A model generated the notes under the pieces. That model did no database searches. It was not told where the DNA came from and saw nothing but the letters and a program-made list of their open reading frames with translations. The translations under genes were made by a program, and so were the position numbers. A stretch of 52,126 nt of DNA, taken from positions 1 to 52,126 of the forward strand of contig JANQQW010000386.1 in the NCBI GenBank assembly GCA_028284885.1. Reading direction: 5' to 3'. Source of the stretch: Planctomycetaceae bacterium. Lineage in GTDB: Bacteria > Planctomycetota > Planctomycetia > Planctomycetales > Planctomycetaceae. This document shows positions 1 through 52,126 of this stretch, piece after piece (positions within the stretch are counted from its first letter, which is position 1; every line of letters begins with the position of its first letter).

Positions 1-2
1 CG

Positions 3-1115
3 CGTCGTGGCGAGTACGTGGCCGCGCTCGAGTCGCACCGACGACGCTTCCCGGGAGACGACACCGCGGCCGAGGCGACGCTGCTTCTCGCCCGGCTGCA
101 CGAACGAAGGCTTCAGTACACGGACGCGCTCCGCGAGTACCTGCGGGTGCCGATCGGCCACGACCGTGGGTTCGAGGCGGCTGCCGGAGCGGCCCGGATG
201 TACGAGCTCGTCCTCGACCGACTCCGGGAGCTCGAACAGCCGGCCGACGAGTGGGAACGTGCGGCGCGCTCGTCGCTGACCGCCTACGTGGAGCGGTTCC
301 CTCCCCTGCTTCACCCGCTCGACCGCTGGCAGGCGAAGGTGGCGATGTCGCTGGCCCGGCTGCTGCTCGTCACGGCCCCCGTCGACTACGACACCGCGGA
401 CGCGATGCTGGAGCGTGTGACGGCGACGTGGGAGGCGATTCAGGAGGACGAGACTTCGGCGTCGCGGCGGACGACGTGGGCAGCCGTCGCCCGGGAAGCC
501 GCACAGCTGCGGGTCGTCGCTCTCGCGGGTCGTGGGCAGGTCGATGCCGCCAGGCAACTCATCGAGGGCCGCGCCGGCTCCGATCCCCGCGTCGTTCTCG
601 ACGTGCTCGACGGACTCACCGGTGCACTCGAGCAGGCAGACGACCAACTCGTCGGCCAACTCGGGCGGCTTCAACTGGCCGTCGCAGAACCGCTCGCCGC
701 CCAGCGGGACCGGTTGGACGCGGACGTTCGCCGTCGGCTGGACTCGTGTCTGCTGGAGGCGTTGTTCGCGACGGGACGGACGAAGCAGGCCGTCGAGACG
801 GCCGAGCGACTGCTGGCCGAGAGTCCGCGTGACGACGATCTGCGGTACGCCGTCGCCGTGCGTCTCGGCGAGTGCGGCCGGCGGGAGTGTCTCGCGGTCG
901 CCCTTCCGGTCTGGCGAGTGCTGGAACGGGCCGAGCAGCCCGGGACCGATCCGTGGTTCGAGGCGCGGTACCACGTCGTGCTCGGCCTGTTGCGGACCGG
1001 CGACACGAAGACGGCGAAGCAGTTGTTCGCGATCACGCGGACACTGCACCCTTCGCTGGGCGGCGAGACCTGGCGGGACCGGTTCCTCGCGCTGCAACCG
1101 GAGTTTGGCCCCTGA
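3..1115 (+). CDS. TPR-like helical repeat protein, 5' end outside the window
   Basis: The reading frame is open from the first complete codon at base 3, so the gene starts upstream of the window. The first GTG at 18 lies inside a typical helical repeat (GEYVAALESHRRRFPGD) and is not a convincing start. The visible part is about 370 residues of Ala/Leu/Arg/Glu-rich amphipathic helices with the spacing of tetratricopeptide repeats, for example around EYLRVPIGH and in the C-terminal LLRTGDTKTAKQLFAITR. There is no catalytic motif and no membrane segment in this part. TPR proteins act as scaffolds, and secreted forms are common in planctomycetes, but the missing N-terminus prevents a localisation call. 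A strong hairpin 24 bases after the stop marks the end of the transcript. Confidence 0.7.
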   Translation, partial: RRGEYVAALESHRRRFPGDDTAAEATLLLARLHERRLQYTDALREYLRVPIGHDRGFEAAAGAARMYELVLDRLRELEQPADEWERAARSSLTAYVERFPPLLHPLDRWQAKVAMSLARLLLVTAPVDYDTADAMLERVTATWEAIQEDETSASRRTTWAAVAREAAQLRVVALAGRGQVDAARQLIEGRAGSDPRVVLDVLDGLTGALEQADDQLVGQLGRLQLAVAEPLAAQRDRLDADVRRRLDSCLLEALFATGRTKQAVETAERLLAESPRDDDLRYAVAVRLGECGRRECLAVALPVWRVLERAEQPGTDPWFEARYHVVLGLLRTGDTKTAKQLFAITRTLHPSLGGETWRDRFLALQPEFGP

Positions 1116-1139
1116 CGCGAGTCCGTCCCTGGACGAAGA

Positions 1140-1176
1140 GAAGCACGAGCACCGAACGTGTCGGTGCCCGTGCTTC
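1140..1176. terminator. Hairpin between convergent genes, likely bidirectional terminator
   Basis: Two 16-base arms (1140-1155 and 1161-1176) pair at 15 of 16 positions around a 5-base loop. The element lies between the stop of the TPR-like gene (1115) and the stop of the convergent secreted-protein gene (1213). There is no clear T-run on the plus strand, so factor-independent activity is inferred from stem strength and position. Confidence 0.65.
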
Positions 1177-1212
1177 AACCAGGGAGAGAACTCTTGGTGT
1201 TCTCGACGTGGT

Positions 1213-1797
1213 TCAGCGGGTGAGGAACGGAGCGAGCGCCGTCTTGTCGGTCGCGGCGTTCGGGTCCTCGGGCTTCGAGTCCTCGGCCTTGCTCTCGGAC
1301 TTCGGAAACGGCTTGGCCTGAACCGGGTGGCCGTAGCCGATCGGCGTGACGGCCGGGCCGTGCGGAGTGCCCTGCGGCGGCATTCCGCGCTTCATCTGCT
1401 TGCACCACTGGCGGTAGGTCATGTTGTACATCATGGGCGGGTTGGCGAACTGGTGCTGCCGCATCATCCACTGGTCGGGCCGCGGCGGAGCGGGGAGCAT
1501 CCCCGGCCTCGGCTGCCAGCTGGGGACCCGCTGCCAGTAGTACCCCAGTTGCATGGTGTCGGTGGGGACGTAGGTGACCGGGTACTGGGCCGGCAGCGAA
1601 CCGCCGGGGCTGCCGTACCACGTCTTCGGGTAGTACCGCTGGTACTCGACCGGGACGCGGTAGACCGGCACGCGGGCGGGGGGTGCCCAGCCGCTGTCGT
1701 GAAGGCCGTTCCCCTGTTGAGCGGCCGCCGGGCCGGCCAGTGCGGCGAGGCCGACGGCGGTCGCCAGCGCCGCGAGAGTCGTTCGAGTTCGTCGCAT
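1213..1797 (-). CDS. Small secreted protein, Pro/Tyr/Trp-rich, unknown function
   Basis: This 194-residue protein begins with a clear Sec signal peptide (MRRTRTTLAALATAVGLAAL, cleavage expected after GPAAA, about residue 25). The ATG at 1797 is preferred because it puts the basic n-region directly before the hydrophobic core; the frame stays open upstream to 1872. The mature protein is rich in Pro, Tyr, Trp and Gln (PVYRVPVEYQRYYPKTWYG) with one QWCKQMKRGM segment and a charged Lys/Glu/Asp/Pro tail. I recognise no domain. It is the last of three same-strand genes for small secreted proteins, 105 bases downstream of its neighbour, and probably shares an envelope role with them. Confidence 0.7.
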   Translation of the reverse strand: MRRTRTTLAALATAVGLAALAGPAAAQQGNGLHDSGWAPPARVPVYRVPVEYQRYYPKTWYGSPGGSLPAQYPVTYVPTDTMQLGYYWQRVPSWQPRPGMLPAPPRPDQWMMRQHQFANPPMMYNMTYRQWCKQMKRGMPPQGTPHGPAVTPIGYGHPVQAKPFPKSESKAEDSKPEDPNAATDKTALAPFLTR

Positions 1798-1902
1798 CGT
1801 CTTGACCTTCGTTCGGCCCCGCGGCGGTCGTCGTCCGTGAGGCGGGTGTTCGAGATCCGCCGGCGTGCCCACGAAGCGCGGGCGCCGGCGGTGTGAGGGA
1901 GA

Positions 1903-2547
1903 TCAGTAGCCGCCCGGCCCCGGCATCCGCGACAGCGGCGTGATCCGGCTGGACGGAATCCCCCAGCTGTAGTTGTAGGTGTGGCGGACGCAGGGCGCGA
2001 CGGGCACGGCCATCGGCACGCCGTAGCCCTGGGCCGAGTAGACCTGGCCGTCACGCTGGTCGAAGTACCACGGGCGCACCGGGTAGGTCATGCGATACCT
2101 GTTGCAGCCGCCATCGGCCGCCCCCGGCTGCTGGCCCCACCCGCTGCTGCACCTGCGGCCGCACTTGCAGAACATGCCCTTGAAGAGGGCGGTGGTCAGC
2201 TCGAAGGGGGCGTCGAGGATCGGGTTGCCGGTCGGCTTCAGCCCCTCGTCGGAACAGCAGCCGTAGCCGCCGACCATGCCGTAGTCGCCGTAGCCCGTGA
2301 CGGGCATGCCGTAGGCGGGCATGCCGTGCATCGACGTCCCGTGGTCGTGCGGGACGGGCAGCGTGTCCGGCACCGGCTTGGGGGCCTTGCTCGCGGGCGC
2401 GGGGGGCGGCTCGGGCTTCTCGTCGTTCTGGGCACGCACCGTCGGTCCGACACGGTCGAGCACGACGACTCCGGCTTCCTCGGCGAGGGACAGGGCGGGC
2501 AGCAGCAGCGCTCCCACGAGTCCCCAGGCGAACGTCGTTCGCTTCAT
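1903..2547 (-). CDS. Small secreted Cys- and Gly-rich protein, unknown function
   Basis: This 214-residue protein has a signal peptide (MKRTTFAWGLVGALLLPALS, cleavage near SLAEE). An AAGGAG ribosome binding site precedes the ATG at 2547. After a Pro/Lys-rich linker (PEPPPAPASKAPKPVP) comes a Gly/Tyr/Met-rich stretch and a Cys cluster (GYGCCSDEGL, then MFCKCGRRCSS), ending in Tyr-rich sequence. The six clustered cysteines suggest disulfides or a metal site outside the cytoplasm. I recognise no family. It is the middle gene of three consecutive minus-strand genes of similar design and is likely co-transcribed with them. Confidence 0.7.
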   Translation of the reverse strand: MKRTTFAWGLVGALLLPALSLAEEAGVVVLDRVGPTVRAQNDEKPEPPPAPASKAPKPVPDTLPVPHDHGTSMHGMPAYGMPVTGYGDYGMVGGYGCCSDEGLKPTGNPILDAPFELTTALFKGMFCKCGRRCSSGWGQQPGAADGGCNRYRMTYPVRPWYFDQRDGQVYSAQGYGVPMAVPVAPCVRHTYNYSWGIPSSRITPLSRMPGPGGY

Positions 2548-2610
2548 GGTGATTGACTCCTTCTTCGTCGTGCAGGGCCTCGTCGGCCCGAAGTGGGAAC
2601 TCGCTGAGCG

Positions 2611-3000
2611 TCAGCGTGTGGACGGCGGGAGGAACAGCGCGAACGGCGACCGGGACGAGCGGTACTTGACCTTCACCTCGGTCCCTCGCAGTCGCCAGTT
2701 CTGGCACTCGCGAACGCCGTTCCGGGTGATCTTCCACCCGCCCTTGACCTGCCAGTAGTACGGCCCGTACATGGCCTTGTAGCAGTGCGGGTAGAGCATC
2801 TCGTGGGCGTAGAACGCCTGGTTCGTGTACATCGCACCGCCCACCTGCCACGGGATGTTGGGCCGGGGCACGGGGTTGAGCGGGGCGTCCAGCTGGACGT
2901 AGCCGGGCTGTTGGGCCGGCGGGTGCTGGGCGACGGCGTTCGTCGTCGCACCGGCGACGACGGCCGCGGCAAGGGCGGCAGCGGCAAGGCGAAGTGTCAT
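2611..3000 (-). CDS. Small secreted Tyr/Trp-rich protein, unknown function
   Basis: A 129-residue protein with a signal peptide (MTLRLAAAALAAAVVAGATT, cleavage near NAVAQ). The ATG at 3000 follows a GGAGGG ribosome binding site, which decides against the in-frame extension to 3264. The mature part is rich in Pro, Tyr and Trp (YPHCYKAMYGPYYWQVKGGW) and ends basic, with two cysteines (PHCYK and RECQN) able to form one disulfide. No family recognised. It is the first gene of a probable three-gene unit of small secreted proteins, all with aromatic-rich mature chains. Confidence 0.7.
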   Translation of the reverse strand: MTLRLAAAALAAAVVAGATTNAVAQHPPAQQPGYVQLDAPLNPVPRPNIPWQVGGAMYTNQAFYAHEMLYPHCYKAMYGPYYWQVKGGWKITRNGVRECQNWRLRGTEVKVKYRSSRSPFALFLPPSTR

Positions 3001-3307
3001 GGTTCCCTCCCTGGTTGGTCCCGCCCGGGTCCTGGAAGTCCGGACGGAATTGCGAGGAAGCCTCCGGCTCCCTCGACGAAGTTCCGTCCCTTCCTTCGGT
3101 TTCCGCCCGCCGACCGGGACACCCATTTGAGCCGGTTGGACGGCCTCGAACGGCCGTTCGCAATCGTCGGCCGTTCCAGACGTTACAACCGGAGCCACGG
3201 TTCCGAACGACCGCTCGGACCCTCCCGACCGCGACCACCGCGCGGTTCCGTCGATCCCGCACAACCCCTAGACTTCGCCTGCGGTGAACGGGGCGGGGCC
3301 TGCAGGG

Positions 3308-3338
3308 GTCAAGAGTCGAGGGTCAAGAGTCAAGAGCC
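3308..3338 (+). repeat. 31-base GTCAAGAGTC-type repeat, copy 1
   Basis: The element is GTCAAGAGTC, a GAGG spacer, a second GTCAAGAGTC, then AAGAGCC. A copy on the opposite strand lies at 8310-8340 and matches at 30 of 31 positions. The two copies bracket the topoisomerase A gene and the two minus-strand genes behind it. Confidence 0.85.
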
Positions 3339-3395
3339 AGAGCAGGCATGGCTCGTCGCCGCATTCACCATTCGACGAACAACACAGGCCGCGGA

Positions 3396-3420
3396 GCGAG
3401 GGGACACGAAGTCCCCTCGC
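3396..3420. repeat. Perfect 10-base-pair inverted repeat (hairpin)
   Basis: The arms 3396-3405 (GCGAGGGGAC) and 3411-3420 are exact reverse complements around a 5-base ACGAA loop. It sits 93 bases before the topoisomerase A start, so it could be a leader hairpin or a palindromic intergenic repeat. Confidence 0.7.
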
Positions 3421-3512
3421 GTCGCTCGTGAGCCTTGCCGGTGTCGGTCGACCGGATGTCGGCGGGACACCGAGCGAGGCGAACAACGAAGACAAACACG
3501 GAGATACCGACT

Positions 3513-5894
3513 TTGGCAGGGAAGACGCGCTCACCCAACGGCAACGGGCAGGCCACCGACGAGGACCGAATTCTGTATCGCCAGATCGAGGACGAAACGC
3601 GGTGGCGATACCTCAACTACGCAATGTCGGTCATTACGTCTCGTGCCCTGCCGGACGCGCGCGACGGGCTGAAGCCGGTTCAGCGCCGCATCCTCTACGT
3701 GATGTACGACCGCCTGCGTCTGCTCGCAGACGGCAAGGCTCGCAAGTCGGCCAAGATCTGCGGTGACACAACCGGCTCGTTCCATCCGCACGACGACGAG
3801 ACCGTCTACCAGGCGCTCGTCCGCTTGGCACAGCACTTCACGCTCCGCGTTCCTCTCGTCATTCCCCAGGGCAACTTCGGATCGATCATCGGATTGCCCG
3901 CGGCCGCTCGACGTTACACCGAGGCCAAGCTCTCGGCGGTCGCGGCGGAACTCATGTCCGAACTCCGCTTCGACACCGTCGAGATGGAGCCGAACTACGA
4001 CGGTACGGACCGCGAGCCGGTCGTCCTGCCGTCCCGCTTCCCCAACCTGCTCGTCAACGGCACGCAGGGGATCGCCGTCGGCATGGCGACGAACGTCCCG
4101 CCGCACAACCTCGGCGAGGTCGTCCGCTCGGCCATTCACCTCGTGAAGAACCCCGACGCCACCGTCGCCCAGTTGATGACGAAGGGGATCAAGGGGCCGG
4201 ACTTCCCGCTCGGCGGGCGGATCATCGCCGACCGCAAGACGCTGCGAAAGTGCTACGAGGAGGGCCGCGGCACCATCAAGGTCCGCGGCGAGTGGACCTT
4301 CGACAAGGAGAAACGCAAAGAAGTCAAGCACCGCCTCGTCATCACCAGCATGCCGTACGGCGTCACGACGCAGACGCTCGCCAGCGAGATCGGCGACATC
4401 GCCCAGGGCCGGAAGCTGCCGCAGCTGCTCGGGTCGAACGACGAGTCGAGCGACGAGAACGGCCTGCGGATCGTGCTCGACGTCCAGAAGTCGGCCGACC
4501 CCGACGCCGTGATGGCCTACCTCTACAAGCACACGTCGCTCGAGCAGAATTTCAGCTTCAACCTCACCGCCCTCGTCCCGGACGAACAAGGGACGCTCGT
4601 CCCGGCCCGGCTCAGCCTCGTCGAGATGCTGCGGCCGTTCCTCGACTTCCGCCTCGAGGTCGTCCGCCGCCGCTTCGAGTACCAGCTCCGCCAGCTCGAA
4701 CGCCGCATCCACATCCTCGAAGGGTTCGAGATCGTCTTCGACGGCCTCGACAAGGCCCTCAAGATCATCCGCCAGAGCGAGGGGAAGGCCGACGCCAGCG
4801 AGAAGCTGCAGAAGGCGTTCCCGCTCGACGCCGAGCAGGCGAACGCGATCCTCGAACTCCAGCTGTACCGCATCTCGTCGCTCGAGATCGAACAGATTCG
4901 CGCGGAGCTAAAGGAGAAGCGAGCCGAGGCGAAACGGATCCGCGGCATCCTCGCCAGCGAGAAGAAGCTGTGGGGTGTCGTCGAGACCGAGCTGCAGGAG
5001 ATCGCCGACAACTACGGCGACCGCCGCCGCACCCAGCTCGGCAGCGAGGAGGAAGTCGTCGAGTTCGACGCGGCGACCTACATCGTCAAGGAGAACACGA
5101 ACGTCGTCCTCACCCGCGACGGCTGGATCAAGCGGGTCGGGAAGCTCTCGACGATCGACAAGATTCGCGTCCGCGAGGGGGACGAGGTGCAGGCCGTGCT
5201 GCCGGCCAGCACGCTGGACACGGTCGTCTTCCTCGCCAGCGACGGCGTCGCGTACACGCTGCCGGTGACCGAGATCCCGCCGACGACCGGGCACGGCGAA
5301 CCGCTCTCGAAGCACGTCCGCCTCGCCGACGGGGCGAGCATCGTCGCCGCCATCACAACCGACGAACGCTTCACCGACGTCGACTACGAGATCAAGGGGG
5401 AGCCGACCTACTGGCCGTACATCCTCGTCGTCACGGCCCACGGGCAGGTGATGCGCATCTCGCTGAGCCCGTACCGCACGGCCAGCACGAAGGCGGGCCG
5501 CAAGTACGCCCGGCTGCGGAAGGGAGACCGCGTCGTCCACGCGGAACTCGTCGTCGAGGAACAGACGACGATGTTCCTCGCCAGCCGAAACGCCCGCGTG
5601 ATCCACTTCGCCATCGACGAGGTCCCTGTCCTCGGCAACGCTGGCCTCGGCGTGAAGGGGATCAAACTGGAGTCCGGCGACGAGGTCCTCGGCGCCAAAC
5701 TCCTCGCCCGCCCCAGCGACACACTGCACGCCGTCAACGACAACGGCACCCGCCTCGCCTTCGGCCAACAGAAGTACCGCGTCACCAGCCGCGGCGGGAA
5801 GGGAGTCGAAACGAGCACCCGCAACAAGTTCGACGCGATCGAGAACGACCCGGTCGAGATCGTCGACTGGGGAGAACTCGGCGGGGACGAGTGA
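3513..5894 (+). CDS. Divergent type IIA topoisomerase A subunit (GyrA/ParC-like)
   Basis: A 793-residue DNA breakage-rejoining subunit that should work with the GyrB/ParE-like protein at 8348. The TTG at 3513 is chosen because GGAG lies nine bases upstream; the frame stays open to a TTG at 3435. The winged-helix/tower region (about 25-490) holds the catalytic tyrosine, Tyr135, in RRYTEAKL. A coiled coil follows, and the C-terminal pinwheel (about 515-793) has repeated strands such as [12 protein letters not shown] and ends with a GyrA-box-like SRGGKGV near residue 770. Oddities: HPHGDS is HPHDDE, so the positions of E. coli GyrA Ser83 and Asp87 are Glu96 and Gln100. GNFGSIDGD is GNFGSIIGL, and the residue two before the catalytic Tyr is Arg instead of Met. 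This is probably a second, topo IV-like enzyme, not the main gyrase. Which name fits cannot be settled from sequence. Confidence 0.88.
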
Positions 5895-5928
5895 CGGCCG
5901 AACTGGTGGACGTGTCGAGAGAGTAGAG

Positions 5929-5962
5929 ACCACGAAAGACACGAAACTCACGAAACCAGCTG
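5929..5962 (+). repeat. 34-base ACCACGAAAGACACGAAAC repeat, copy 1
   Basis: This begins 34 bases after the topoisomerase A stop. A direct copy at 8053-8086 matches at 31 of 34 positions. Both copies lie in gaps of the split topoisomerase locus. Confidence 0.85.
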
Positions 5963-6024
5963 CGTTGCCACGCAACGCAGTCGCAGTCTTGCGACGATCA
6001 AGAACAGGGAGCACACGTTGGGTG

Positions 6025-6111
6025 CCATGCCTTGACGCCGTAGGCGAACAGGCAGGCAGTCCGGTCGTTCCGCCACGGCGTGCTTGTCCCGCTACGCGGT
6101 CAAGGCATGGC
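6025..6111. repeat. 87-base imperfect inverted repeat
   Basis: The arms 6025-6058 and 6078-6111 are each 34 bases and pair at 27 of 34 positions, including a perfect outer 13 (GCCATGCCTTGAC). The loop is 19 bases. The element lies between convergent genes and could fold into a long hairpin. The size and structure resemble a small palindromic mobile repeat, but no other copy is in this window. Confidence 0.7.
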
Positions 6112-6176
6112 CCCCGGCTTCGTACCCAGCGTTCGGCACTCTCACCAGTGCAACGACTCGGAACACTGTTCCGTCG

Positions 6177-6620
6177 TTACTTGGCAGCGACCGTGCCGTC
6201 GTGGGTGTCCGGACGAAGACGCTTGATCTCCGGGTGGTAGGGAACTTTGCACGGTTCGATTGACCGGGGACGTTGCGCCAATCCGTCGAACACGACGATC
6301 AGGTCTTCGGGGTCGTCGGCCGTGGACATCCAGAGGCCAGTGTAGACGACCGTGCGGTCCGACTCGCAGACGACGTCGTACAGCTCCCCAAGCTCGTGCC
6401 GCTGGACGGTCCGAACCACATCGTACGGATCGACGCGAGACTCGAACTCGAGCCGGTAGAAGCCAACGGTCGTCGGAAACTCGTCCGCGGCGGGGGACGA
6501 CGCCATCGGCAGTTCGGCCGACGGCAGCACGACGCACATTGCCGTGGCGACGGCGACGATCGCCCCGAGCATCTGGAGCAACGTGTACCGCCCGCTAACC
6601 GCTGTGCGACTCGTGCTCAT
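6177..6620 (-). CDS. Hypothetical membrane-anchored protein
   Basis: This 147-residue protein has an N-terminal hydrophobic helix (LLQMLGAIVAVATAMCVVLP, about 13-32) that could be an uncleaved anchor or signal peptide, then a soluble domain of about 110 residues. The ATG at 6620 is chosen because GGAGG lies just upstream; the frame is open to 6689. The soluble part alternates acidic and hydrophobic residues (EFESRVDPYDVVRTVQRHEL, then DLIVVFDGLAQRP), consistent with a small alpha/beta fold. I recognise no family. It lies between the two topoisomerase genes on the opposite strand, with no obvious functional tie. Confidence 0.65.
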   Translation of the reverse strand: MSTSRTAVSGRYTLLQMLGAIVAVATAMCVVLPSAELPMASSPAADEFPTTVGFYRLEFESRVDPYDVVRTVQRHELGELYDVVCESDRTVVYTGLWMSTADDPEDLIVVFDGLAQRPRSIEPCKVPYHPEIKRLRPDTHDGTVAAK

Positions 6621-6771
6621 CGTGCACCTCCGAGGGGATGGACGACTGAGAATTCTCCTGCGTCGCCCGTTCCTCACACGAATTCGCACGATTCATCGAA
6701 CTTCCAAGGAAACCAGCCGTCCGCCGGGTCGGCGAACGGCCGGTCACGTCTCGGTTGTGGCCCGCTCTCGG

Positions 6772-7854
6772 TCAGCTCTCGATCAGAGTGTCGAACAGTC
6801 CTCCGAAGACGAAGACGTCGTCCGCGTCGAAGCGGAGGAGGTCGGTCCCGGGGCCACCGAACAGGATGTCGGCGTCCGTGTCCCCGCTCAGGTCGTCGTT
6901 CCCGCCGCGGCCGAGGATGACGTCGTTCCCGCTGCCCCCCTTCAGGAGGTCGCGGCTGCTGCCGCCGATCAGCAGGTCGTCGCCGCCCACGCCGTAGTAC
7001 ACGGTCTCCTTGTCGGTGAGGTTGATGAACACGTCGTCCTCGCCGCTGCCAACCCCGGCGATCGTCGTCACCTCGTCGGCGTCGAACGTCGTCCGTTCGC
7101 CGTCGACCGAGACGACCAGCTGATCGCCGACCTGGGTGATCACCGTCCGGCCCCCACCCATCACGTACAGCACGCCGTCCTCGACGGTGAGGTTCTCCGT
7201 GCCGAACAGGATCGTGGTGTCCCGAGCGGAGGCATCGGTCTCGTCGAGGCCGAGCCGGGCGATGACCTGGTCGTTGCCCCGCCCGGAGTTGACGACGTTC
7301 GCCTCCCCGACGATGGCGTAGAGCACGTCGTCGCCCGCTCCGCCGAACAGCGTGTCGCTGCCGCTGGAGGTGGTCTGCAGGCTGTCGTCGCCTCGACCAC
7401 CACGGAGGACGTTGTCGCCTCCCGTGTCGGTGATGACGTCGTCTCCCGCCCCGCCGTTCATCACGTCGTTGCCGGAACCGCCCCGAATGACGTCGTCACC
7501 GCGGCCCCCGATGATGACGGCATCCAGACTGGTCCGATTCTCGAGAAGGTCGTCGCCGCGACGGCCGCGGATGACGAGGCTCTCGACCTCGGCCCGGTCG
7601 ACGACGGTCACCTCGCCGTCCACGTTCACCTCCAGCGAGTCGCCCACCTCGCTGACGGTGATTGCGTTGTCGGCCGCGTTCCCGTTGACGGTGAGAACGC
7701 CGTCCGTCACCGAGACGCCCGAGAGCATGACCCGTCCCTCGAGCGTCTCCACGCATGCCGCCACGTTTGCCCGCTGTGCCCGCCGTCGCCCGCTCCGCCC
7801 GGCCCGCTTCGATGCCCGCCCTCGACCGCCCGCCCTGTTCGTCCTTCCGAACAT
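6772..7854 (-). CDS. RTX-type Ca2+-binding repeat protein with LEPR-XLL-like N-terminus
   Basis: A 360-residue protein. The very basic N-terminus (Arg/Gly-rich, about residues 1-33) leads to LEGRVMLSG, a form of the LEPR-XLL motif of planctomycete exported proteins. Two blocks of glycine/aspartate nonapeptides follow, about residues 90-180 (GGRGDDVIRGGSGNDVMNGG) and 285-345 (GGSGNDVILGRGGNDDLSGD). Such repeats form parallel beta-rolls that bind calcium outside the cell. Two similar non-repeat segments (VSVTDGVLTVNGNAADN and LTVEDGVLYVMGGG) precede the blocks, so the protein looks like an internal duplication. The ATG at 7854 has GGGAG six bases upstream; the long open frame upstream to 8691 is judged non-coding. 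It is likely a surface or secreted structural protein, and no enzymatic domain is visible. Confidence 0.8.
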   Translation of the reverse strand: MFGRTNRAGGRGRASKRAGRSGRRRAQRANVAACVETLEGRVMLSGVSVTDGVLTVNGNAADNAITVSEVGDSLEVNVDGEVTVVDRAEVESLVIRGRRGDDLLENRTSLDAVIIGGRGDDVIRGGSGNDVMNGGAGDDVITDTGGDNVLRGGRGDDSLQTTSSGSDTLFGGAGDDVLYAIVGEANVVNSGRGNDQVIARLGLDETDASARDTTILFGTENLTVEDGVLYVMGGGRTVITQVGDQLVVSVDGERTTFDADEVTTIAGVGSGEDDVFINLTDKETVYYGVGGDDLLIGGSSRDLLKGGSGNDVILGRGGNDDLSGDTDADILFGGPGTDLLRFDADDVFVFGGLFDTLIES

Positions 7855-8052
7855 CCCGAACTCCCGTGTACGCGTGACAGAACCAAATCCATGGCCCGCA
7901 CGGCCCGCACGCCCCCGACATCGCAATCGGGCTGGCGATCGGACACGGAATTCGAGAAAACTCCGAATCGGCTTGATTCCGATCAGGTCGAGGTTCGTCG
8001 AAGTGAACCGAAGTGCCGTGGGAGGCGTGACCTCCGAAGACACGAGAGTGGA

Positions 8053-8086
8053 ACCACGAAAGACACGAAACACACGATAGCAGCTG
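8053..8086 (+). repeat. 34-base ACCACGAAAGACACGAAAC repeat, copy 2
   Basis: It matches 5929-5962 at 31 of 34 positions in the same orientation. The first 19 bases are identical and both copies end in CAGCTG. Confidence 0.85.
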
Positions 8087-8190
8087 TGAGACGCAGGTTG
8101 CGTGGCTGGGGCAAGGCGACGAACGTGCGAAGCGCGAAATCGCCGATGAACAAAGTCCAACGGCAACACGAACGTCGAAGACCAGCGGAG

Positions 8191-8249
8191 CGGTGCCCCA
8201 GACCGATCCCTATTCGGCACTCGAACGACTTTGCCGATCTGGGGCACCG
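8191..8249. repeat. Inverted repeat with 15-base arms
   Basis: The arms 8191-8205 (CGGTGCCCCAGACCG) and 8235-8249 pair at 14 of 15 positions across a 29-base loop. It is intergenic, about 100 bases before the topoisomerase B gene, and unrelated in sequence to the hairpin at 6025-6111. Confidence 0.65.
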
Positions 8250-8309
8250 TTCCTACGTCACTCAGCCCCAGCCACCCCGCCGAGCTAGCACAAGAACCTC
8301 GCAGCTCCC

Positions 8310-8340
8310 GGCTCTCGACTCTTGACCCTCGACTCTTGAC
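8310..8340 (-). repeat. 31-base GTCAAGAGTC-type repeat, copy 2 (inverted)
   Basis: The reverse complement matches 3308-3338 at 30 of 31 positions. It ends seven bases before the ATG at 8348, so it occupies the place where the ribosome binding site of that gene would be. No purine-rich Shine-Dalgarno sequence is seen there. Confidence 0.85.
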
Positions 8341-8347
8341 TCCCCCA

Positions 8348-10279
8348 ATGCCCACGCTCACCGAAGCCCAGCCCGCCGCCGAGTACGGCGAGTCCGACAT
8401 CGAGATCCTCTCCGGGCTGGAGCCCGTGCGGAAGCGGCCGTCGATGTACATCGGCGGGGTCGACTCCCGCGGGCTGCACCACCTCGTGTGGGAGATCGTC
8501 GACAACTCCGTCGACGAGTACCTCGCCGGGTCGGCCAACAAGATCACCGTCACGCTCCACAAGGACGGCACAGCGATCACCGTCGCCGACAACGGCCGCG
8601 GCATCCCGGTCGGGAAGCACCCCAAGGCGAAGAAGTCCACGCTGGAGGTGATCCTCACCACGCTGCACGCCGGCGGGAAGTTCTCCAACAAGAGCTACGC
8701 CCGGAGCGGCGGCCTGCACGGCGTGGGGTCGTCGGTCGTCAACGCCCTCGCCAGCGAGATGGTCGCCACCGTCCACCGCGACGGCCACGAGTACGTGCAG
8801 CGGTACAAGCGCGGCAAGCCGACCACGCCGGTCAAGAAGGTCAAGCCGTTCCGCGGCAGCGGCACCCGCATCTTCTTCCGACCGGACGACACGATCTTCA
8901 AGCGGACCCACTTCAACCCGGAGACCATCCGCACGCACTTGGAGGACATCGCCTACATCCACGGCGGGCTGACGATCCTGCTCGTCGACGAGACGCGCGG
9001 CGAGCGGATCGAACTGCACCAGCCGGACGGCATCCGGGCGTACCTCGACAAGCTGACGGCCGAGGGGAGCAAGAAGCCGGTGCACGACGGCATCTTCGAC
9101 GCCGAGAAGGACGACGGGGACTCCAAGGTCGAGGTCGTGCTGCGGTGGAGCGAGTCGACCGACGAGCAGGTTCGCAGCTACGTCAACGGCATTCGCACCC
9201 ACGGCGGCGGCACGCACGAGGGGGGCCTGAAGACCGGCATCGCCCGGGCCGTGAAGAACTACATGGAGGTCCACAACATCAAGCCGAAGGGCGTGAGCAT
9301 CGACACGTCCGACATTCGCGAGGGCGTCGTCGCGATCCTCTCCGTCTTCCACCCGGACCCGATGTTCCAAGGGCAGACGAAGGACAAACTGAACAACCCG
9401 GAGATGAACGGGCAGGTCGAGCAACTCGTGCGGCCGACGCTGGAGACGTGGCTGAACGCGAACCCGTCGGTCGCGGACTCGATCGTCGGCCGCATCGTGA
9501 TGGCGGCCCGGGCGCGGGCGGCGAGCCGAGCCGCTGTCGCCGAGATTCGGAAGGTCTCCAAGGGGAAGGGGAAGAGCAACCTGCCCGGCAAGCTGCTCGA
9601 CTGCCAGTCGAAGAACAGCGACGAGACGGAGCTGTTCATCGTCGAAGGGGACTCGGCCGGCGGGACGGCGGCGATGGGGCGGATCACGAAGACGCAGGCC
9701 GTGTTGCCGCTCCGCGGGAAGATCCTGAACACCGAGTCCGCGGCGATGTCGAAGCTGCTGAAGAACGCCGAGGTGACGGCCCTCGTCGAGACGCTCGGCT
9801 GCGGCATCGGCCCCCACTTCGACGTCCGCAGGCTGCGGTACGGCCGGGTGATCCTGCTGATGGACGCCGACTCCGACGGCTACCACATCAGCACGCTGCT
9901 GCTGGTCTTCTTCTTCCGGCACATGCCGGACCTCGTGAAGCACGGGCGGCTGTTCATCGCCCAGCCTCCGCTGTTCCGCATCGCGGTCGGGAACGACAGC
10001 CACTACGCCCGCGACGAGGCCGAGCGCGACGAGATCCTGGAGTCGCTGCCGAAGAACCGGAAGGTCGAGGTGACCCGCTTCAAGGGCCTCGGCGAGATGG
10101 ACGCCAAGCAGCTCAAGGAGACGACCCTCGACCCGAAGCACCGCGTGCTGATCCGGGTCGAGGCCGAGAACCTCGTCGAGGCCGACACGACCTTCCAGCA
10201 ACTGCTCGGCAAGGACGCCAGCGAGCGATACCGCATCATCATGGAAGAGGCGAGCTTCGCAGACGACCTCGACGTGTGA
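8348..10279 (+). CDS. Type IIA topoisomerase B subunit (GyrB/ParE-like ATPase)
   Basis: A 643-residue ATPase subunit, the usual length for GyrB/ParE without the proteobacterial insert. The GHKL ATPase domain shows RKRPSMYIGG, EIVDNSVDE (metal-binding Asn) and ADNGRGIPV, then GGLHGVGSSVVNAL in the ATP lid. The TOPRIM domain shows FIVEGDSAGG (Glu near residue 432) and DADSDG (first Asp 506), with LPLRGKILN between them. The C-terminal RFKGLGEMDAKQL motif is intact, so the enzyme should be active. Differences from canonical GyrB are mild (GRDRKFQA becomes GRITKTQA, DADVDGAHI becomes DADSDGYHI). It supplies ATP-driven strand capture for the A subunit at 3513, from which it is separated by two opposite-strand genes. 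The start is the ATG at 8348, without a clear Shine-Dalgarno site. Confidence 0.9.
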   Translation: MPTLTEAQPAAEYGESDIEILSGLEPVRKRPSMYIGGVDSRGLHHLVWEIVDNSVDEYLAGSANKITVTLHKDGTAITVADNGRGIPVGKHPKAKKSTLEVILTTLHAGGKFSNKSYARSGGLHGVGSSVVNALASEMVATVHRDGHEYVQRYKRGKPTTPVKKVKPFRGSGTRIFFRPDDTIFKRTHFNPETIRTHLEDIAYIHGGLTILLVDETRGERIELHQPDGIRAYLDKLTAEGSKKPVHDGIFDAEKDDGDSKVEVVLRWSESTDEQVRSYVNGIRTHGGGTHEGGLKTGIARAVKNYMEVHNIKPKGVSIDTSDIREGVVAILSVFHPDPMFQGQTKDKLNNPEMNGQVEQLVRPTLETWLNANPSVADSIVGRIVMAARARAASRAAVAEIRKVSKGKGKSNLPGKLLDCQSKNSDETELFIVEGDSAGGTAAMGRITKTQAVLPLRGKILNTESAAMSKLLKNAEVTALVETLGCGIGPHFDVRRLRYGRVILLMDADSDGYHISTLLLVFFFRHMPDLVKHGRLFIAQPPLFRIAVGNDSHYARDEAERDEILESLPKNRKVEVTRFKGLGEMDAKQLKETTLDPKHRVLIRVEAENLVEADTTFQQLLGKDASERYRIIMEEASFADDLDV

Positions 10280-10334
10280 GCGGTCGATTCCCTCACCGAC
10301 CAGCTCGTTGATTCCACGGTCTGCGACGTTGGCC

Positions 10335-10340
10335 TATGCT
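10335..10340 (+). promoter_or_regulatory. Possible -10 element, TATGCT
   Basis: TATGCT ends six bases before the ATG at 10347. If it is used, transcription would begin at or next to that ATG and the mRNA would be nearly leaderless. No good -35 box is visible at 17 bases, so support is weak. Confidence 0.3.
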
Positions 10341-10346
10341 GCGTCC

Positions 10347-11627
10347 ATGAGCACGCTCCCCACTCCACACCGCCTCCCCGCCGGCATGGTCGGGATGGGC
10401 ATGATCTTCGACGAGACCTACCGGCCGTTCTTCGAGCAGGCCCACGCCGACGGCCTCTACGGTCGGGCGTTCGGCGACGTCGACGTTCCGCTGAACTCGG
10501 TCGCCACGCGGACCGGGCAACGGGCCGAGAGGTACCGCGACGCGGCCACCGGTCGCATACACCCGTTCCAGAGCCATGCCGGCGACGGGGCGGTCGAGCG
10601 GATGTTGGGGGACGACATCGCGTTCGTCTGCGTCGCCACGCCCGACGACCGGCACTTCGACGCCTGCAAGCAGGTCCTCGAAGCCGGCAAGCACCTGCTG
10701 GTCGAGAAACCCTCGGTGCTCTCGCTCGACGAACTCGACGAGTTGACGGCTCTCGCCCGAGCGAAGGGGGTGCTCGCGAAGGTCGTCTACCACAAGCTGC
10801 TCGACCCGGACCACATGAAGCTGCGGACGCTGGTGCACGACGGCGTTCTGAACCACGTGAACTCCGGATACTGCACGTTGCTGGAGCCGAAGCAGATCTC
10901 GGGCGACCAGTTCGCCGAGTGGATCACCGGGCGGAACCCCGGCACCTACGTTGCGGTGCACTACGTGAAGTTGATCGACTTCACGTTCGGCGGCCGGCTG
11001 AAGTCGGTCTCGGCCACCGGCCAGCGCGGACTCGTCGGCCAGGCGGACGGGCCGACGTGGGACAGCGTGCAGCTCCGGATCGTCTACGAGCACGCCGACG
11101 GCCGCGAGGCGTGCCACGACGTTCACACCTCTTGGGTCACGCCGGACAACTTCCCGGGCTACGTCGAACAGGAGGTGCAGTTCCGCTTCGACGACGGCAT
11201 CTGGAACGGTCACTCCCGCAAGCGGGGCGTCGAGGTCACCGTCGAAGGCAGAACGCCGATCTCGATGAAGAACTCGGTCAACAACCACTACAACGCAGAG
11301 GTGCTCGAGCCGTGGGGGCAGCGGACGCAGTACGGGTACGGCGTTCGCGTCATCGAGCGGTTCGTCCGCGAGGTCGCCTACACCGAGTTCGGCGGTCCCG
11401 AGGCCGATCGCGGCCGTCGGCTCGAGGCGATGCAGTCGCTCGACTACAACGACGTCTCGGCCGACCGGAACACCGTGGCGATCGTGCAGGCGATGGAGGC
11501 GATCCTCTTCCGGCACGCGGCCGGCGAACCGGACTGCGTCGTGCGGGTGAACGACGAGAACGGCGGACTCGTTCTCTACCGGCCGGGCTCGACCGAGTTC
11601 GAAGTGCTCTACGAAGGAGGCGTGTGA
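10347..11627 (+). CDS. Gfo/Idh/MocA-like NAD(P)-dependent oxidoreductase
   Basis: A 426-residue protein. The N-terminal part carries a glycine-rich nucleotide loop variant (GMVGMGMIF) and the family sequence FVCVATPDDRHFDACKQVLEAG followed, after a short stretch, by VEKPS, whose lysine is the usual catalytic or cofactor-contacting residue. The C-terminal alpha/beta domain is larger than in minimal members, with a long beta-rich middle (residues about 200-330). Such enzymes oxidise or reduce sugars, inositols and their amino or N-acetyl derivatives; the substrate cannot be read here. The ATG at 10347 is chosen over an in-frame ATT at 10308 because the latter has no ribosome binding site. The next gene, an M20 peptidase, starts one base after this stop, so the two are co-translated and probably work on one substrate, perhaps an N-acylated sugar or amino acid. 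Confidence 0.8.
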   Translation: MSTLPTPHRLPAGMVGMGMIFDETYRPFFEQAHADGLYGRAFGDVDVPLNSVATRTGQRAERYRDAATGRIHPFQSHAGDGAVERMLGDDIAFVCVATPDDRHFDACKQVLEAGKHLLVEKPSVLSLDELDELTALARAKGVLAKVVYHKLLDPDHMKLRTLVHDGVLNHVNSGYCTLLEPKQISGDQFAEWITGRNPGTYVAVHYVKLIDFTFGGRLKSVSATGQRGLVGQADGPTWDSVQLRIVYEHADGREACHDVHTSWVTPDNFPGYVEQEVQFRFDDGIWNGHSRKRGVEVTVEGRTPISMKNSVNNHYNAEVLEPWGQRTQYGYGVRVIERFVREVAYTEFGGPEADRGRRLEAMQSLDYNDVSADRNTVAIVQAMEAILFRHAAGEPDCVVRVNDENGGLVLYRPGSTEFEVLYEGGV

Positions 11628-11628
11628 C

Positions 11629-12759
11629 GTGACGGCACTCGACCACGCCAAGAAGCTCGTCTCGTTCGACACCGTCAGCCGACTGTCGAACGTCGAGATC
11701 AGCGACCACGTCGACGCGGTCCTCCGGTCCCTCGGCTTCGAGACGGAGCGGATCGACTACGAGGACCGGAAGGGGGTGCCGAAGTCGAACGTCCTGGGGC
11801 GGATCGGGCCCTCGGTTGCGGACGGCCTCGCGTACTTCGGGCACACCGACGTCGTCCCGGCCGACGACTGGAAGTTCACCGGACACGGGCCGTTCGAGCC
11901 GACGGTCAAGGACGGCCGGCTGTACGGCCGCGGCAGCTGCGACATGAAGGGAAGCGTCGCGTGCATGCTGGCCGCCGTCGCGACTCTCGACGCGTCGAAG
12001 CTGCAGCGGCCGGTCTACGTCGTCTGCACCGCGGACGAGGAGGTGGGTTACGGCGGGGCGCTGCAGGTCGTCGAACGGTCGGCGACGTACGGCGAGATCG
12101 TCGAGAGCCGGGCCCACGGGATCATCGGAGAGCCGACGTTGCTGGAGGTCGTCCACGCCCACAAGGGGGGCTGTGGCATGGTCGTCACGGCTCACGGCGA
12201 GGCGGCCCACTCGAGCACGGCCCACGGCCGGAACGCCAACCTCGACATGATCCCCTTCCTCGGCGACCTCAAGGGGCTCCACGACGAGGCCGAGAGCGAC
12301 CCACAGTGGCGGAACGACGACTTCGACCCGCCGACGGTCTGCATGAACATCGGCGTCAACGACCACACGCGGGCCGTCAACGTCAAGCCGCCGCAGTCGG
12401 TCTGCACGATCTACCTCCGCCCGATGCCGGGTGTCCCGGGGGCCGTCTTCCGCGACCGCATTCTCCGACTCGCCGAACGGCACGGGCTCGAGACGCAGAT
12501 GATCTTCGAGGCGGAGCCGATGTGGACGCCGCCGGACACGGAATTCGTCCGGACGATGCTGGACCTCGCCGGCCGGGAGAAGTCGCACACCGTCGGCTAC
12601 GGGACGGACGGTGGGGCGTTCACGGCCGTCGAGCGGAAGGTCGTGTTCGGCCCCGGCAGCATCGCCCAGGCCCACACGCACGACGAGTGGATCGCCCTCG
12701 ACCAGTTGGAGAAGGGAACGGCGGCGTTCGTCCAGCTGATCGAGCACTTCTGCCTGTGA
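11629..12759 (+). CDS. M20 family metallopeptidase (ArgE/DapE-type deacylase)
   Basis: A 376-residue di-zinc hydrolase that should remove an acyl or aminoacyl group from an amide. The family motifs are in order: GHTDVVP (zinc His and Asp catalytic region, about residue 65), GRGSCDMKG (bridging Asp), CTADEEVG (general-base Glu and zinc Glu), IGEPT, AHSST in the dimerisation domain, and GTDGGAF then FGPGSIAQAHTHDEW with the last zinc His. All expected ligands are present. The start is GTG 11629, with AAGGAGG nine bases upstream, inside the end of the preceding oxidoreductase gene, which indicates translational coupling. Substrate could be an N-acetyl or N-succinyl amino acid, or an N-acyl sugar given the neighbour. 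It is not clearly ArgE or DapE, so no symbol is given. Confidence 0.88.
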   Translation: MTALDHAKKLVSFDTVSRLSNVEISDHVDAVLRSLGFETERIDYEDRKGVPKSNVLGRIGPSVADGLAYFGHTDVVPADDWKFTGHGPFEPTVKDGRLYGRGSCDMKGSVACMLAAVATLDASKLQRPVYVVCTADEEVGYGGALQVVERSATYGEIVESRAHGIIGEPTLLEVVHAHKGGCGMVVTAHGEAAHSSTAHGRNANLDMIPFLGDLKGLHDEAESDPQWRNDDFDPPTVCMNIGVNDHTRAVNVKPPQSVCTIYLRPMPGVPGAVFRDRILRLAERHGLETQMIFEAEPMWTPPDTEFVRTMLDLAGREKSHTVGYGTDGGAFTAVERKVVFGPGSIAQAHTHDEWIALDQLEKGTAAFVQLIEHFCL

Positions 12760-12796
12760 CGCGGCCCCGCCGCTCGTTGTCGTTCGACGAACCGCC

Positions 12797-12802
12797 TATA
12801 CT
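12797..12802 (+). promoter_or_regulatory. Possible -10 element, TATACT
   Basis: TATACT lies 33 bases before the GTG at 12836. A TTGTCG at 12777 is only 14 bases upstream, too close for a standard -35 box, so only the -10 is proposed. Confidence 0.35.
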
Positions 12803-12835
12803 CTTGCGACCACACCCACCACGCGAGACACCCCC

Positions 12836-13210
12836 GTGCCCACCATCGCCATCGTCTTCGGCCTGCTGCTCTCCTCCCTCGGTCCGATCGGCTACTTGGC
12901 CGCCGAGAAGCAGAGTTTCACCGCCTTCATCCCCACCGGGTTCGGCGCTCTCCTGATCGTCTGCGGCGTTCTCGCCATGAACGAGAAATTGCTGAAGCAC
13001 GCGATGCACGGAGCTGCAACGGTCGGCCTACTCGGATTCCTGGGCGCGGGATCGATGGCGATTCGCAAGTTTGCCAGCGGACAAGCGGAGGGACTCGCCC
13101 CCACGATGCAGGCGATCATGTCCGTTCTCTGTGCGGTCTTCGTCGGCCTCTGCGTGAAGTCGTTCATCGACGTTCGCAAGGCCCGCGAGAAGGCGGCTGC
13201 GGAGGGCTGA
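12836..13210 (+). CDS. Small polytopic membrane protein
   Basis: This 124-residue protein has four predicted membrane segments: about 3-20 (IAIVFGLLLSSLGPIGYLAA), 29-47 (FIPTGFGALLIVCGVLAM), 57-75 (AATVGLLGFLGAGSMAI) and 88-108 (MQAIMSVLCAVFVGLCVKSF), with a short basic cytoplasmic tail. The start is GTG 12836. Similar small four-helix proteins of unknown function occur in planctomycetes. The gene follows the M20 peptidase by 76 bases with its own possible -10 box, and its stop lies four bases before the convergent peptidase gene. Confidence 0.7.
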   Translation: MPTIAIVFGLLLSSLGPIGYLAAEKQSFTAFIPTGFGALLIVCGVLAMNEKLLKHAMHGAATVGLLGFLGAGSMAIRKFASGQAEGLAPTMQAIMSVLCAVFVGLCVKSFIDVRKAREKAAAEG

Positions 13211-13214
13211 CGAG

Positions 13215-15977
13215 TCAGTCGAGCTCGTCGAGTGCCGACTTCGCGTCCGCGTTCTCCGGATCGACGACGAGTGCCCAGCCGAGGTGCTTCCGGGCCGCGT
13301 CCTCCCGGTCGAGGGCCGCGAGAGCTCGGCCACGAAGGACGAGGAGCTTCGCGTCCTGCGACTTCACGTGCAGGCCTCGCTTCGCCCACTGCTCGGCCTC
13401 CTCGAAGTCGCCGGCGTCGAACGCGAGCTGAGCGAGCTTCAGCCGGACCGTCGCGTCGTCGGACTGCGTGTTGGCGACGAGCGTCAACGTCTCGCGTTGC
13501 CGCTCGACGTCGCCGGACTTCAGCGCCACGGCGGCCATCCCCTTCAGCCAACGGGCGTCGAACGGGTAGGTCTTCCGTCCCAGTGCGAACAGCCGTTCGG
13601 CTTCGTCCTCGTTGCCCGTGGTCAGTTCGAGTTTCGCCAGCAGGTCCAAGAGGTCGCCGTGCGGCGCGGCCTCGTCGAGCCCGGCTCGCAGAAGCTCACG
13701 GGCCTTCGTGCGGTTCGACGCCCGGACTTCGAGTCGCGCGAGAACGTAGGCCGCCTCGGCGTTGTCGGCGTCACCGTCGATCGCCTTCTCGGCGAGCTCG
13801 CGGGCCTCGTCGCGTTGCCCCGCCTTGTACCGAATGCGGGCGAGTGCGGCGGCATTCGTCGGGTCGTCCGGCTTCTCCTCGTACGCCTTCTCGATCTCCT
13901 CGGTCGTCCGGCCGGCCGTGGCGCTCGCTCCCTTGAGCGTCTCGACGAGCGCGTCGAGGTAGTCGAGGTACCCCTGCTCGAACGTCTCCAGATCGACGCC
14001 GAACACCTCTGGCACGGCGGCGGTCGTCGTCTTGTTCTCCTCGTACGCGGCCAGCAGCTTGCGAATCGACGCGTCGCCGTACTTCTCCCGCATGTAGTCG
14101 GCGTACAGCTTGCTCTGGCAGTAGGCGAAGGCCCAGTCGTCGAGATCCCGCGGGCGGACGAACCCGTCGGTCAGGTCCTCCAGCGTCCGCAGGTCGCGAT
14201 TGGGGACGCGGTCCAGCAGTTTGTCGTTCCAGTCGCTGGGCCGGGGGTAGCCCTCGCTCGTGACGGCGAGGGCCTCGGTGAACCAGTGCGGAATGTTGAA
14301 CTCGGTCTGCTGCAGCGTGACGACGTGGACGAACTCGTGCCGGCAGACCTGGGCCCAGTTGTACGGCCGGGGCGTGGAGTTCGGCGAGGCGAACGCGACG
14401 ATCATCCCGGTCGTCGCCCCGATCGTCTGGATCCACGGCAGCCCCGTCATGCGGGCGCTGAACCACTCGTGGCCGGACAGCCCCTTGTGTTCGTTGAAGA
14501 TCTCGAACCGCGTCTTCTGCGGCGGCTCGAAGCCGTAGAGCTTCGTGTACGTCGGGTAGACGACTTCTTCGAGGTACTCGGCCATCTGCTCGCCGAGGAC
14601 TCGGTCCTTCTCGCCGTCGAACTGGACGATGAAGTGGTCGGTCTCGATCGTCTCGTAGCCGTCGAGCGTGCGGACGACCTTTCGCATGTTGCTGACGCGG
14701 ACGTGGTACGGATCCGACTTGAAGGCTGCGTCGAGGATCGGCTTCGCCTTGTCGACCTGCCCTACCCGCATGTGCAACAGTCCGAGGCCGACCTTCGGCG
14801 TGGAGAGCTGCGGGAGGACCTCGCTGGCCCGCGTGTACGCGTACTCGGCGAGCTCGAACTTGCGGCGACCGTCGAGCGTCTCGGCGAAGTCGGCGAGCAG
14901 GTAGCCGGGCCGGCGGTTGTACTTGGCGACCTCGACGAACAGCTTCTCCAGCCGCGTCGTCGGGTCGATCGAGCCGTCGGCCTTCTCGCCGAACATCGCG
15001 AGCATCGCCTCGAACTCGCCGCGGTTCGGCTCTCCGTCGGCGAGGACGTACGCGGCGGCCAGCCGACCGAGCGTCCGCTGGTCACGCGGGTTCACCTCGA
15101 GGGCCTTCTGCAGCACCTCGATCGCCTTGGCGACGTTGCCGTTGGCGAGTTCGAGGTCGGCCTTCAGCCGGAACGCGCCGACGTGCCGCGGGTTGACGGC
15201 GAGCGCCTCCTCGACCTTCTTCCCCGCGTTCTCCGCGTCGAGTTTCTGCCACTCGACCTCGCCGATGCTGACCAGGAGGTCGGCGGCGCGCGGATTGACG
15301 GCGAGGCCCGAGTCGAACTCCGGCTTCGCCTGGGCACGGTTGAACTTCTCCGCGAGCAACGAGCCGGAGATCCGCCACGCCCGCCACTCGTTCGGCGCGT
15401 CCTTCAGGGCGTCCGGGCAGAGGTCGTTGACGATGAAGTTGAAGATCGACGAGACGCTGCGCCAGCGGGCGTACTGGGCGGCCCCGTCGGCCACGCGGAG
15501 CAACGAGCCGGCGTCCTTCGGCTGCACGCGGTTGTAGTACCGGACGAACCACCGGTAGGCCACGTCCGCCTCGGCGATGCGGCCCGTCTCCGTCAACACC
15601 TCGGCCTGCACCCACCGGGCCAGCGGCTCGTCGGCCTCGCTCGCGATCGCCTGCTTCGCCAGCTTCTCCGCCTCAACGAGTTCGCCACGCAGCAGATGCA
15701 GTTCGGCTCGCCGGGCCAGAAGCCGGGCGTCTCCCGCCAAGTCATCCGGGGCATCCTCGACGAGTTTCGCCGCGGCCTCCCACTCGCCGGTCTCCTGCAG
15801 GGCTCGGCTGTGCCCCAAGACGGCCTCGACCCCGGCGTCGTCGCCGAGTTCCTCGTACGCCTCGATCGCCTCGGCATACCGGCCCTTCAACAAGTGCTCG
15901 GCCGCCTCGTCGAGCGTCGCCGCCCACGCAGCCGTGGGAACCGTGAGGAGGACACCGAGCAGCAACGTGCGAGTCAT
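13215..15977 (-). CDS. Secreted TPR-rich zinc metallopeptidase-like protein (gluzincin, DUF1570-type)
   Basis: A 920-residue exported protein. A signal peptide (MTRTLLLGVLLTVPTAAWAA) is followed by tetratricopeptide-like repeats to about residue 440. A peptidase domain spans about 445-680 with the zinc motif HEFVH (His547, Glu548, His551), and NIPHWFTEAL supplies the third ligand, Glu568. A second set of TPRs runs to the C-terminus (about 690-920; for example YVLARLEVRASNRTKARELL). The arrangement of TPRs around a peptidase_MA-like domain matches large planctomycete and myxobacterial exported proteins. Catalytic residues are intact, so proteolysis or peptidoglycan/protein processing outside the cytoplasm is plausible; the substrate is unknown. 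The start ATG at 15977 directly begins the signal peptide. The gene converges on the membrane-protein gene upstream and diverges from the VIT/vWA gene. Confidence 0.82.
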   Translation of the reverse strand: MTRTLLLGVLLTVPTAAWAATLDEAAEHLLKGRYAEAIEAYEELGDDAGVEAVLGHSRALQETGEWEAAAKLVEDAPDDLAGDARLLARRAELHLLRGELVEAEKLAKQAIASEADEPLARWVQAEVLTETGRIAEADVAYRWFVRYYNRVQPKDAGSLLRVADGAAQYARWRSVSSIFNFIVNDLCPDALKDAPNEWRAWRISGSLLAEKFNRAQAKPEFDSGLAVNPRAADLLVSIGEVEWQKLDAENAGKKVEEALAVNPRHVGAFRLKADLELANGNVAKAIEVLQKALEVNPRDQRTLGRLAAAYVLADGEPNRGEFEAMLAMFGEKADGSIDPTTRLEKLFVEVAKYNRRPGYLLADFAETLDGRRKFELAEYAYTRASEVLPQLSTPKVGLGLLHMRVGQVDKAKPILDAAFKSDPYHVRVSNMRKVVRTLDGYETIETDHFIVQFDGEKDRVLGEQMAEYLEEVVYPTYTKLYGFEPPQKTRFEIFNEHKGLSGHEWFSARMTGLPWIQTIGATTGMIVAFASPNSTPRPYNWAQVCRHEFVHVVTLQQTEFNIPHWFTEALAVTSEGYPRPSDWNDKLLDRVPNRDLRTLEDLTDGFVRPRDLDDWAFAYCQSKLYADYMREKYGDASIRKLLAAYEENKTTTAAVPEVFGVDLETFEQGYLDYLDALVETLKGASATAGRTTEEIEKAYEEKPDDPTNAAALARIRYKAGQRDEARELAEKAIDGDADNAEAAYVLARLEVRASNRTKARELLRAGLDEAAPHGDLLDLLAKLELTTGNEDEAERLFALGRKTYPFDARWLKGMAAVALKSGDVERQRETLTLVANTQSDDATVRLKLAQLAFDAGDFEEAEQWAKRGLHVKSQDAKLLVLRGRALAALDREDAARKHLGWALVVDPENADAKSALDELD

Positions 15978-16219
15978 GACGCACTCCGTAGTTCGAAACC
16001 GCTGACTTCAGACGGTATCCCACGGTTCCGGCGGCGGCAACGGGCCGAGCGGAGCCGACCGGGCACATCGACTTCGTGATTCTTGCCCGAAATCCGGATT
16101 CGGCCCCAAGAGTCTCCGCGGGAGAGCGTCGGGACGTTCGGAGGCGTGAAACCTTTTGGCCGGCTGCCGCGTCGAAGGTTGGAATCGCGAGCCGCTGTCC
16201 CCCCTTCAGGAGTTGCTCG

Positions 16220-18850
16220 ATGTCTCGCAGAACGTTCTCGGCACTCGCCACCGTTGCCCTGCTCGCCTTGACGGCCCAGTCGGTCATGGCCGGCCCCATC
16301 TTCCTTCGCGGGAAGATCGTCGACGGCCGGTTCGTCGCCCCGGAGAAGCCCGCCGAGGAGGTGCCGGCTGAGGGCGACGTGGCCGAACCCGCGGCACCCG
16401 AGGCGGCCGAAACCTCGGCGGAGGCCGAAACGAACGCCGAGCTTCGCTACACGATCCGCTACGCGACCATCACCGGGGAGGTCAACAGCTACGGCCCGAA
16501 GTTCGAGGCCGAGGAGGTCGTCACCGGGCCCGAGACACCCGAGACGGTCGTCGCCGTCGTTCCGATGGCGAAGCAGCCGAACCGCTGGCGGGACGTGGAA
16601 CTCCACGCTGGGCCGACTTCGGCCAAGCGAGAGGCCGTCGAGCACTTCGTCCTTGGTGGCGAGAAGGCGGAGGCGTTCCTGCAGCGGCTCGTGAAGGAGA
16701 CCGGCGACGTCGGCTTTGCGTCGTTCATCGGCCGTTCGATCCTCGTCGTTCCGGAGTTCGAGCTCTCGCGGCGGGTCAACGTCCTGCTGAAGGCGAACTA
16801 CCGGCAGATCGAGGGCGAGGAGTTCCCCGAAGTCGTGCTGCCCGTGCCGCAGACCAAGTGGGCCAGCGGACCGGTCGAGCGGCTGTCGATCTCCGTCGAT
16901 CTCGACATGGCCGACCCGCTCCGCACCGTCTTCAGCCCGACCCACCAAGCCGAGATCGAACGGGGCCACCTGACCGCGGCCACGGTCGAGGTCCGGCAGT
17001 CCGACTTGCACAGCGAGAACGACTTCCGCCTGCTCTGGGTGGAGGACGAGGGGGATCTCGGCCTTCGCTTCCTGCCGTTCCGGCTCGACGGCGAGGAGGA
17101 CGGCTACTTCGTGCTCGTCGGCAACCCGACCGGCCGCGCCGACGGCAGCGACGTCCTCGACAAGGACGTGACGTTCGTGCTCGACACCTCCGGCTCGATG
17201 CGGGGCGAGAAGATCGAGCAGTGCCGTGCCGCCATCGAGTACTGCCTCGACCAACTCGGCGAGAACGACCGGTTCAACGTCGTCACGTTCGGCAGCGAGG
17301 TCACGTCGTTCCGGCCGAACCTCGTTCCGAACACGGCCGCGAACCACGTGGCCGCCCGGGACTTCGTCGACGACATCGTTGCCCACGGGCGGACGAACGT
17401 CGGCGGGGCCCTGGAAGCCGCCCTCGCCGGCGACCTCACCGAGGGTCGTCCGCGGATCACGATCTTCCTGACCGACGGCACGCCGACCGCGGGCGAGCTC
17501 GTCCCCGAGAAGATCCTCGAGTCCGCCGCGGCCGCCAACACGTCGAAGTCGCCCGTCTACGTGCTGGGAGTCGGGCACGACGTGAACGTCCACCTGCTCG
17601 ACCGTCTCGCCGAGGCGAGCGAGGGAGCGGCCGAGTTCGTCGACCCGGACGAGGAGATCGACGTGAAGGTCGCCGGGCTGTACGACCGGCTCGCCCACCC
17701 CGTGCTGACCGACGTCGTCGTCGACTTCGGCGACCTCGACACCCACTCGCTGTTCCCGCGGAAGATTCCGGCCCTGTACCGCAACAGCCAGGTCATGCTC
17801 TTCGGCCGGTACCGCGAAGGGGGTGAGGCGACGGTTCGGGTCGCGGGTACGCTCGCCGGCGAGGACCGGGAGTACGCGCTGCGGATCGACGCCCCCGCCG
17901 AGACGACGGCCAGCACGTTCGACTTCGTCCCGCCGCTGTGGGCCTCGCGGAAGATCGGCTACCTGCTGCAGGAGATGCGACTCCACGGTGAGGAACCCGA
18001 GCTGCTCGAAGAGGTCGTCCGGCTGAGCAAGAAGTACGGCATCGTCACCGAGTACACCCAGTTCGTCGCCGTGCGGGCCGGAGTCGTCCGCGACGGCGGC
18101 CGAGTTCTGGACGGGTTCGCCTACGGGCAACAACTCGCGGCAGCGAACGAGATCCGGAACAACGGCCGGTTTGCCGGGCGGAAACTCCGCTTCGACGAGT
18201 TCCGTGCACAGAACGGCTTCGGCGGACTCGCTCCGGCGGCCGAGTTCGACGAGAAGACGGCCCTCGAGGCGGTCACGCGGCAGATCGCCCAGGCCCGCAA
18301 GCAGGAGACCGGGCGGTGGGCCTTCAACCAGGCCGTGAACGACAAGGACCTGCAGAGCCGCTTCGTCACCACCGGCGTCGCGAACTGCTACGTCGACCGC
18401 CGCGGGCAGACCGTCCACGTCGACCAGTTCGTCAAGCACGTCGGCGGCCGCTGCTTCTACCTCGACCAGGGGATCTGGCAGGAGTCCGAGGAGGCCGGCG
18501 AGCGGAAGGAACGTGTCGTCGAGCTGTACAGCGACGAGTACTTCGACCTGCTCAAGCAGAACGAGGACTTCCGTCGTGCCCAGAAGCTGGGCTGGGCGAT
18601 CTCCATCAACGTCGGCGACGAGCGAGTCGTGGTCGAGAAGGACGGCAAGCGCAGCGATCTGCCCGAGCCCCCCGTAGTCGAGCAACGGGTCGCGCCGCAG
18701 CCGAACGCGAAGGACGTCCCGCGGTTCCAACAGCTCCAGAACGCGATTCCGCAGAACGCCGTCCCGCAGAACTTCCAGCAGAACGACAACCGCATCCAGC
18801 GGCAGTTCGAACGCATCCAACAGGCTCCGAACGGCGGGGAGAACCGATGA
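16220..18850 (+). CDS. Secreted VIT/von Willebrand factor A domain protein
   Basis: This 876-residue protein starts at ATG 16220 with AGGAG just upstream and a signal peptide (MSRRTFSALATVALLALTAQ, cleavage near SVMAG). An Ala/Glu-rich linker precedes a VIT-like domain (about 60-310; FASFIGRSILVVPEFEL and TVFSPTHQAEIERG are family-like). The vWA domain (about 317-490) has an intact metal site, DTSGS beginning at Asp322, and a later TDGTP. A beta-rich region and an alpha-helical region follow. The tail (about 830-876) is low-complexity Gln/Asn/Pro with AIPQNAVPQNF-type repeats. VIT/vWA proteins bind partners through Mg2+ and in planctomycetes are mostly extracytoplasmic. The stop overlaps the next start as ATGA, so both genes are translated together. 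Confidence 0.88.
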   Translation: MSRRTFSALATVALLALTAQSVMAGPIFLRGKIVDGRFVAPEKPAEEVPAEGDVAEPAAPEAAETSAEAETNAELRYTIRYATITGEVNSYGPKFEAEEVVTGPETPETVVAVVPMAKQPNRWRDVELHAGPTSAKREAVEHFVLGGEKAEAFLQRLVKETGDVGFASFIGRSILVVPEFELSRRVNVLLKANYRQIEGEEFPEVVLPVPQTKWASGPVERLSISVDLDMADPLRTVFSPTHQAEIERGHLTAATVEVRQSDLHSENDFRLLWVEDEGDLGLRFLPFRLDGEEDGYFVLVGNPTGRADGSDVLDKDVTFVLDTSGSMRGEKIEQCRAAIEYCLDQLGENDRFNVVTFGSEVTSFRPNLVPNTAANHVAARDFVDDIVAHGRTNVGGALEAALAGDLTEGRPRITIFLTDGTPTAGELVPEKILESAAAANTSKSPVYVLGVGHDVNVHLLDRLAEASEGAAEFVDPDEEIDVKVAGLYDRLAHPVLTDVVVDFGDLDTHSLFPRKIPALYRNSQVMLFGRYREGGEATVRVAGTLAGEDREYALRIDAPAETTASTFDFVPPLWASRKIGYLLQEMRLHGEEPELLEEVVRLSKKYGIVTEYTQFVAVRAGVVRDGGRVLDGFAYGQQLAAANEIRNNGRFAGRKLRFDEFRAQNGFGGLAPAAEFDEKTALEAVTRQIAQARKQETGRWAFNQAVNDKDLQSRFVTTGVANCYVDRRGQTVHVDQFVKHVGGRCFYLDQGIWQESEEAGERKERVVELYSDEYFDLLKQNEDFRRAQKLGWAISINVGDERVVVEKDGKRSDLPEPPVVEQRVAPQPNAKDVPRFQQLQNAIPQNAVPQNFQQNDNRIQRQFERIQQAPNGGENR

Positions 18851-21096
18851 CACGGACCGTCCTGACTCTCCTCGCAGGACTGGCCGTCCTGCCATTGGCC
18901 CCACGTTCGGCCGCGGCCCAGCAGCCCGACGTGACGGCGAAACGGATTCGCGTCGCCATCGACGACGCCGTGCTCCACATGCGGACGCTGCACCGCGAGG
19001 ACGGCGTCATCTCGGACAACAACACGACCTACCTCGCGGCACTCGCCCTGCTCGCCGCCGGGGCCGACCCGGTCTCCGACAAGCAGCTCCAGAAGACGCT
19101 CGACTGGCTCGCCGGCCAGGAGCCGGACAACACCTACCTGCGGGGAATCCGGGCGAACGTCTGGGAGTACGCCCTGCGACGAACACCCGAGAACAAGAAG
19201 TACCGGCAGCTGCTGAAGAACGACTTCGACTGGCTCATCAAGGCGCTCGGCAACAAAGAGGGCTGGCGGTACACACTGAGCGGCGGCGGCTGGGACAACT
19301 CCTGCACGCAGTACGGGGTGTTGGGGGTGTGGGCCGCCCAGCGGGCCGGTTTCGAGCCGGGCGACAAGTTCTGGAACACGCTCTCCAAGCACTTTCGCGA
19401 GTCGCAGTCCCGTGACGGCGGCTGGACGTACACCGGCAAGGGGGACGCGACCGGCAACCACAACATGACGACCGCCGGCCTCGCCAGCGTGTTCCTCGTC
19501 TACGACTCGCACCACGCGAAGACCGTCTTCGACCGCGCGAACCCGCCCGACCTCGAGAAGGGGGACCTCGGCGAGGTGCTGAAGTCGATGGACCGCGGCG
19601 TCGAGTGGTTCTCCAAGAACGGCGGCGCCCAAGGCGGCTACTTCTACTACGGGATCGAGCGGACCGGCGTTGCCAGCGGCCGCAAGTACTTCGGCGACTA
19701 CGACTGGTTCGCCGACGGCTCCGCCCGCATCGTCGCCGCCCAACGCGGTGACGGCAGCATCCCGCTCTGCCGATGGGGCCAGCAGTACGGCACCCCGTTG
19801 TGCACGCTGTTCCTGGTCTACGGCGGAGCCCCGGTCGCCTTCAACAAGCTGCAGTACGGCGACGGCTACGACTGGAACCTGAACCCCCGCGACCTCGCCA
19901 ACCTCTCCAAGGACCTCTGGTCCGCGTACGAGAGCCCCGTCAACTGGCAGACGGTCTCGATCGACGCCCCGGCCACCGAGTTCGAGGCCCCGATCCTGTT
20001 CGTCAGCGGGTCGAAGGCAGCCGAGTTCACCGAAGAGCAGATGCTGAAGCTCCGCGAGTACGTTCTCCGCGGCGGCACCATCCTCGCCGAGCCCAGCGAC
20101 CACAGCCCGGAGTTCGCCAAGTCGATGGAACGGCTTCTGGAGAACATGTTCGACCCGCGTGACCACCCGCACGCGACACTGAAGCCGCTCGGCGAGGACC
20201 ACCCGGTCTTCACCGTCCTCGATCAGAATTGGAAACGGCGTCCCAAGCTCCGCGGCGCGTCCGACGGCACGCGGACCTTCTTCATCATCTCCGACGAGTA
20301 CCTCTCCGCGGACTGGCAGCGGAACGAAGTCGACTCGGACTCGTTCCGGCTGGCGACGAACCTGCTGTTCTACGTCACCGACCTCGGCACGCTGCGGCCG
20401 AAGTTCGACTCCATCCTGCCCGAGACGCCGCCCGCCGAGGCGAACGAGCGACCGGTGAGGATCGCCCGCATCTGGCACGGCGGCTCCGAGGGACCGCACG
20501 ACTGGGACGCGGGGGCGATGACCTGGAAGGCGTTCGCCCCGTACCTGAAGCACGTCACCGGGTCCGAACTCCAGGAGTCCGGCCCGGCGTTCCTCGACGG
20601 CACGCTGATGCGAGGCGTCAGTGGCAACGACGTGATCCACCTGACCGGTCGCGACGAGCTGATACTCACCCCAGCGGAGAGAACGGGGCTGAAGCAGTTC
20701 GTCGAGAACGGCGGCACGGTTCTCGTCGACGCCTTCGCCGGCTCGGAGACGTTCGCGAAGTCCGCCGAAAAGGTGCTGACCGAGGTGTTCGGCAAGCTCG
20801 AGCCGCTCGCGGACGACCACCCGCTCGCCGAGGGCCGCTTCGCCGGCGGCCAGGATCTCGGCAAGACGGTGCGCTTCAAGCTGACCGCCAGGAAACGACT
20901 GCGGGCGAACGGCGAGCCGACGAGCGGCCAGAAGTTGCTGGTCGCCGCGGTCGACGGCCGACCGGCCGTGCTCTTCTCGAAGTACGACCTCTCCGCCGCC
21001 CTCGCGGGTCAACGCCCCTACGGAGCGGTCGGCTACCAGGCCGACTCGGCCCGCCGCATCGTCTCCAACGTCCTCGCCTACGCCACGCTGGAGTAG
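18847..21096 (+). CDS. Secreted cyclase-fold (prenyltransferase-repeat) and tandem DUF4159 protein
   Basis: A 749-residue protein whose ATG overlaps the stop of the vWA gene by four bases. The signal peptide (MTRTVLTLLAGLAVLPLAPR) ends near SAAAQ. Residues about 25-330 form alpha/alpha-barrel repeats of the squalene cyclase/prenyltransferase type, with QSRDGGWTYTG and a second GWRYTLSGGGWDNS. A catalytic DxDD motif of true cyclases is not seen, so this is probably a structural or ligand-binding use of the fold. From about 340 to 520 is a DUF4159 domain (NPRDLANLSK, APILFVSG, YVLRGGTILAE). From about 545 to 749 a second, related domain repeats the theme (NDVIHLTGRDEL, FVENGGTVLVDAF, RRIVSNVLAYA). 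DUF4159 resembles a class I amidotransferase fold without a proven activity. A strong hairpin closes the transcript. Confidence 0.82.
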   Translation: MTRTVLTLLAGLAVLPLAPRSAAAQQPDVTAKRIRVAIDDAVLHMRTLHREDGVISDNNTTYLAALALLAAGADPVSDKQLQKTLDWLAGQEPDNTYLRGIRANVWEYALRRTPENKKYRQLLKNDFDWLIKALGNKEGWRYTLSGGGWDNSCTQYGVLGVWAAQRAGFEPGDKFWNTLSKHFRESQSRDGGWTYTGKGDATGNHNMTTAGLASVFLVYDSHHAKTVFDRANPPDLEKGDLGEVLKSMDRGVEWFSKNGGAQGGYFYYGIERTGVASGRKYFGDYDWFADGSARIVAAQRGDGSIPLCRWGQQYGTPLCTLFLVYGGAPVAFNKLQYGDGYDWNLNPRDLANLSKDLWSAYESPVNWQTVSIDAPATEFEAPILFVSGSKAAEFTEEQMLKLREYVLRGGTILAEPSDHSPEFAKSMERLLENMFDPRDHPHATLKPLGEDHPVFTVLDQNWKRRPKLRGASDGTRTFFIISDEYLSADWQRNEVDSDSFRLATNLLFYVTDLGTLRPKFDSILPETPPAEANERPVRIARIWHGGSEGPHDWDAGAMTWKAFAPYLKHVTGSELQESGPAFLDGTLMRGVSGNDVIHLTGRDELILTPAERTGLKQFVENGGTVLVDAFAGSETFAKSAEKVLTEVFGKLEPLADDHPLAEGRFAGGQDLGKTVRFKLTARKRLRANGEPTSGQKLLVAAVDGRPAVLFSKYDLSAALAGQRPYGAVGYQADSARRIVSNVLAYATLE

Positions 21097-21117
21097 ACGT
21101 GCGGGTCAACACCGGGC

Positions 21118-21143
21118 GACCGGGGGGGTGAGCCCCCCCGGTC
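21118..21143 (+). terminator. Perfect 11-base-pair GC hairpin, likely terminator
   Basis: The arms 21118-21128 (GACCGGGGGGG) and 21133-21143 are exact reverse complements around a TGAG tetraloop, 22 bases after the DUF4159 gene stop. No T-run follows. It separates the vWA-DUF4159 unit from the next vWA gene. Confidence 0.7.
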
Positions 21144-21255
21144 AAGCGTGCTCGTGAAGTCGGAACATCGAACCATCGGCCGCACGTAACCGGCCGGCTG
21201 ACACCGGCCGCTCGCCCGGCACGCGGCTTCCCGGATCAAACGTTCTCTGGAGGGA

Positions 21256-23478
21256 ATGATGCAACGCCCACTCTCGTTCGCCCTTCTCGCCGGCATCGGC
21301 GTCAGCCTGTTCGCTGCGACCGCGGACGCGTGCTTCGTCCGGTCGCCGCAGCCCGTGCAGGTCTGGCTGGACCACATCACCGTCGACGTCCGCGACCGGA
21401 TCGCCGTCAAGACGTACGACTGCACTTTCAAGAACCCCAACGCCCAAGCCGTCGTCGGCGGCACCTGCTACATGGAGCTCGAGCCGGGCGCTCAGGTCGA
21501 CGACATGACGATCTCCGTCAACGGCAAGGAGGCCCGGGCCGAGATCCTCGACGTCGAGAAGGCGAACGAGGTCTTCCAGGAGATCGTCCGCGAGGGGGGC
21601 AACGCCGCTCTCCTGGAGTACTACGGCAACCAGTTGGTGCAGTCGAAGATCCCCCGCATCGAGCCGAATGGCACGGTCACCGTGAAGCTCCGCTACACGA
21701 CGGTCCTCAGGGAACGAGGCGGCCTCGTGCGGCTGCAGATGTTGAACACGAACCCCAAGGCGAGCATGCAGCCGCTCGAGTCGGCCAGCGTGACCGTCAA
21801 CATCGCGAGCGAGCGTTCGATCAAGAACGTCTACAGCCCGACGCACGAGATCAAGCTCGTCGAGAAGCCGGACTGGGACGTCGCCGTCGAGTGGAGCCAG
21901 GAGAGCTATCTGCCGACGCACCCGTTCGTGCTCTACTACCAGATGGCCGACGAGGGGATCGGGGCCGGGCTCGTCACGCACCGTGAACTCGACGAGCCGG
22001 GCCACTTCATGATGGTCCTCTCGCCGACGATCGGCACCGGCAAGGACAGCGTGCAGGAGCAGGACGTGCTGCCGAAGGACGTCGTGTTCGTCGTCGACAC
22101 GTCCGGCAGCATGCTGCAGGACGGCAAGATGGGGCAGGCTCGCAAGGCGCTCGAGTACTGCGTGAAGAAGCTCCGAGACGGCGACCGGTTCGACGTCGTC
22201 GACTTCAGCACGACGGCCCGTGAGTTCTCGCCCCGCAAGCTCGCCGCGGTGAACGACACGACCCGCGCGAAGGCGCTCCGGTACGTGGAGAAGCTCGCCG
22301 CTCGCGGCGGAACGGCGATCGAGGAGGCGTTGACGCTCGCACTCGACAAGCTGAACGCCGAGGACGACGGCCGCGTGAAGATGATCGTCTTCGCGACCGA
22401 CGGCCTGCCGACCATCGGCGAACGCGAGCCGGAGGAACTCCTGAAACTGGTCGAGAAGAAGAACACCGAGGACGTCCGGCTGTTCGTCTTCGGCGAGGGC
22501 TTCGACGTGAACACGAAGCTGCTCGACTTCCTCGCCCTCGAGCACGACGGCTCGTCCGAGTACGTGCTGCCCGAGGAGGACATCGAGGAGAAGATCGCCG
22601 GGTTCTTCGACCGCGTCGGCTCGCCGATCGGCACGGACCTGAAGCTCGAGATCGAGGGGCTCGTCGTCGAGGACGTCTTCCCCCGCCGCATCGCCGACGT
22701 GCACGCCGGCGAGCAGATCGTCGTCTTCGGCCGGTACACGGGCCACGGCAGGCACACCCTCCGGCTCGTCGGCAACTTCGGCGGCAAGCGGGACGCCTTC
22801 GAGTACGAGTTCGACTTCCCGGAGCTCTCCGAGGACGCGAAGGGGGCGTTCGTGCCGCGGCTGTGGGCTGGGCAGAAGGTCGACTTCCTGCTCAACGAGA
22901 TTCGCCGCAGCGACGAGGAGGATCCCGAACTCGTCGACGAGGTGACGCACCTCGCCAAGCGGTACGGCATCGTCACGCCGTTCACGAGTTTTCTCGTCGT
23001 CGACGACGCCGGCCTGATGACCCGCGAGGAACAGGTGGCGAATTTCAAGCAACGGGTGCGGGCCGACGGCGGGCTGAAGGGCCAGGCGTGGGGACAGTCC
23101 GCCGTGACCAACTTCGCCGTGCAGGCCGAGAACCGCTTCCGCTACCAGGCGAACGGCGGGGCCTCGTCGTTCTACGGGCAGGTCGAGCTCGCCCGGAAGC
23201 AGGAGGGCTTCGACGGAGCCGCGCCGGGTCTGCAGCAGGTGCGTTTCGTCGGCAACTGCACCTTCTACAACTGTCAGAACGTCTGGTACGACAGTCGCTT
23301 CGACGTCGCGGAGGTGGACGAGAAGGAGATTCAGGACGTGACGGTCGGCACCGAGACGTACCTGCAGTTGCTCGCCGACAACCCCGACGTCGCCCCGTCG
23401 ATGGCGCAGGGAGACGTCGTGCTCAACGTCCGCGGCCAGTGGTTCCGCTTCCGCACGAAGGAGCAGAAGCCGAGCTGA
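21256..23478 (+). CDS. Secreted VIT/von Willebrand factor A domain protein
   Basis: This 740-residue protein has a signal peptide (MMQRPLSFALLAGIGVSLFA, cleavage near TADAC) and GGAGG before the ATG at 21256. The VIT domain (about 30-200) is typical: DCTFKNPNAQAV, CYMELEPGAQVDDMTI, then IPRIEPNGTVTVKLRYT and the junction sequence VYSPTHEI. The vWA domain (about 275-445) has an intact metal-binding DTSGS at Asp281 and ATDGLP. A C-terminal helical region and a small cysteine pair (GNCTFYNCQN) end the protein. It is a paralogue in architecture of the 876-residue protein at 16220. The stop is four bases from the stop of the convergent kinase-caspase gene. Confidence 0.9.
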   Translation: MMQRPLSFALLAGIGVSLFAATADACFVRSPQPVQVWLDHITVDVRDRIAVKTYDCTFKNPNAQAVVGGTCYMELEPGAQVDDMTISVNGKEARAEILDVEKANEVFQEIVREGGNAALLEYYGNQLVQSKIPRIEPNGTVTVKLRYTTVLRERGGLVRLQMLNTNPKASMQPLESASVTVNIASERSIKNVYSPTHEIKLVEKPDWDVAVEWSQESYLPTHPFVLYYQMADEGIGAGLVTHRELDEPGHFMMVLSPTIGTGKDSVQEQDVLPKDVVFVVDTSGSMLQDGKMGQARKALEYCVKKLRDGDRFDVVDFSTTAREFSPRKLAAVNDTTRAKALRYVEKLAARGGTAIEEALTLALDKLNAEDDGRVKMIVFATDGLPTIGEREPEELLKLVEKKNTEDVRLFVFGEGFDVNTKLLDFLALEHDGSSEYVLPEEDIEEKIAGFFDRVGSPIGTDLKLEIEGLVVEDVFPRRIADVHAGEQIVVFGRYTGHGRHTLRLVGNFGGKRDAFEYEFDFPELSEDAKGAFVPRLWAGQKVDFLLNEIRRSDEEDPELVDEVTHLAKRYGIVTPFTSFLVVDDAGLMTREEQVANFKQRVRADGGLKGQAWGQSAVTNFAVQAENRFRYQANGGASSFYGQVELARKQEGFDGAAPGLQQVRFVGNCTFYNCQNVWYDSRFDVAEVDEKEIQDVTVGTETYLQLLADNPDVAPSMAQGDVVLNVRGQWFRFRTKEQKPS

Positions 23479-23482
23479 CGCC

Positions 23483-26125
23483 TCAGCGGGGCTGGACGAG
23501 GACCGGCGTCTGGTCGTCGGTCCTCAGTCGTGCGCGGACGTAGGCGGCGAGTTCCTCGGCCGTGATCTCGACGTTCGCGTTCGCGTCGGCCCGTCCGGCG
23601 TAGCCGTCCGCGACGGCCGCGGCGAAAAGCCCGTGTTTGTCGCGGACGCCACCACGCTCGCCCGTGGAACAGCTGGCGAGAATGGAGACCTTGCTGGTCG
23701 CGCCCGCCTTCTCCGCGACGACACTCGACGCCGGCTCCAGGCCCTCTTCGAGTCCCGCGTGGCAGGTGTCGAGCAGCAGCAGCACGGACTTCGCCGCCGA
23801 GCGGTCGAGCGTGTCCACGAGGACGTCGAGCGGAACCCCTCGCGACGAGGGCTCCCTCGGGTCGAAGTCGGTCCCGCCGAAGTAGGCCTTGCCGTCGTTT
23901 CCGAGCAGGACGTGTCCACCGAGGTAGACGACGAGCTCGGCTCCTGGACCCACCTTGCCGACGGACCGGCCGAACTCGCGTTCGAGACGCTGCCCGGTGA
24001 GATCGACGTGTTCGATCAGCCGGTCGTCGGGGAGGTACCGCTCGGTCAGCGACTCGCCGAGCCGTCTCGCGTCGGCGACGAGGTACGGCAACTCGGGCAG
24101 TTCGGCCTGGTACGCAGCCGTCGCGACGACGACCGCCCACCGGTTTCCGCGTTCCCAGCGGCGGGCCGTCACACTGCTCGCGGTCGGCGCGCCACCGCCG
24201 CGGGCGTCGTGCAGCGTGATGCGGACGTCGTCGTTCTCCCGCAGGTCGCCGAGCTTCGCCCGACCGGCTCCGATCGCCACGTCGGCCTCGGCGGGAACGC
24301 GAACCGACGTCCGCCCGCCCGCCACCTTGACCTCGAGCGTGCCCGAGCCCGCGTCGGCCTCGACGACGACCCCCGTGATCTCACGGTCGTCCCGAATCGC
24401 CTCCAGCGAGCGAATGCTGCTGTCGTGCAGAATGCGGACCCGGTCGTTCCTCCGGAGCTCGGACGGACGGACGTCCGCGGTGGAGCCGCGGTCGGACAGC
24501 GAGAGCGTCGCGTCCTTCGCCAGCGAGAGGACGAGCGGCGAGTCGCGCCCCATGACGCTGATCGCGACCGTTCCGGCGTCGGCGTCGTACGCCTCGAGGA
24601 ACCCGACCTTCTCCTCGGCGGCCGTCACCTCCAGGCGACTGGCGATGCGGCCGGGCTTGTCCTTCAGCTCCGGCAGATGCCACACCCGCACCAGCTTCCC
24701 CTCTTCCACGTCCGTCAGCTCGGCGGGCCGGCCGTTGCGAGTGATCTCGGTGTTCTCCGTGACGCGGAGTTCGATGTCGTTCCGCCAGCGACCGCGGACC
24801 GGGGCGACGACGATCCTGCGGTCACCCGGCCGCAACTCCACGATGCGGCCCTCGGTCTCCACCGGTCGCGACGCGACGATTCGCAGCCGGCCGTCCGACC
24901 GGTCCAGCTCCAACCGGTCCCCCGCCACGAGTTCGCGGAGCAGCACGTACTGCTCGTTCTCGCCGAACTCTCGGAGCAGCACCTCGGGGTCGTCGGCGAA
25001 CGACATCTCCTTCGCACCGGGTCGGTCGACGTAGGAGATCTTGATCGTCTTCTCGCCTTCGGCGGAGTCGAGGAACTCCTCGAAGACGACGACGCTGGGG
25101 TCCGACGGGGCGGGGCCTTCGTTGCCGGAGGGCTTGAGGAGGATGAACAGCGAGAGAACGACGGAGAAGGCCATCGCGCCGCCGAGCAGCAGCAGCCGTT
25201 TCTTGCGCGCCGCCTCCTCGGGATCGGCCTCCTTCGTCTCGCCTCCCTCCTTCACCTCCTTGACGATCTTCTGGTCGACGCCGAGGTCGTCGAGCGCGGC
25301 GCCGGCGGAGGTGTACCGCTCGGACTGCTTCTTCTGCACGAGCTTGTCGACGACGGCCGCGAGATCCTCGGGCACGCCTTGCAGCACGCGGCCGATCTCC
25401 GGGATGCGGCGGTCCGGCGCGGCGTGCCACATCATCCAGGCAATCTGCTTGTTCCGCCCGAACGCACTGAGACCGGGGAAGAGCTGCTCGAAGTTCTCGC
25501 CGCAGAGGAGCGAGTAGGTGGAGAAGCCGAGGGAGTACAGGTCGCTCGGCGGGCCGATCTCGCCGAACTCGTCCGAGACGACCTCCGGGGCCATGTACCT
25601 CGTGGTCCCCTTCAGCAGGCTCCCCTCGTCGTCGCTGACGCGGCGGGCAAGGCCGAAGTCGCCGATCTTCACCCGCTTGCGGTGGTCGATCATCATGTTC
25701 GACGGCTTGACGTCGCCGTGCGTGATGCCTCGTTCGTGCAGGTACTTCAGGGCCCGTAGGCAGTGGGCGACGGTCGACTTCGCCGCCTGCACGGACAACG
25801 GCTTTCCCTGCATGCGGTCGGCGAGGTTCGTCTGCATCAACTCCATCACGATCCACCCGCGGTCCTTGTGCAGGTCGTAGATCGTGACGATGTTCGGGTG
25901 CTGCAGGGACGCGAGCAGCTGCGCCTCCGCCCAGAAGCGGTCGAGGGCCTGCGGATCCGCCATGTACTGGTCGTGGATCTGCTTGACGGCGACCTCGCGA
26001 CCCAACTCGTTGTCGCGGGCGCGGTAGACGGTGGCGAAGGTGCCGGAGCCGACCTTCTCCAGCAGGGTGTAGCGGGACTCGACGTCCAAGGGGCGCGACT
26101 CGGTGAGCGGTGAGGCGAAGGGCAT
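23483..26125 (-). CDS. Transmembrane Ser/Thr protein kinase fused to a caspase-like (C14) domain
   Basis: An 880-residue fusion. Residues about 18-290 are a Hanks-type kinase: P-loop GSGTFATVY, Lys48 in VAVKQI, catalytic HGDVKPSN (Asp138; HGD in place of HRD), DFGLA (Asp157) and APE near 180. All core residues are present. One membrane helix at 311-330 puts the kinase in the cytoplasm and the rest outside. About 340-655 is a beta-rich linker with several strands around Val/Arg/Asp motifs such as VVVEADAGSGTLEVKV. Residues about 660-880 are a caspase/metacaspase fold with His738 in YLGGHVL and Cys789 in LLDTCHAG, plus ILASCSTGE. Both dyad residues are intact, so activity is possible. This looks like a one-protein sensor or signalling device whose protease lies on the far side of the membrane. 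The gene is convergent with the vWA gene. Confidence 0.9.
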   Translation of the reverse strand: MPFASPLTESRPLDVESRYTLLEKVGSGTFATVYRARDNELGREVAVKQIHDQYMADPQALDRFWAEAQLLASLQHPNIVTIYDLHKDRGWIVMELMQTNLADRMQGKPLSVQAAKSTVAHCLRALKYLHERGITHGDVKPSNMMIDHRKRVKIGDFGLARRVSDDEGSLLKGTTRYMAPEVVSDEFGEIGPPSDLYSLGFSTYSLLCGENFEQLFPGLSAFGRNKQIAWMMWHAAPDRRIPEIGRVLQGVPEDLAAVVDKLVQKKQSERYTSAGAALDDLGVDQKIVKEVKEGGETKEADPEEAARKKRLLLLGGAMAFSVVLSLFILLKPSGNEGPAPSDPSVVVFEEFLDSAEGEKTIKISYVDRPGAKEMSFADDPEVLLREFGENEQYVLLRELVAGDRLELDRSDGRLRIVASRPVETEGRIVELRPGDRRIVVAPVRGRWRNDIELRVTENTEITRNGRPAELTDVEEGKLVRVWHLPELKDKPGRIASRLEVTAAEEKVGFLEAYDADAGTVAISVMGRDSPLVLSLAKDATLSLSDRGSTADVRPSELRRNDRVRILHDSSIRSLEAIRDDREITGVVVEADAGSGTLEVKVAGGRTSVRVPAEADVAIGAGRAKLGDLRENDDVRITLHDARGGGAPTASSVTARRWERGNRWAVVVATAAYQAELPELPYLVADARRLGESLTERYLPDDRLIEHVDLTGQRLEREFGRSVGKVGPGAELVVYLGGHVLLGNDGKAYFGGTDFDPREPSSRGVPLDVLVDTLDRSAAKSVLLLLDTCHAGLEEGLEPASSVVAEKAGATSKVSILASCSTGERGGVRDKHGLFAAAVADGYAGRADANANVEITAEELAAYVRARLRTDDQTPVLVQPR

Positions 26126-26233
26126 CGAACGACGACCTGATTATGGCGTGTGGCGGGAGAGGACGAAAGCGCTCCCGTCGTCCAACGCGAGTCGCGGCGG
26201 AAGCGCCACGTGTTCCCGTCCCTCACAACCGCT

Positions 26234-27331
26234 TCAATCCGCGAGCAACGCAGCCGGTTCGACCACCCGGTGCGAGGCGGCCGACGTGTAGCCGGCGTCG
26301 ACGAGGGCCATCGTCCGCAGGTTGTCGCGGCCGGAGTTCGCAGGGGGACGCCCCTCTTCGAGGGCACACAGCAGCTCGCCCATCGGTCCGGCGAACGCGT
26401 CCGGAAACCAGACCGAGTCCCACCGCGGGCGAATCCAGTCCGGGCCGTCGTCGATCGTCGTGTAGTCGAGCGTGCTCGGGACGCGTTCCGGGTAGCTCGG
26501 CCAGCCGATCGTGCCGCGGGCCGTTCCGCGGGTTCCCTCGACCCGCCAGCGGATTCCGATGTCGGCAGCGGCTCCCTCGCGGCTGGGGCCGGTCCACACG
26601 TCGTCCCAGCCGCTGGCCCGCAGGCCGCTCTCGTACTCCAAGACGTACAGGGCGATGCCGTCCTCGTGCGGGAACTCGGTTCGCGGATCGGGCCTGACAC
26701 TGGCGAAGACGCGTTCGGGATCGCCGAACCAGTACCGGAACGTGTCCAAGTGGTGGATGCTGAGGATGCGGAGCGTGACCCATCCCTGCCGGCTCTGCCA
26801 CGGCATCCAGTGCGGAATCGCCCGCATCTCGATCGTGCCGAGCACCGGTTCGCCGAGCACCCCGGACTCCAACAGCTGCCGGCACGCCCGCACCGACTGG
26901 TCGTACCGCATGTTCTGGTTCACGGCGAGCACGATTCCGGCCCGCTCGCACCGCTCGACGAGTTCCCGCGCCTCGGCGAGGTCGATCCCCAGCGGTTTCT
27001 GGGCGAGCACCCCCCGGACGTGACGTCCGTGCTCGCAGATCTCGTGAATCACCTTCGCCTGCGCGTCCGGCGGCACGGCGACGTCGACGACCTGCACCCG
27101 GTCGTCGGTCAGCATCTCCCGGACGTCGGCCGTCACCCGCTCGATGCCGTGCCGCTCGGCGACCTGCTCGGCCGTCTCGCGGGTTCGCGACGTGATCGCG
27201 ACGACCGGGAGGCCGGCCTGCCCGTAGGCGACCAGATGACAGTCCGCCATGATGAACCCGGCCCCGACGCAACCGATCCCCACGTTCCGGACACTCGGCA
27301 GCGGGGGATCGACGGCGAACTCGACGGGCAT
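26234..27331 (-). CDS. Gfo/Idh/MocA family oxidoreductase
   Basis: A 365-residue NAD(P)-dependent dehydrogenase-like protein. The Rossmann loop is [11 protein letters not shown] near residue 14, followed by [20 protein letters not shown] and [17 protein letters not shown]. The usual EKP is QKP ([12 protein letters not shown]), still with the lysine. The C-terminal domain contains NQNMRYDQS and [13 protein letters not shown], where the His-His-x-Asp segment is a common active-site feature. The ATG at 27331 has AGGAG about 15 bases upstream; upstream in-frame starts to 27436 lack support. Substrate is probably a sugar or polyol but cannot be read from the sequence. It is unrelated in detail to the oxidoreductase at 10347. 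It is divergent from the DUF3050 gene. Confidence 0.85.
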
Positions 27332-27490
27332 GGCGACGGAGTCTCCTGGGCTGGGACCGGGACGCGGCAGCATAACCGAATCCGAGAACGGCCGCGCCGG
27401 TGCCCGGCCGCCTGTTGTCAGGCCGGGGGACGCCACCTACCGTCTCTTGAACGAACAGAGTCCGTCACTCGATCGCCGAGCCGCCCGCCG

Positions 27491-28252
27491 ATGTCCTCCG
27501 CCCCGACCACCGTCGAGTCCGATCTCGACCAGCTTCGCCAGCGACTGCTCGCGCACCCCCTCTACGAACGAGTCGAGTCGCTCGACTCGCTGCGGACCTT
27601 CACGCGTTCGCACGTGTTCGCCGTGTGGGACTTCATGTCGCTGCTGAAGCGGCTGCAGCGGGAGTTGACCGGGATCGACCTGCCGTGGACGCCCCCCCGC
27701 GACCCGCGACTCGCCCGGTTCGTGAACGAGATCGTGTTGGCCGAGGAGAGCGACGAGGACGGTCTCGGCGGGCACGCCAGCCACTTCGAGCTGTACCTCG
27801 ACGCCATGCGGGAGATCGGTGCCGACACCGGGCCGATCGAGTCGTTCCTGCGAGCGCTCCGGTCGGGTGAGAGCCCGGCCGAGGCACTGGAGTCGATCGA
27901 CGTGCCGGAGTCGACGAAGGCCTTCGTACTCGGAAACCTCGCATTGGCCGAGTCCGGCTCGCCGCACGAGGTCGCCGCGGCGTTCTGCCACGGACGCGAG
28001 GACGTCATCCCCGACATGTTCGAGCGGCTGATCGACTCGCTCGAGCGATCCGGGCACCCCTGCCCGCGGCTGCGGCACTACCTGGAGCGACACGTCGAAC
28101 TCGACGGCGACGAGCACGGCCCGCTGGCCCGCCTCCTGGTCGAGTCGCTCTGCGAGACAACCGACGCCCGAGACGCGGCGGAGCGCGCTGCGGAAGACGC
28201 ACTCCGTGCCCGCATCCGACTCTGGGACGGCATCCTCGGCGAACTCGACTGA
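27491..28252 (+). CDS. DUF3050 family protein, heme-oxygenase-like fold
   Basis: This 253-residue protein matches DUF3050 across its length: HPLYERVESLDSLRTFTRSH, HVFAVWDFMSLLKRLQ, then RFVNEIVLAEESDED and HASHFELYLDAMREIGADT. It is all-helical with conserved His and Glu residues (HVFAVWDF, EEsDE, HFELY and a C-terminal RHYLERHVELDGDEH), the pattern of a metal-binding four-helix bundle of the heme-oxygenase-like superfamily, some members of which are non-heme diiron enzymes. Any catalytic role here is inference. No signal peptide or membrane helix is present, so it is cytoplasmic. The ATG at 27491 starts the family-matching sequence. The gene is transcribed divergently from the oxidoreductase at 26234. 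Confidence 0.8.
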   Translation: MSSAPTTVESDLDQLRQRLLAHPLYERVESLDSLRTFTRSHVFAVWDFMSLLKRLQRELTGIDLPWTPPRDPRLARFVNEIVLAEESDEDGLGGHASHFELYLDAMREIGADTGPIESFLRALRSGESPAEALESIDVPESTKAFVLGNLALAESGSPHEVAAAFCHGREDVIPDMFERLIDSLERSGHPCPRLRHYLERHVELDGDEHGPLARLLVESLCETTDARDAAERAAEDALRARIRLWDGILGELD

Positions 28253-28273
28253 CGAGTTCGTCCACCTGTCGAT

Positions 28274-28302
28274 TTGACAATCTCGGTCTCGGCGCGTGGA
28301 AT
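28274..28302 (+). promoter_or_regulatory. Sigma-70-like promoter (TTGACA - 17 - TGGAAT)
   Basis: TTGACA at 28274-28279 is a perfect -35 consensus, followed by a 17-base spacer and TGGAAT at 28297-28302. The ATG of the secreted cyclase-fold gene is 46 bases further on. Confidence 0.5.
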
Positions 28303-28347
28303 GGGGCCTCGGGTCCCCACGTCCCCATCCCTCGATCGAGGTCTGTC

Positions 28348-30660
28348 ATGTTCCGCCGCCTGCTCTCGTCATTCGGCTTCGCGGCCGCTGTCGTCGCGTT
28401 CACCACGCTGCCCGCCGTCGCCCAAGACGCCGACTTCGACGCGAAGGTCGAGGAGGCGAGGCAGAAGGGCATCGACTTCCTGATGAACGCGCAGACCGAG
28501 GACGGGAGCTGGGAGTACGAGAAGCACGAGGTCGGCATCACGGCCCTGTGCACGCTCGCTCTCGTCGAGAACGGCATCTCGCCGACGGACGAGGTCGTGA
28601 AGAACGGCGTGCAGTACGTTCGCGACAACTGCCGCGACCTCACCAGCACGTACGACATGGCACTCGCGATCGTGCTGCTCTCGAAGATCGGGGCGAGCAA
28701 GGATCGCGACAAGATTCGTGCCCTCGCCGGCGGACTGCTCGCCGGCCAGCTCACGAGCGGCGGCTGGACCTACTCCTGCCCCAAGGGCAACACGGCGATG
28801 CTCTCGAGCCGCCGCAACTGGCCCAAACCGAAGGCCCAGCCGGGCGACAACAGCTGCACGCAGTTCGCCGTGCTCGGGCTGTGGGTCGCCTCGCGGGACG
28901 ACGTCGAGATCGAGAACGCGATGTCGGGCGTCGCCAAGCGGTTCGTCTACTTCCAGAACGAGGACGGGGGCTGGGGCTACAAGATCGCCGCGAAGAAGCC
29001 CGCCAACCCCGACGGTGCCGATCCCGCGGACGCCGCCCCGCCGGCCGAGGGCGTGGCCGCAGCGGACGCCGCCGCCGTGTCCAAGAACTCGATGACCTTC
29101 GCCGGCCTCTTCTGTCTGACCGTCGCCCGGGCCACCAAGATTCGCGCGGAGAAGAACGACCGCCGCGCCAGCCGGGCCCCCGCGAAGCCGCCCGAGGAGG
29201 AAGCGGAGATCGTCGAGACACCAGAGGACTTCGTCGACGAGGGCTCCGAGGCCGAGACGCTGAAAGAAGACCCGATCTTCTCGAAGGGCCTCGACCGGGC
29301 CGGCCAGTTCGCGAAGGGCATCGGCGGCGGTGCCTCGATGTACTTCATGTGGTCCGCCGAACGACTCGGTGTGATGCTGGGGCTCGAGAAGATCGGCGAC
29401 GTCGACTGGTTCGAGCGGGCCGCCAGCACGATGATCGCCCGACAGGCCGCCGACGGCAGCTGGCCCGGCTCCCACGGCCCGTACAGCGACACCGCCTTCG
29501 CCATCCTCGTGCTCCGCAAGGCGAACCTCGGCAGCGACATCACCCGCCTGCTCGAGGGCGAGCCGAAACAGCCCTTCGAGATCGTCGAGACCGAAGCCCG
29601 CTTCGACACCCTGCCCGAGGCCATCGCGGCCGCCGAGCCGGGCCAGACCGTTCGCATCGAAGGGGACGGCCCCTTCAAGATGCCGCACCTCGTCGTCGAC
29701 AAGGATCTCGCGCTGCAGGCCGGCTTCGGCTACGAACCGGTCCTCGAGTACGACGTCGGCAAGGACGCTCGCGGGCTCCGGGCGCGTCCCGACCGCGACC
29801 TCAACTACCGCAACATGATCCGCACCACGGCCGGCACCCTCACGCTCGAGGGACTGAAGCTGGAGATGGACCCGCCCTTCACCTCGCAGAAACTCGACTG
29901 GCAGGCAGTCGTCGCCGACGGCGGCAACCTCCGCATCCTGAACTGCACCGTCACCGAGTCGAACAAGCGCGGCGTCACCTGCGTCCAACTCCGACAGCCC
30001 GGCACCCACGTCGTCCGGAACTCGATCCTCTCCGGCACCGTGACGGCCCTCTACGTCACCGGGGCCGGCGAGCAGAGCGTCTCGCTCGAGAACTCCCTCC
30101 TCTTCAGCGACCTCGCCGTCGACGTGCGGCAGGACGTGAAGTTCGAGGGGAGCAGCAAGGTGCTTCTCGAATTCGACGGCTGCACCATCCAGGCCCGCGA
30201 GGCGATGCGGTTCCTCACACTCGCCACCTGCCCGGTCGACGTGAAGTTCGACAACAACGTGGTCCAGGCCGAGGGGCTCGCCCCCAACCTGCTCGTGAAG
30301 CCGGGCGACAAGACCGCCCGCACGTGGAGCGGCGACGCGAACTTCTACGACGTGAACAACTGGGTCGGCTTCCGCGGCAAGTCGGAGACCAGCGTGCGCG
30401 ACCTCGCCACCTGGAACCGGTTCTGGGGCATCAGCGAGGAGGAGTCGGTCAACCGGCTGGTCCCGTTCTCCGTCCGCCGGCCGCTCGCCTCGTTCAGCCA
30501 CCGCATGCAGCCGGAGGACTGGGAGCTGACGAAGACCAGCCTCGAGGCGGGCATCTACCCGCAGACCGTCGGCACCGGCCGCGGCTTCAGCCGCTTCCGC
30601 TCCACCATCCAGTACACCCGCTGGCTGAAGCCCGCGCCGACCGCCGTCGCCGCCAAGTGA
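28348..30660 (+). CDS. Secreted cyclase-fold repeat protein with C-terminal beta-helix
   Basis: A 770-residue exported protein with signal peptide [20 protein letters not shown] (cleavage near AVAQD). Residues about 25-410 hold prenyltransferase/squalene-cyclase-type alpha-barrel repeats: [37 protein letters not shown] and [16 protein letters not shown]. An Ala/Pro/Glu-rich insert of about 90 residues interrupts them (around 225-310). No DxDD cyclase acid motif is seen. Residues about 410-700 resemble a right-handed parallel beta-helix ([54 protein letters not shown]), a fold used to bind or cut polysaccharide. A sigma-70-like promoter lies 46 bases upstream. It shares the N-terminal fold with the protein at 18847. 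A scaffold or glycan-binding role outside the cell is inferred. Confidence 0.8.
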
Positions 30661-30724
30661 CGCGCTCCTCCGACGTGAACCCGACCGTCGCGATCGTGTC
30701 CCGAGTGCGGATACGTTGCGCCCG

Positions 30725-30754
30725 TTGACGGCCCCCGTCACCCCCTGCGACAAT
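30725..30754 (+). promoter_or_regulatory. Candidate promoter for thrS (TTGACG - 18 - GACAAT)
   Basis: TTGACG at 30725-30730, an 18-base spacer and GACAAT at 30749-30754. The thrS ATG lies 87 bases downstream, leaving room for a short leader. I see no T-box consensus and no tRNA-like domain in that leader. Confidence 0.45.
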
Positions 30755-30841
30755 CCTCGCCCCGCGGCCCCGGTTCGACTTGGGCGTCTCTCGTATGGAC
30801 GTCCGCCACGGTCGCTGTCCTCGCTGCGAAGAAGCTCCAAC

Positions 30842-33025
30842 ATGCTGCAGGTCCAACTGCCCGACGGCTCGCTGAAGGACTGCCCCGACGACGCGACCGG
30901 CATCGACGTCGCCCGCGACATCGGCGAACGGCTCGCCCTCGCCACCGTTGCCGTCGAGATCGACGGCACCGTCGCCGACGCGATGCGACCGCTCGCCGAA
31001 CTCACCGAGACCCGCCCGGTCCCGCTCCGGCTCGTCACCACCCGCGACCCCGAGGCCCTCGGCGTGATGCGGCACTCGGCCGCCCACGTGATGGCCCGCG
31101 CCGTCATGCGAGTGTTCGACGGCGTCGGCCTCGCGTTCGGCCCGACCACCTCCGCCGGCTGGTACTACGATCTGGACCTCGACCGGCCGATCCGCGAGGA
31201 GGACTTCGCGGCGATCGAGTCGGAGATGAAGAAGATCGTCAAGGAGGCCGAGCCGTTCGAGCGGTTCGTGCTGCCCCGGGACGAGGCCCGGCAGCTGCTT
31301 CTCGACCTGAACCAGGAGCTCAAGGTCGAGCACGTCGACACCGGACTCGCCGACCACGAGACCGTCAGCTTCTACCGGCAGGGGGAGTTCGTCGACCTCT
31401 GCCGCGGCCCGCACGTGCCGGACGCCGGCCGCATCAAGGCGTTCAAGCTGCTCTCCGTCGCCGGGTCGTACTGGAAGGGAGACGCGAACAACAAGCGGCT
31501 CCAGCGGCTGTACGGCACCGGGTTCTTCGACAAGAAGCAGCTCAAGGCCCACCTCGCCGCCCTCGAGGAGGCCCGCAAGCGCGACCACCGCGTCCTCGGC
31601 AAGCAGCTCAAGCTGTTCGAGATCGACCAGCAGGTCGGCCAGGGGCTCATCCTCTGGAAGCCGAAGGGAACCGCCATCCGCACCGTCCTCGAGACCTTCC
31701 TGCGGGACGAACTCCTCAAGCGCGGCTACGAGATGGTCGTCACCCCGCACATCGGCAAGGTCGACCTCTACCAGTGCAGCGGCCACTTCCCCTACTACCG
31801 GGACTCCCAGTTCACCCCCATCTACGGGCACGAGGCAGGGCCGCTCGTCGACCAGTGGATCGGCCGGCTCGAACGGAACGAGATCACCGAGGACCAGGAA
31901 CGCTCGTTCCTCGAGACCGCCAAGGTCCTCGGGTTCGACGTCGAGGGCTTCGACCCCAAGGCCGTCAAGGAGGACAAGCTGGAGGTCCTTCGCGAATGGG
32001 AGTCCAAGCAGGAACGCTACCTGCTCCGGCCCATGAACTGCCCGCACCACGTGAAGATCTACGGCAGCGAGCAGCGGAGCTATCGCGACCTCCCCATCCG
32101 CCTCGCCGAGTTCGGCACCGTCTACCGGCACGAGCAGTCCGGCGAACTCAGCGGCATGACCCGCGTCCGCGGCTTCACTCAGGACGACGCCCACATCTTC
32201 AGCACCGCGGACCAGGTGAAGTCCGAGTTCAAGGACACCATCGAACTCGTGCAGATGGTCTTCGAGACCTTCGGCTTCGAAGACGTCTCCATCCGCCTCT
32301 CGCTGCGCGACCCCGAGTCCGACAAGTACGTCGGCGACGCGGCGGACTGGGACCGGGCGGAGAACGAACTGCGTGAGGTGCTCACCGAGATGGGCATCCC
32401 GTTCACCGAGGAGGAGGGCGAAGCGGCGTTCTACGGGCCGAAGGTCGACTTCGTCATCCGCGACGTCATCGGCCGCCCGTGGCAGCTCGGCACCGTCCAG
32501 CTCGACTACAACCTCCCCGAGCGGTTCGGCCTGGAGTACATCGGCCCGGACAACCAGCCGCACCGCCCGGTGATGATCCACCGCGCCCCGTTCGGCAGCA
32601 TGGAACGGTTCATGGGGATCCTCATCGAGCACTTCGCCGGCGCCTTCCCGCTCTGGCTCGCCCCGGAACAGATCCGCGTCCTCCCCGTCTCGGACAAGTC
32701 GCTCGACTACGCCAAGGACGTCGAGCGACGCTTCCAGGCGGCCGGCTTCCGCGTGAAGACCGACGCCGGCAGCGACCGCGTCCAGGCCAAGATCCGCACC
32801 GCCCAGCTGGAACTCGTCCCCTACATGCTCGTCGTCGGCCCCCAGGAGGCCGAGAACGACCAAGTGGCGTTGCGCGACCGCCTCGAAGGCGACCTCGGCA
32901 GCTTCTCGGTGGCCGACGCCATCGCGAAACTGCAAGAGGAGGTCACAGCGAAGACCATCCGCCAGACCTTCGAGTCCGAGTTCCAGGAGGTTCCCGACTC
33001 TGACGGCGAACAGCACGAGTATTGA
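30842..33025 (+). CDS. thrS: Threonyl-tRNA synthetase with a central insert
   Basis: This 727-residue class II synthetase charges tRNA-Thr with threonine. The ATG at 30842 gives the standard TGS start ([13 protein letters not shown]). The editing domain has [10 protein letters not shown] and FVDLCRGPH, the hydrolytic site for mischarged Ser. The catalytic core has the zinc ligands Cys400 (RPMNCPHH), His451 (FTQDDAHIF) and His580 ([12 protein letters not shown]), and ends in the C-terminal anticodon-binding domain ([15 protein letters not shown]). It is about 85 residues longer than a typical bacterial ThrS. Against E. coli numbering the zinc Cys is displaced by 66 residues, because a charged insert (roughly residues 325-385, [18 protein letters not shown] and onward) precedes the RPMNCP motif. 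Function is expected to be normal. Confidence 0.95.
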
Positions 33026-33122
33026 CCAGCCCGAGTTCAGTACTGGACGGCGCCTGGCCAACGCTCTCGGAGGATGCGCGGGAATCGATCCTCACACAAG
33101 TCTATCGATCAAGGGTTTAGCG

Positions 33123-36100
33123 TTGGCGACGTGCAAGTCTCGACTCGTATGCACTTTGGCCCTGCTCGCCATTGCCGGGTGGAATGCTCCAGTGCTAGTG
33201 GCTCAGACGGACGCCCCCGCCCCAGACGACTCGGGCAGACTCGGTCGCCCTGAGGCCGCGTTTCCCGACGCGGCCCCGCGATTCGTCGACGACACGCTCG
33301 CCCGAATCCTCCTGCGCCTCCGCGCGGCCGCGGAGCGTGACACGAACGAGTCGATCCTTGCCTGCCAGGAACTGCTCGACGGCGTGGCAGGAGTCGGCCC
33401 ACTCGCCGGGAACGACCGGCTGAGAGGGTTCTCGGACGATGTGGTTGGAGTGGACCGTAGCACGCGTGGGTCCACTTACCTCCGGTATGGCGCGTTGCGT
33501 GGCACTGTCGAGCGATTGCAGCGGTCTCTCGACGGGGACGCGTATCAACTCGCAACCGAGGCCTCGGCCGAAGCACTTTGGAACGACTTCCGGCGCTCTC
33601 GCGACGTCTCCCGGCTGCGGATGTTGGTCGACCGCTACTTCAACAGTTCTCGCGGCGACGATGCGTGCGTGATGCTGGCTGCGTTGGCCTTGGACCGGGG
33701 CGATCCCGTTGAGGCGTACGCCCTGCTCAACCGAGTCCGCTCCGAGCACCCGCGACCGGACATCGATCAACGATCACTGCGCCTTCGACTCTTGGTGGCC
33801 GCCGCGCGGTTGGGTGATGTCGAGGAGGTCCGAGCCGACTGGACGAACCTGGACCGCGACGGCCTAGCAGACAGAGTTCCGGCTCGCGTCCGGCGCGAGC
33901 TTCGGCGGGTGACGAGCGACGAACCACCGGCGGCACCTCAGCGGGGCGCTTGGTCCTCAGCAGCGGGAACCTCCGATGGACGACGCCATGCCCCTCGGAT
34001 CGGGGACGCGGTGCTACCCGAGGATCGGCTCACTGAGGCTTGGTCCGTGCCTCTCGACACCGGTGACAAGTCGGGAAGCTTCGACGCGATCGACGTCATG
34101 CCGGGTTGGACACAGCTGAAGCGCTCACCCGTCGTAAACGCCGTGGCCTTGGACGAACGCATCTACCTCCACGGGCGAGACGGCATCTCCTGTCGTGAAG
34201 CAGAGACGGGCCGCGTGCTGTGGGAGGGACGCCGGTTGGCGTTGGGGACCGAACCGATGGTGAAACGGTTCGGGGCCAAGCAGGCGGCCCTCGCCTGGGT
34301 CTCGCGCGAGCCGACTGACGACGAGCTCGACCGGTTCTCGGACCGCGTCCAAGCCGAATTCTCCGTGCACGGCGACCGCGTCTTCGTCATCGAGAGTGCA
34401 AGTGCCCTCAAACTGAGCTCCGCTTCCCTGATTCTCACGACACAGAAGCGTGTCCGCCGGAACGTCCTAACCGCCTACGATGCGGTCACCGGTCGATCGC
34501 TCTGGAGCCGGCCTGCCGACGAAGCACGACGTGATGCGGGAGGGTTCCTCGGAGCCCCGTCCGCTTACAACGACTTGCTCCTGGCTCCCGCGTCGTTCAG
34601 CGGAGAGGTCTGGCTGCTGGGCCTCGACCGAGAGACCGGAGAGACCCGTTGGCGAACGTTCGTTTGCGACGAGCCGGCCGGCGGGGCCTCGTTCTGGTCA
34701 CCCGTGCGAGTTGTCGTCGAGGGAAGTGCCGCCTGCGTCTTGCCCGGGACGGGCGTGGTGGCGTGCCTCGATGCGACAACGGGTGATCCGCGGTGGGCCG
34801 TCCGTTATCAACGCTCGTTGAACCTGGACATCGGCCGCGAGGTCCGTGCAAAGAACCCGGAACCGACGTTCGACTTCTACGGCTGGGAACGGGACACACT
34901 TATCGTGACCGGACGACTGCTGATCGTGGCTCCGTCCGACACGGAGCGGCTGTTCGCCCTCGACCGGCGCGACGGTTCACTCGTGTGGGAGGCGAGCGCA
35001 CGCCCGTCGCCGGACTCGCCGCGAGCGAGCCTCGTTCTCGGGGCGACGGGCAATCGCCTGTTCGTCGCGGGACACGACGTGCTTCGGCAGTACCGCATCA
35101 CCGACGGTGAACCGATCTGGGAGACGCCGCTCGCCGGCGCAACCGGACAGGGGCTCGTCACCCCGGACGCAGTCTACGTTCCCGTCAGAAGCACACTCGC
35201 CGTGGTCGATCCGGCGACCGGTGAGCGGAGGCGATCCATCGAGTTCGTCTCCGGCTACGGTAAACCACTCGGCAATCTCGCGACCGACGGCAAGAGGCTT
35301 TACGCGGCAGGAGCAACGCGGGCGTTGGCACTGGCGCCGCTCGACGAGGAGTTGGAGTTGCTCGCGAAGCGGATCGAGGAGGGGAACGTCGCCGCGCGAC
35401 TCCACCGCTCGATACTGCTCCTGGGGCTCCGCCGAGACGACGAGGCCTTCGGGGACCTTTCGGCGGCGGCAGCGGCGCTGCGAGCTCCCCTCAGTGAGAG
35501 CGAGACGGCGGCGAGCATTCTGGAGGTGCTGGACCAGTCGGTCTTCGACGAAGAACGGCCGGGACGAGTTCTGCGCGAGATCGGCGGCGGCGGACTCGCC
35601 CGCATTCCGGGACTCGAGAGCGAGGAGCAGCGGAACCTCGTGGGGAGTTGGCAGTCGGTGGCTCGGGACTGCCTCGCGTCGATCTCGAAGAAGGAGCGAT
35701 CCGGAGCCGTCAGGGAGATCCTTGCCGTGGCCACACTGGCGAACGACGTTTCCATTCAGAACTTGGCCGAACAGGCGTTGCTCGACACGGTCACCGCCGA
35801 CGATCTGCCCACGCTCGACGCCGCCATCGAGTCCAGTCCCGCCTCGAGAACGATCGCCGTCCACGCGTTGTCGTCGAAGCGGTTGACCGGCGTGGACGGG
35901 ATCACCGAACGACTCGACGCACTCTGGAAGGCCGACGATCCCGTGCTCCGGCTCGCATCGGCCGCGTCCCTCCTCGCGCGAGAGGACCGTCGGGCTCTGG
36001 ATCGACTCGTCACGCTGCTCGAGTCGGAGGACGCCGAGGTTCGGGGCCGAGCAGTGGGAAGACTCTGGCGTGCCACCGGCCAACGCCTCGCGTTCGACGC

Positions 36101-36995
36101 GCGAGCCCCGGTCGCGAAGCGGCTTCGGCAGATTGCCGCTTGGCGGGCATGGATAGACGTGTCCGGGGCGGTCGCCGAGATTCGGACGGACGTCGTGTTC
36201 ACGCGGACGTGGGGCCGCACGCTGGTGGCGAGCATGCTCGAAGACTCCGTCGCCGAGTTCGATCTGGCGGGTAAAGAGACGTGGCGGGTGGAACTCGAGG
36301 ACGCCGACCGATGCTGGGGGATGGCGACTGGAGAGCGCGTGGTCAGTTCCTGGAACGCGTCCGCTCTAGTCGTCTACGCTCCCGGCGATGGACCGCCACG
36401 CGAGCTGTGGCGACTGAGGGAACGTTGCGAGGGGATCCCACTTCCCAACGGTGACATCCTCGTCCACGACCTGTGGCACGTCCGCCGTTACGACCGCACC
36501 GGGCGTGAACTCTGGAAGACCAGAGTCCTCTGGGAGGGCAAGTTGCGGCGTCCGCTCGACGTCGACATCCTCCCGAACGGCAACGTCCGGGTGCTCTTCA
36601 AGAAGGCTTTCAAGCCCGGGCCGGAGATTGCGGACACCGCCGTCGAGATGGACGAGAGCGGCCGGGTCGTTCGCGAACTGCCGTACGATCCGAAGGACAA
36701 ACTGCTCGCGCGGCTTCCGAACGGGAACGCACTCGTCCGCATCGAGGACACGAGTGGGGAGTGGCCAAGGGTGGGACGACGCATCGAGGAACGCGACCCG
36801 ACGGGCAAGGTCGTGTGGTCTTACACGAGCGAGAACCCGGTCCGATCAGCGCAGCGACTCCCGAACGGCGACACCCTCATCACGGGTGGCGCATCGACTC
36901 CGGTCTCGGCGATCAGCCCAGACGGCGAAACGGTCACCTGGACACTGAGGTCGATCTCCGATTGGTACGGACCGAACTGCGCCCATCAGTACTGA
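33123..36995 (+). CDS. Large exported PQQ-type beta-propeller and HEAT-like repeat protein
   Basis: A 1290-residue protein with an N-terminal signal peptide (MATCKSRLVCTLALLAIAGW, cleavage near VLVAQ). The start is TTG 33123 with AAGGG eight bases upstream. Residues about 20-280 are helical and TPR-like. A PQQ/BamB-like beta-propeller follows (about 310-760; GRDGISCREAETGRVLWEG, VTAYDAVTGRSLWSRP-type blades, VACLDATTGDPRWAV, FALDRRDGSLVWEA). Next is an alpha-helical HEAT-like region (about 800-1010; ASAASLLAREDRRALDRLV). A second propeller-like region ends the protein (VAEFDLAGKETWRVELED, YDRTGRELWKTR, EERDPTGKVVWSYTSE). Blades have the Trp-docking motif, which often binds quinones or acts only as scaffold. 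No cofactor residue can be assigned. Codon choice is visibly less GC-biased than in thrS next door. Confidence 0.75.
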   Translation: MATCKSRLVCTLALLAIAGWNAPVLVAQTDAPAPDDSGRLGRPEAAFPDAAPRFVDDTLARILLRLRAAAERDTNESILACQELLDGVAGVGPLAGNDRLRGFSDDVVGVDRSTRGSTYLRYGALRGTVERLQRSLDGDAYQLATEASAEALWNDFRRSRDVSRLRMLVDRYFNSSRGDDACVMLAALALDRGDPVEAYALLNRVRSEHPRPDIDQRSLRLRLLVAAARLGDVEEVRADWTNLDRDGLADRVPARVRRELRRVTSDEPPAAPQRGAWSSAAGTSDGRRHAPRIGDAVLPEDRLTEAWSVPLDTGDKSGSFDAIDVMPGWTQLKRSPVVNAVALDERIYLHGRDGISCREAETGRVLWEGRRLALGTEPMVKRFGAKQAALAWVSREPTDDELDRFSDRVQAEFSVHGDRVFVIESASALKLSSASLILTTQKRVRRNVLTAYDAVTGRSLWSRPADEARRDAGGFLGAPSAYNDLLLAPASFSGEVWLLGLDRETGETRWRTFVCDEPAGGASFWSPVRVVVEGSAACVLPGTGVVACLDATTGDPRWAVRYQRSLNLDIGREVRAKNPEPTFDFYGWERDTLIVTGRLLIVAPSDTERLFALDRRDGSLVWEASARPSPDSPRASLVLGATGNRLFVAGHDVLRQYRITDGEPIWETPLAGATGQGLVTPDAVYVPVRSTLAVVDPATGERRRSIEFVSGYGKPLGNLATDGKRLYAAGATRALALAPLDEELELLAKRIEEGNVAARLHRSILLLGLRRDDEAFGDLSAAAAALRAPLSESETAASILEVLDQSVFDEERPGRVLREIGGGGLARIPGLESEEQRNLVGSWQSVARDCLASISKKERSGAVREILAVATLANDVSIQNLAEQALLDTVTADDLPTLDAAIESSPASRTIAVHALSSKRLTGVDGITERLDALWKADDPVLRLASAASLLAREDRRALDRLVTLLESEDAEVRGRAVGRLWRATGQRLAFDARAPVAKRLRQIAAWRAWIDVSGAVAEIRTDVVFTRTWGRTLVASMLEDSVAEFDLAGKETWRVELEDADRCWGMATGERVVSSWNASALVVYAPGDGPPRELWRLRERCEGIPLPNGDILVHDLWHVRRYDRTGRELWKTRVLWEGKLRRPLDVDILPNGNVRVLFKKAFKPGPEIADTAVEMDESGRVVRELPYDPKDKLLARLPNGNALVRIEDTSGEWPRVGRRIEERDPTGKVVWSYTSENPVRSAQRLPNGDTLITGGASTPVSAISPDGETVTWTLRSISDWYGPNCAHQY

Positions 36996-37098
36996 GCCGT
37001 CTGAAGCTCAAGGGGTCGTGGTTCGTCGGTTGGCACTGGACCGCAACGTCCCAACGTTCGCTCGGCACAGCGTCGTCTCGGCAGCGACACGCTTGTGT

Positions 37099-37163
37099 CC
37101 GGCGCCACCAGGCGCCGGTGCTTCGCCGCCCACGGATGCCGGTCTGCACTGGCCGAGCCAGTG
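37099..37163. repeat. Two adjacent short palindromic hairpins
   Basis: A perfect 8-base-pair stem (37099-37106 with 37111-37118, CCGGCGCC arm, ACCA loop) is followed by a perfect 7-base-pair stem (37147-37153 with 37157-37163, CACTGGC arm, CGA loop). They lie about 105-170 bases after the propeller gene. They may terminate it, or be dispersed palindromic repeats. Confidence 0.55.
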
Positions 37164-37245
37164 GCGCCCTTCGAGCGAGACCGTCGTCCTGTGGCGCAGC
37201 TTTCTCGTGCGGGGTGATGGGCGAAGCCTCGACCGGGAGAGTGAC

Positions 37246-37785
37246 GTGGATCCGCAGGTCATGCTCGAGATTCAGAAGCTGCTCGGGGACGGGACCGAGG
37301 TTCGGCCCGAGTTGGACGTCAGTCGGAATCCCGATCTCTTCGTCGGGGCGAAGCCGCATCTGCCGCCGAAGGGGGGATGGACCAAGAAGCAGATGGTGCG
37401 GGTGGCTAAGAAGGCCCTGGAGGAGTTGGGGTGGCCGCTGACCTGCTACGGCTTCCTGGCGTACGCTGGCATCCGGTCGCCCACGCTGTACCGCGTCTAC
37501 CCGCGGGGCTTCCACGACCTGCTGGACGACGCCGGCATCGAGCCGGCCAAGCCGGGGTTGCCGGTGAAGTGGTCCGACGACCAACTGCTGGCCGACTATG
37601 GCCGCATCGCCGAGGAGTTGGGCCGGTACCCGACGGTCGTCGAACTCGACCAGATGGCCGAGGCCTCGCAGGCGACCTACCGCCTCCGCATCGGCCGCAA
37701 GGGACAGATCATCAAGCGGTACGAGGAGTGGGTGGCCGCCCGCACAGCCGAGAGCGACCCGGTGACGAATCTCTCCGGCGAGTGA
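37246..37785 (+). CDS. Protein with two homing-endonuclease-associated (HNH_repeat-like) helical repeats
   Basis: This 179-residue protein is read from GTG 37246, preceded by GGGAGA six to seven bases upstream; the frame is open back to 37018 but that part has no domain character. Two repeats of about 55 residues are visible, each opening with a Trp-Ser/Thr-Asp/Lys motif and a Gly-x-Pro turn: WTKKQMVRVAKKALEELG with an AGI end (about 45-98), and WSDDQLLADYGRIAEELGRY with PTVVEL (about 105-155). This is the pattern of DNA-binding repeats found beside HNH and LAGLIDADG endonucleases. No nuclease motif is present, so it may bind DNA only, or be a relic. A 93-base repeat begins two bases after its stop. 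Confidence 0.65.
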   Translation: MDPQVMLEIQKLLGDGTEVRPELDVSRNPDLFVGAKPHLPPKGGWTKKQMVRVAKKALEELGWPLTCYGFLAYAGIRSPTLYRVYPRGFHDLLDDAGIEPAKPGLPVKWSDDQLLADYGRIAEELGRYPTVVELDQMAEASQATYRLRIGRKGQIIKRYEEWVAARTAESDPVTNLSGE

Positions 37786-37786
37786 C

Positions 37787-37879
37787 CGAGGACTTGCGGA
37801 AGGCGGAGAGCACGTCGCCGGGCTTGTTGGCGTGTCTTCCGTTCGCGAGCATCATCGCCCCGCTCCTTGAAGTGCAGTG
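37787..37879 (+). repeat. 93-base direct repeat, copy A
   Basis: It matches 38647-38739 in the same orientation at 76 of 93 positions without gaps. The copy starts immediately after the stop of the helical-repeat gene. Together the two copies bracket the frameshifted gene at 38015-38573, 860 bases apart. Confidence 0.8.
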
Positions 37880-38014
37880 AAGTCAGGCTGGCGCCAACGG
37901 CCGTGATGCCGACTGTCACACCACGAAGCGGCGGGGTGGCGCTGGTGTGGCCGGTGTTCGGCGACAGTGGGGATCTCGACACCTGCGGGGAGCTCACCAT
38001 CATGGGGGACCGAC

Positions 38015-38573
38015 ATGGCCAAGCGGCCGATCGAGAACCCACCTTCGCCCCGATATCGATCGACGACCCGCTGGCGACGGCGACCAGATGGTCGAAGATC
38101 GCGGACGGGGGGGAGGTCACACGCCGACTGGTCGAAGTCGGTCCGGATCGACTCGAGTTCCGCGCCCCGTTGGGCGAACTGGTCCTCTGGGCAGTCGTTC
38201 TGGTCGTCGGCCTCGTGTGCCTCGCCAGTGTCGCGTGGTTCCCGGAGCATTCGTTCAAGCTGGTGTTGGGGGGCGGGGTCAGCGCGGTCGCCGGTCCGGC
38301 CTGTTCTGGATCGGCCGCGGCGAACGACGGGAGTCCGATCTGGACGGCCGCAGCGAGAAGATCGCCCGCCTCGACGACGTCCACGCAATCCAACTCGTCT
38401 CGCTGACGGGCCGTCGGAAGCGTCCGGTCTACGAGATCAACCTCGTCCTCGCCGACGGCTCGCGCATCGGCGTGACGAACGTACGGGATCGGGACGCCGT
38501 CGCAAGGGATGCCGAGTCACTGTCGGCCTTCCTCGGCAAACCGGTGTGGAGCGCTCTCGAAGAGCCGCCGTAG
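38015..38573 (+). pseudogene. Frameshifted small membrane-protein gene, read in three frames
   Basis: A conserved-looking protein is spread over three frames. The start (MAKRPIENPPSPRYRS, ATG 38015) is in one frame. The middle (SIDDPLATATRW to a membrane helix LVLWAVVLVVGLVCLASVAW) is in a second. The end (GLFWIGRGERRESDLDG to DVHAIQLVS, YEINLVLADGSR and SAFLGKPVWSALEEP) is in a third. Both steps go back one base in phase, as deletions of one or four bases would cause. The first falls in a tandem ATCG ATCG (38055-38062): adding one ATCG unit restores RYRSIDDP. The second is near 38293-38298, where one extra base would restore AVAGxGLFWIG. The intact product would be about 185 residues with one or two membrane helices and a cytoplasmic C-terminus. 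Sequencing error cannot be excluded. Confidence 0.75.
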
Positions 38574-38646
38574 GGGCATCCCCGGTCTCGGCCGCTCGAC
38601 GAGACGCATCGCTTCCGGTCCTGTCACAACGGACGAATTGCGACTG

Positions 38647-38739
38647 CGAGGACTCGCGGATCATGGGGAGCCCGTCGCCGGGGTTGTTGCCGTGTCTGCG
38701 GTTCGCGAGGATCATCGCTCGGCTCGATGAAGTGCAGCG
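38647..38739 (+). repeat. 93-base direct repeat, copy B
   Basis: It is 82% identical to 37787-37879. It ends 55 bases before the isocitrate dehydrogenase start chosen here. No terminal inverted repeats or transposase are seen, so it is not assigned to a known element. Confidence 0.8.
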
Positions 38740-38793
38740 CCGGCCGATTCGAGCGAGTCGCCAGGAACCGTGAGCAGTACAGGAGAGGCAGAC

Positions 38794-40278
38794 GTGGTCG
38801 ATGCAACGTTCGAGGAGCGGGTCATGCGGGGTGCGGTCGAGCCGGCCCCGATCGTGGTGGCCCCGGGTGACGGCATCGGGCCGGAGATCATGGGGGCGAC
38901 GCTGTCGATCCTGGAGGCGGCCGGGGCGTCCCTCGACCTGAAGCCGATCCGGGTCGGCGAGGCCGTGTACCACGCTGGGCACAGTTCCGGCATCGCCCCG
39001 GAGGCGTGGGACGACATCCGCGAGCGGAAGATCATCCTGAAGGGGCCGATCACCACTCCGCAGGGGGGCGGGGTGAAGAGCTTGAACGTGACCCTGCGGA
39101 AGACGCTGGGGCTGTTCGCAAACGTCCGGCCGTGCATCGCCTACGACCCGTACATCCCCGTGCGGCACCCCCACCTCGACGTCGTCATCGTCCGCGAGAA
39201 CGAGGAGGACCTCTACGCCGGCATCGAGCACCGACAGACCGACGAGGTCGTCCAGTGCCTGAAGCTGATCACGCGGCCGGGGTCCGAGAAGATCGTCCGG
39301 TTCGCCTTCGAGTACGCCCGCCGGCGGAACCGGAAGAAGATCACCTGCTTCGTGAAGGACAACATCATGAAGCTGACCGACGGCCTGTTCCGGTCGGTCT
39401 TCGAGGAGGTCGCCGCCGAGTACCCGGACCTCAAGGCGGACAGCATGATCGTGGACATCGGCATGGCCCGGCTGGCCAACGCGCCGGAGCTGTTCGACGT
39501 GGTCGTGCTCCCGAACCTGTACGGGGACATCGTCTCCGACATCGCCGCGGAGATCAGCGGCTCCGTCGGGCTCGCGCCGTCGGCGAACATCGGCGGCAAG
39601 TACGCCATGTTCGAGGCGATTCACGGCTCGGCGCCGGACATCGCCGGTCAGGACGTGGCCAACCCGAGCGGGCTCCTGCTCAGCGCGGTGAAGATGCTGG
39701 CCCACCTCGGACAGGGGGACGTCGCCGAGCGCATTCACAACGCGTGGATGGTCACGATCGAGGACGGCGTGCACACGGCCGACCTCCACCGGTCGGGGAC
39801 GAGCCAGCGGAAGGTGGGGACCCGCGGCTTCGCCGAGGCGGTGGTCGAGCGTCTCGGCGAGAAGCCGACGCACCTCCGGGTCATCTCCTACGCCAGCGAG
39901 ACGATGCCGAGCATCGAACCGGCACGGCGGCCGCGAGCCGAGAAGGCGTTGGTCGGCGTGGACGTCTTCGTGCACGACGGCGACTCGGACGCCGAGGAAC
40001 TGGCCGGGCAGCTTCAGGAGGCCGAGACCGAGGCCCTGCGACTCGTGATGATCACGAACCGTGGCGTGAAGGTCTGGCCGGACGGCTTCCCGGACACGTT
40101 CCACACGGACCACTGGCGTTGCCGGTTCCAGCCCGAGGCGTCGGGCGCGAGCGTGTCCCACGCGGACGTGGTCACGCTGTTGTCGCGTCTCGGCGAGAAG
40201 GGGATCGACTTCATCAAGACCGAACACCTCTGCACGTTCGACGGCCAACCCGGCTTCTCGCTCGGGCAGGGACAGTAG
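38794..40278 (+). CDS. icd: Isocitrate dehydrogenase, NADP-type, with C-terminal extension
   Basis: A TCA-cycle enzyme oxidising isocitrate to 2-oxoglutarate and CO2. The 494-residue product has GDGIGPEIM, KGPITTPQGGG with the substrate-binding loop, VRENEEDLYAGIEH, FVKDNIMKLTDGLF (active-site Lys) and MIVDIGMARLANAPELFDVVV with the Tyr-Gly-Asp metal segment LYGDIVSDI. The NADP region is IHGSAPDIAGQDVANP. After about residue 335 comes a roughly 150-residue tail (RVISYASETMPSIEPARRPR onward) like that of the longer Thermus-type IDH. GTG 38794 is preferred because AGGAG lies eight bases upstream; the in-frame GTG at 38770 would add eight residues. The gene follows the repeat-bracketed pseudogene and is transcribed alone. 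Confidence 0.9.
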   Translation: MVDATFEERVMRGAVEPAPIVVAPGDGIGPEIMGATLSILEAAGASLDLKPIRVGEAVYHAGHSSGIAPEAWDDIRERKIILKGPITTPQGGGVKSLNVTLRKTLGLFANVRPCIAYDPYIPVRHPHLDVVIVRENEEDLYAGIEHRQTDEVVQCLKLITRPGSEKIVRFAFEYARRRNRKKITCFVKDNIMKLTDGLFRSVFEEVAAEYPDLKADSMIVDIGMARLANAPELFDVVVLPNLYGDIVSDIAAEISGSVGLAPSANIGGKYAMFEAIHGSAPDIAGQDVANPSGLLLSAVKMLAHLGQGDVAERIHNAWMVTIEDGVHTADLHRSGTSQRKVGTRGFAEAVVERLGEKPTHLRVISYASETMPSIEPARRPRAEKALVGVDVFVHDGDSDAEELAGQLQEAETEALRLVMITNRGVKVWPDGFPDTFHTDHWRCRFQPEASGASVSHADVVTLLSRLGEKGIDFIKTEHLCTFDGQPGFSLGQGQ

Positions 40279-40309
40279 CCGGTCGTCGACGCGACGCGAG
40301 AGTGTCCAC

Positions 40310-40960
40310 TCACTCGACGTCGAGGGGCGGCCAGCCGGCGTCCAAGAGGAGGTCGAGCAGAACCCGGCGTGCCGCCGGATCCGTGGCGCCGGACCGCGAC
40401 ACCTCGAGGGCGGAAACGGGTAGCTTCGTGTAGGGCTCCAACACGGCTCGCAACGGTTCCTCGGCGTCTCGCAGTGCGGCCGGGGTGACGACGCCCTCCA
40501 TGTCCGCGTCGTCGTCCGGATCGGGCTCCTCGTTGATCTTCAGCCACTCGTTCTCGAGATCGGTCGTTCCCAGCGACTTGGCGAGGACGTCCCGAACGGC
40601 CGAGGTTGCCTCCGAGGCCGCGGTCGTCTTCGCCGCGGCACTCCACAGAACGCGCCGCACGGCAACGGCCACCCACACCCGACGGGGCAACCCCTTCGCG
40701 AACTCCAGGCACGCGTCCTCGGTCACCTCACCCGTCACCCATCGCCGGGCCTGCACGAGCCCCTGCCGTGGGCCACGCGACTTGGCAACGAGGGAGACGA
40801 CGTCGGCCGCCGCGAGCACCAGCAGCGGCTTGCCCAACTCGTCGAACCAGGCCTTCATCGCCTTCGTGTCGATCAACGACGCGGGCAACGGATGTGGGGA
40901 AGCGGCGTTCACGACAGTGGTTGTCTCGTATTCGCTTCTCGGTTGGAAGGGATCCCGCAT
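40310..40960 (-). CDS. Hypothetical helical protein
   Basis: This 216-residue protein is rich in Ala, Val and Leu with helical blocks (WFDELGKPLLVLAAADVVSL, RRVWVAVAVRRVLWSAA) and an acidic stretch (EEPDPDDDADMEG). No signal peptide and no clear membrane helix. It may belong to the planctomycete DUF6931-like group of small cytoplasmic proteins, but the match is only by general pattern, so I leave it unnamed. The ATG at 40960 is chosen; upstream in-frame codons to 41041 look non-coding. It is convergent with icd and divergent from the PSD gene. Confidence 0.6.
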   Translation of the reverse strand: MRDPFQPRSEYETTTVVNAASPHPLPASLIDTKAMKAWFDELGKPLLVLAAADVVSLVAKSRGPRQGLVQARRWVTGEVTEDACLEFAKGLPRRVWVAVAVRRVLWSAAAKTTAASEATSAVRDVLAKSLGTTDLENEWLKINEEPDPDDDADMEGVVTPAALRDAEEPLRAVLEPYTKLPVSALEVSRSGATDPAARRVLLDLLLDAGWPPLDVE

Positions 40961-41156
40961 CGCTCGAGCCGGACTCTCGAACCGGAGACCGACGGCCGGA
41001 CGGGGATTCTTGGTTTTCGACCGGGCAGAACGCCGATACAATCAGTTGTTGCCGATGCGAACCCGACAGTGGCCTCGGCGAACGTGAACCGGTCCCTCAC
41101 CGGTTGCCCGATCCCCCGGGCCGCTGCCAACCCACCTTCCCGAACGATCCGCTTGT

Positions 41157-43544
41157 ATGCCGCTCCGTTCCCTCGCGACTCTGACGATTCTGACCGTTGG
41201 CCTCGCCGCCGTGGCGGACGAGCGGGCGGGCGTGCCGCCGGAGTTGCAGGCGTTCGCCCGGCAGCACTGCCTCGACTGCCACCAAGGTGACGAGGCCGAG
41301 GGGGGGCTCGACTTCGAGGCTCTGGGCGGGCTGGACGCCAAGGGGGCGTTCGAGCGGTGGGTGCGGATCGTCGACCGCGTGCGGGACGGCGAGATGCCGC
41401 CGCCCGACTCCGCCGAGATGGAACCGGAGGCCCGCACCGCCTTCACGTCGGCGGCCGACCGTTGGCTCTTCGAGCACGAACGAGCGGAGTGGGCGCGGTC
41501 CGGACGTGTCGGCACGCGTCGGCTGACGAACCTGCAACTCGAACGCTCGCTGCACGACGTGCTCGGGATCGACGTCCCGTTGGCGGTCCGCATGCCGGAG
41601 GAGCCTCGCGACCACGGCTTCACGACGATCGCCGACGGGCAGTCCATCTCGCACTTCCACCTCGAACGGCACGTCGAGATCGTCGACGTCGCCCTCGACG
41701 AGGCATTCCGCCGCGCGCTGTCCCCCGTCGACGCGTTCCGCCGCGAGTTCGACGGGCCGGGGCTGTGCCGCACGAACCCGAAGCGCCGCTGCCGTGAGCC
41801 AGAGGAGATCGACGGCCTCGCCGTGACGTGGTCGGGCGGGCCGATCTTCTACGGTCGGCTGCCGGCCACCACCGCCCGCGAGGACGGCTGGTACCGTTTC
41901 GAGATCGTCGCCTCCGGGCTGAACGTCCCCGACGAGCACGGCATCTGGTGCAGCGTCCGCAGCGGCCGGTGCGTCTCCAGCGCCCCGTTGCTCAGCTGGG
42001 TCGGCTCCTTCGAGGTGACCGAGGAGCCGGGGCGGTGGACGTTCGAGGCGTGGCTGCCGAAGGGGCACCTGATCGAGGTGCGGCCGGCCGACACGACGCT
42101 GAAGAAGGGCCGCTTCCCGGGCGGACAGGTCGGTGCCGGCGAGGGGACGCCGCAGAACCTGCCCGGTGTCGCCTTGCACTCGTTGACGAAGGAGCGGATT
42201 CACCGAGGCCCCGACGCCGACGGGATTCGCCGGCTGCTCTTCGGCGACCTCGACGTACAACTCGCGACGAAGAAGGAACCGGGCATCGTCAAGAGCGACG
42301 AGCCGCGTGCCGACGCGACTCGGCTGATGCAGACGTTCGCCGAGCGTGCCTTCCGGCGCCCGGTCGCTGCGGAAGACGTCGCTCCGTACACGGCGTTCGT
42401 GCACGACGCTCTCGACGCGGGTGAGCCGTTCGCCGAGGCACTCCGGGGCGGGTACCGTGCGCTGCTCTGCTCGCCACGATTCCTGTACTTCCGCGAGACG
42501 CCGGGCGAGTTGGACGACCACGCCGTCGCCAGCCGGCTGAGCTACTTCCTGCGGGGGACGCCGCCGGACGCCGAGTTGCGGCGGCTCGCCGAGGCCGGCG
42601 AACTGCGCGACCCCGAGGTCCTCAAGGCACAGACGCGTCGCCTGCTGTCCGGCGAGCACGGGGAGCGGTTCGTCGCGGACTTCGCGGCCCAGTGGCTCGA
42701 CCTCGACCAGATCGACTTCACCGAACCCGACCGGCGACTGCACCCGACGTTCGACGTCGTCGTGCAGCAGTCGATGCTGCTGGAGACGCGGGCGTTCCTG
42801 CTGGCAATGCTCCGTGACGACTTGGGCCCGGACCACCTCGTCGACTCGGACTTCACGTTCCTCGACAGCCGGCTCGCGAGGTACTACCGCATCGACGGCG
42901 TCGACGGAGACGAGTTCCGACGCGTGCCGCTCCGTGCGGACCAGCCGACCGAGGCGCGCCGCGGTGGGCTGCTCACGCAGGGGGCGATCCTCAAGGTGAC
43001 GGCCAACGGCACCACGACCTCGCCCGTCGTCCGCGGGGTCTGGGTCTCGGAGCGACTCTTGGGGGTCGAGATTCCGCCGCCGCCGTCGAACGTCCCGGCG
43101 ATCGAGCCGGACGTCCGCGGAGCGAAGACCATTCGAGACCAGCTTGCCAAGCACGAGGCCGATCCCGCCTGTGCCTCCTGCCACGTGAACATCGACCCGC
43201 CCGGCTTCGCGCTCGAGAACTTCGACCCGGCCGGACGTTGGCGGACGAAGTACCCGGTCGGCAACCGTGCCGGCCGCGGCCCCGTCGTCGATCCCGGCTA
43301 CGACCTGCCGGACGGGCGTCCGTTCGACGGAGTCGTCGCGTTCCAACGGCTCGTCGCGGAGGACCGCGAGCGGCTCGCCGAAGGACTCGTCCGGCAGATG
43401 CTGGCGTACGGCACCGGGGCCGAGGTCTCGTACGCCGACCGTTCCGCGGTGCACGACGTCGTCGCCGCGACCGCCGACTCGAACCACGGCTTCCGGTCGC
43501 TTCTCGAAGCGGTCGTGACCAGCCCCGTCTTCCTGAGCAAGTAG
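41157..43544 (+). CDS. PSD-type (DUF1587/DUF1592/DUF1588/DUF1585) cytochrome-like protein
   Basis: A 795-residue exported protein. The signal peptide (MPLRSLATLTILTVGLAAVA) is followed by a heme-binding-like CLDCH (Cys38, Cys41, His42), a planctomycete cytochrome-like motif. The order of the family blocks then follows: TRRLTNLQLERSLHDVLGID (DUF1587), the beta-rich middle (about 210-340), FAERAFRRPV and ASRLSYFLRGTPPDAEL (DUF1592), RGGLLTQGAILKVTANGTTT (DUF1588) with a second CASCH (Cys672, Cys675, His676), and LVRQMLAYGTGAEVS (DUF1585). In planctomycetes this protein nearly always precedes a DUF1552 gene, as here (57 bases). The pair is thought to act in the envelope, probably in redox or glycan-linked work, but no reaction is proven. 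Start ATG 41157. Confidence 0.92.
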   Translation: MPLRSLATLTILTVGLAAVADERAGVPPELQAFARQHCLDCHQGDEAEGGLDFEALGGLDAKGAFERWVRIVDRVRDGEMPPPDSAEMEPEARTAFTSAADRWLFEHERAEWARSGRVGTRRLTNLQLERSLHDVLGIDVPLAVRMPEEPRDHGFTTIADGQSISHFHLERHVEIVDVALDEAFRRALSPVDAFRREFDGPGLCRTNPKRRCREPEEIDGLAVTWSGGPIFYGRLPATTAREDGWYRFEIVASGLNVPDEHGIWCSVRSGRCVSSAPLLSWVGSFEVTEEPGRWTFEAWLPKGHLIEVRPADTTLKKGRFPGGQVGAGEGTPQNLPGVALHSLTKERIHRGPDADGIRRLLFGDLDVQLATKKEPGIVKSDEPRADATRLMQTFAERAFRRPVAAEDVAPYTAFVHDALDAGEPFAEALRGGYRALLCSPRFLYFRETPGELDDHAVASRLSYFLRGTPPDAELRRLAEAGELRDPEVLKAQTRRLLSGEHGERFVADFAAQWLDLDQIDFTEPDRRLHPTFDVVVQQSMLLETRAFLLAMLRDDLGPDHLVDSDFTFLDSRLARYYRIDGVDGDEFRRVPLRADQPTEARRGGLLTQGAILKVTANGTTTSPVVRGVWVSERLLGVEIPPPPSNVPAIEPDVRGAKTIRDQLAKHEADPACASCHVNIDPPGFALENFDPAGRWRTKYPVGNRAGRGPVVDPGYDLPDGRPFDGVVAFQRLVAEDRERLAEGLVRQMLAYGTGAEVSYADRSAVHDVVAATADSNHGFRSLLEAVVTSPVFLSK

Positions 43545-43601
43545 TCTTCGCCCGCGGGCCTCGCCTTCCAGACCAAACGTTCCTCTCACTCGGAACCCGA
43601 C

Positions 43602-44891
43602 ATGCACTTCGTCACTCGCTGCCAACTCGACCGCCGCACGATGCTCCGCGGAGCCGGCGTCGCCGTGGGGCTGCCGTGGCTCTCCGCCATGCAGCAGGCC
43701 TTCGCCAAGCCGGCCGCGGACGGCGGTGCAGAACGCCCCCGGCGGTTCGTCGCCATGACGCTCGGGCTCGGCCTCCACGCGGAGAACCTCGAGCCGGTCG
43801 GCGTCGGCAGCGACTACGAGCCGAGCCGGTACCTGCGACCGCTCGAAGACCTGCGTGACCGCTACACCGTCGTCACCGGTTCGTCCCATCCGGGCGTGAC
43901 CGGCGGCCACCGGGCCGAGGCGAGCCTGCTGACGGCCACGCCGGTCGGCAACGCGGGCGGCGGTCGGAACACGATCTCGTTCGACCAGTACCTCGCCAAG
44001 CACCGCGGACACCACACGCGGTACCCGTCGCTCGTCCTCTCCAGCCGGGGGACGAACAGCCCGTCCTACACGGAGAACGGCTCGATGATCCCGGCCGAGG
44101 ACAGCCCGTCGCGGCTGTTCCGACGGTTGTTCGTCGACGACACCCCCGCGGAGCGCACCCGTCAGGCGGACCGGGCCAAGCAGGGCCGCAGCATCATGGA
44201 TCTCGTCGGCGACGACGCGAACCGGCTCTCCCGAGAACTCGGCCGTTCGGACCGCGACCGCCTCGACGCCTACTTAACCAGCGTCCGCGAGCTGGAGCAC
44301 CGGCTCGCCGAGTCCGAGGCGTGGGCCAGTCGTCCGAAGCCGAAGGTCGGAGTGCCCGTGCCGCAGGACGTCCGGAACCCGAACGACTTCGTCGGCATGC
44401 AGAGGCTCATGTCGAGCGTGGTCAAGCTGGCGCTCGAGACGGACTCGTCCCGCTTCGTCTCCTACCACCTCGGTGGCAGCGGCGGCGTCGTGCCGATCGA
44501 CGGGGTCGAACAGGGCTACCACGCCCTCAGCCACCACGGCAAGGACGGCGAGAAGCTTGAACAGCTCGCGCTCGTCGAGGAGGCGATCGTCTCCGCCTGG
44601 GGCGACTTCCTCCGCGAACTCCGCGACACGAACGAACAGGGCGAGAGCCTGCTCGACCGGACGTCCGTCCTGCTGACGAGCAACCTCGGCAACGCGTCGA
44701 ACCACGACAACCGCAACATGCCCGTGCTGTTCGCCGGCGGCGGCTTCGCCCACGGCCAGCACCTCGCGTTCGACAAGAAGCGGAACTACGCCCTGCCCAA
44801 GCTGTTCGTCAGCGTGGCCCAGCAGACCGGACTCGAGACCGACTCGTTCTCGACGACGACCGGCACCATGCAGGGGCTCGAGCCGGCATGA
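43602..44891 (+). CDS. DUF1552 protein with Tat signal
   Basis: This 429-residue protein begins with a twin-arginine signal ([20 protein letters not shown]), so it is exported folded. The rest is a full-length DUF1552 domain: [82 protein letters not shown] and the C-terminal [16 protein letters not shown]. The fold is related to alkaline-phosphatase-like sulfatases and several conserved His ([23 protein letters not shown]) may bind metal. It follows the PSD gene with a 57-base gap, the usual planctomycete pairing. It ends 18 bases from the convergent PhoD-like gene. Confidence 0.92.
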
Positions 44892-44909
44892 CGGCGGGGC
44901 GTCCCCGGC

Positions 44910-46418
44910 TCAGACGTCCCGCTCGCGGTCGTACTCGTAGACCACGTTGCCGTCCACGTCGTGGTGACGGAAGACGATCTTCGAACCGGTCTTCGTCGGT
45001 TCGAGCGTGACGGAGAGGAACCCTCCCTTCACGCGGTGGAACCGGTGGTAGGCCTCGTTGCGGCCGGGGGTCCCACCGGCGTGCTCGTTGCTCGCGGCTC
45101 CCACGGAGAACTCGTGCACGCCGGCCGTCGGGTGGACGGAGTGGAACTGCCAGTGGCGGTCACCGCAGATCGAGAAGAAGTTGTCCGGCACGTTCTCCTT
45201 CAGCCACGCCCGAATCTCGTCGCCTTCGTGCTGGAAGCCCTCGTTGGCGTGGTTGTCGCGTTTGTTCTTGCGGTCCGGACCGACGAGCGGCGTGGGCGTG
45301 ACGAGCACCTTCCAAGTGGCCGTGCTCTCGGCGACGGTCGTCTTGAACCACTCCTTCTGCTCCTCGCCCCAGATCGACTTCTCGGGGCCGTCGGACATGC
45401 GGTTCGGTGAGCGGAAGTCACGGCCGTCGGTCATCCAGACCTGCAGGTCGCGGCCCCAGCGGTAGGTCCGGTAGGACGGACCGTCGCCCATGGGGGCCTG
45501 CTGCCGGAAGATCCGCTGCCCCTCGGCGAAGGTCAGCGTCCCCATTTTCCGGCCGGGCCAGGAGTCGTTGTTCAGGACGTCGTGGTCGTCCTTCAGCCAG
45601 TAGGTGCCGGTCGTCGCGAGGAACGACCGCAGCCGCGGCAGGCTGAACATCCTCTCCCAGTGGAAACGGGCCAGTCGTGGCGTGGTCGCCCGCGGCCCGT
45701 CGTTGTCGTAGTACACCAGGTCGCCGGTCAGGCAGGTGAAGCTCGGCTCCATGGCCTCCATGGACGGATAGATCGGGTGCCCGTCCGGGTGGCCACGGTC
45801 GGGGTAGCCTTGGCAGGTCATAACGGTGAACGTGAGACTGCTCGGCGTCTTTGCGGCTGGGGCCGTCCGGAAACGACCTTTCAGCGGAGCGTGCAGCGCG
45901 CCCCCCGCAGAGTCGGCCGTCTCGCTGGCGTAGAAGTAGGTGGTGTCGGCGGCGAGCTTCTCGAGCTGGAACTGGTGGATGAAATCGCCTTTCTCCCCGA
46001 CCTCGACCCAGTCGGTCGTCGTGGCGTCGGAGAGGTCGGCCTTCTTGCCGTAACGAAGCCGAATCAGCCCGGGGGCACCGTCGCAGCTGCCCTCGAGATC
46101 CGAGACCGGAACGCCGGCCGGAGCGTTGCCGAACCGCTTCGTGACGAGCACGCCGTCGTCGTTGCGTGTGGCGTTCTTCGTCAGTCGCGTCCAGACGATC
46201 GCCGAGTGGTCGGTCACCTCGCCGACCCGCGTCCCGGTCGCCTGCCGCGTGGCGGGTTCCTCGGCCTGTCGATTCGTCGCGTGGGCGGTCGCGCCGCCGA
46301 CCATCAACGAGCCGGCAACGATCGTCGACTCGGCGAGAAAGGACCTGCGGGTACGGTCCGTCTCCTCGCCCATCTCGCGTGCGGCGAATCCTCGCGTCAC
46401 ATCGTCTGGCCGTGGCAT
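44910..46418 (-). CDS. PhoD-like alkaline phosphatase/phosphodiesterase with Tat signal
   Basis: A 502-residue protein with a twin-arginine signal (TRRSFLAESTIVAGSLMVGG) starting at ATG 46418, with GGGAG eight bases upstream; in-frame codons to 46712 are judged leader. An N-terminal beta-sandwich (VTDHSAIVWTRLTKNATRND to YFYASETADSAGG) precedes the PhoD catalytic domain. Metal-site motifs are TGDLVYYDND, KDDHDVLNND and ICGDRHWQFHS. PhoD enzymes hydrolyse phosphomonoesters or phosphodiesters in the periplasm, using Ca2+ and Fe3+. Several details (for example GDLVYYDND in place of the common form) place it in the broader planctomycete group, so substrate is uncertain. The gene is divergent from DUF1559. 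Confidence 0.85.
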   Translation of the reverse strand: MPRPDDVTRGFAAREMGEETDRTRRSFLAESTIVAGSLMVGGATAHATNRQAEEPATRQATGTRVGEVTDHSAIVWTRLTKNATRNDDGVLVTKRFGNAPAGVPVSDLEGSCDGAPGLIRLRYGKKADLSDATTTDWVEVGEKGDFIHQFQLEKLAADTTYFYASETADSAGGALHAPLKGRFRTAPAAKTPSSLTFTVMTCQGYPDRGHPDGHPIYPSMEAMEPSFTCLTGDLVYYDNDGPRATTPRLARFHWERMFSLPRLRSFLATTGTYWLKDDHDVLNNDSWPGRKMGTLTFAEGQRIFRQQAPMGDGPSYRTYRWGRDLQVWMTDGRDFRSPNRMSDGPEKSIWGEEQKEWFKTTVAESTATWKVLVTPTPLVGPDRKNKRDNHANEGFQHEGDEIRAWLKENVPDNFFSICGDRHWQFHSVHPTAGVHEFSVGAASNEHAGGTPGRNEAYHRFHRVKGGFLSVTLEPTKTGSKIVFRHHDVDGNVVYEYDRERDV

Positions 46419-46817
46419 GCGCTTGCTCCCAACTTTGTTGCCGATCTTCGAAACGCTCTGAGTGTACGGCACTCCGTGGTCGGTTCGCCAACGGCAGCAA
46501 GCCGCGTTCGGGGCTCGAAAGCCGTCCGAATCGAGCTCAACTCGTCTCCGCACGACACCATCGCCGCAGATCCGGGCAGATCTGCCCAGCGGGTCACCGC
46601 ACAGGGTTGAACGTTCGAACGATCTCGCGGCCGTTGACCAACCGCCTAACGCCCATATTGGGGGAATTTTCGTGGAATCGACGATTTTCTGCGAATCCGG
46701 GCCGTCTGGCACGCGCGTCGCATTCGGGTTACCCCGTGTCGCGGGTCGTGCTCACCGTGCTCCTCAGCGTTCGAGAACGCATTCGTTCTCTCTCACTCTC
46801 TTGTCCGAGGACACGTC
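46419..46817. other. 399-base divergent intergenic region
   Basis: It lies between the PhoD-like gene (minus) and the DUF1559 gene (plus). It contains a perfect 14-base palindrome (46574-46587). TTGACC at 46634-46639, followed 16 bases later by TATTGG (46656-46661), is a weak candidate promoter for DUF1559. Around 46660-46690 it is unusually A/T-rich for this DNA. No ORF is supported. Confidence 0.5.
46574..46587. promoter_or_regulatory. Perfect 14-base palindrome, possible operator
   Basis: The sequence GGGCAGATCTGCCC is its own reverse complement, and CAGATC occurs just before it (46567-46572). It is about 150 bases from the PhoD-like start and 230 from the DUF1559 start. Binding by a dimeric regulator is a guess. 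Confidence 0.35.
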
Positions 46818-47726
46818 ATGCTTGCTGAACTCTCCGCTACCGGTGCGCGCCGATCTCGGCGTGGATTCACACTGATCGAGCTGTTGGTGGTGATCGCCAT
46901 CATCGCGATCCTGATCGCACTCCTGCTGCCCGCCGTGCAGCAGGCCCGCGAGGCCGCACGGCGCTCGCAGTGCAAGAACAACATGAAGCAACTGGGGCTC
47001 GCGATCCACAACTTCGAGTCGGCCACCGGCCAACTTCCGACCGGCTACTTCGGAGACGCGTACCCCAACACGTTCGCGAACCCGAGTGTGAACTCCTACC
47101 TGGGCATCTTCGCCCAGATCCTGCCGTACACCGAGCAGGCGGCCGCGTTCGACGAGATCCCAGGCGACCTGCTCAGCCACGACGAACTCGACAGCAATCC
47201 GGCCTGGTTCCAGAACGGGCCGACACAGGCCATCGCCCAGACCGAGTTCTCGACCTTCCTGTGCCCGAGCTCTCCGATTGTCGGCACGACGGTCACATCG
47301 CGGATCCACCAGTGGGGCAGCGGTACGATGGGGCGTCGGACGCTCACCGACGTCGGCTACGGACGCACGAATTACCTCGGCAACGGAGGCTACTTCGGCA
47401 GTCTGAGCAGTGGCTTCGCCCGAACCACGGGCCCGTTCTTCAACCGCTCCAGGACGAAGTTCAAGGATGTGATCGACGGGACCAGTAACACGTTCCTGCT
47501 CGGCGAGGTCAACAGCTCCGGTGCCCACATCTGGTGCTCGACCAACTGGATGCCCACGGCCTTCGGGCTTGGTGACGGCTGGAACAAGTTCGGCAGCGAG
47601 CACACTGGCATCGTCAACTTCTGTCTGATCGACGGCTCCGTTCGGAGCGTCAGCGAGAACATCAACACGGCGGTCCTGCATGACGTCGCGGGAATGAAGG
47701 AAGGGGACATCGTCTCCGAGTTCTGA
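46818..47726 (+). CDS. DUF1559 protein with prepilin-type N-terminus
   Basis: This 302-residue protein carries a type IV pilin/pseudopilin signal: basic leader ending RRSRRG16, then F17[16 protein letters not shown] with the conserved Glu21, and [20 protein letters not shown]. The prepilin peptidase would cut before Phe17. The soluble DUF1559 domain follows with family signatures: [41 protein letters not shown] and the terminal [18 protein letters not shown]. Planctomycetes carry tens to hundreds of such proteins; they are probably assembled or displayed through a pilin-like export route. The gene is followed by a perfect 13-base-pair hairpin and a small lipoprotein gene, a common pairing. 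Confidence 0.95.
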
Positions 47727-47758
47727 TCCCGCCGAGGTCGAGTCCCATCGTCGTTACC

Positions 47759-47788
47759 GCGGGCAGCACGGCCCACCGTGCTGCCCGC
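47759..47788 (+). terminator. Perfect 13-base-pair hairpin, likely terminator
   Basis: The arms 47759-47771 (GCGGGCAGCACGG) and 47776-47788 are exact reverse complements with a 4-base CCCA loop, 32 bases after the DUF1559 stop and 29 before the lipoprotein start. It may reduce, not abolish, read-through into that gene. Confidence 0.65.
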
Positions 47789-47817
47789 CATCATTCCCCG
47801 TTCGCTGGTCCGCCGTC

Positions 47818-48021
47818 ATGCCCAAGACGTCTCGCGTGCAGCCCGTCACCCAGGTCGCCTCCAGTCTCGCCTGCCTGTCCGTACTGCTGGTCGGTTGCGG
47901 CGGAGGCGAACCGACCGTCAAGAAGCCGGACAACCCCGTCCCCCTGTCCGGCGCTGAGGGCACGGACGTGCCCGAGAGCTCGGATACTGCTCCGTTCACT
48001 CCGCCGGTCGATCCCGATTGA
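47818..48021 (+). CDS. Small lipoprotein beside DUF1559 gene
   Basis: A 67-residue protein with a lipoprotein signal: hydrophobic SLACLSVLLVG followed by Cys27 (lipobox LLVGC), so the mature 41 residues are lipid-anchored. The mature part is Pro/Asp/Glu/Ser-rich and unstructured (KKPDNPVPLSGAEGTDVP). Such tiny lipoproteins are often encoded directly after DUF1559 genes in planctomycetes. No function is known. Start ATG 47818. Confidence 0.8.
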   Translation: MPKTSRVQPVTQVASSLACLSVLLVGCGGGEPTVKKPDNPVPLSGAEGTDVPESSDTAPFTPPVDPD

Positions 48022-48165
48022 ACCGCCCGGCCACTCCTGCTGCCGAGCACCGATTCGTCGGAGCCAAGTAACGCAAGAGCGCATCTCACCAACCTGTGGC
48101 GGTTGTCATGCGGAAACCCGACCGCCAGATGACATTCGAGACGCGACACCCAGCCCGGATCCGAC

Positions 48166-49281
48166 CTAGATCGTCAGGCGACGCTTTCGTGCCGTGACCT
48201 CCCACGTCCCCACCACGAGCCCCGCCTCGACGACGGTGGCCGACTCGTGGAGCGCCGACGTCGGACAGACGTGCGTCGGGATCCCGAAGAGAACGTCACC
48301 TGGCTGGAACTCGCCGGCACGGGGCGTCTTCAGCACGAGGTGCTCCTCGTTGTGCACGACGGCCTCGGCGTCCGGAAGGTCCGGGAAGTGGACCCGCTGC
48401 CCGGCCGGCGGGTCGGAGGCGACCGCCTTGTTCCCGAGGTCGAGCGTCACCCGGTCGGCGGTCGGGCGACTGACGACCCGAGTGAGCAGCAGGGCCGCCG
48501 GGGTGAAGGGCTGCTCCGGGAAGTGGCCGCCGTACCCCACGTCGTGCAGCACGCAGGTGCCGGGGCTGCACTCGATCGCCGGGTCGTCGACGGCGGCCCA
48601 GACGGCGAACGTCGGCGTTCCGCCCGCCACGATCCGCGGCACGACGAAGCCGTCCGCGACCAGGCGGTCGCGGAGACGCGAGGCCTGGCTCCAACAACCG
48701 TCGACGGCCTCCTGCCGTTCGGCGAGACTCTCCTGGTGGTTGTGACCGTCGTAGACGTGCAGCCCGCCGACGGCGAGGCCGTCCGTGCGGTCGATCAACG
48801 CGTACAGGTCGGCCGCCGCGTCGCCGGCCGGAGTGCCCGTCCGGTTCTGCCCCACGTCGACGTCGAGCAGGACGTCGATCATCTGTCCGGCGGACGACAT
48901 CACCGCGCCGAGGGCCGCGACCGGCTCCGGGTGGTCGGCGGTGACGGCGAAGTGGACGTGCGGGAATCGGCGTCGAAACTCCACCCCACGCCCGACGTTC
49001 GGCCCGACGAGGTTGTAGGCGAGGAAGACGCTCTCGGCACCGGCCTCGGCGAGCATCTCGGCCTCGGCGAACGTGGCCGCCTTGTGCTTCGTGATGCCGC
49101 GGGCGACCTCCAGCCGCGTGACCTCCGCCATCTTGTGCGTCTTGCAGTGTGGTCGAAGCCGGCCGGGGTCTCCGGCGAGTTCGATCATCGCGTCGACGTT
49201 CCGCTCGACGATCTCACGGAACAGCACGATGCCGGGCGAGAGGATGCCCGAGGCGTCCTCGACGTCGTAGATCGAATCCAT
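48166..49281 (-). CDS. PLP-dependent D-threonine-aldolase/alanine-racemase-like enzyme
   Basis: This 371-residue protein is a fold-type III PLP enzyme. The N-terminal barrel carries RPHCKTHKM with the PLP-binding Lys47, then [35 protein letters not shown] and IVAGGTPTF. The C-terminal beta domain has [12 protein letters not shown] and PTHVCPT, whose His/Cys pair is the metal site of the D-threonine aldolase group. Such enzymes split D-3-hydroxyamino acids to glycine and an aldehyde or act as D-amino-acid dehydratases. The substrate is not certain. ATG 49281 is chosen; the codon before it, GTG 49284, would add one residue. It lies 13 bases after the small membrane-protein gene on the same strand, which suggests a two-gene unit. 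Confidence 0.85.
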
Positions 49282-49294
49282 CACGAACGGTCCG

Positions 49295-49531
49295 TCAGTG
49301 GTCGCGGGGGGCCGCCACGTCGGGCGACGCGGCGGGTGCGGTCAAGTCTGCCGCATCGTGCCGCGCCTGACGGAACGGGGCAACCGCGGAGCGAAACGTC
49401 TCCCCGACGCCGACCAGCATCCCGCCGACCAGCAGACAGGCCCCCACGACCGCGACGCCGGTGAACAGCGTGAGCGGGACCGGCAGCGCGGTGTCGTCGT
49501 CGCTCGTCGAAGATCGCCGCTCGGTGGACAT
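49295..49531 (-). CDS. Small single-span membrane protein
   Basis: This 78-residue protein has one membrane helix (about 20-43, [20 protein letters not shown]) flanked by polar ends: Arg/Ser/Asp-rich N-terminus and Ala/Pro/Arg C-terminus. ATG 49531 is chosen; the frame is open to 49621. No family recognised. It precedes the D-threonine-aldolase-like gene by 13 bases on the same strand and is probably co-transcribed with it. Its other flank faces the divergent rpmE gene. Confidence 0.55.
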
Positions 49532-49693
49532 GAAGACGGTCTCGTTCGTGTCGGTCCCGATTGTCCTTCGGCTGCCTGCCCGTTCGGAAGGGGAAATCCG
49601 AACGGCCCCGATCGGAATCACTTGTTCGCATCAGCCACGAACGGTACACTTTTCGATTCGCCGAAACACGATTCCGAGACGCGGATTCCGACG

Positions 49694-49996
49694 ATGAAGC
49701 AGGACATCCATCCCGAGTATCGCGACGTGGTCTTCTTCGACGCGGGAGCCGACTACAAGCTCCTCACGCGGTCGACGATCAAGTCCAAGGAGACGATCGA
49801 GCTCGACGGTCAGGAGTACCCCTGCGTCCGCATCGACATCAGCTCGGCCTCGCATCCCTTCTTCACCGGTCAGATGAAGCATCTCGACTCGGCCGGCCGG
49901 GTCGAGAAGTTCCAGAAGAAGTGGGGGGCTCGCCGGCAGCCGAGGAAGAAGGCCGCGGAAGAGACGGCACCCGCAGCCGAGGGTGGCGAGCAGTAG
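49694..49996 (+). CDS. rpmE: Ribosomal protein bL31 (type B-like)
   Basis: A 100-residue large-subunit protein that bridges the 50S and 30S heads. The body [40 protein letters not shown] is typical. The Cys pairs of the zinc type A form are missing (only one Cys), so this is a zinc-free, type B-like L31. A short Ala/Glu-rich tail ([14 protein letters not shown]) extends beyond the usual end. Start ATG 49694. The gene precedes prfA by 149 bases, a common bacterial order (rpmE-prfA). Confidence 0.92.
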
Positions 49997-50145
49997 CGGC
50001 GGGAACGCCGGCGGACGAGGCCGCCCCCGCGAGGTCGGCCACCCGCCGATGACGTTCCGTGCCGCAGCCCGGCAGTTCGCCGCCGGAGAGGTCGTCCCGC
50101 GACGACGCGGCCCGGTGGTCGTTCGTTCCCGCGCGGAGGCCCGCC

Positions 50146-51213
50146 ATGTTCCCCAGTCTCGAGACGAAGTTCGCCCGGTTCGAGGAACTCGAACTGCAAC
50201 TGCAGGACCCCGAGGTCCTCGCCGACACCCACAAGCTCCTCGCCGTGCAGCGCGAGTACGGCGGCCTGCAGAAGATCGCCGCCGCCGTCCGGTCGCACCG
50301 TGAGCTGACGGCCGACATCGCCGCCGCCAAGGAGATGCTCGAGGAGGAGACCGACGACGACGCGAAGGCGTACGCGCAGTCGGAACTCGACGCGCTCCAG
50401 GCAAGGCTCGCGATCCTCGAGGAGGAACTCGAGGAACTCGCGACGGCCGGCGACTCCATCACCCGCGGCGGCCTGATCATGGAGATCCGGGCCGGGACCG
50501 GCGGCGACGAGGCCGCCATCTTCGTCGGCGACCTCTTCGAGATGTACCGCCGCTTCGTCGAGATGCGTGGCTGGAAGCTCGAGGTCCTCGACTCCAGCCC
50601 GTCCGACATGGGCGGCTTCAAGGAGATCACCCTCTCCGTCAGCGGCGAGGGGGCGTTCCACCAACTGCAGTTCGAGAGCGGCGGCCACCGGGTGCAGCGG
50701 GTGCCGGAGACCGAGACGCAGGGCCGCATCCACACGTCGGCCGCTACGGTCGCCGTACTGCCGGAGGCCGAGGAGGTCGAGATCGACATCGACCCGCAGG
50801 ACATCAAGGAGGACACCATGCGGGCCGGCGGGCCGGGCGGTCAGAAGGTCAACAAGACCGAGTCCGCCGTCCGGCTCACGCACGTGCCCAGCGGCATCGT
50901 CGTCAAAATCCAGGACGAGAAGAGCCAGCACAAGAACCGCGCGAAGGCCATGCGGTTGCTGCGGGCGCAGCTTCTGGAGATGGAGCAGCGGAAGGCCCAG
51001 GAGGAACGAGCCGAGGCCCGCCGGTCGCTCATCGGCAGCGGCGACCGCAGCCAGCGGATTCGCACCTACAACTACCCGCAGAGCCGCATCACCGACCACC
51101 GCATCAACCTCACGCTGTACAAACTCGACCAGGTCATGCAGGGCAACCTCGACGAACTCGTGGAGGCCCTGATCGAGTTCGACCGCCAGGAACGCCTCGG
51201 CATGCGGGAGTAA
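50146..51213 (+). CDS. prfA: Peptide chain release factor 1
   Basis: This 355-residue protein ends translation at UAA and UAG. It has the codon-recognition PxT motif (P187-E-T in [15 protein letters not shown]) and the GGQ motif at 231-233 ([19 protein letters not shown]), which triggers peptidyl-tRNA hydrolysis. The C-terminal region ([20 protein letters not shown]) is canonical RF1. GGAGG precedes ATG 50146. In many bacteria prmC, encoding the GGQ methylase, follows prfA; here a small zinc-ribbon membrane protein follows instead after six bases, so the methylase must lie elsewhere if present. Confidence 0.95.
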
Positions 51214-51219
51214 CGGCCC

Positions 51220-51486
51220 GTGAGCTCGGACTGGCACGACGAACTCGACGAGGACGAGTGGTCGGACGGGGCGTGGGAGGACGAGGACGGCGAGTCGCTC
51301 ACCGTCACCTGCCCGGAGTGCGGGGCCGACGTCTACGAGGACGCCGAGCAGTGCCCGGTCTGCGGCGCGTGGATCGTCCCGTCGAACTCGCCGATGGCCG
51401 GTCGGCCGACCTGGTTCGTGCTGTTGGGGCTCCTCGGCATCGTGGCCGTCGTGATCGCGCTCTCCGGGTTGGCCGCGTTTCTGTGA
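51220..51486 (+). CDS. Small zinc-ribbon membrane protein
   Basis: An 88-residue protein: an acidic N-terminus (DELDEDEWSDGAWEDEDGE), a four-Cys zinc ribbon (C31-P-E-C34 and C45-P-V-C48), and a C-terminal membrane helix (about 66-88, FVLLGLLGIVAVVIALSGLA). It is a tail-anchored type with the ribbon in the cytoplasm. The start is GTG 51220, six bases after the RF1 stop, so it is co-transcribed with prfA. No role is known; zinc-ribbon proteins of this size may bind nucleic acid or protein. Confidence 0.8.
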   Translation: MSSDWHDELDEDEWSDGAWEDEDGESLTVTCPECGADVYEDAEQCPVCGAWIVPSNSPMAGRPTWFVLLGLLGIVAVVIALSGLAAFL

Positions 51487-51561
51487 CGGCGGCGTCGCTC
51501 ATCTGGTCTTGAGTCGTCCGAGCCGATGCCGGTACTGTCCCCGCTCCTCGGGGGAACGGGC

Positions 51562-52126
51562 ATGGACGACGAACGCCACGGAACCGGTTCGGTCGCGAGT
51601 TCGGTCGTCGTCGGCGCGCTGCTGGCGATGCTCGCCGTCGGCACTTGGCGTCTGTTGGCTCCCGGCAAAGACTCCCCGACCACCACACCGGCGGAAGTGG
51701 GCGGTTGTGCGGCTTGTCAGTCTCCCGCCACGACGCCCGCGGCACCGGAGTCGAGACGTTTCACCGAAGGCTGGTCCTTCCAGCGGCTCGTCGACGTCGA
51801 CGGCGTGGTCCGTCGACCGGGCTCCAAACCGGAGACACGCGGACTCGCCTTCGTGTTCCTCTCGACCGAGTGCCCGATCAGCAACGGGACGATTCCCGAA
51901 CTCCAACGGCTCCACGAGCGTTTTCACGACGTGGAGTTCTACGGCGTCCTCTGCGACCGGCTCGTCTCCCCGGCCGACGCGGCCCGACACCGTCGAGAGT
52001 TCGAGATTCCGTTTCCCGTGCTGCTCGACCGCAGCCATTCACTCCGACGGCGGTTCGAGGCGACGATCACGCCCGAAGCCGTCGTCGTCGACGCCCGGGG
52101 ACACGTCGTCTACCGCGGTCGGGTCG
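51562..52126 (+). CDS. Redoxin-like (thioredoxin-fold) protein, 3' end outside the window
   Basis: An open frame runs off the window end; the visible part is 188 residues. A membrane helix near the start (about 10-31, SVVVGALLAMLAVGTWRLL) is followed by a CxxC (Cys49, Cys52 in GCAACQ) and then a thioredoxin-like domain: LAFVFLSTECPISN with Cys104 in a CPxS motif, ELQRLHERF, FYGVLCDRLVSP and ARHRREFEIPFPVLLDRSHSL, typical of planctomycete redoxin/AhpC-TSA-type proteins anchored outside the cytoplasm. ATG 51562 is preferred; ATG 51526 in the same frame would add 12 residues. A peroxidase or disulfide-handling function is inferred. Confidence 0.75.
   Translation, partial: MDDERHGTGSVASSVVVGALLAMLAVGTWRLLAPGKDSPTTTPAEVGGCAACQSPATTPAAPESRRFTEGWSFQRLVDVDGVVRRPGSKPETRGLAFVFLSTECPISNGTIPELQRLHERFHDVEFYGVLCDRLVSPADAARHRREFEIPFPVLLDRSHSLRRRFEATITPEAVVVDARGHVVYRGRV

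Follow-up and report, generated by a model that had tools for sequence, protein, structure and literature searches.

What is the function of a membrane protein that joins a Ser/Thr kinase on one side of the membrane to a caspase-like fold on the other, and is that fold still a protease? The question is raised by a gene (23483..26125, minus strand) in the window, the stretch of 52,126 nucleotides of planctomycete DNA analyzed here. The gene, called KC, is an open reading frame that begins with ATG and encodes 880 residues, arranged as a kinase, a transmembrane helix, a beta-rich linker and a caspase-like domain. An earlier note on this DNA, made from the letters alone, recognized a complete Hanks-type kinase, one membrane helix and a caspase fold in this chain, and all three are confirmed. 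Its interpretation holds in part: the proposed topology and the unusual catalytic loop stand, and the ideas that the protease is a conserved output and that the protein belongs to bacterial conflict or cell death are for the most part unsupported. Instead, we propose, with a probability of roughly six in ten, that KC serves the planctomycete FHA-type Tad (Flp/type IVc) pilus system as its dedicated transmembrane Ser/Thr kinase.

Architecture of the KC protein

Relatives of KC were collected with a C-terminal query within the same genome family and by a contig scan that named 13 planctomycete-like loci. With duplicates merged, the alignment holds 28 proteins, including that of the window; the 27 others are full length and planctomycete-like in every case. 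The kinase, one helix, the linker and the caspase-like domain are present in all 28. Because the full-length arrangement recurs in 27 other aligned proteins, it is the product of neither chance nor a chimera. Measured against the window protein, identity averages 66% in the kinase, 25% in the linker and 31% in the caspase-like domain. In 12 of the 28 members (L031, L036, L038-L040 and L059-L065) the C-terminus is extended by about 235 further helical (TPR-like) residues, which are absent from the window protein. Two loci are unusual in other respects. The contig of L061 (JABMRB010000439.1) is filed as Candidatus Nealsonbacteria and carries a planctomycete operon with the kinase, probably a binning error. 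At L076 (9348-17096, minus strand, in genome G029), KC forms the end of a 2583-residue open frame in which about 1560 residues upstream of KC are without a Pfam match; this long frame may be a fusion or may be open by chance.

The Hanks-type Ser/Thr kinase domain (residues 15-281; 25283..26083, minus strand) is the most conserved part of the family. In the window protein it matches PF00069 at 175 bits over residues 19-273 and displays the residues by which Hanks-type kinases are recognized: K48 (VAIK), E67 (alphaC), D138 (HxD), N143 and D156 (DFG). The glutamate, the aspartate, the asparagine and the DFG motif are kept in 28/28 members, and K48 in 26/28. The HGD catalytic loop (residues 136-138; 25712..25720, minus strand), a non-RD form that was noticed earlier in the single protein, is real and family-wide, with H and D present in all 28 members and G137 in 27.

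By sequence, the closest kinases are of the PknB type, and the closest solved kinase structures are those of the PASTA kinases (PknB/Stk1, NF033483). KC resembles the latter in having the kinase inside, one transmembrane helix and a putative outside sensor. However, it scores 201.1 bits against the NF033483 cut-off of 450, with the match confined to the kinase region, its loop is HGD and not HRD, and no PASTA repeats were detected in Pfam scans of the window protein and family members. On these sequence features KC is not classed as a PASTA kinase. A reading of KC as part of a defence system was also considered and set aside; the PADLOC matches shown (MAD6 and PD-T4-6) all fall on the kinase domain, as they would for any Hanks kinase.

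The single transmembrane helix (residues about 311-330; 25136..25195, minus strand) is clear from hydropathy. The hydrophobic stretch at residues 312-330 has a mean Kyte-Doolittle value of 2.54, compared to 1.08 for the next best stretch elsewhere in the protein. Lys and Arg are more numerous before the helix than after it in nearly all members (5 vs 1 in the window protein). This excess of positive residues on the kinase side of a lone helix supports the topology suggested earlier, with the kinase inside and the remainder of the protein, including the C-terminus, outside. The beta-rich linker that follows (residues 344-655; 24161..25096, minus strand) had been left without an obvious assignment. 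Its predicted strands form tandem small beta-barrel repeats of DUF5666/CusF-like type, and these predicted all-beta repeats agree with Pfam matches to small beta-barrel families in some members, CusF_Ec in 7/28 and DUF5666 in 3/28.

Linkage and co-occurrence with a Tad operon

In the window, KC lies among genes for VIT/VWA, VWA, DUF4159, squalene-hopene-cyclase-like, DUF3050 and ThrRS proteins. These were rejected as operon partners, having no counterparts at the loci of relatives except for one upstream ORF, which is matched in a single other locus. When the neighbours of 24 KC loci were clustered, one conserved gene set emerged immediately upstream of KC. In genome G001 the order, all on the same strand, is a TadE-like protein, an unassigned membrane protein, a CpaB-like protein, an ATPase combining FHA with T2SSE/TadA, TadB, TadC, an FHA-like membrane protein and KC. 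The FHA domain, which binds phospho-threonine, is N-terminal in this TadA/CpaF ATPase (FHA-CpaF). The T2SSE/TadA match and two T2SSF matches are clear and identify a Tad/Flp operon; those to CpaB (TIGR03177) and TadE are weak, the latter being seen in counterparts of the G001 TadE-like protein.

In 15 distinct genomes, KC directly follows, on the same strand, the FHA-like membrane protein, the last gene of the Tad operon. These genomes are G001, G008, G009, G016 (in which the contig ends within KC), G023, G034, G045, G397 and G401, together with those of loci L053, L059, L061, L063, L064 and L065. Three of these, G045, G397 and G401, represent two other families of the window's class, and because they lie outside the window's own family the linked order is probably ancestral. 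The window genome and about half of the carriers of family f1 have KC apart from the operon. In the window genome the same operon is found on another contig (C399) without KC, its FHA-CpaF being 77% identical, and a convergent gene occupies the place where KC would be. The FHA domain of this CpaF scores 37.9 bits against a cut-off of 20.7. In the aligned CpaF sequences the FHA domain retains Gly-Arg and Asn in 15/15 cases, and most of them also have the loop Ser. The membrane protein whose gene precedes KC has a degenerate FHA-like domain. This membrane protein (c4: L074 7116-8090, L062, L064, L065, L079, L229) has an FHA-like N-terminus only in the window's family. In other families the N-terminus is Cys-rich and zinc-ribbon-like, and only the helix and the C-terminus are common to all.

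The distribution of KC was compared to that of the operon across 59 genomes. Both KC and FHA-CpaF are present in 20 of them, one has KC only, one has FHA-CpaF together with a KC fragment at a contig end, and in the remaining 37 neither was found (Fisher p 4e-15). Each of the 59 has many other kinases, and the orthologous KC kinase is still a clear class, detected in 21 genomes at 59-77% identity with the next best kinase at 43% and a far lower score. FHA-CpaF (E below 1e-200) is likewise found in 21/59 genomes and follows the KC set in all but G035, whose completeness is 78%. For the FHA-like membrane protein (E below 1e-15), the only departure from that set is G010, whose completeness is 79%. 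Four genomes considered as FHA-only exceptions (G008, G016, G027 and G030) were rejected as such, as the kinase is present in each locus, in the case of G016 as a 69-residue fragment at the contig end. On a ThrRS tree, the presence of KC changes 9 times, and of the 5 well-supported independent pairs an average of 4.8 have FHA-CpaF changing together with KC and none has it changing in the opposite way; with just 5 such pairs, the tree-aware sign test reaches only p 0.06. The link between KC and the Tad operon is well supported by both linkage and co-occurrence, and this specific association replaces the general context of conflict and cell death.

An association of this kind could reflect inherited linkage and not function, with the kinase acting mainly on other targets in the envelope or in division, like the PASTA kinases. 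The similarity to PknB-type kinases would fit such a role, as would the many genomes in which the kinase gene is unlinked. However, FHA-CpaF is kept in every unlinked genome of the 59 except one, itself 78% complete, and we regard this account as unlikely.

A kinase of intermediate similarity (43%) was observed at G040:C4:1438567-1439352, in a 747-residue open frame of a genome without FHA-CpaF. It could show the origin of the KC family.

The caspase-like domain and its catalytic dyad

The caspase-like domain (residues 656-880; 23486..24160, minus strand) matches PF00656 in the window protein at 21.5 bits, just above the cut-off of 21.4, and the EACC1-associated caspase model NF047832 at 64.9 bits, below the cut-off of 140. 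A Foldseek search of the PDB with the full-length model yielded mostly kinases, and the outside part (residues 340-880) was therefore folded separately, giving a prediction with a pLDDT of 88.6. Its C-terminal part superimposes on procaspase-6 with a Z score of 21.7 (rmsd 2.4 Å over 193 residues) and on MALT1 and metacaspase 4 with Z scores of about 20. Structure prediction of this region had been suggested in the earlier note as a check, and the caspase fold is strongly confirmed by it; as modeled, the window protein has the peptidase C14/caspase fold.

In an HMM alignment to MALT1, the catalytic His aligns with His738 (23912..23914, minus strand) and the catalytic Cys with position 788 (23762..23764, minus strand). 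The dyad is intact in the window protein (LGGHV and LDTCHAG), as had been claimed, with the correction that the nucleophile is Cys788 and not residue 789, which is His. Across the family, His738 is kept in 22/28 members and Cys788 in 7/28; both are intact in only six, the window protein among them, compared to 19/20 of the nearest outside caspases in the phylum (Fisher p 2.6e-7). Where position 788 is not Cys, it holds S, T, V, A, G or D; in eight members the preceding residue is a Cys. A tree from which the caspase columns were left out requires at least 7 changes at Cys788, and the residue is scattered over that tree. In addition, the domain is absent from two relatives. The G008 protein stops exactly before it and the G027 protein stops inside the linker, and no separate caspase domain is encoded downstream of the shortened KC in either.

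The contrast between 6/28 and 19/20, together with the two relatives that end before the domain, indicates that proteolysis is not the conserved function of the KC family, contrary to the view of the protease as its output. Judged by its residues, the family does not show the dyad conservation of an active protease, although the dyad is present in the window protein, which may retain residual protease activity. Loss of Cys or His is known from planctomycete caspase homologs, in which conservation is 64% and Ser is the commonest substitute (PMC3501461). In its fold and in the loss of these residues, the KC domain resembles the (meta)caspases of prokaryotes, including the inactive ones (PMC3501461; PMC7159879). 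It differs from them in that it lies outside the membrane and shares a chain with a kinase that looks active and is linked to a Tad system. The caspase fold in the KC family seems to be kept mainly for its shape.

Proteolysis might instead be confined to some members (the window protein, those of G012 and G014, and others) as an ancestral activity in Tad maturation or shedding that was repeatedly lost elsewhere. The six members with both residues are consistent with this, and the loss of the dyad within the family is derived, since the nearest outside caspases are intact in all but one case. However, members with and without the Cys are scattered on the tree and form no stable active clade, making such a history rather unlikely. 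An active extracytoplasmic caspase-type protease that is controlled by the cytoplasmic kinase, or the reverse, in a cell-death or conflict response is very unlikely: the intact dyad of the window protein, its certain caspase fold and the weak EACC1-associated match fit it, but the dyad is eroded or lost with its domain elsewhere in the family, and neither an EACC1 family nor conflict genes occur among the neighbours examined. No EACC1 family was detected next to KC in the Pfam-scanned window neighbours (small ORFs scanned in part), and the sub-threshold NF047832 score would place KC apart from the EACC1-type caspases of the two-gene conflict system.

A possible phospho-threonine switch on the Tad motor

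KC is tied to a Tad machine with a phospho-threonine reader on its motor, and it therefore probably controls that machine and is not an executor of cell death. As the kinase of the Tad pilus, KC might work as follows. The outside part, made of beta-barrels and a pseudo-caspase, would bind or sense some factor located at the envelope or pilus, the caspase-like domain acting chiefly as an ectodomain for binding or structure, and this would set the activity of the kinase inside. The kinase would then phosphorylate threonines either in its own chain or in Tad components. Binding of these phospho-threonines by the FHA domain of CpaF would switch or place the pilus motor, and the product of the gene immediately preceding KC, the FHA-like membrane protein, could possibly bind them as well. 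A Tad phospho-threonine switch of this form, running from a KC kinase with an outside pseudo-caspase sensor to the FHA domain on the CpaF motor, would be a counterpart of PpkA-Fha; drawn by analogy, it could equally prove right or wrong.

In type VI secretion, PpkA-Fha is described as a pathway of threonine phosphorylation (PMC3953482, PMC6082577, PMC12607579). As represented in those sources, it shares with KC a dedicated Hanks-type kinase genetically linked to FHA proteins and to a secretion-type machine. The machine of KC is a Tad pilus and not a type VI system, the outside part of KC consists of beta-barrels and a pseudo-caspase, and the proposed KC pathway is based here on linkage and co-occurrence. 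The Kil apparatus of Myxococcus is closer in its machinery, a Tad-like system with a CpaF-type ATPase, KilF, that has an N-terminal FHA domain fused to it, and with several further FHA proteins; its authors suggested a signalling cascade, with no kinase named in their text (PMC8460266). In planctomycetes, on the other hand, the operon comes with a kinase gene. The same FHA-CpaF architecture is seen in class III CpaF, reported mostly in betaproteobacteria and, in the relevant parts of that report, without a described kinase partner (PMC12019362).

FHA domains on Tad motors have thus already been noted, in the cited parts of both reports without a named kinase that writes their ligand (PMC8460266, PMC12019362), and we found no kinase named for a Tad machine, and no kinase-caspase fusion in planctomycetes, in the open-access literature searched. 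KC is a concrete candidate for the writer of the FHA ligand that travels together with the FHA motor, making phospho-control of Tad pili directly testable. If the proposal is true, an FHA-type Tad machine would have its first assigned kinase in KC, and a caspase fold would be in use as an extracytoplasmic sensor. The combination of kinase and caspase in planctomycetes need not signify programmed cell death.

Beside KC in the window, three adjacent genes at 16076-23478 (plus strand) encode proteins with VWA, DUF4159 and VIT+VWA domains. The last of them, the VIT+VWA gene, is convergent with KC and ends 4 bp from the KC stop codon.

Follow-up and report, generated by a model that had tools for sequence, protein, structure and literature searches.

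Background

Repeated intergenic sequences in bacterial genomes have several known origins. Direct repeats left at a single locus by an ancestral duplication occur as two diverged, non-coding copies that lie close together in the same orientation. Short interspersed repeats of the REP and MITE types are about 90 bp in size, carry terminal palindromes and are found at gene borders. Integron attC sites have conserved end motifs and form an end-to-end hairpin, and the target-site duplications of transposons are identical short repeats accompanied by a transposase.

Here we describe two direct repeats, A and B, in a 52,126-nucleotide stretch of DNA from a Planctomycetaceae bacterium (contig JANQQW010000386.1), referred to below as the window. 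In copy number, orientation, lack of coding content, divergence and proximity they are like locus-specific ancestral duplicates, but differ from these in having sharp edges and transversion-rich differences. Their size and their position at gene borders are also those of REP- or MITE-like repeats; however, no terminal palindrome is seen in A and B, the genome yielded two copies only and no mobilizing enzyme was found in the window. With attC sites they share the length range, the orientation and the placement of the first copy directly past a stop codon, whereas they have no end-to-end hairpin and, in the window, no array and no integrase that Pfam detects, and by eye lack the conserved end motifs. 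In contrast to target-site duplications, they are 82% identical over 91 nt and Pfam finds no transposase in the window.

Results and Discussion

A discrete repeat pair

On the + strand a PQQ_2 protein gene and an HNH_repeat gene precede copy A, the two copies enclose a PH-like gene that is read in two frames, and copy B is followed by the isocitrate dehydrogenase gene, icd (Table 1). The copies are in direct orientation and are spaced by ~860 bp. Their coordinates, 93-base length and ungapped identity, as given in a first-pass annotation of the window, were reproduced exactly, and a repeat finder returns the inner 91 nt of the pair with 16 differences (18% diverged). When the window is searched by BLAST with copy A, copy B is recovered at E = 3e-22 and all other matches have E values of 0.012 and up, as expected by chance. 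In 200 mononucleotide shuffles of positions 36501–40000, the best ungapped 93-mer match had a mean of 48.1 and a maximum of 53 of 93.

Table 1. Coordinates of the repeat copies and of the genes around them in the window.
Feature	Position	Strand	Description
HNH_repeat (PF18780) protein gene	37207..37785; open frame from 36949, start uncertain	+	Pfam E 1.8e-6
Repeat copy A	37787..37879	+	Non-coding, directly 3' of HNH_repeat gene; 76/93 to copy B, ungapped
PH-like membrane protein gene, N-terminal part	38002..38300	+	First frame; Pfam none
PH-like gene, C-terminal part	38301..38573	+	Other frame; tblastn to L182, 31.5% over 92 positions, E 8e-9
Repeat copy B	38647..38739	+	Non-coding, just 5' of icd; 76/93 to copy A, ungapped
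Isocitrate dehydrogenase gene (icd)	38794..40278; alternative start 38770	+	ORF; PF00180 and PF18324

Outside the repeats, the 40-nt left flanks of A and B have 6 bases in common and the 40-nt right flanks have 14, both at chance level. Since identity drops to chance beyond both edges, the duplicated unit is a discrete segment of ~91 bp rather than the remnant of a still-visible longer duplication. Of the 17 differences in the full 93 positions, 11 are transversions and 7 are C-G swaps, an excess that plain drift does not obviously produce.

The first base of copy A is the second one past the upstream TGA stop codon (37783–37785). The first-pass annotation had correctly placed it two bases past this stop, but its name for the upstream product, a helical-repeat protein, is better replaced by HNH_repeat. 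PF18780 is the homing-endonuclease-associated repeat, a repeat domain; no nuclease domain is matched by Pfam in this protein. Copy A ends 122 nt before the start of the PH-like gene, and the gap between copy B and icd is 30 or 54 nt, depending on the start chosen for icd, with both genes on the same strand as the repeats.

The enclosed gene

The gene between A and B had been reported as broken, and it is indeed read in two frames. We presume it to encode a small membrane protein of a PH-like type, a label that no Pfam match supplies. A distant homologue in a single frame is present in a genome of the same family (G006, L182:1765-2673); in two-sequence comparisons it matches the N-terminal part at 37% over 43 amino acids (E 5e-6) and the C-terminal part at 32% over 92 (E 6e-10). 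The C-terminal part is matched in three of 59 genomes, our own included, and the N-terminal part, compared with 34 loci, hits G006 only. The G006 locus carries PH-like genes in tandem (L182:1765-3162), one of them open in a single frame and the second split over two frames, as is the gene between A and B. This family seems prone to decay, and so the frameshift need not be tied to the repeats. A PHROGs search with the HNH_repeat and PH-like pieces returned nothing.

Genomic neighborhood

Simple codon scoring called 34 ORFs in the window, all of which were run through Pfam. The earlier statement that no transposase is present holds for these ORFs, and no integrase, recombinase, phage or other mobile-element enzyme was found among them. 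Pfam domains indicate homologues of gyrA, gyrB, thrS, icd, a peptide release factor and ribosomal protein L31, and the families matched include PSCyt1 (Planctomycete cytochrome C), DUF1552 and DUF1559, of which the last two are presumably planctomycete-linked; together they fit a planctomycete genome. GC content along the window ranges from 0.646 to 0.707 in 2-kb steps. The lack of a mobile-element gene and the level GC argue against an island, and the 18% divergence of A and B appears large for a recent target duplication. The proposal of an island scar is therefore poorly supported in these surroundings of gyrA-, gyrB-, thrS- and icd-type genes, and the locus may serve as a calibration case: a conspicuous repeat pair flanking a broken gene need not signal a mobile island. 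In relatives, the neighboring proteins that were tried were not found beside icd in the fetched icd loci. Neither these loci nor longer stretches contain the A/B element, and their sole match is at chance level (E 0.25).

Elsewhere in the window, 3' of the gyrA homologue, a 96-nt segment (6020–6115) can form a strong hairpin (-60 kcal/mol) and has similar copies on other contigs, at L229, L241, L242, L253 and L255. Next to it is a short hairpin (5959–5982), similar copies of which occur on L231, L233, L248 and L255.

Search for further copies

A search for other genomic copies, as suggested in the first-pass annotation, was run with a sequence model of A and B over the 6.47-Mb draft genome, which consists of 399 contigs in whose gaps copies could be missed. 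A and B each score 101 bits and the next place scores 17 bits, so that these two alone stand out genome-wide. A first genome-wide BLAST search with the repeat gave 40 places at E <= 10, with loci for 30 of them; 17 other loci of this genome that reappeared in local BLAST show chance identity beyond the matched core. In 825 kb of the genome A and B hit nothing but each other.

BLAST matches were obtained in six of 59 genomes, 58 of them from relatives, at E <= 0.01 and in 12 of 397 genomes of the class at E <= 0.001 (own genome included in both), the non-self matches being short cores that lack full-length similarity. Together these searches gave 15 distinct non-self loci. Twelve were compared in full and have chance identity outside the core, and the remaining three (L037, L040 and L046) have no match to the A+B model better than E 0.1. 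The model gave four non-self hits below E = 0.001 in 170 family genomes (own included), all weak and judged to be chance. Pattern scans found no copy in 84,980 species (exact pattern) or in viral contigs, and BLAST of the whole A–B interval against plasmids and phages returned nothing. A looser pattern with 17 fixed bases found 83 stretches in the 84,980 species, of which the best shares 28 of 71 bases outside the pattern with A or B. Two of these stretches, from Accumulibacter, have nhmmer E values of 0.001 and 0.01, which are unremarkable because the loci were selected by that same pattern.

We reject a dispersed repeat, as no credible third copy came up in the draft genome, the relatives, the species scan, the viral contigs, the plasmids or the phages. 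The domesticated repeat that had been proposed would imply a dispersed family, and does not fit a genome in which A and B alone stand out.

Within a 1.41-Mb sample that covers about 22% of the genome and includes the window, 24 rows of local direct pairs are detected under fixed limits. Some of these are codon-periodic and others derive from repeats with several places; three rows have just two places in the sample, namely a 51-nt pair, a 53-nt pair and A/B. Two-place pairs of this type are thus uncommon in the genome yet not unique.

Coding potential and RNA structure

Over the aligned 91 nt, the three codon positions have 5, 4 and 7 of the 16 mismatches, with no codon rhythm. A single + frame of each copy was compared with Pfam: copy B has no match and copy A has a sub-threshold match to Transglut_core3 alone (E 0.18, or 0.007 for the longer ORF). 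A reverse-strand reading of B as a widespread planctomycete peptide was not confirmed in 294 genomes (own included), which yielded six weak non-self matches, the best with an E value of 1.3e-4 and an internal stop.

The single copies of A and B fold no better than dinucleotide shuffles on either strand (z -0.65 to 0.85), their folds differ from each other, and neither shows an end-to-end palindrome or hairpin or terminal inverted repeats. A consensus fold of the + strand contains 25 pairs, none broken and two kept through changes on both sides. For this alignment of two sequences, the consensus energy was reached by 233 and 247 of 500 null alignments and the number of double changes by 125 and 153. 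The - strand energy was likewise reached by 165 and 240 of 500 null alignments of two sequences, whereas its three double changes were reached by just 23 and 33. On an alignment of two sequences, a shared RNA fold of A and B is no more than a candidate. Rfam has no match anywhere in the window at gathering thresholds, and the sole promoter-like match (37976–38003) is outside both repeats.

Origin of the repeat pair

We favor, with about even confidence, the reading that A and B are diverged copies of one discrete non-coding intergenic segment of ~91 bp that was duplicated once, long ago, across ~860 bp. The lack of a third copy in the collections searched points to such an old local duplication rather than to a mobile element. 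The duplication would likely have occurred by template switching during repair or replication, and the same event may have brought the PH-like gene to its site between the HNH_repeat gene and icd, or rearranged it there. Subsequently both copies would have drifted and the enclosed gene decayed. This age and this route are inferred, as is the absence of a present function; the copies are probably functionless. An old two-copy intergenic duplication is the simplest reading, and a fairly ordinary one. However, sharp edges at about 91 bp and a location at the borders of genes would be just as compatible with a unit that is functional or mobile. The consensus fold with no broken pairs, its three double changes on the - strand, seldom reached by null alignments of two sequences, and the abundance of transversions also run counter to local duplication, which accounts neither for the discrete size of the copies nor for the many C-G swaps.

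An unlikely, if conceivable, alternative is that a family of short interspersed intergenic repeats, of the REP or MITE type, has left A and B as its final remnants. Several such families exist in this genome, with spacings of 0.65–1.7 kb and some of them hairpin-capable (L242, L248, L253, L267 and the repeat at 6020–6115 of the window). However, about 4 to 11 places were counted for each of the first four in the 1.41-Mb sample, in contrast to two for A/B in the whole draft, and the missing palindrome and the absence of other hits in the 825 kb also argue against membership in such a family.

Somewhat more doubtful is a pair of duplicated regulatory leaders, one preceding the PH-like gene and the other preceding icd. 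The location of each copy 5' of a same-strand gene is consistent with leaders, as is the intact consensus fold that can be drawn. This fold, however, does not exceed null alignments, the only promoter-like match lies elsewhere, Rfam recognizes nothing and the icd loci of relatives lack the element.

We regard it as improbable that the PH-like gene arrived in an inserted unit bounded by A and B, whether these are a target duplication, att sites or the borders of an integron cassette. The direct orientation, the single enclosed gene and the placement of copy A next to the upstream stop codon would suit such a unit, but Pfam detects no recombinase in the window, the copies have diverged by 18%, no other copies stand out and no hairpin of the attC type spans the repeats.

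Direct repeats near HNH_repeat genes

In this genome PF18780 is matched ten times, at eight loci, and 11 of 59 genomes (own included) contain a match. Three of the eight loci of this genome have a direct-repeat copy that starts within 6 nt of the HNH_repeat stop codon (window, +2; C158, -4; C4, +6), with a partner 0.86 to 1.9 kb further on and a repeat sequence that differs from locus to locus. Local direct repeats near other HNH_repeat genes of the genome are present at L255:6423-8440, L330:2619-3480 and L331:2874-4858. As a control we used 202 full 6-kb windows from the 1.41 Mb, 20 of which held a non-periodic direct pair under the fixed limits; removal of two HNH_repeat windows (window:36001 and L255:6001), with the negative C162 locus kept, left 18 of 200. 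HNH_repeat loci scored six of eight, or five of eight once C71 was dropped, where a 531-nt overlapping repeat lies about 3.4 kb from the gene end. In this comparison, devised post hoc, 5/8 against 18/200 gives a Fisher p of 0.0005, and exclusion of the window locus (4/7) gives p = 0.003, likewise post hoc. Among the pairs counted, that at C92 is just 71% identical and may be coding, that at C130 is on the 5' side, and the C158 repeat shares a dispersed hairpin. Relatives did not replicate the association under the same limits, with a pair at one of 19 HNH loci and at three of 46 control loci; the 19 loci represent 18 places (L310 and L319 overlap), and overlapping duplicates and one place with no locus were excluded.

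We consider it very unlikely that HNH_repeat genes in this lineage and the repeats at their 3' borders belong together as units, with a protein that might recognize or create such repeats by homing-like copying. Intergenic repeats in compact genomes presumably tend to abut gene ends, so placement at the HNH_repeat stop alone is weak evidence. Should the association be borne out by closed genomes, planctomycetes would appear to have a protein family that shapes its genomic environment. In one relative (G013), an HNH_repeat gene is flanked by an 87-nt direct repeat with 85% identity (L319:1-87 and 1884-1970), which by eye seems to contain an inner palindrome.

Similarity to tssC

The top match of the A+B model outside the window is in frame within tssC, the type VI sheath gene, of G027 (29 bits; 59/93 to B and 54/93 to A), and a second weak DNA match, at L045 of G160, is also in tssC, in another part some 40 codons upstream of the G027 motif. 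Descent of both A and B from a tssC fragment is possible but highly unlikely: the two matches imply different registers, the tssC genes of the genome itself fit A/B worse than that of G027 (36 to 48 of 93), three other loci at 22 to 25 bits did not score as tssC, and a tssC motif profile over 2.0 million positions ranks A 8th and B 4th (counting A, B and the genuine L045 tssC), which is unremarkable because tssC was chosen as the top match of a large search. The VipB/tssC comparison set comprised thirty loci, own ones included. The genome itself has three genes of the VipB/tssC type (G000:C380:31263-33696 and G000:C373:3390-4298), two of them in tandem, which suggests a type VI secretion or related contractile system.
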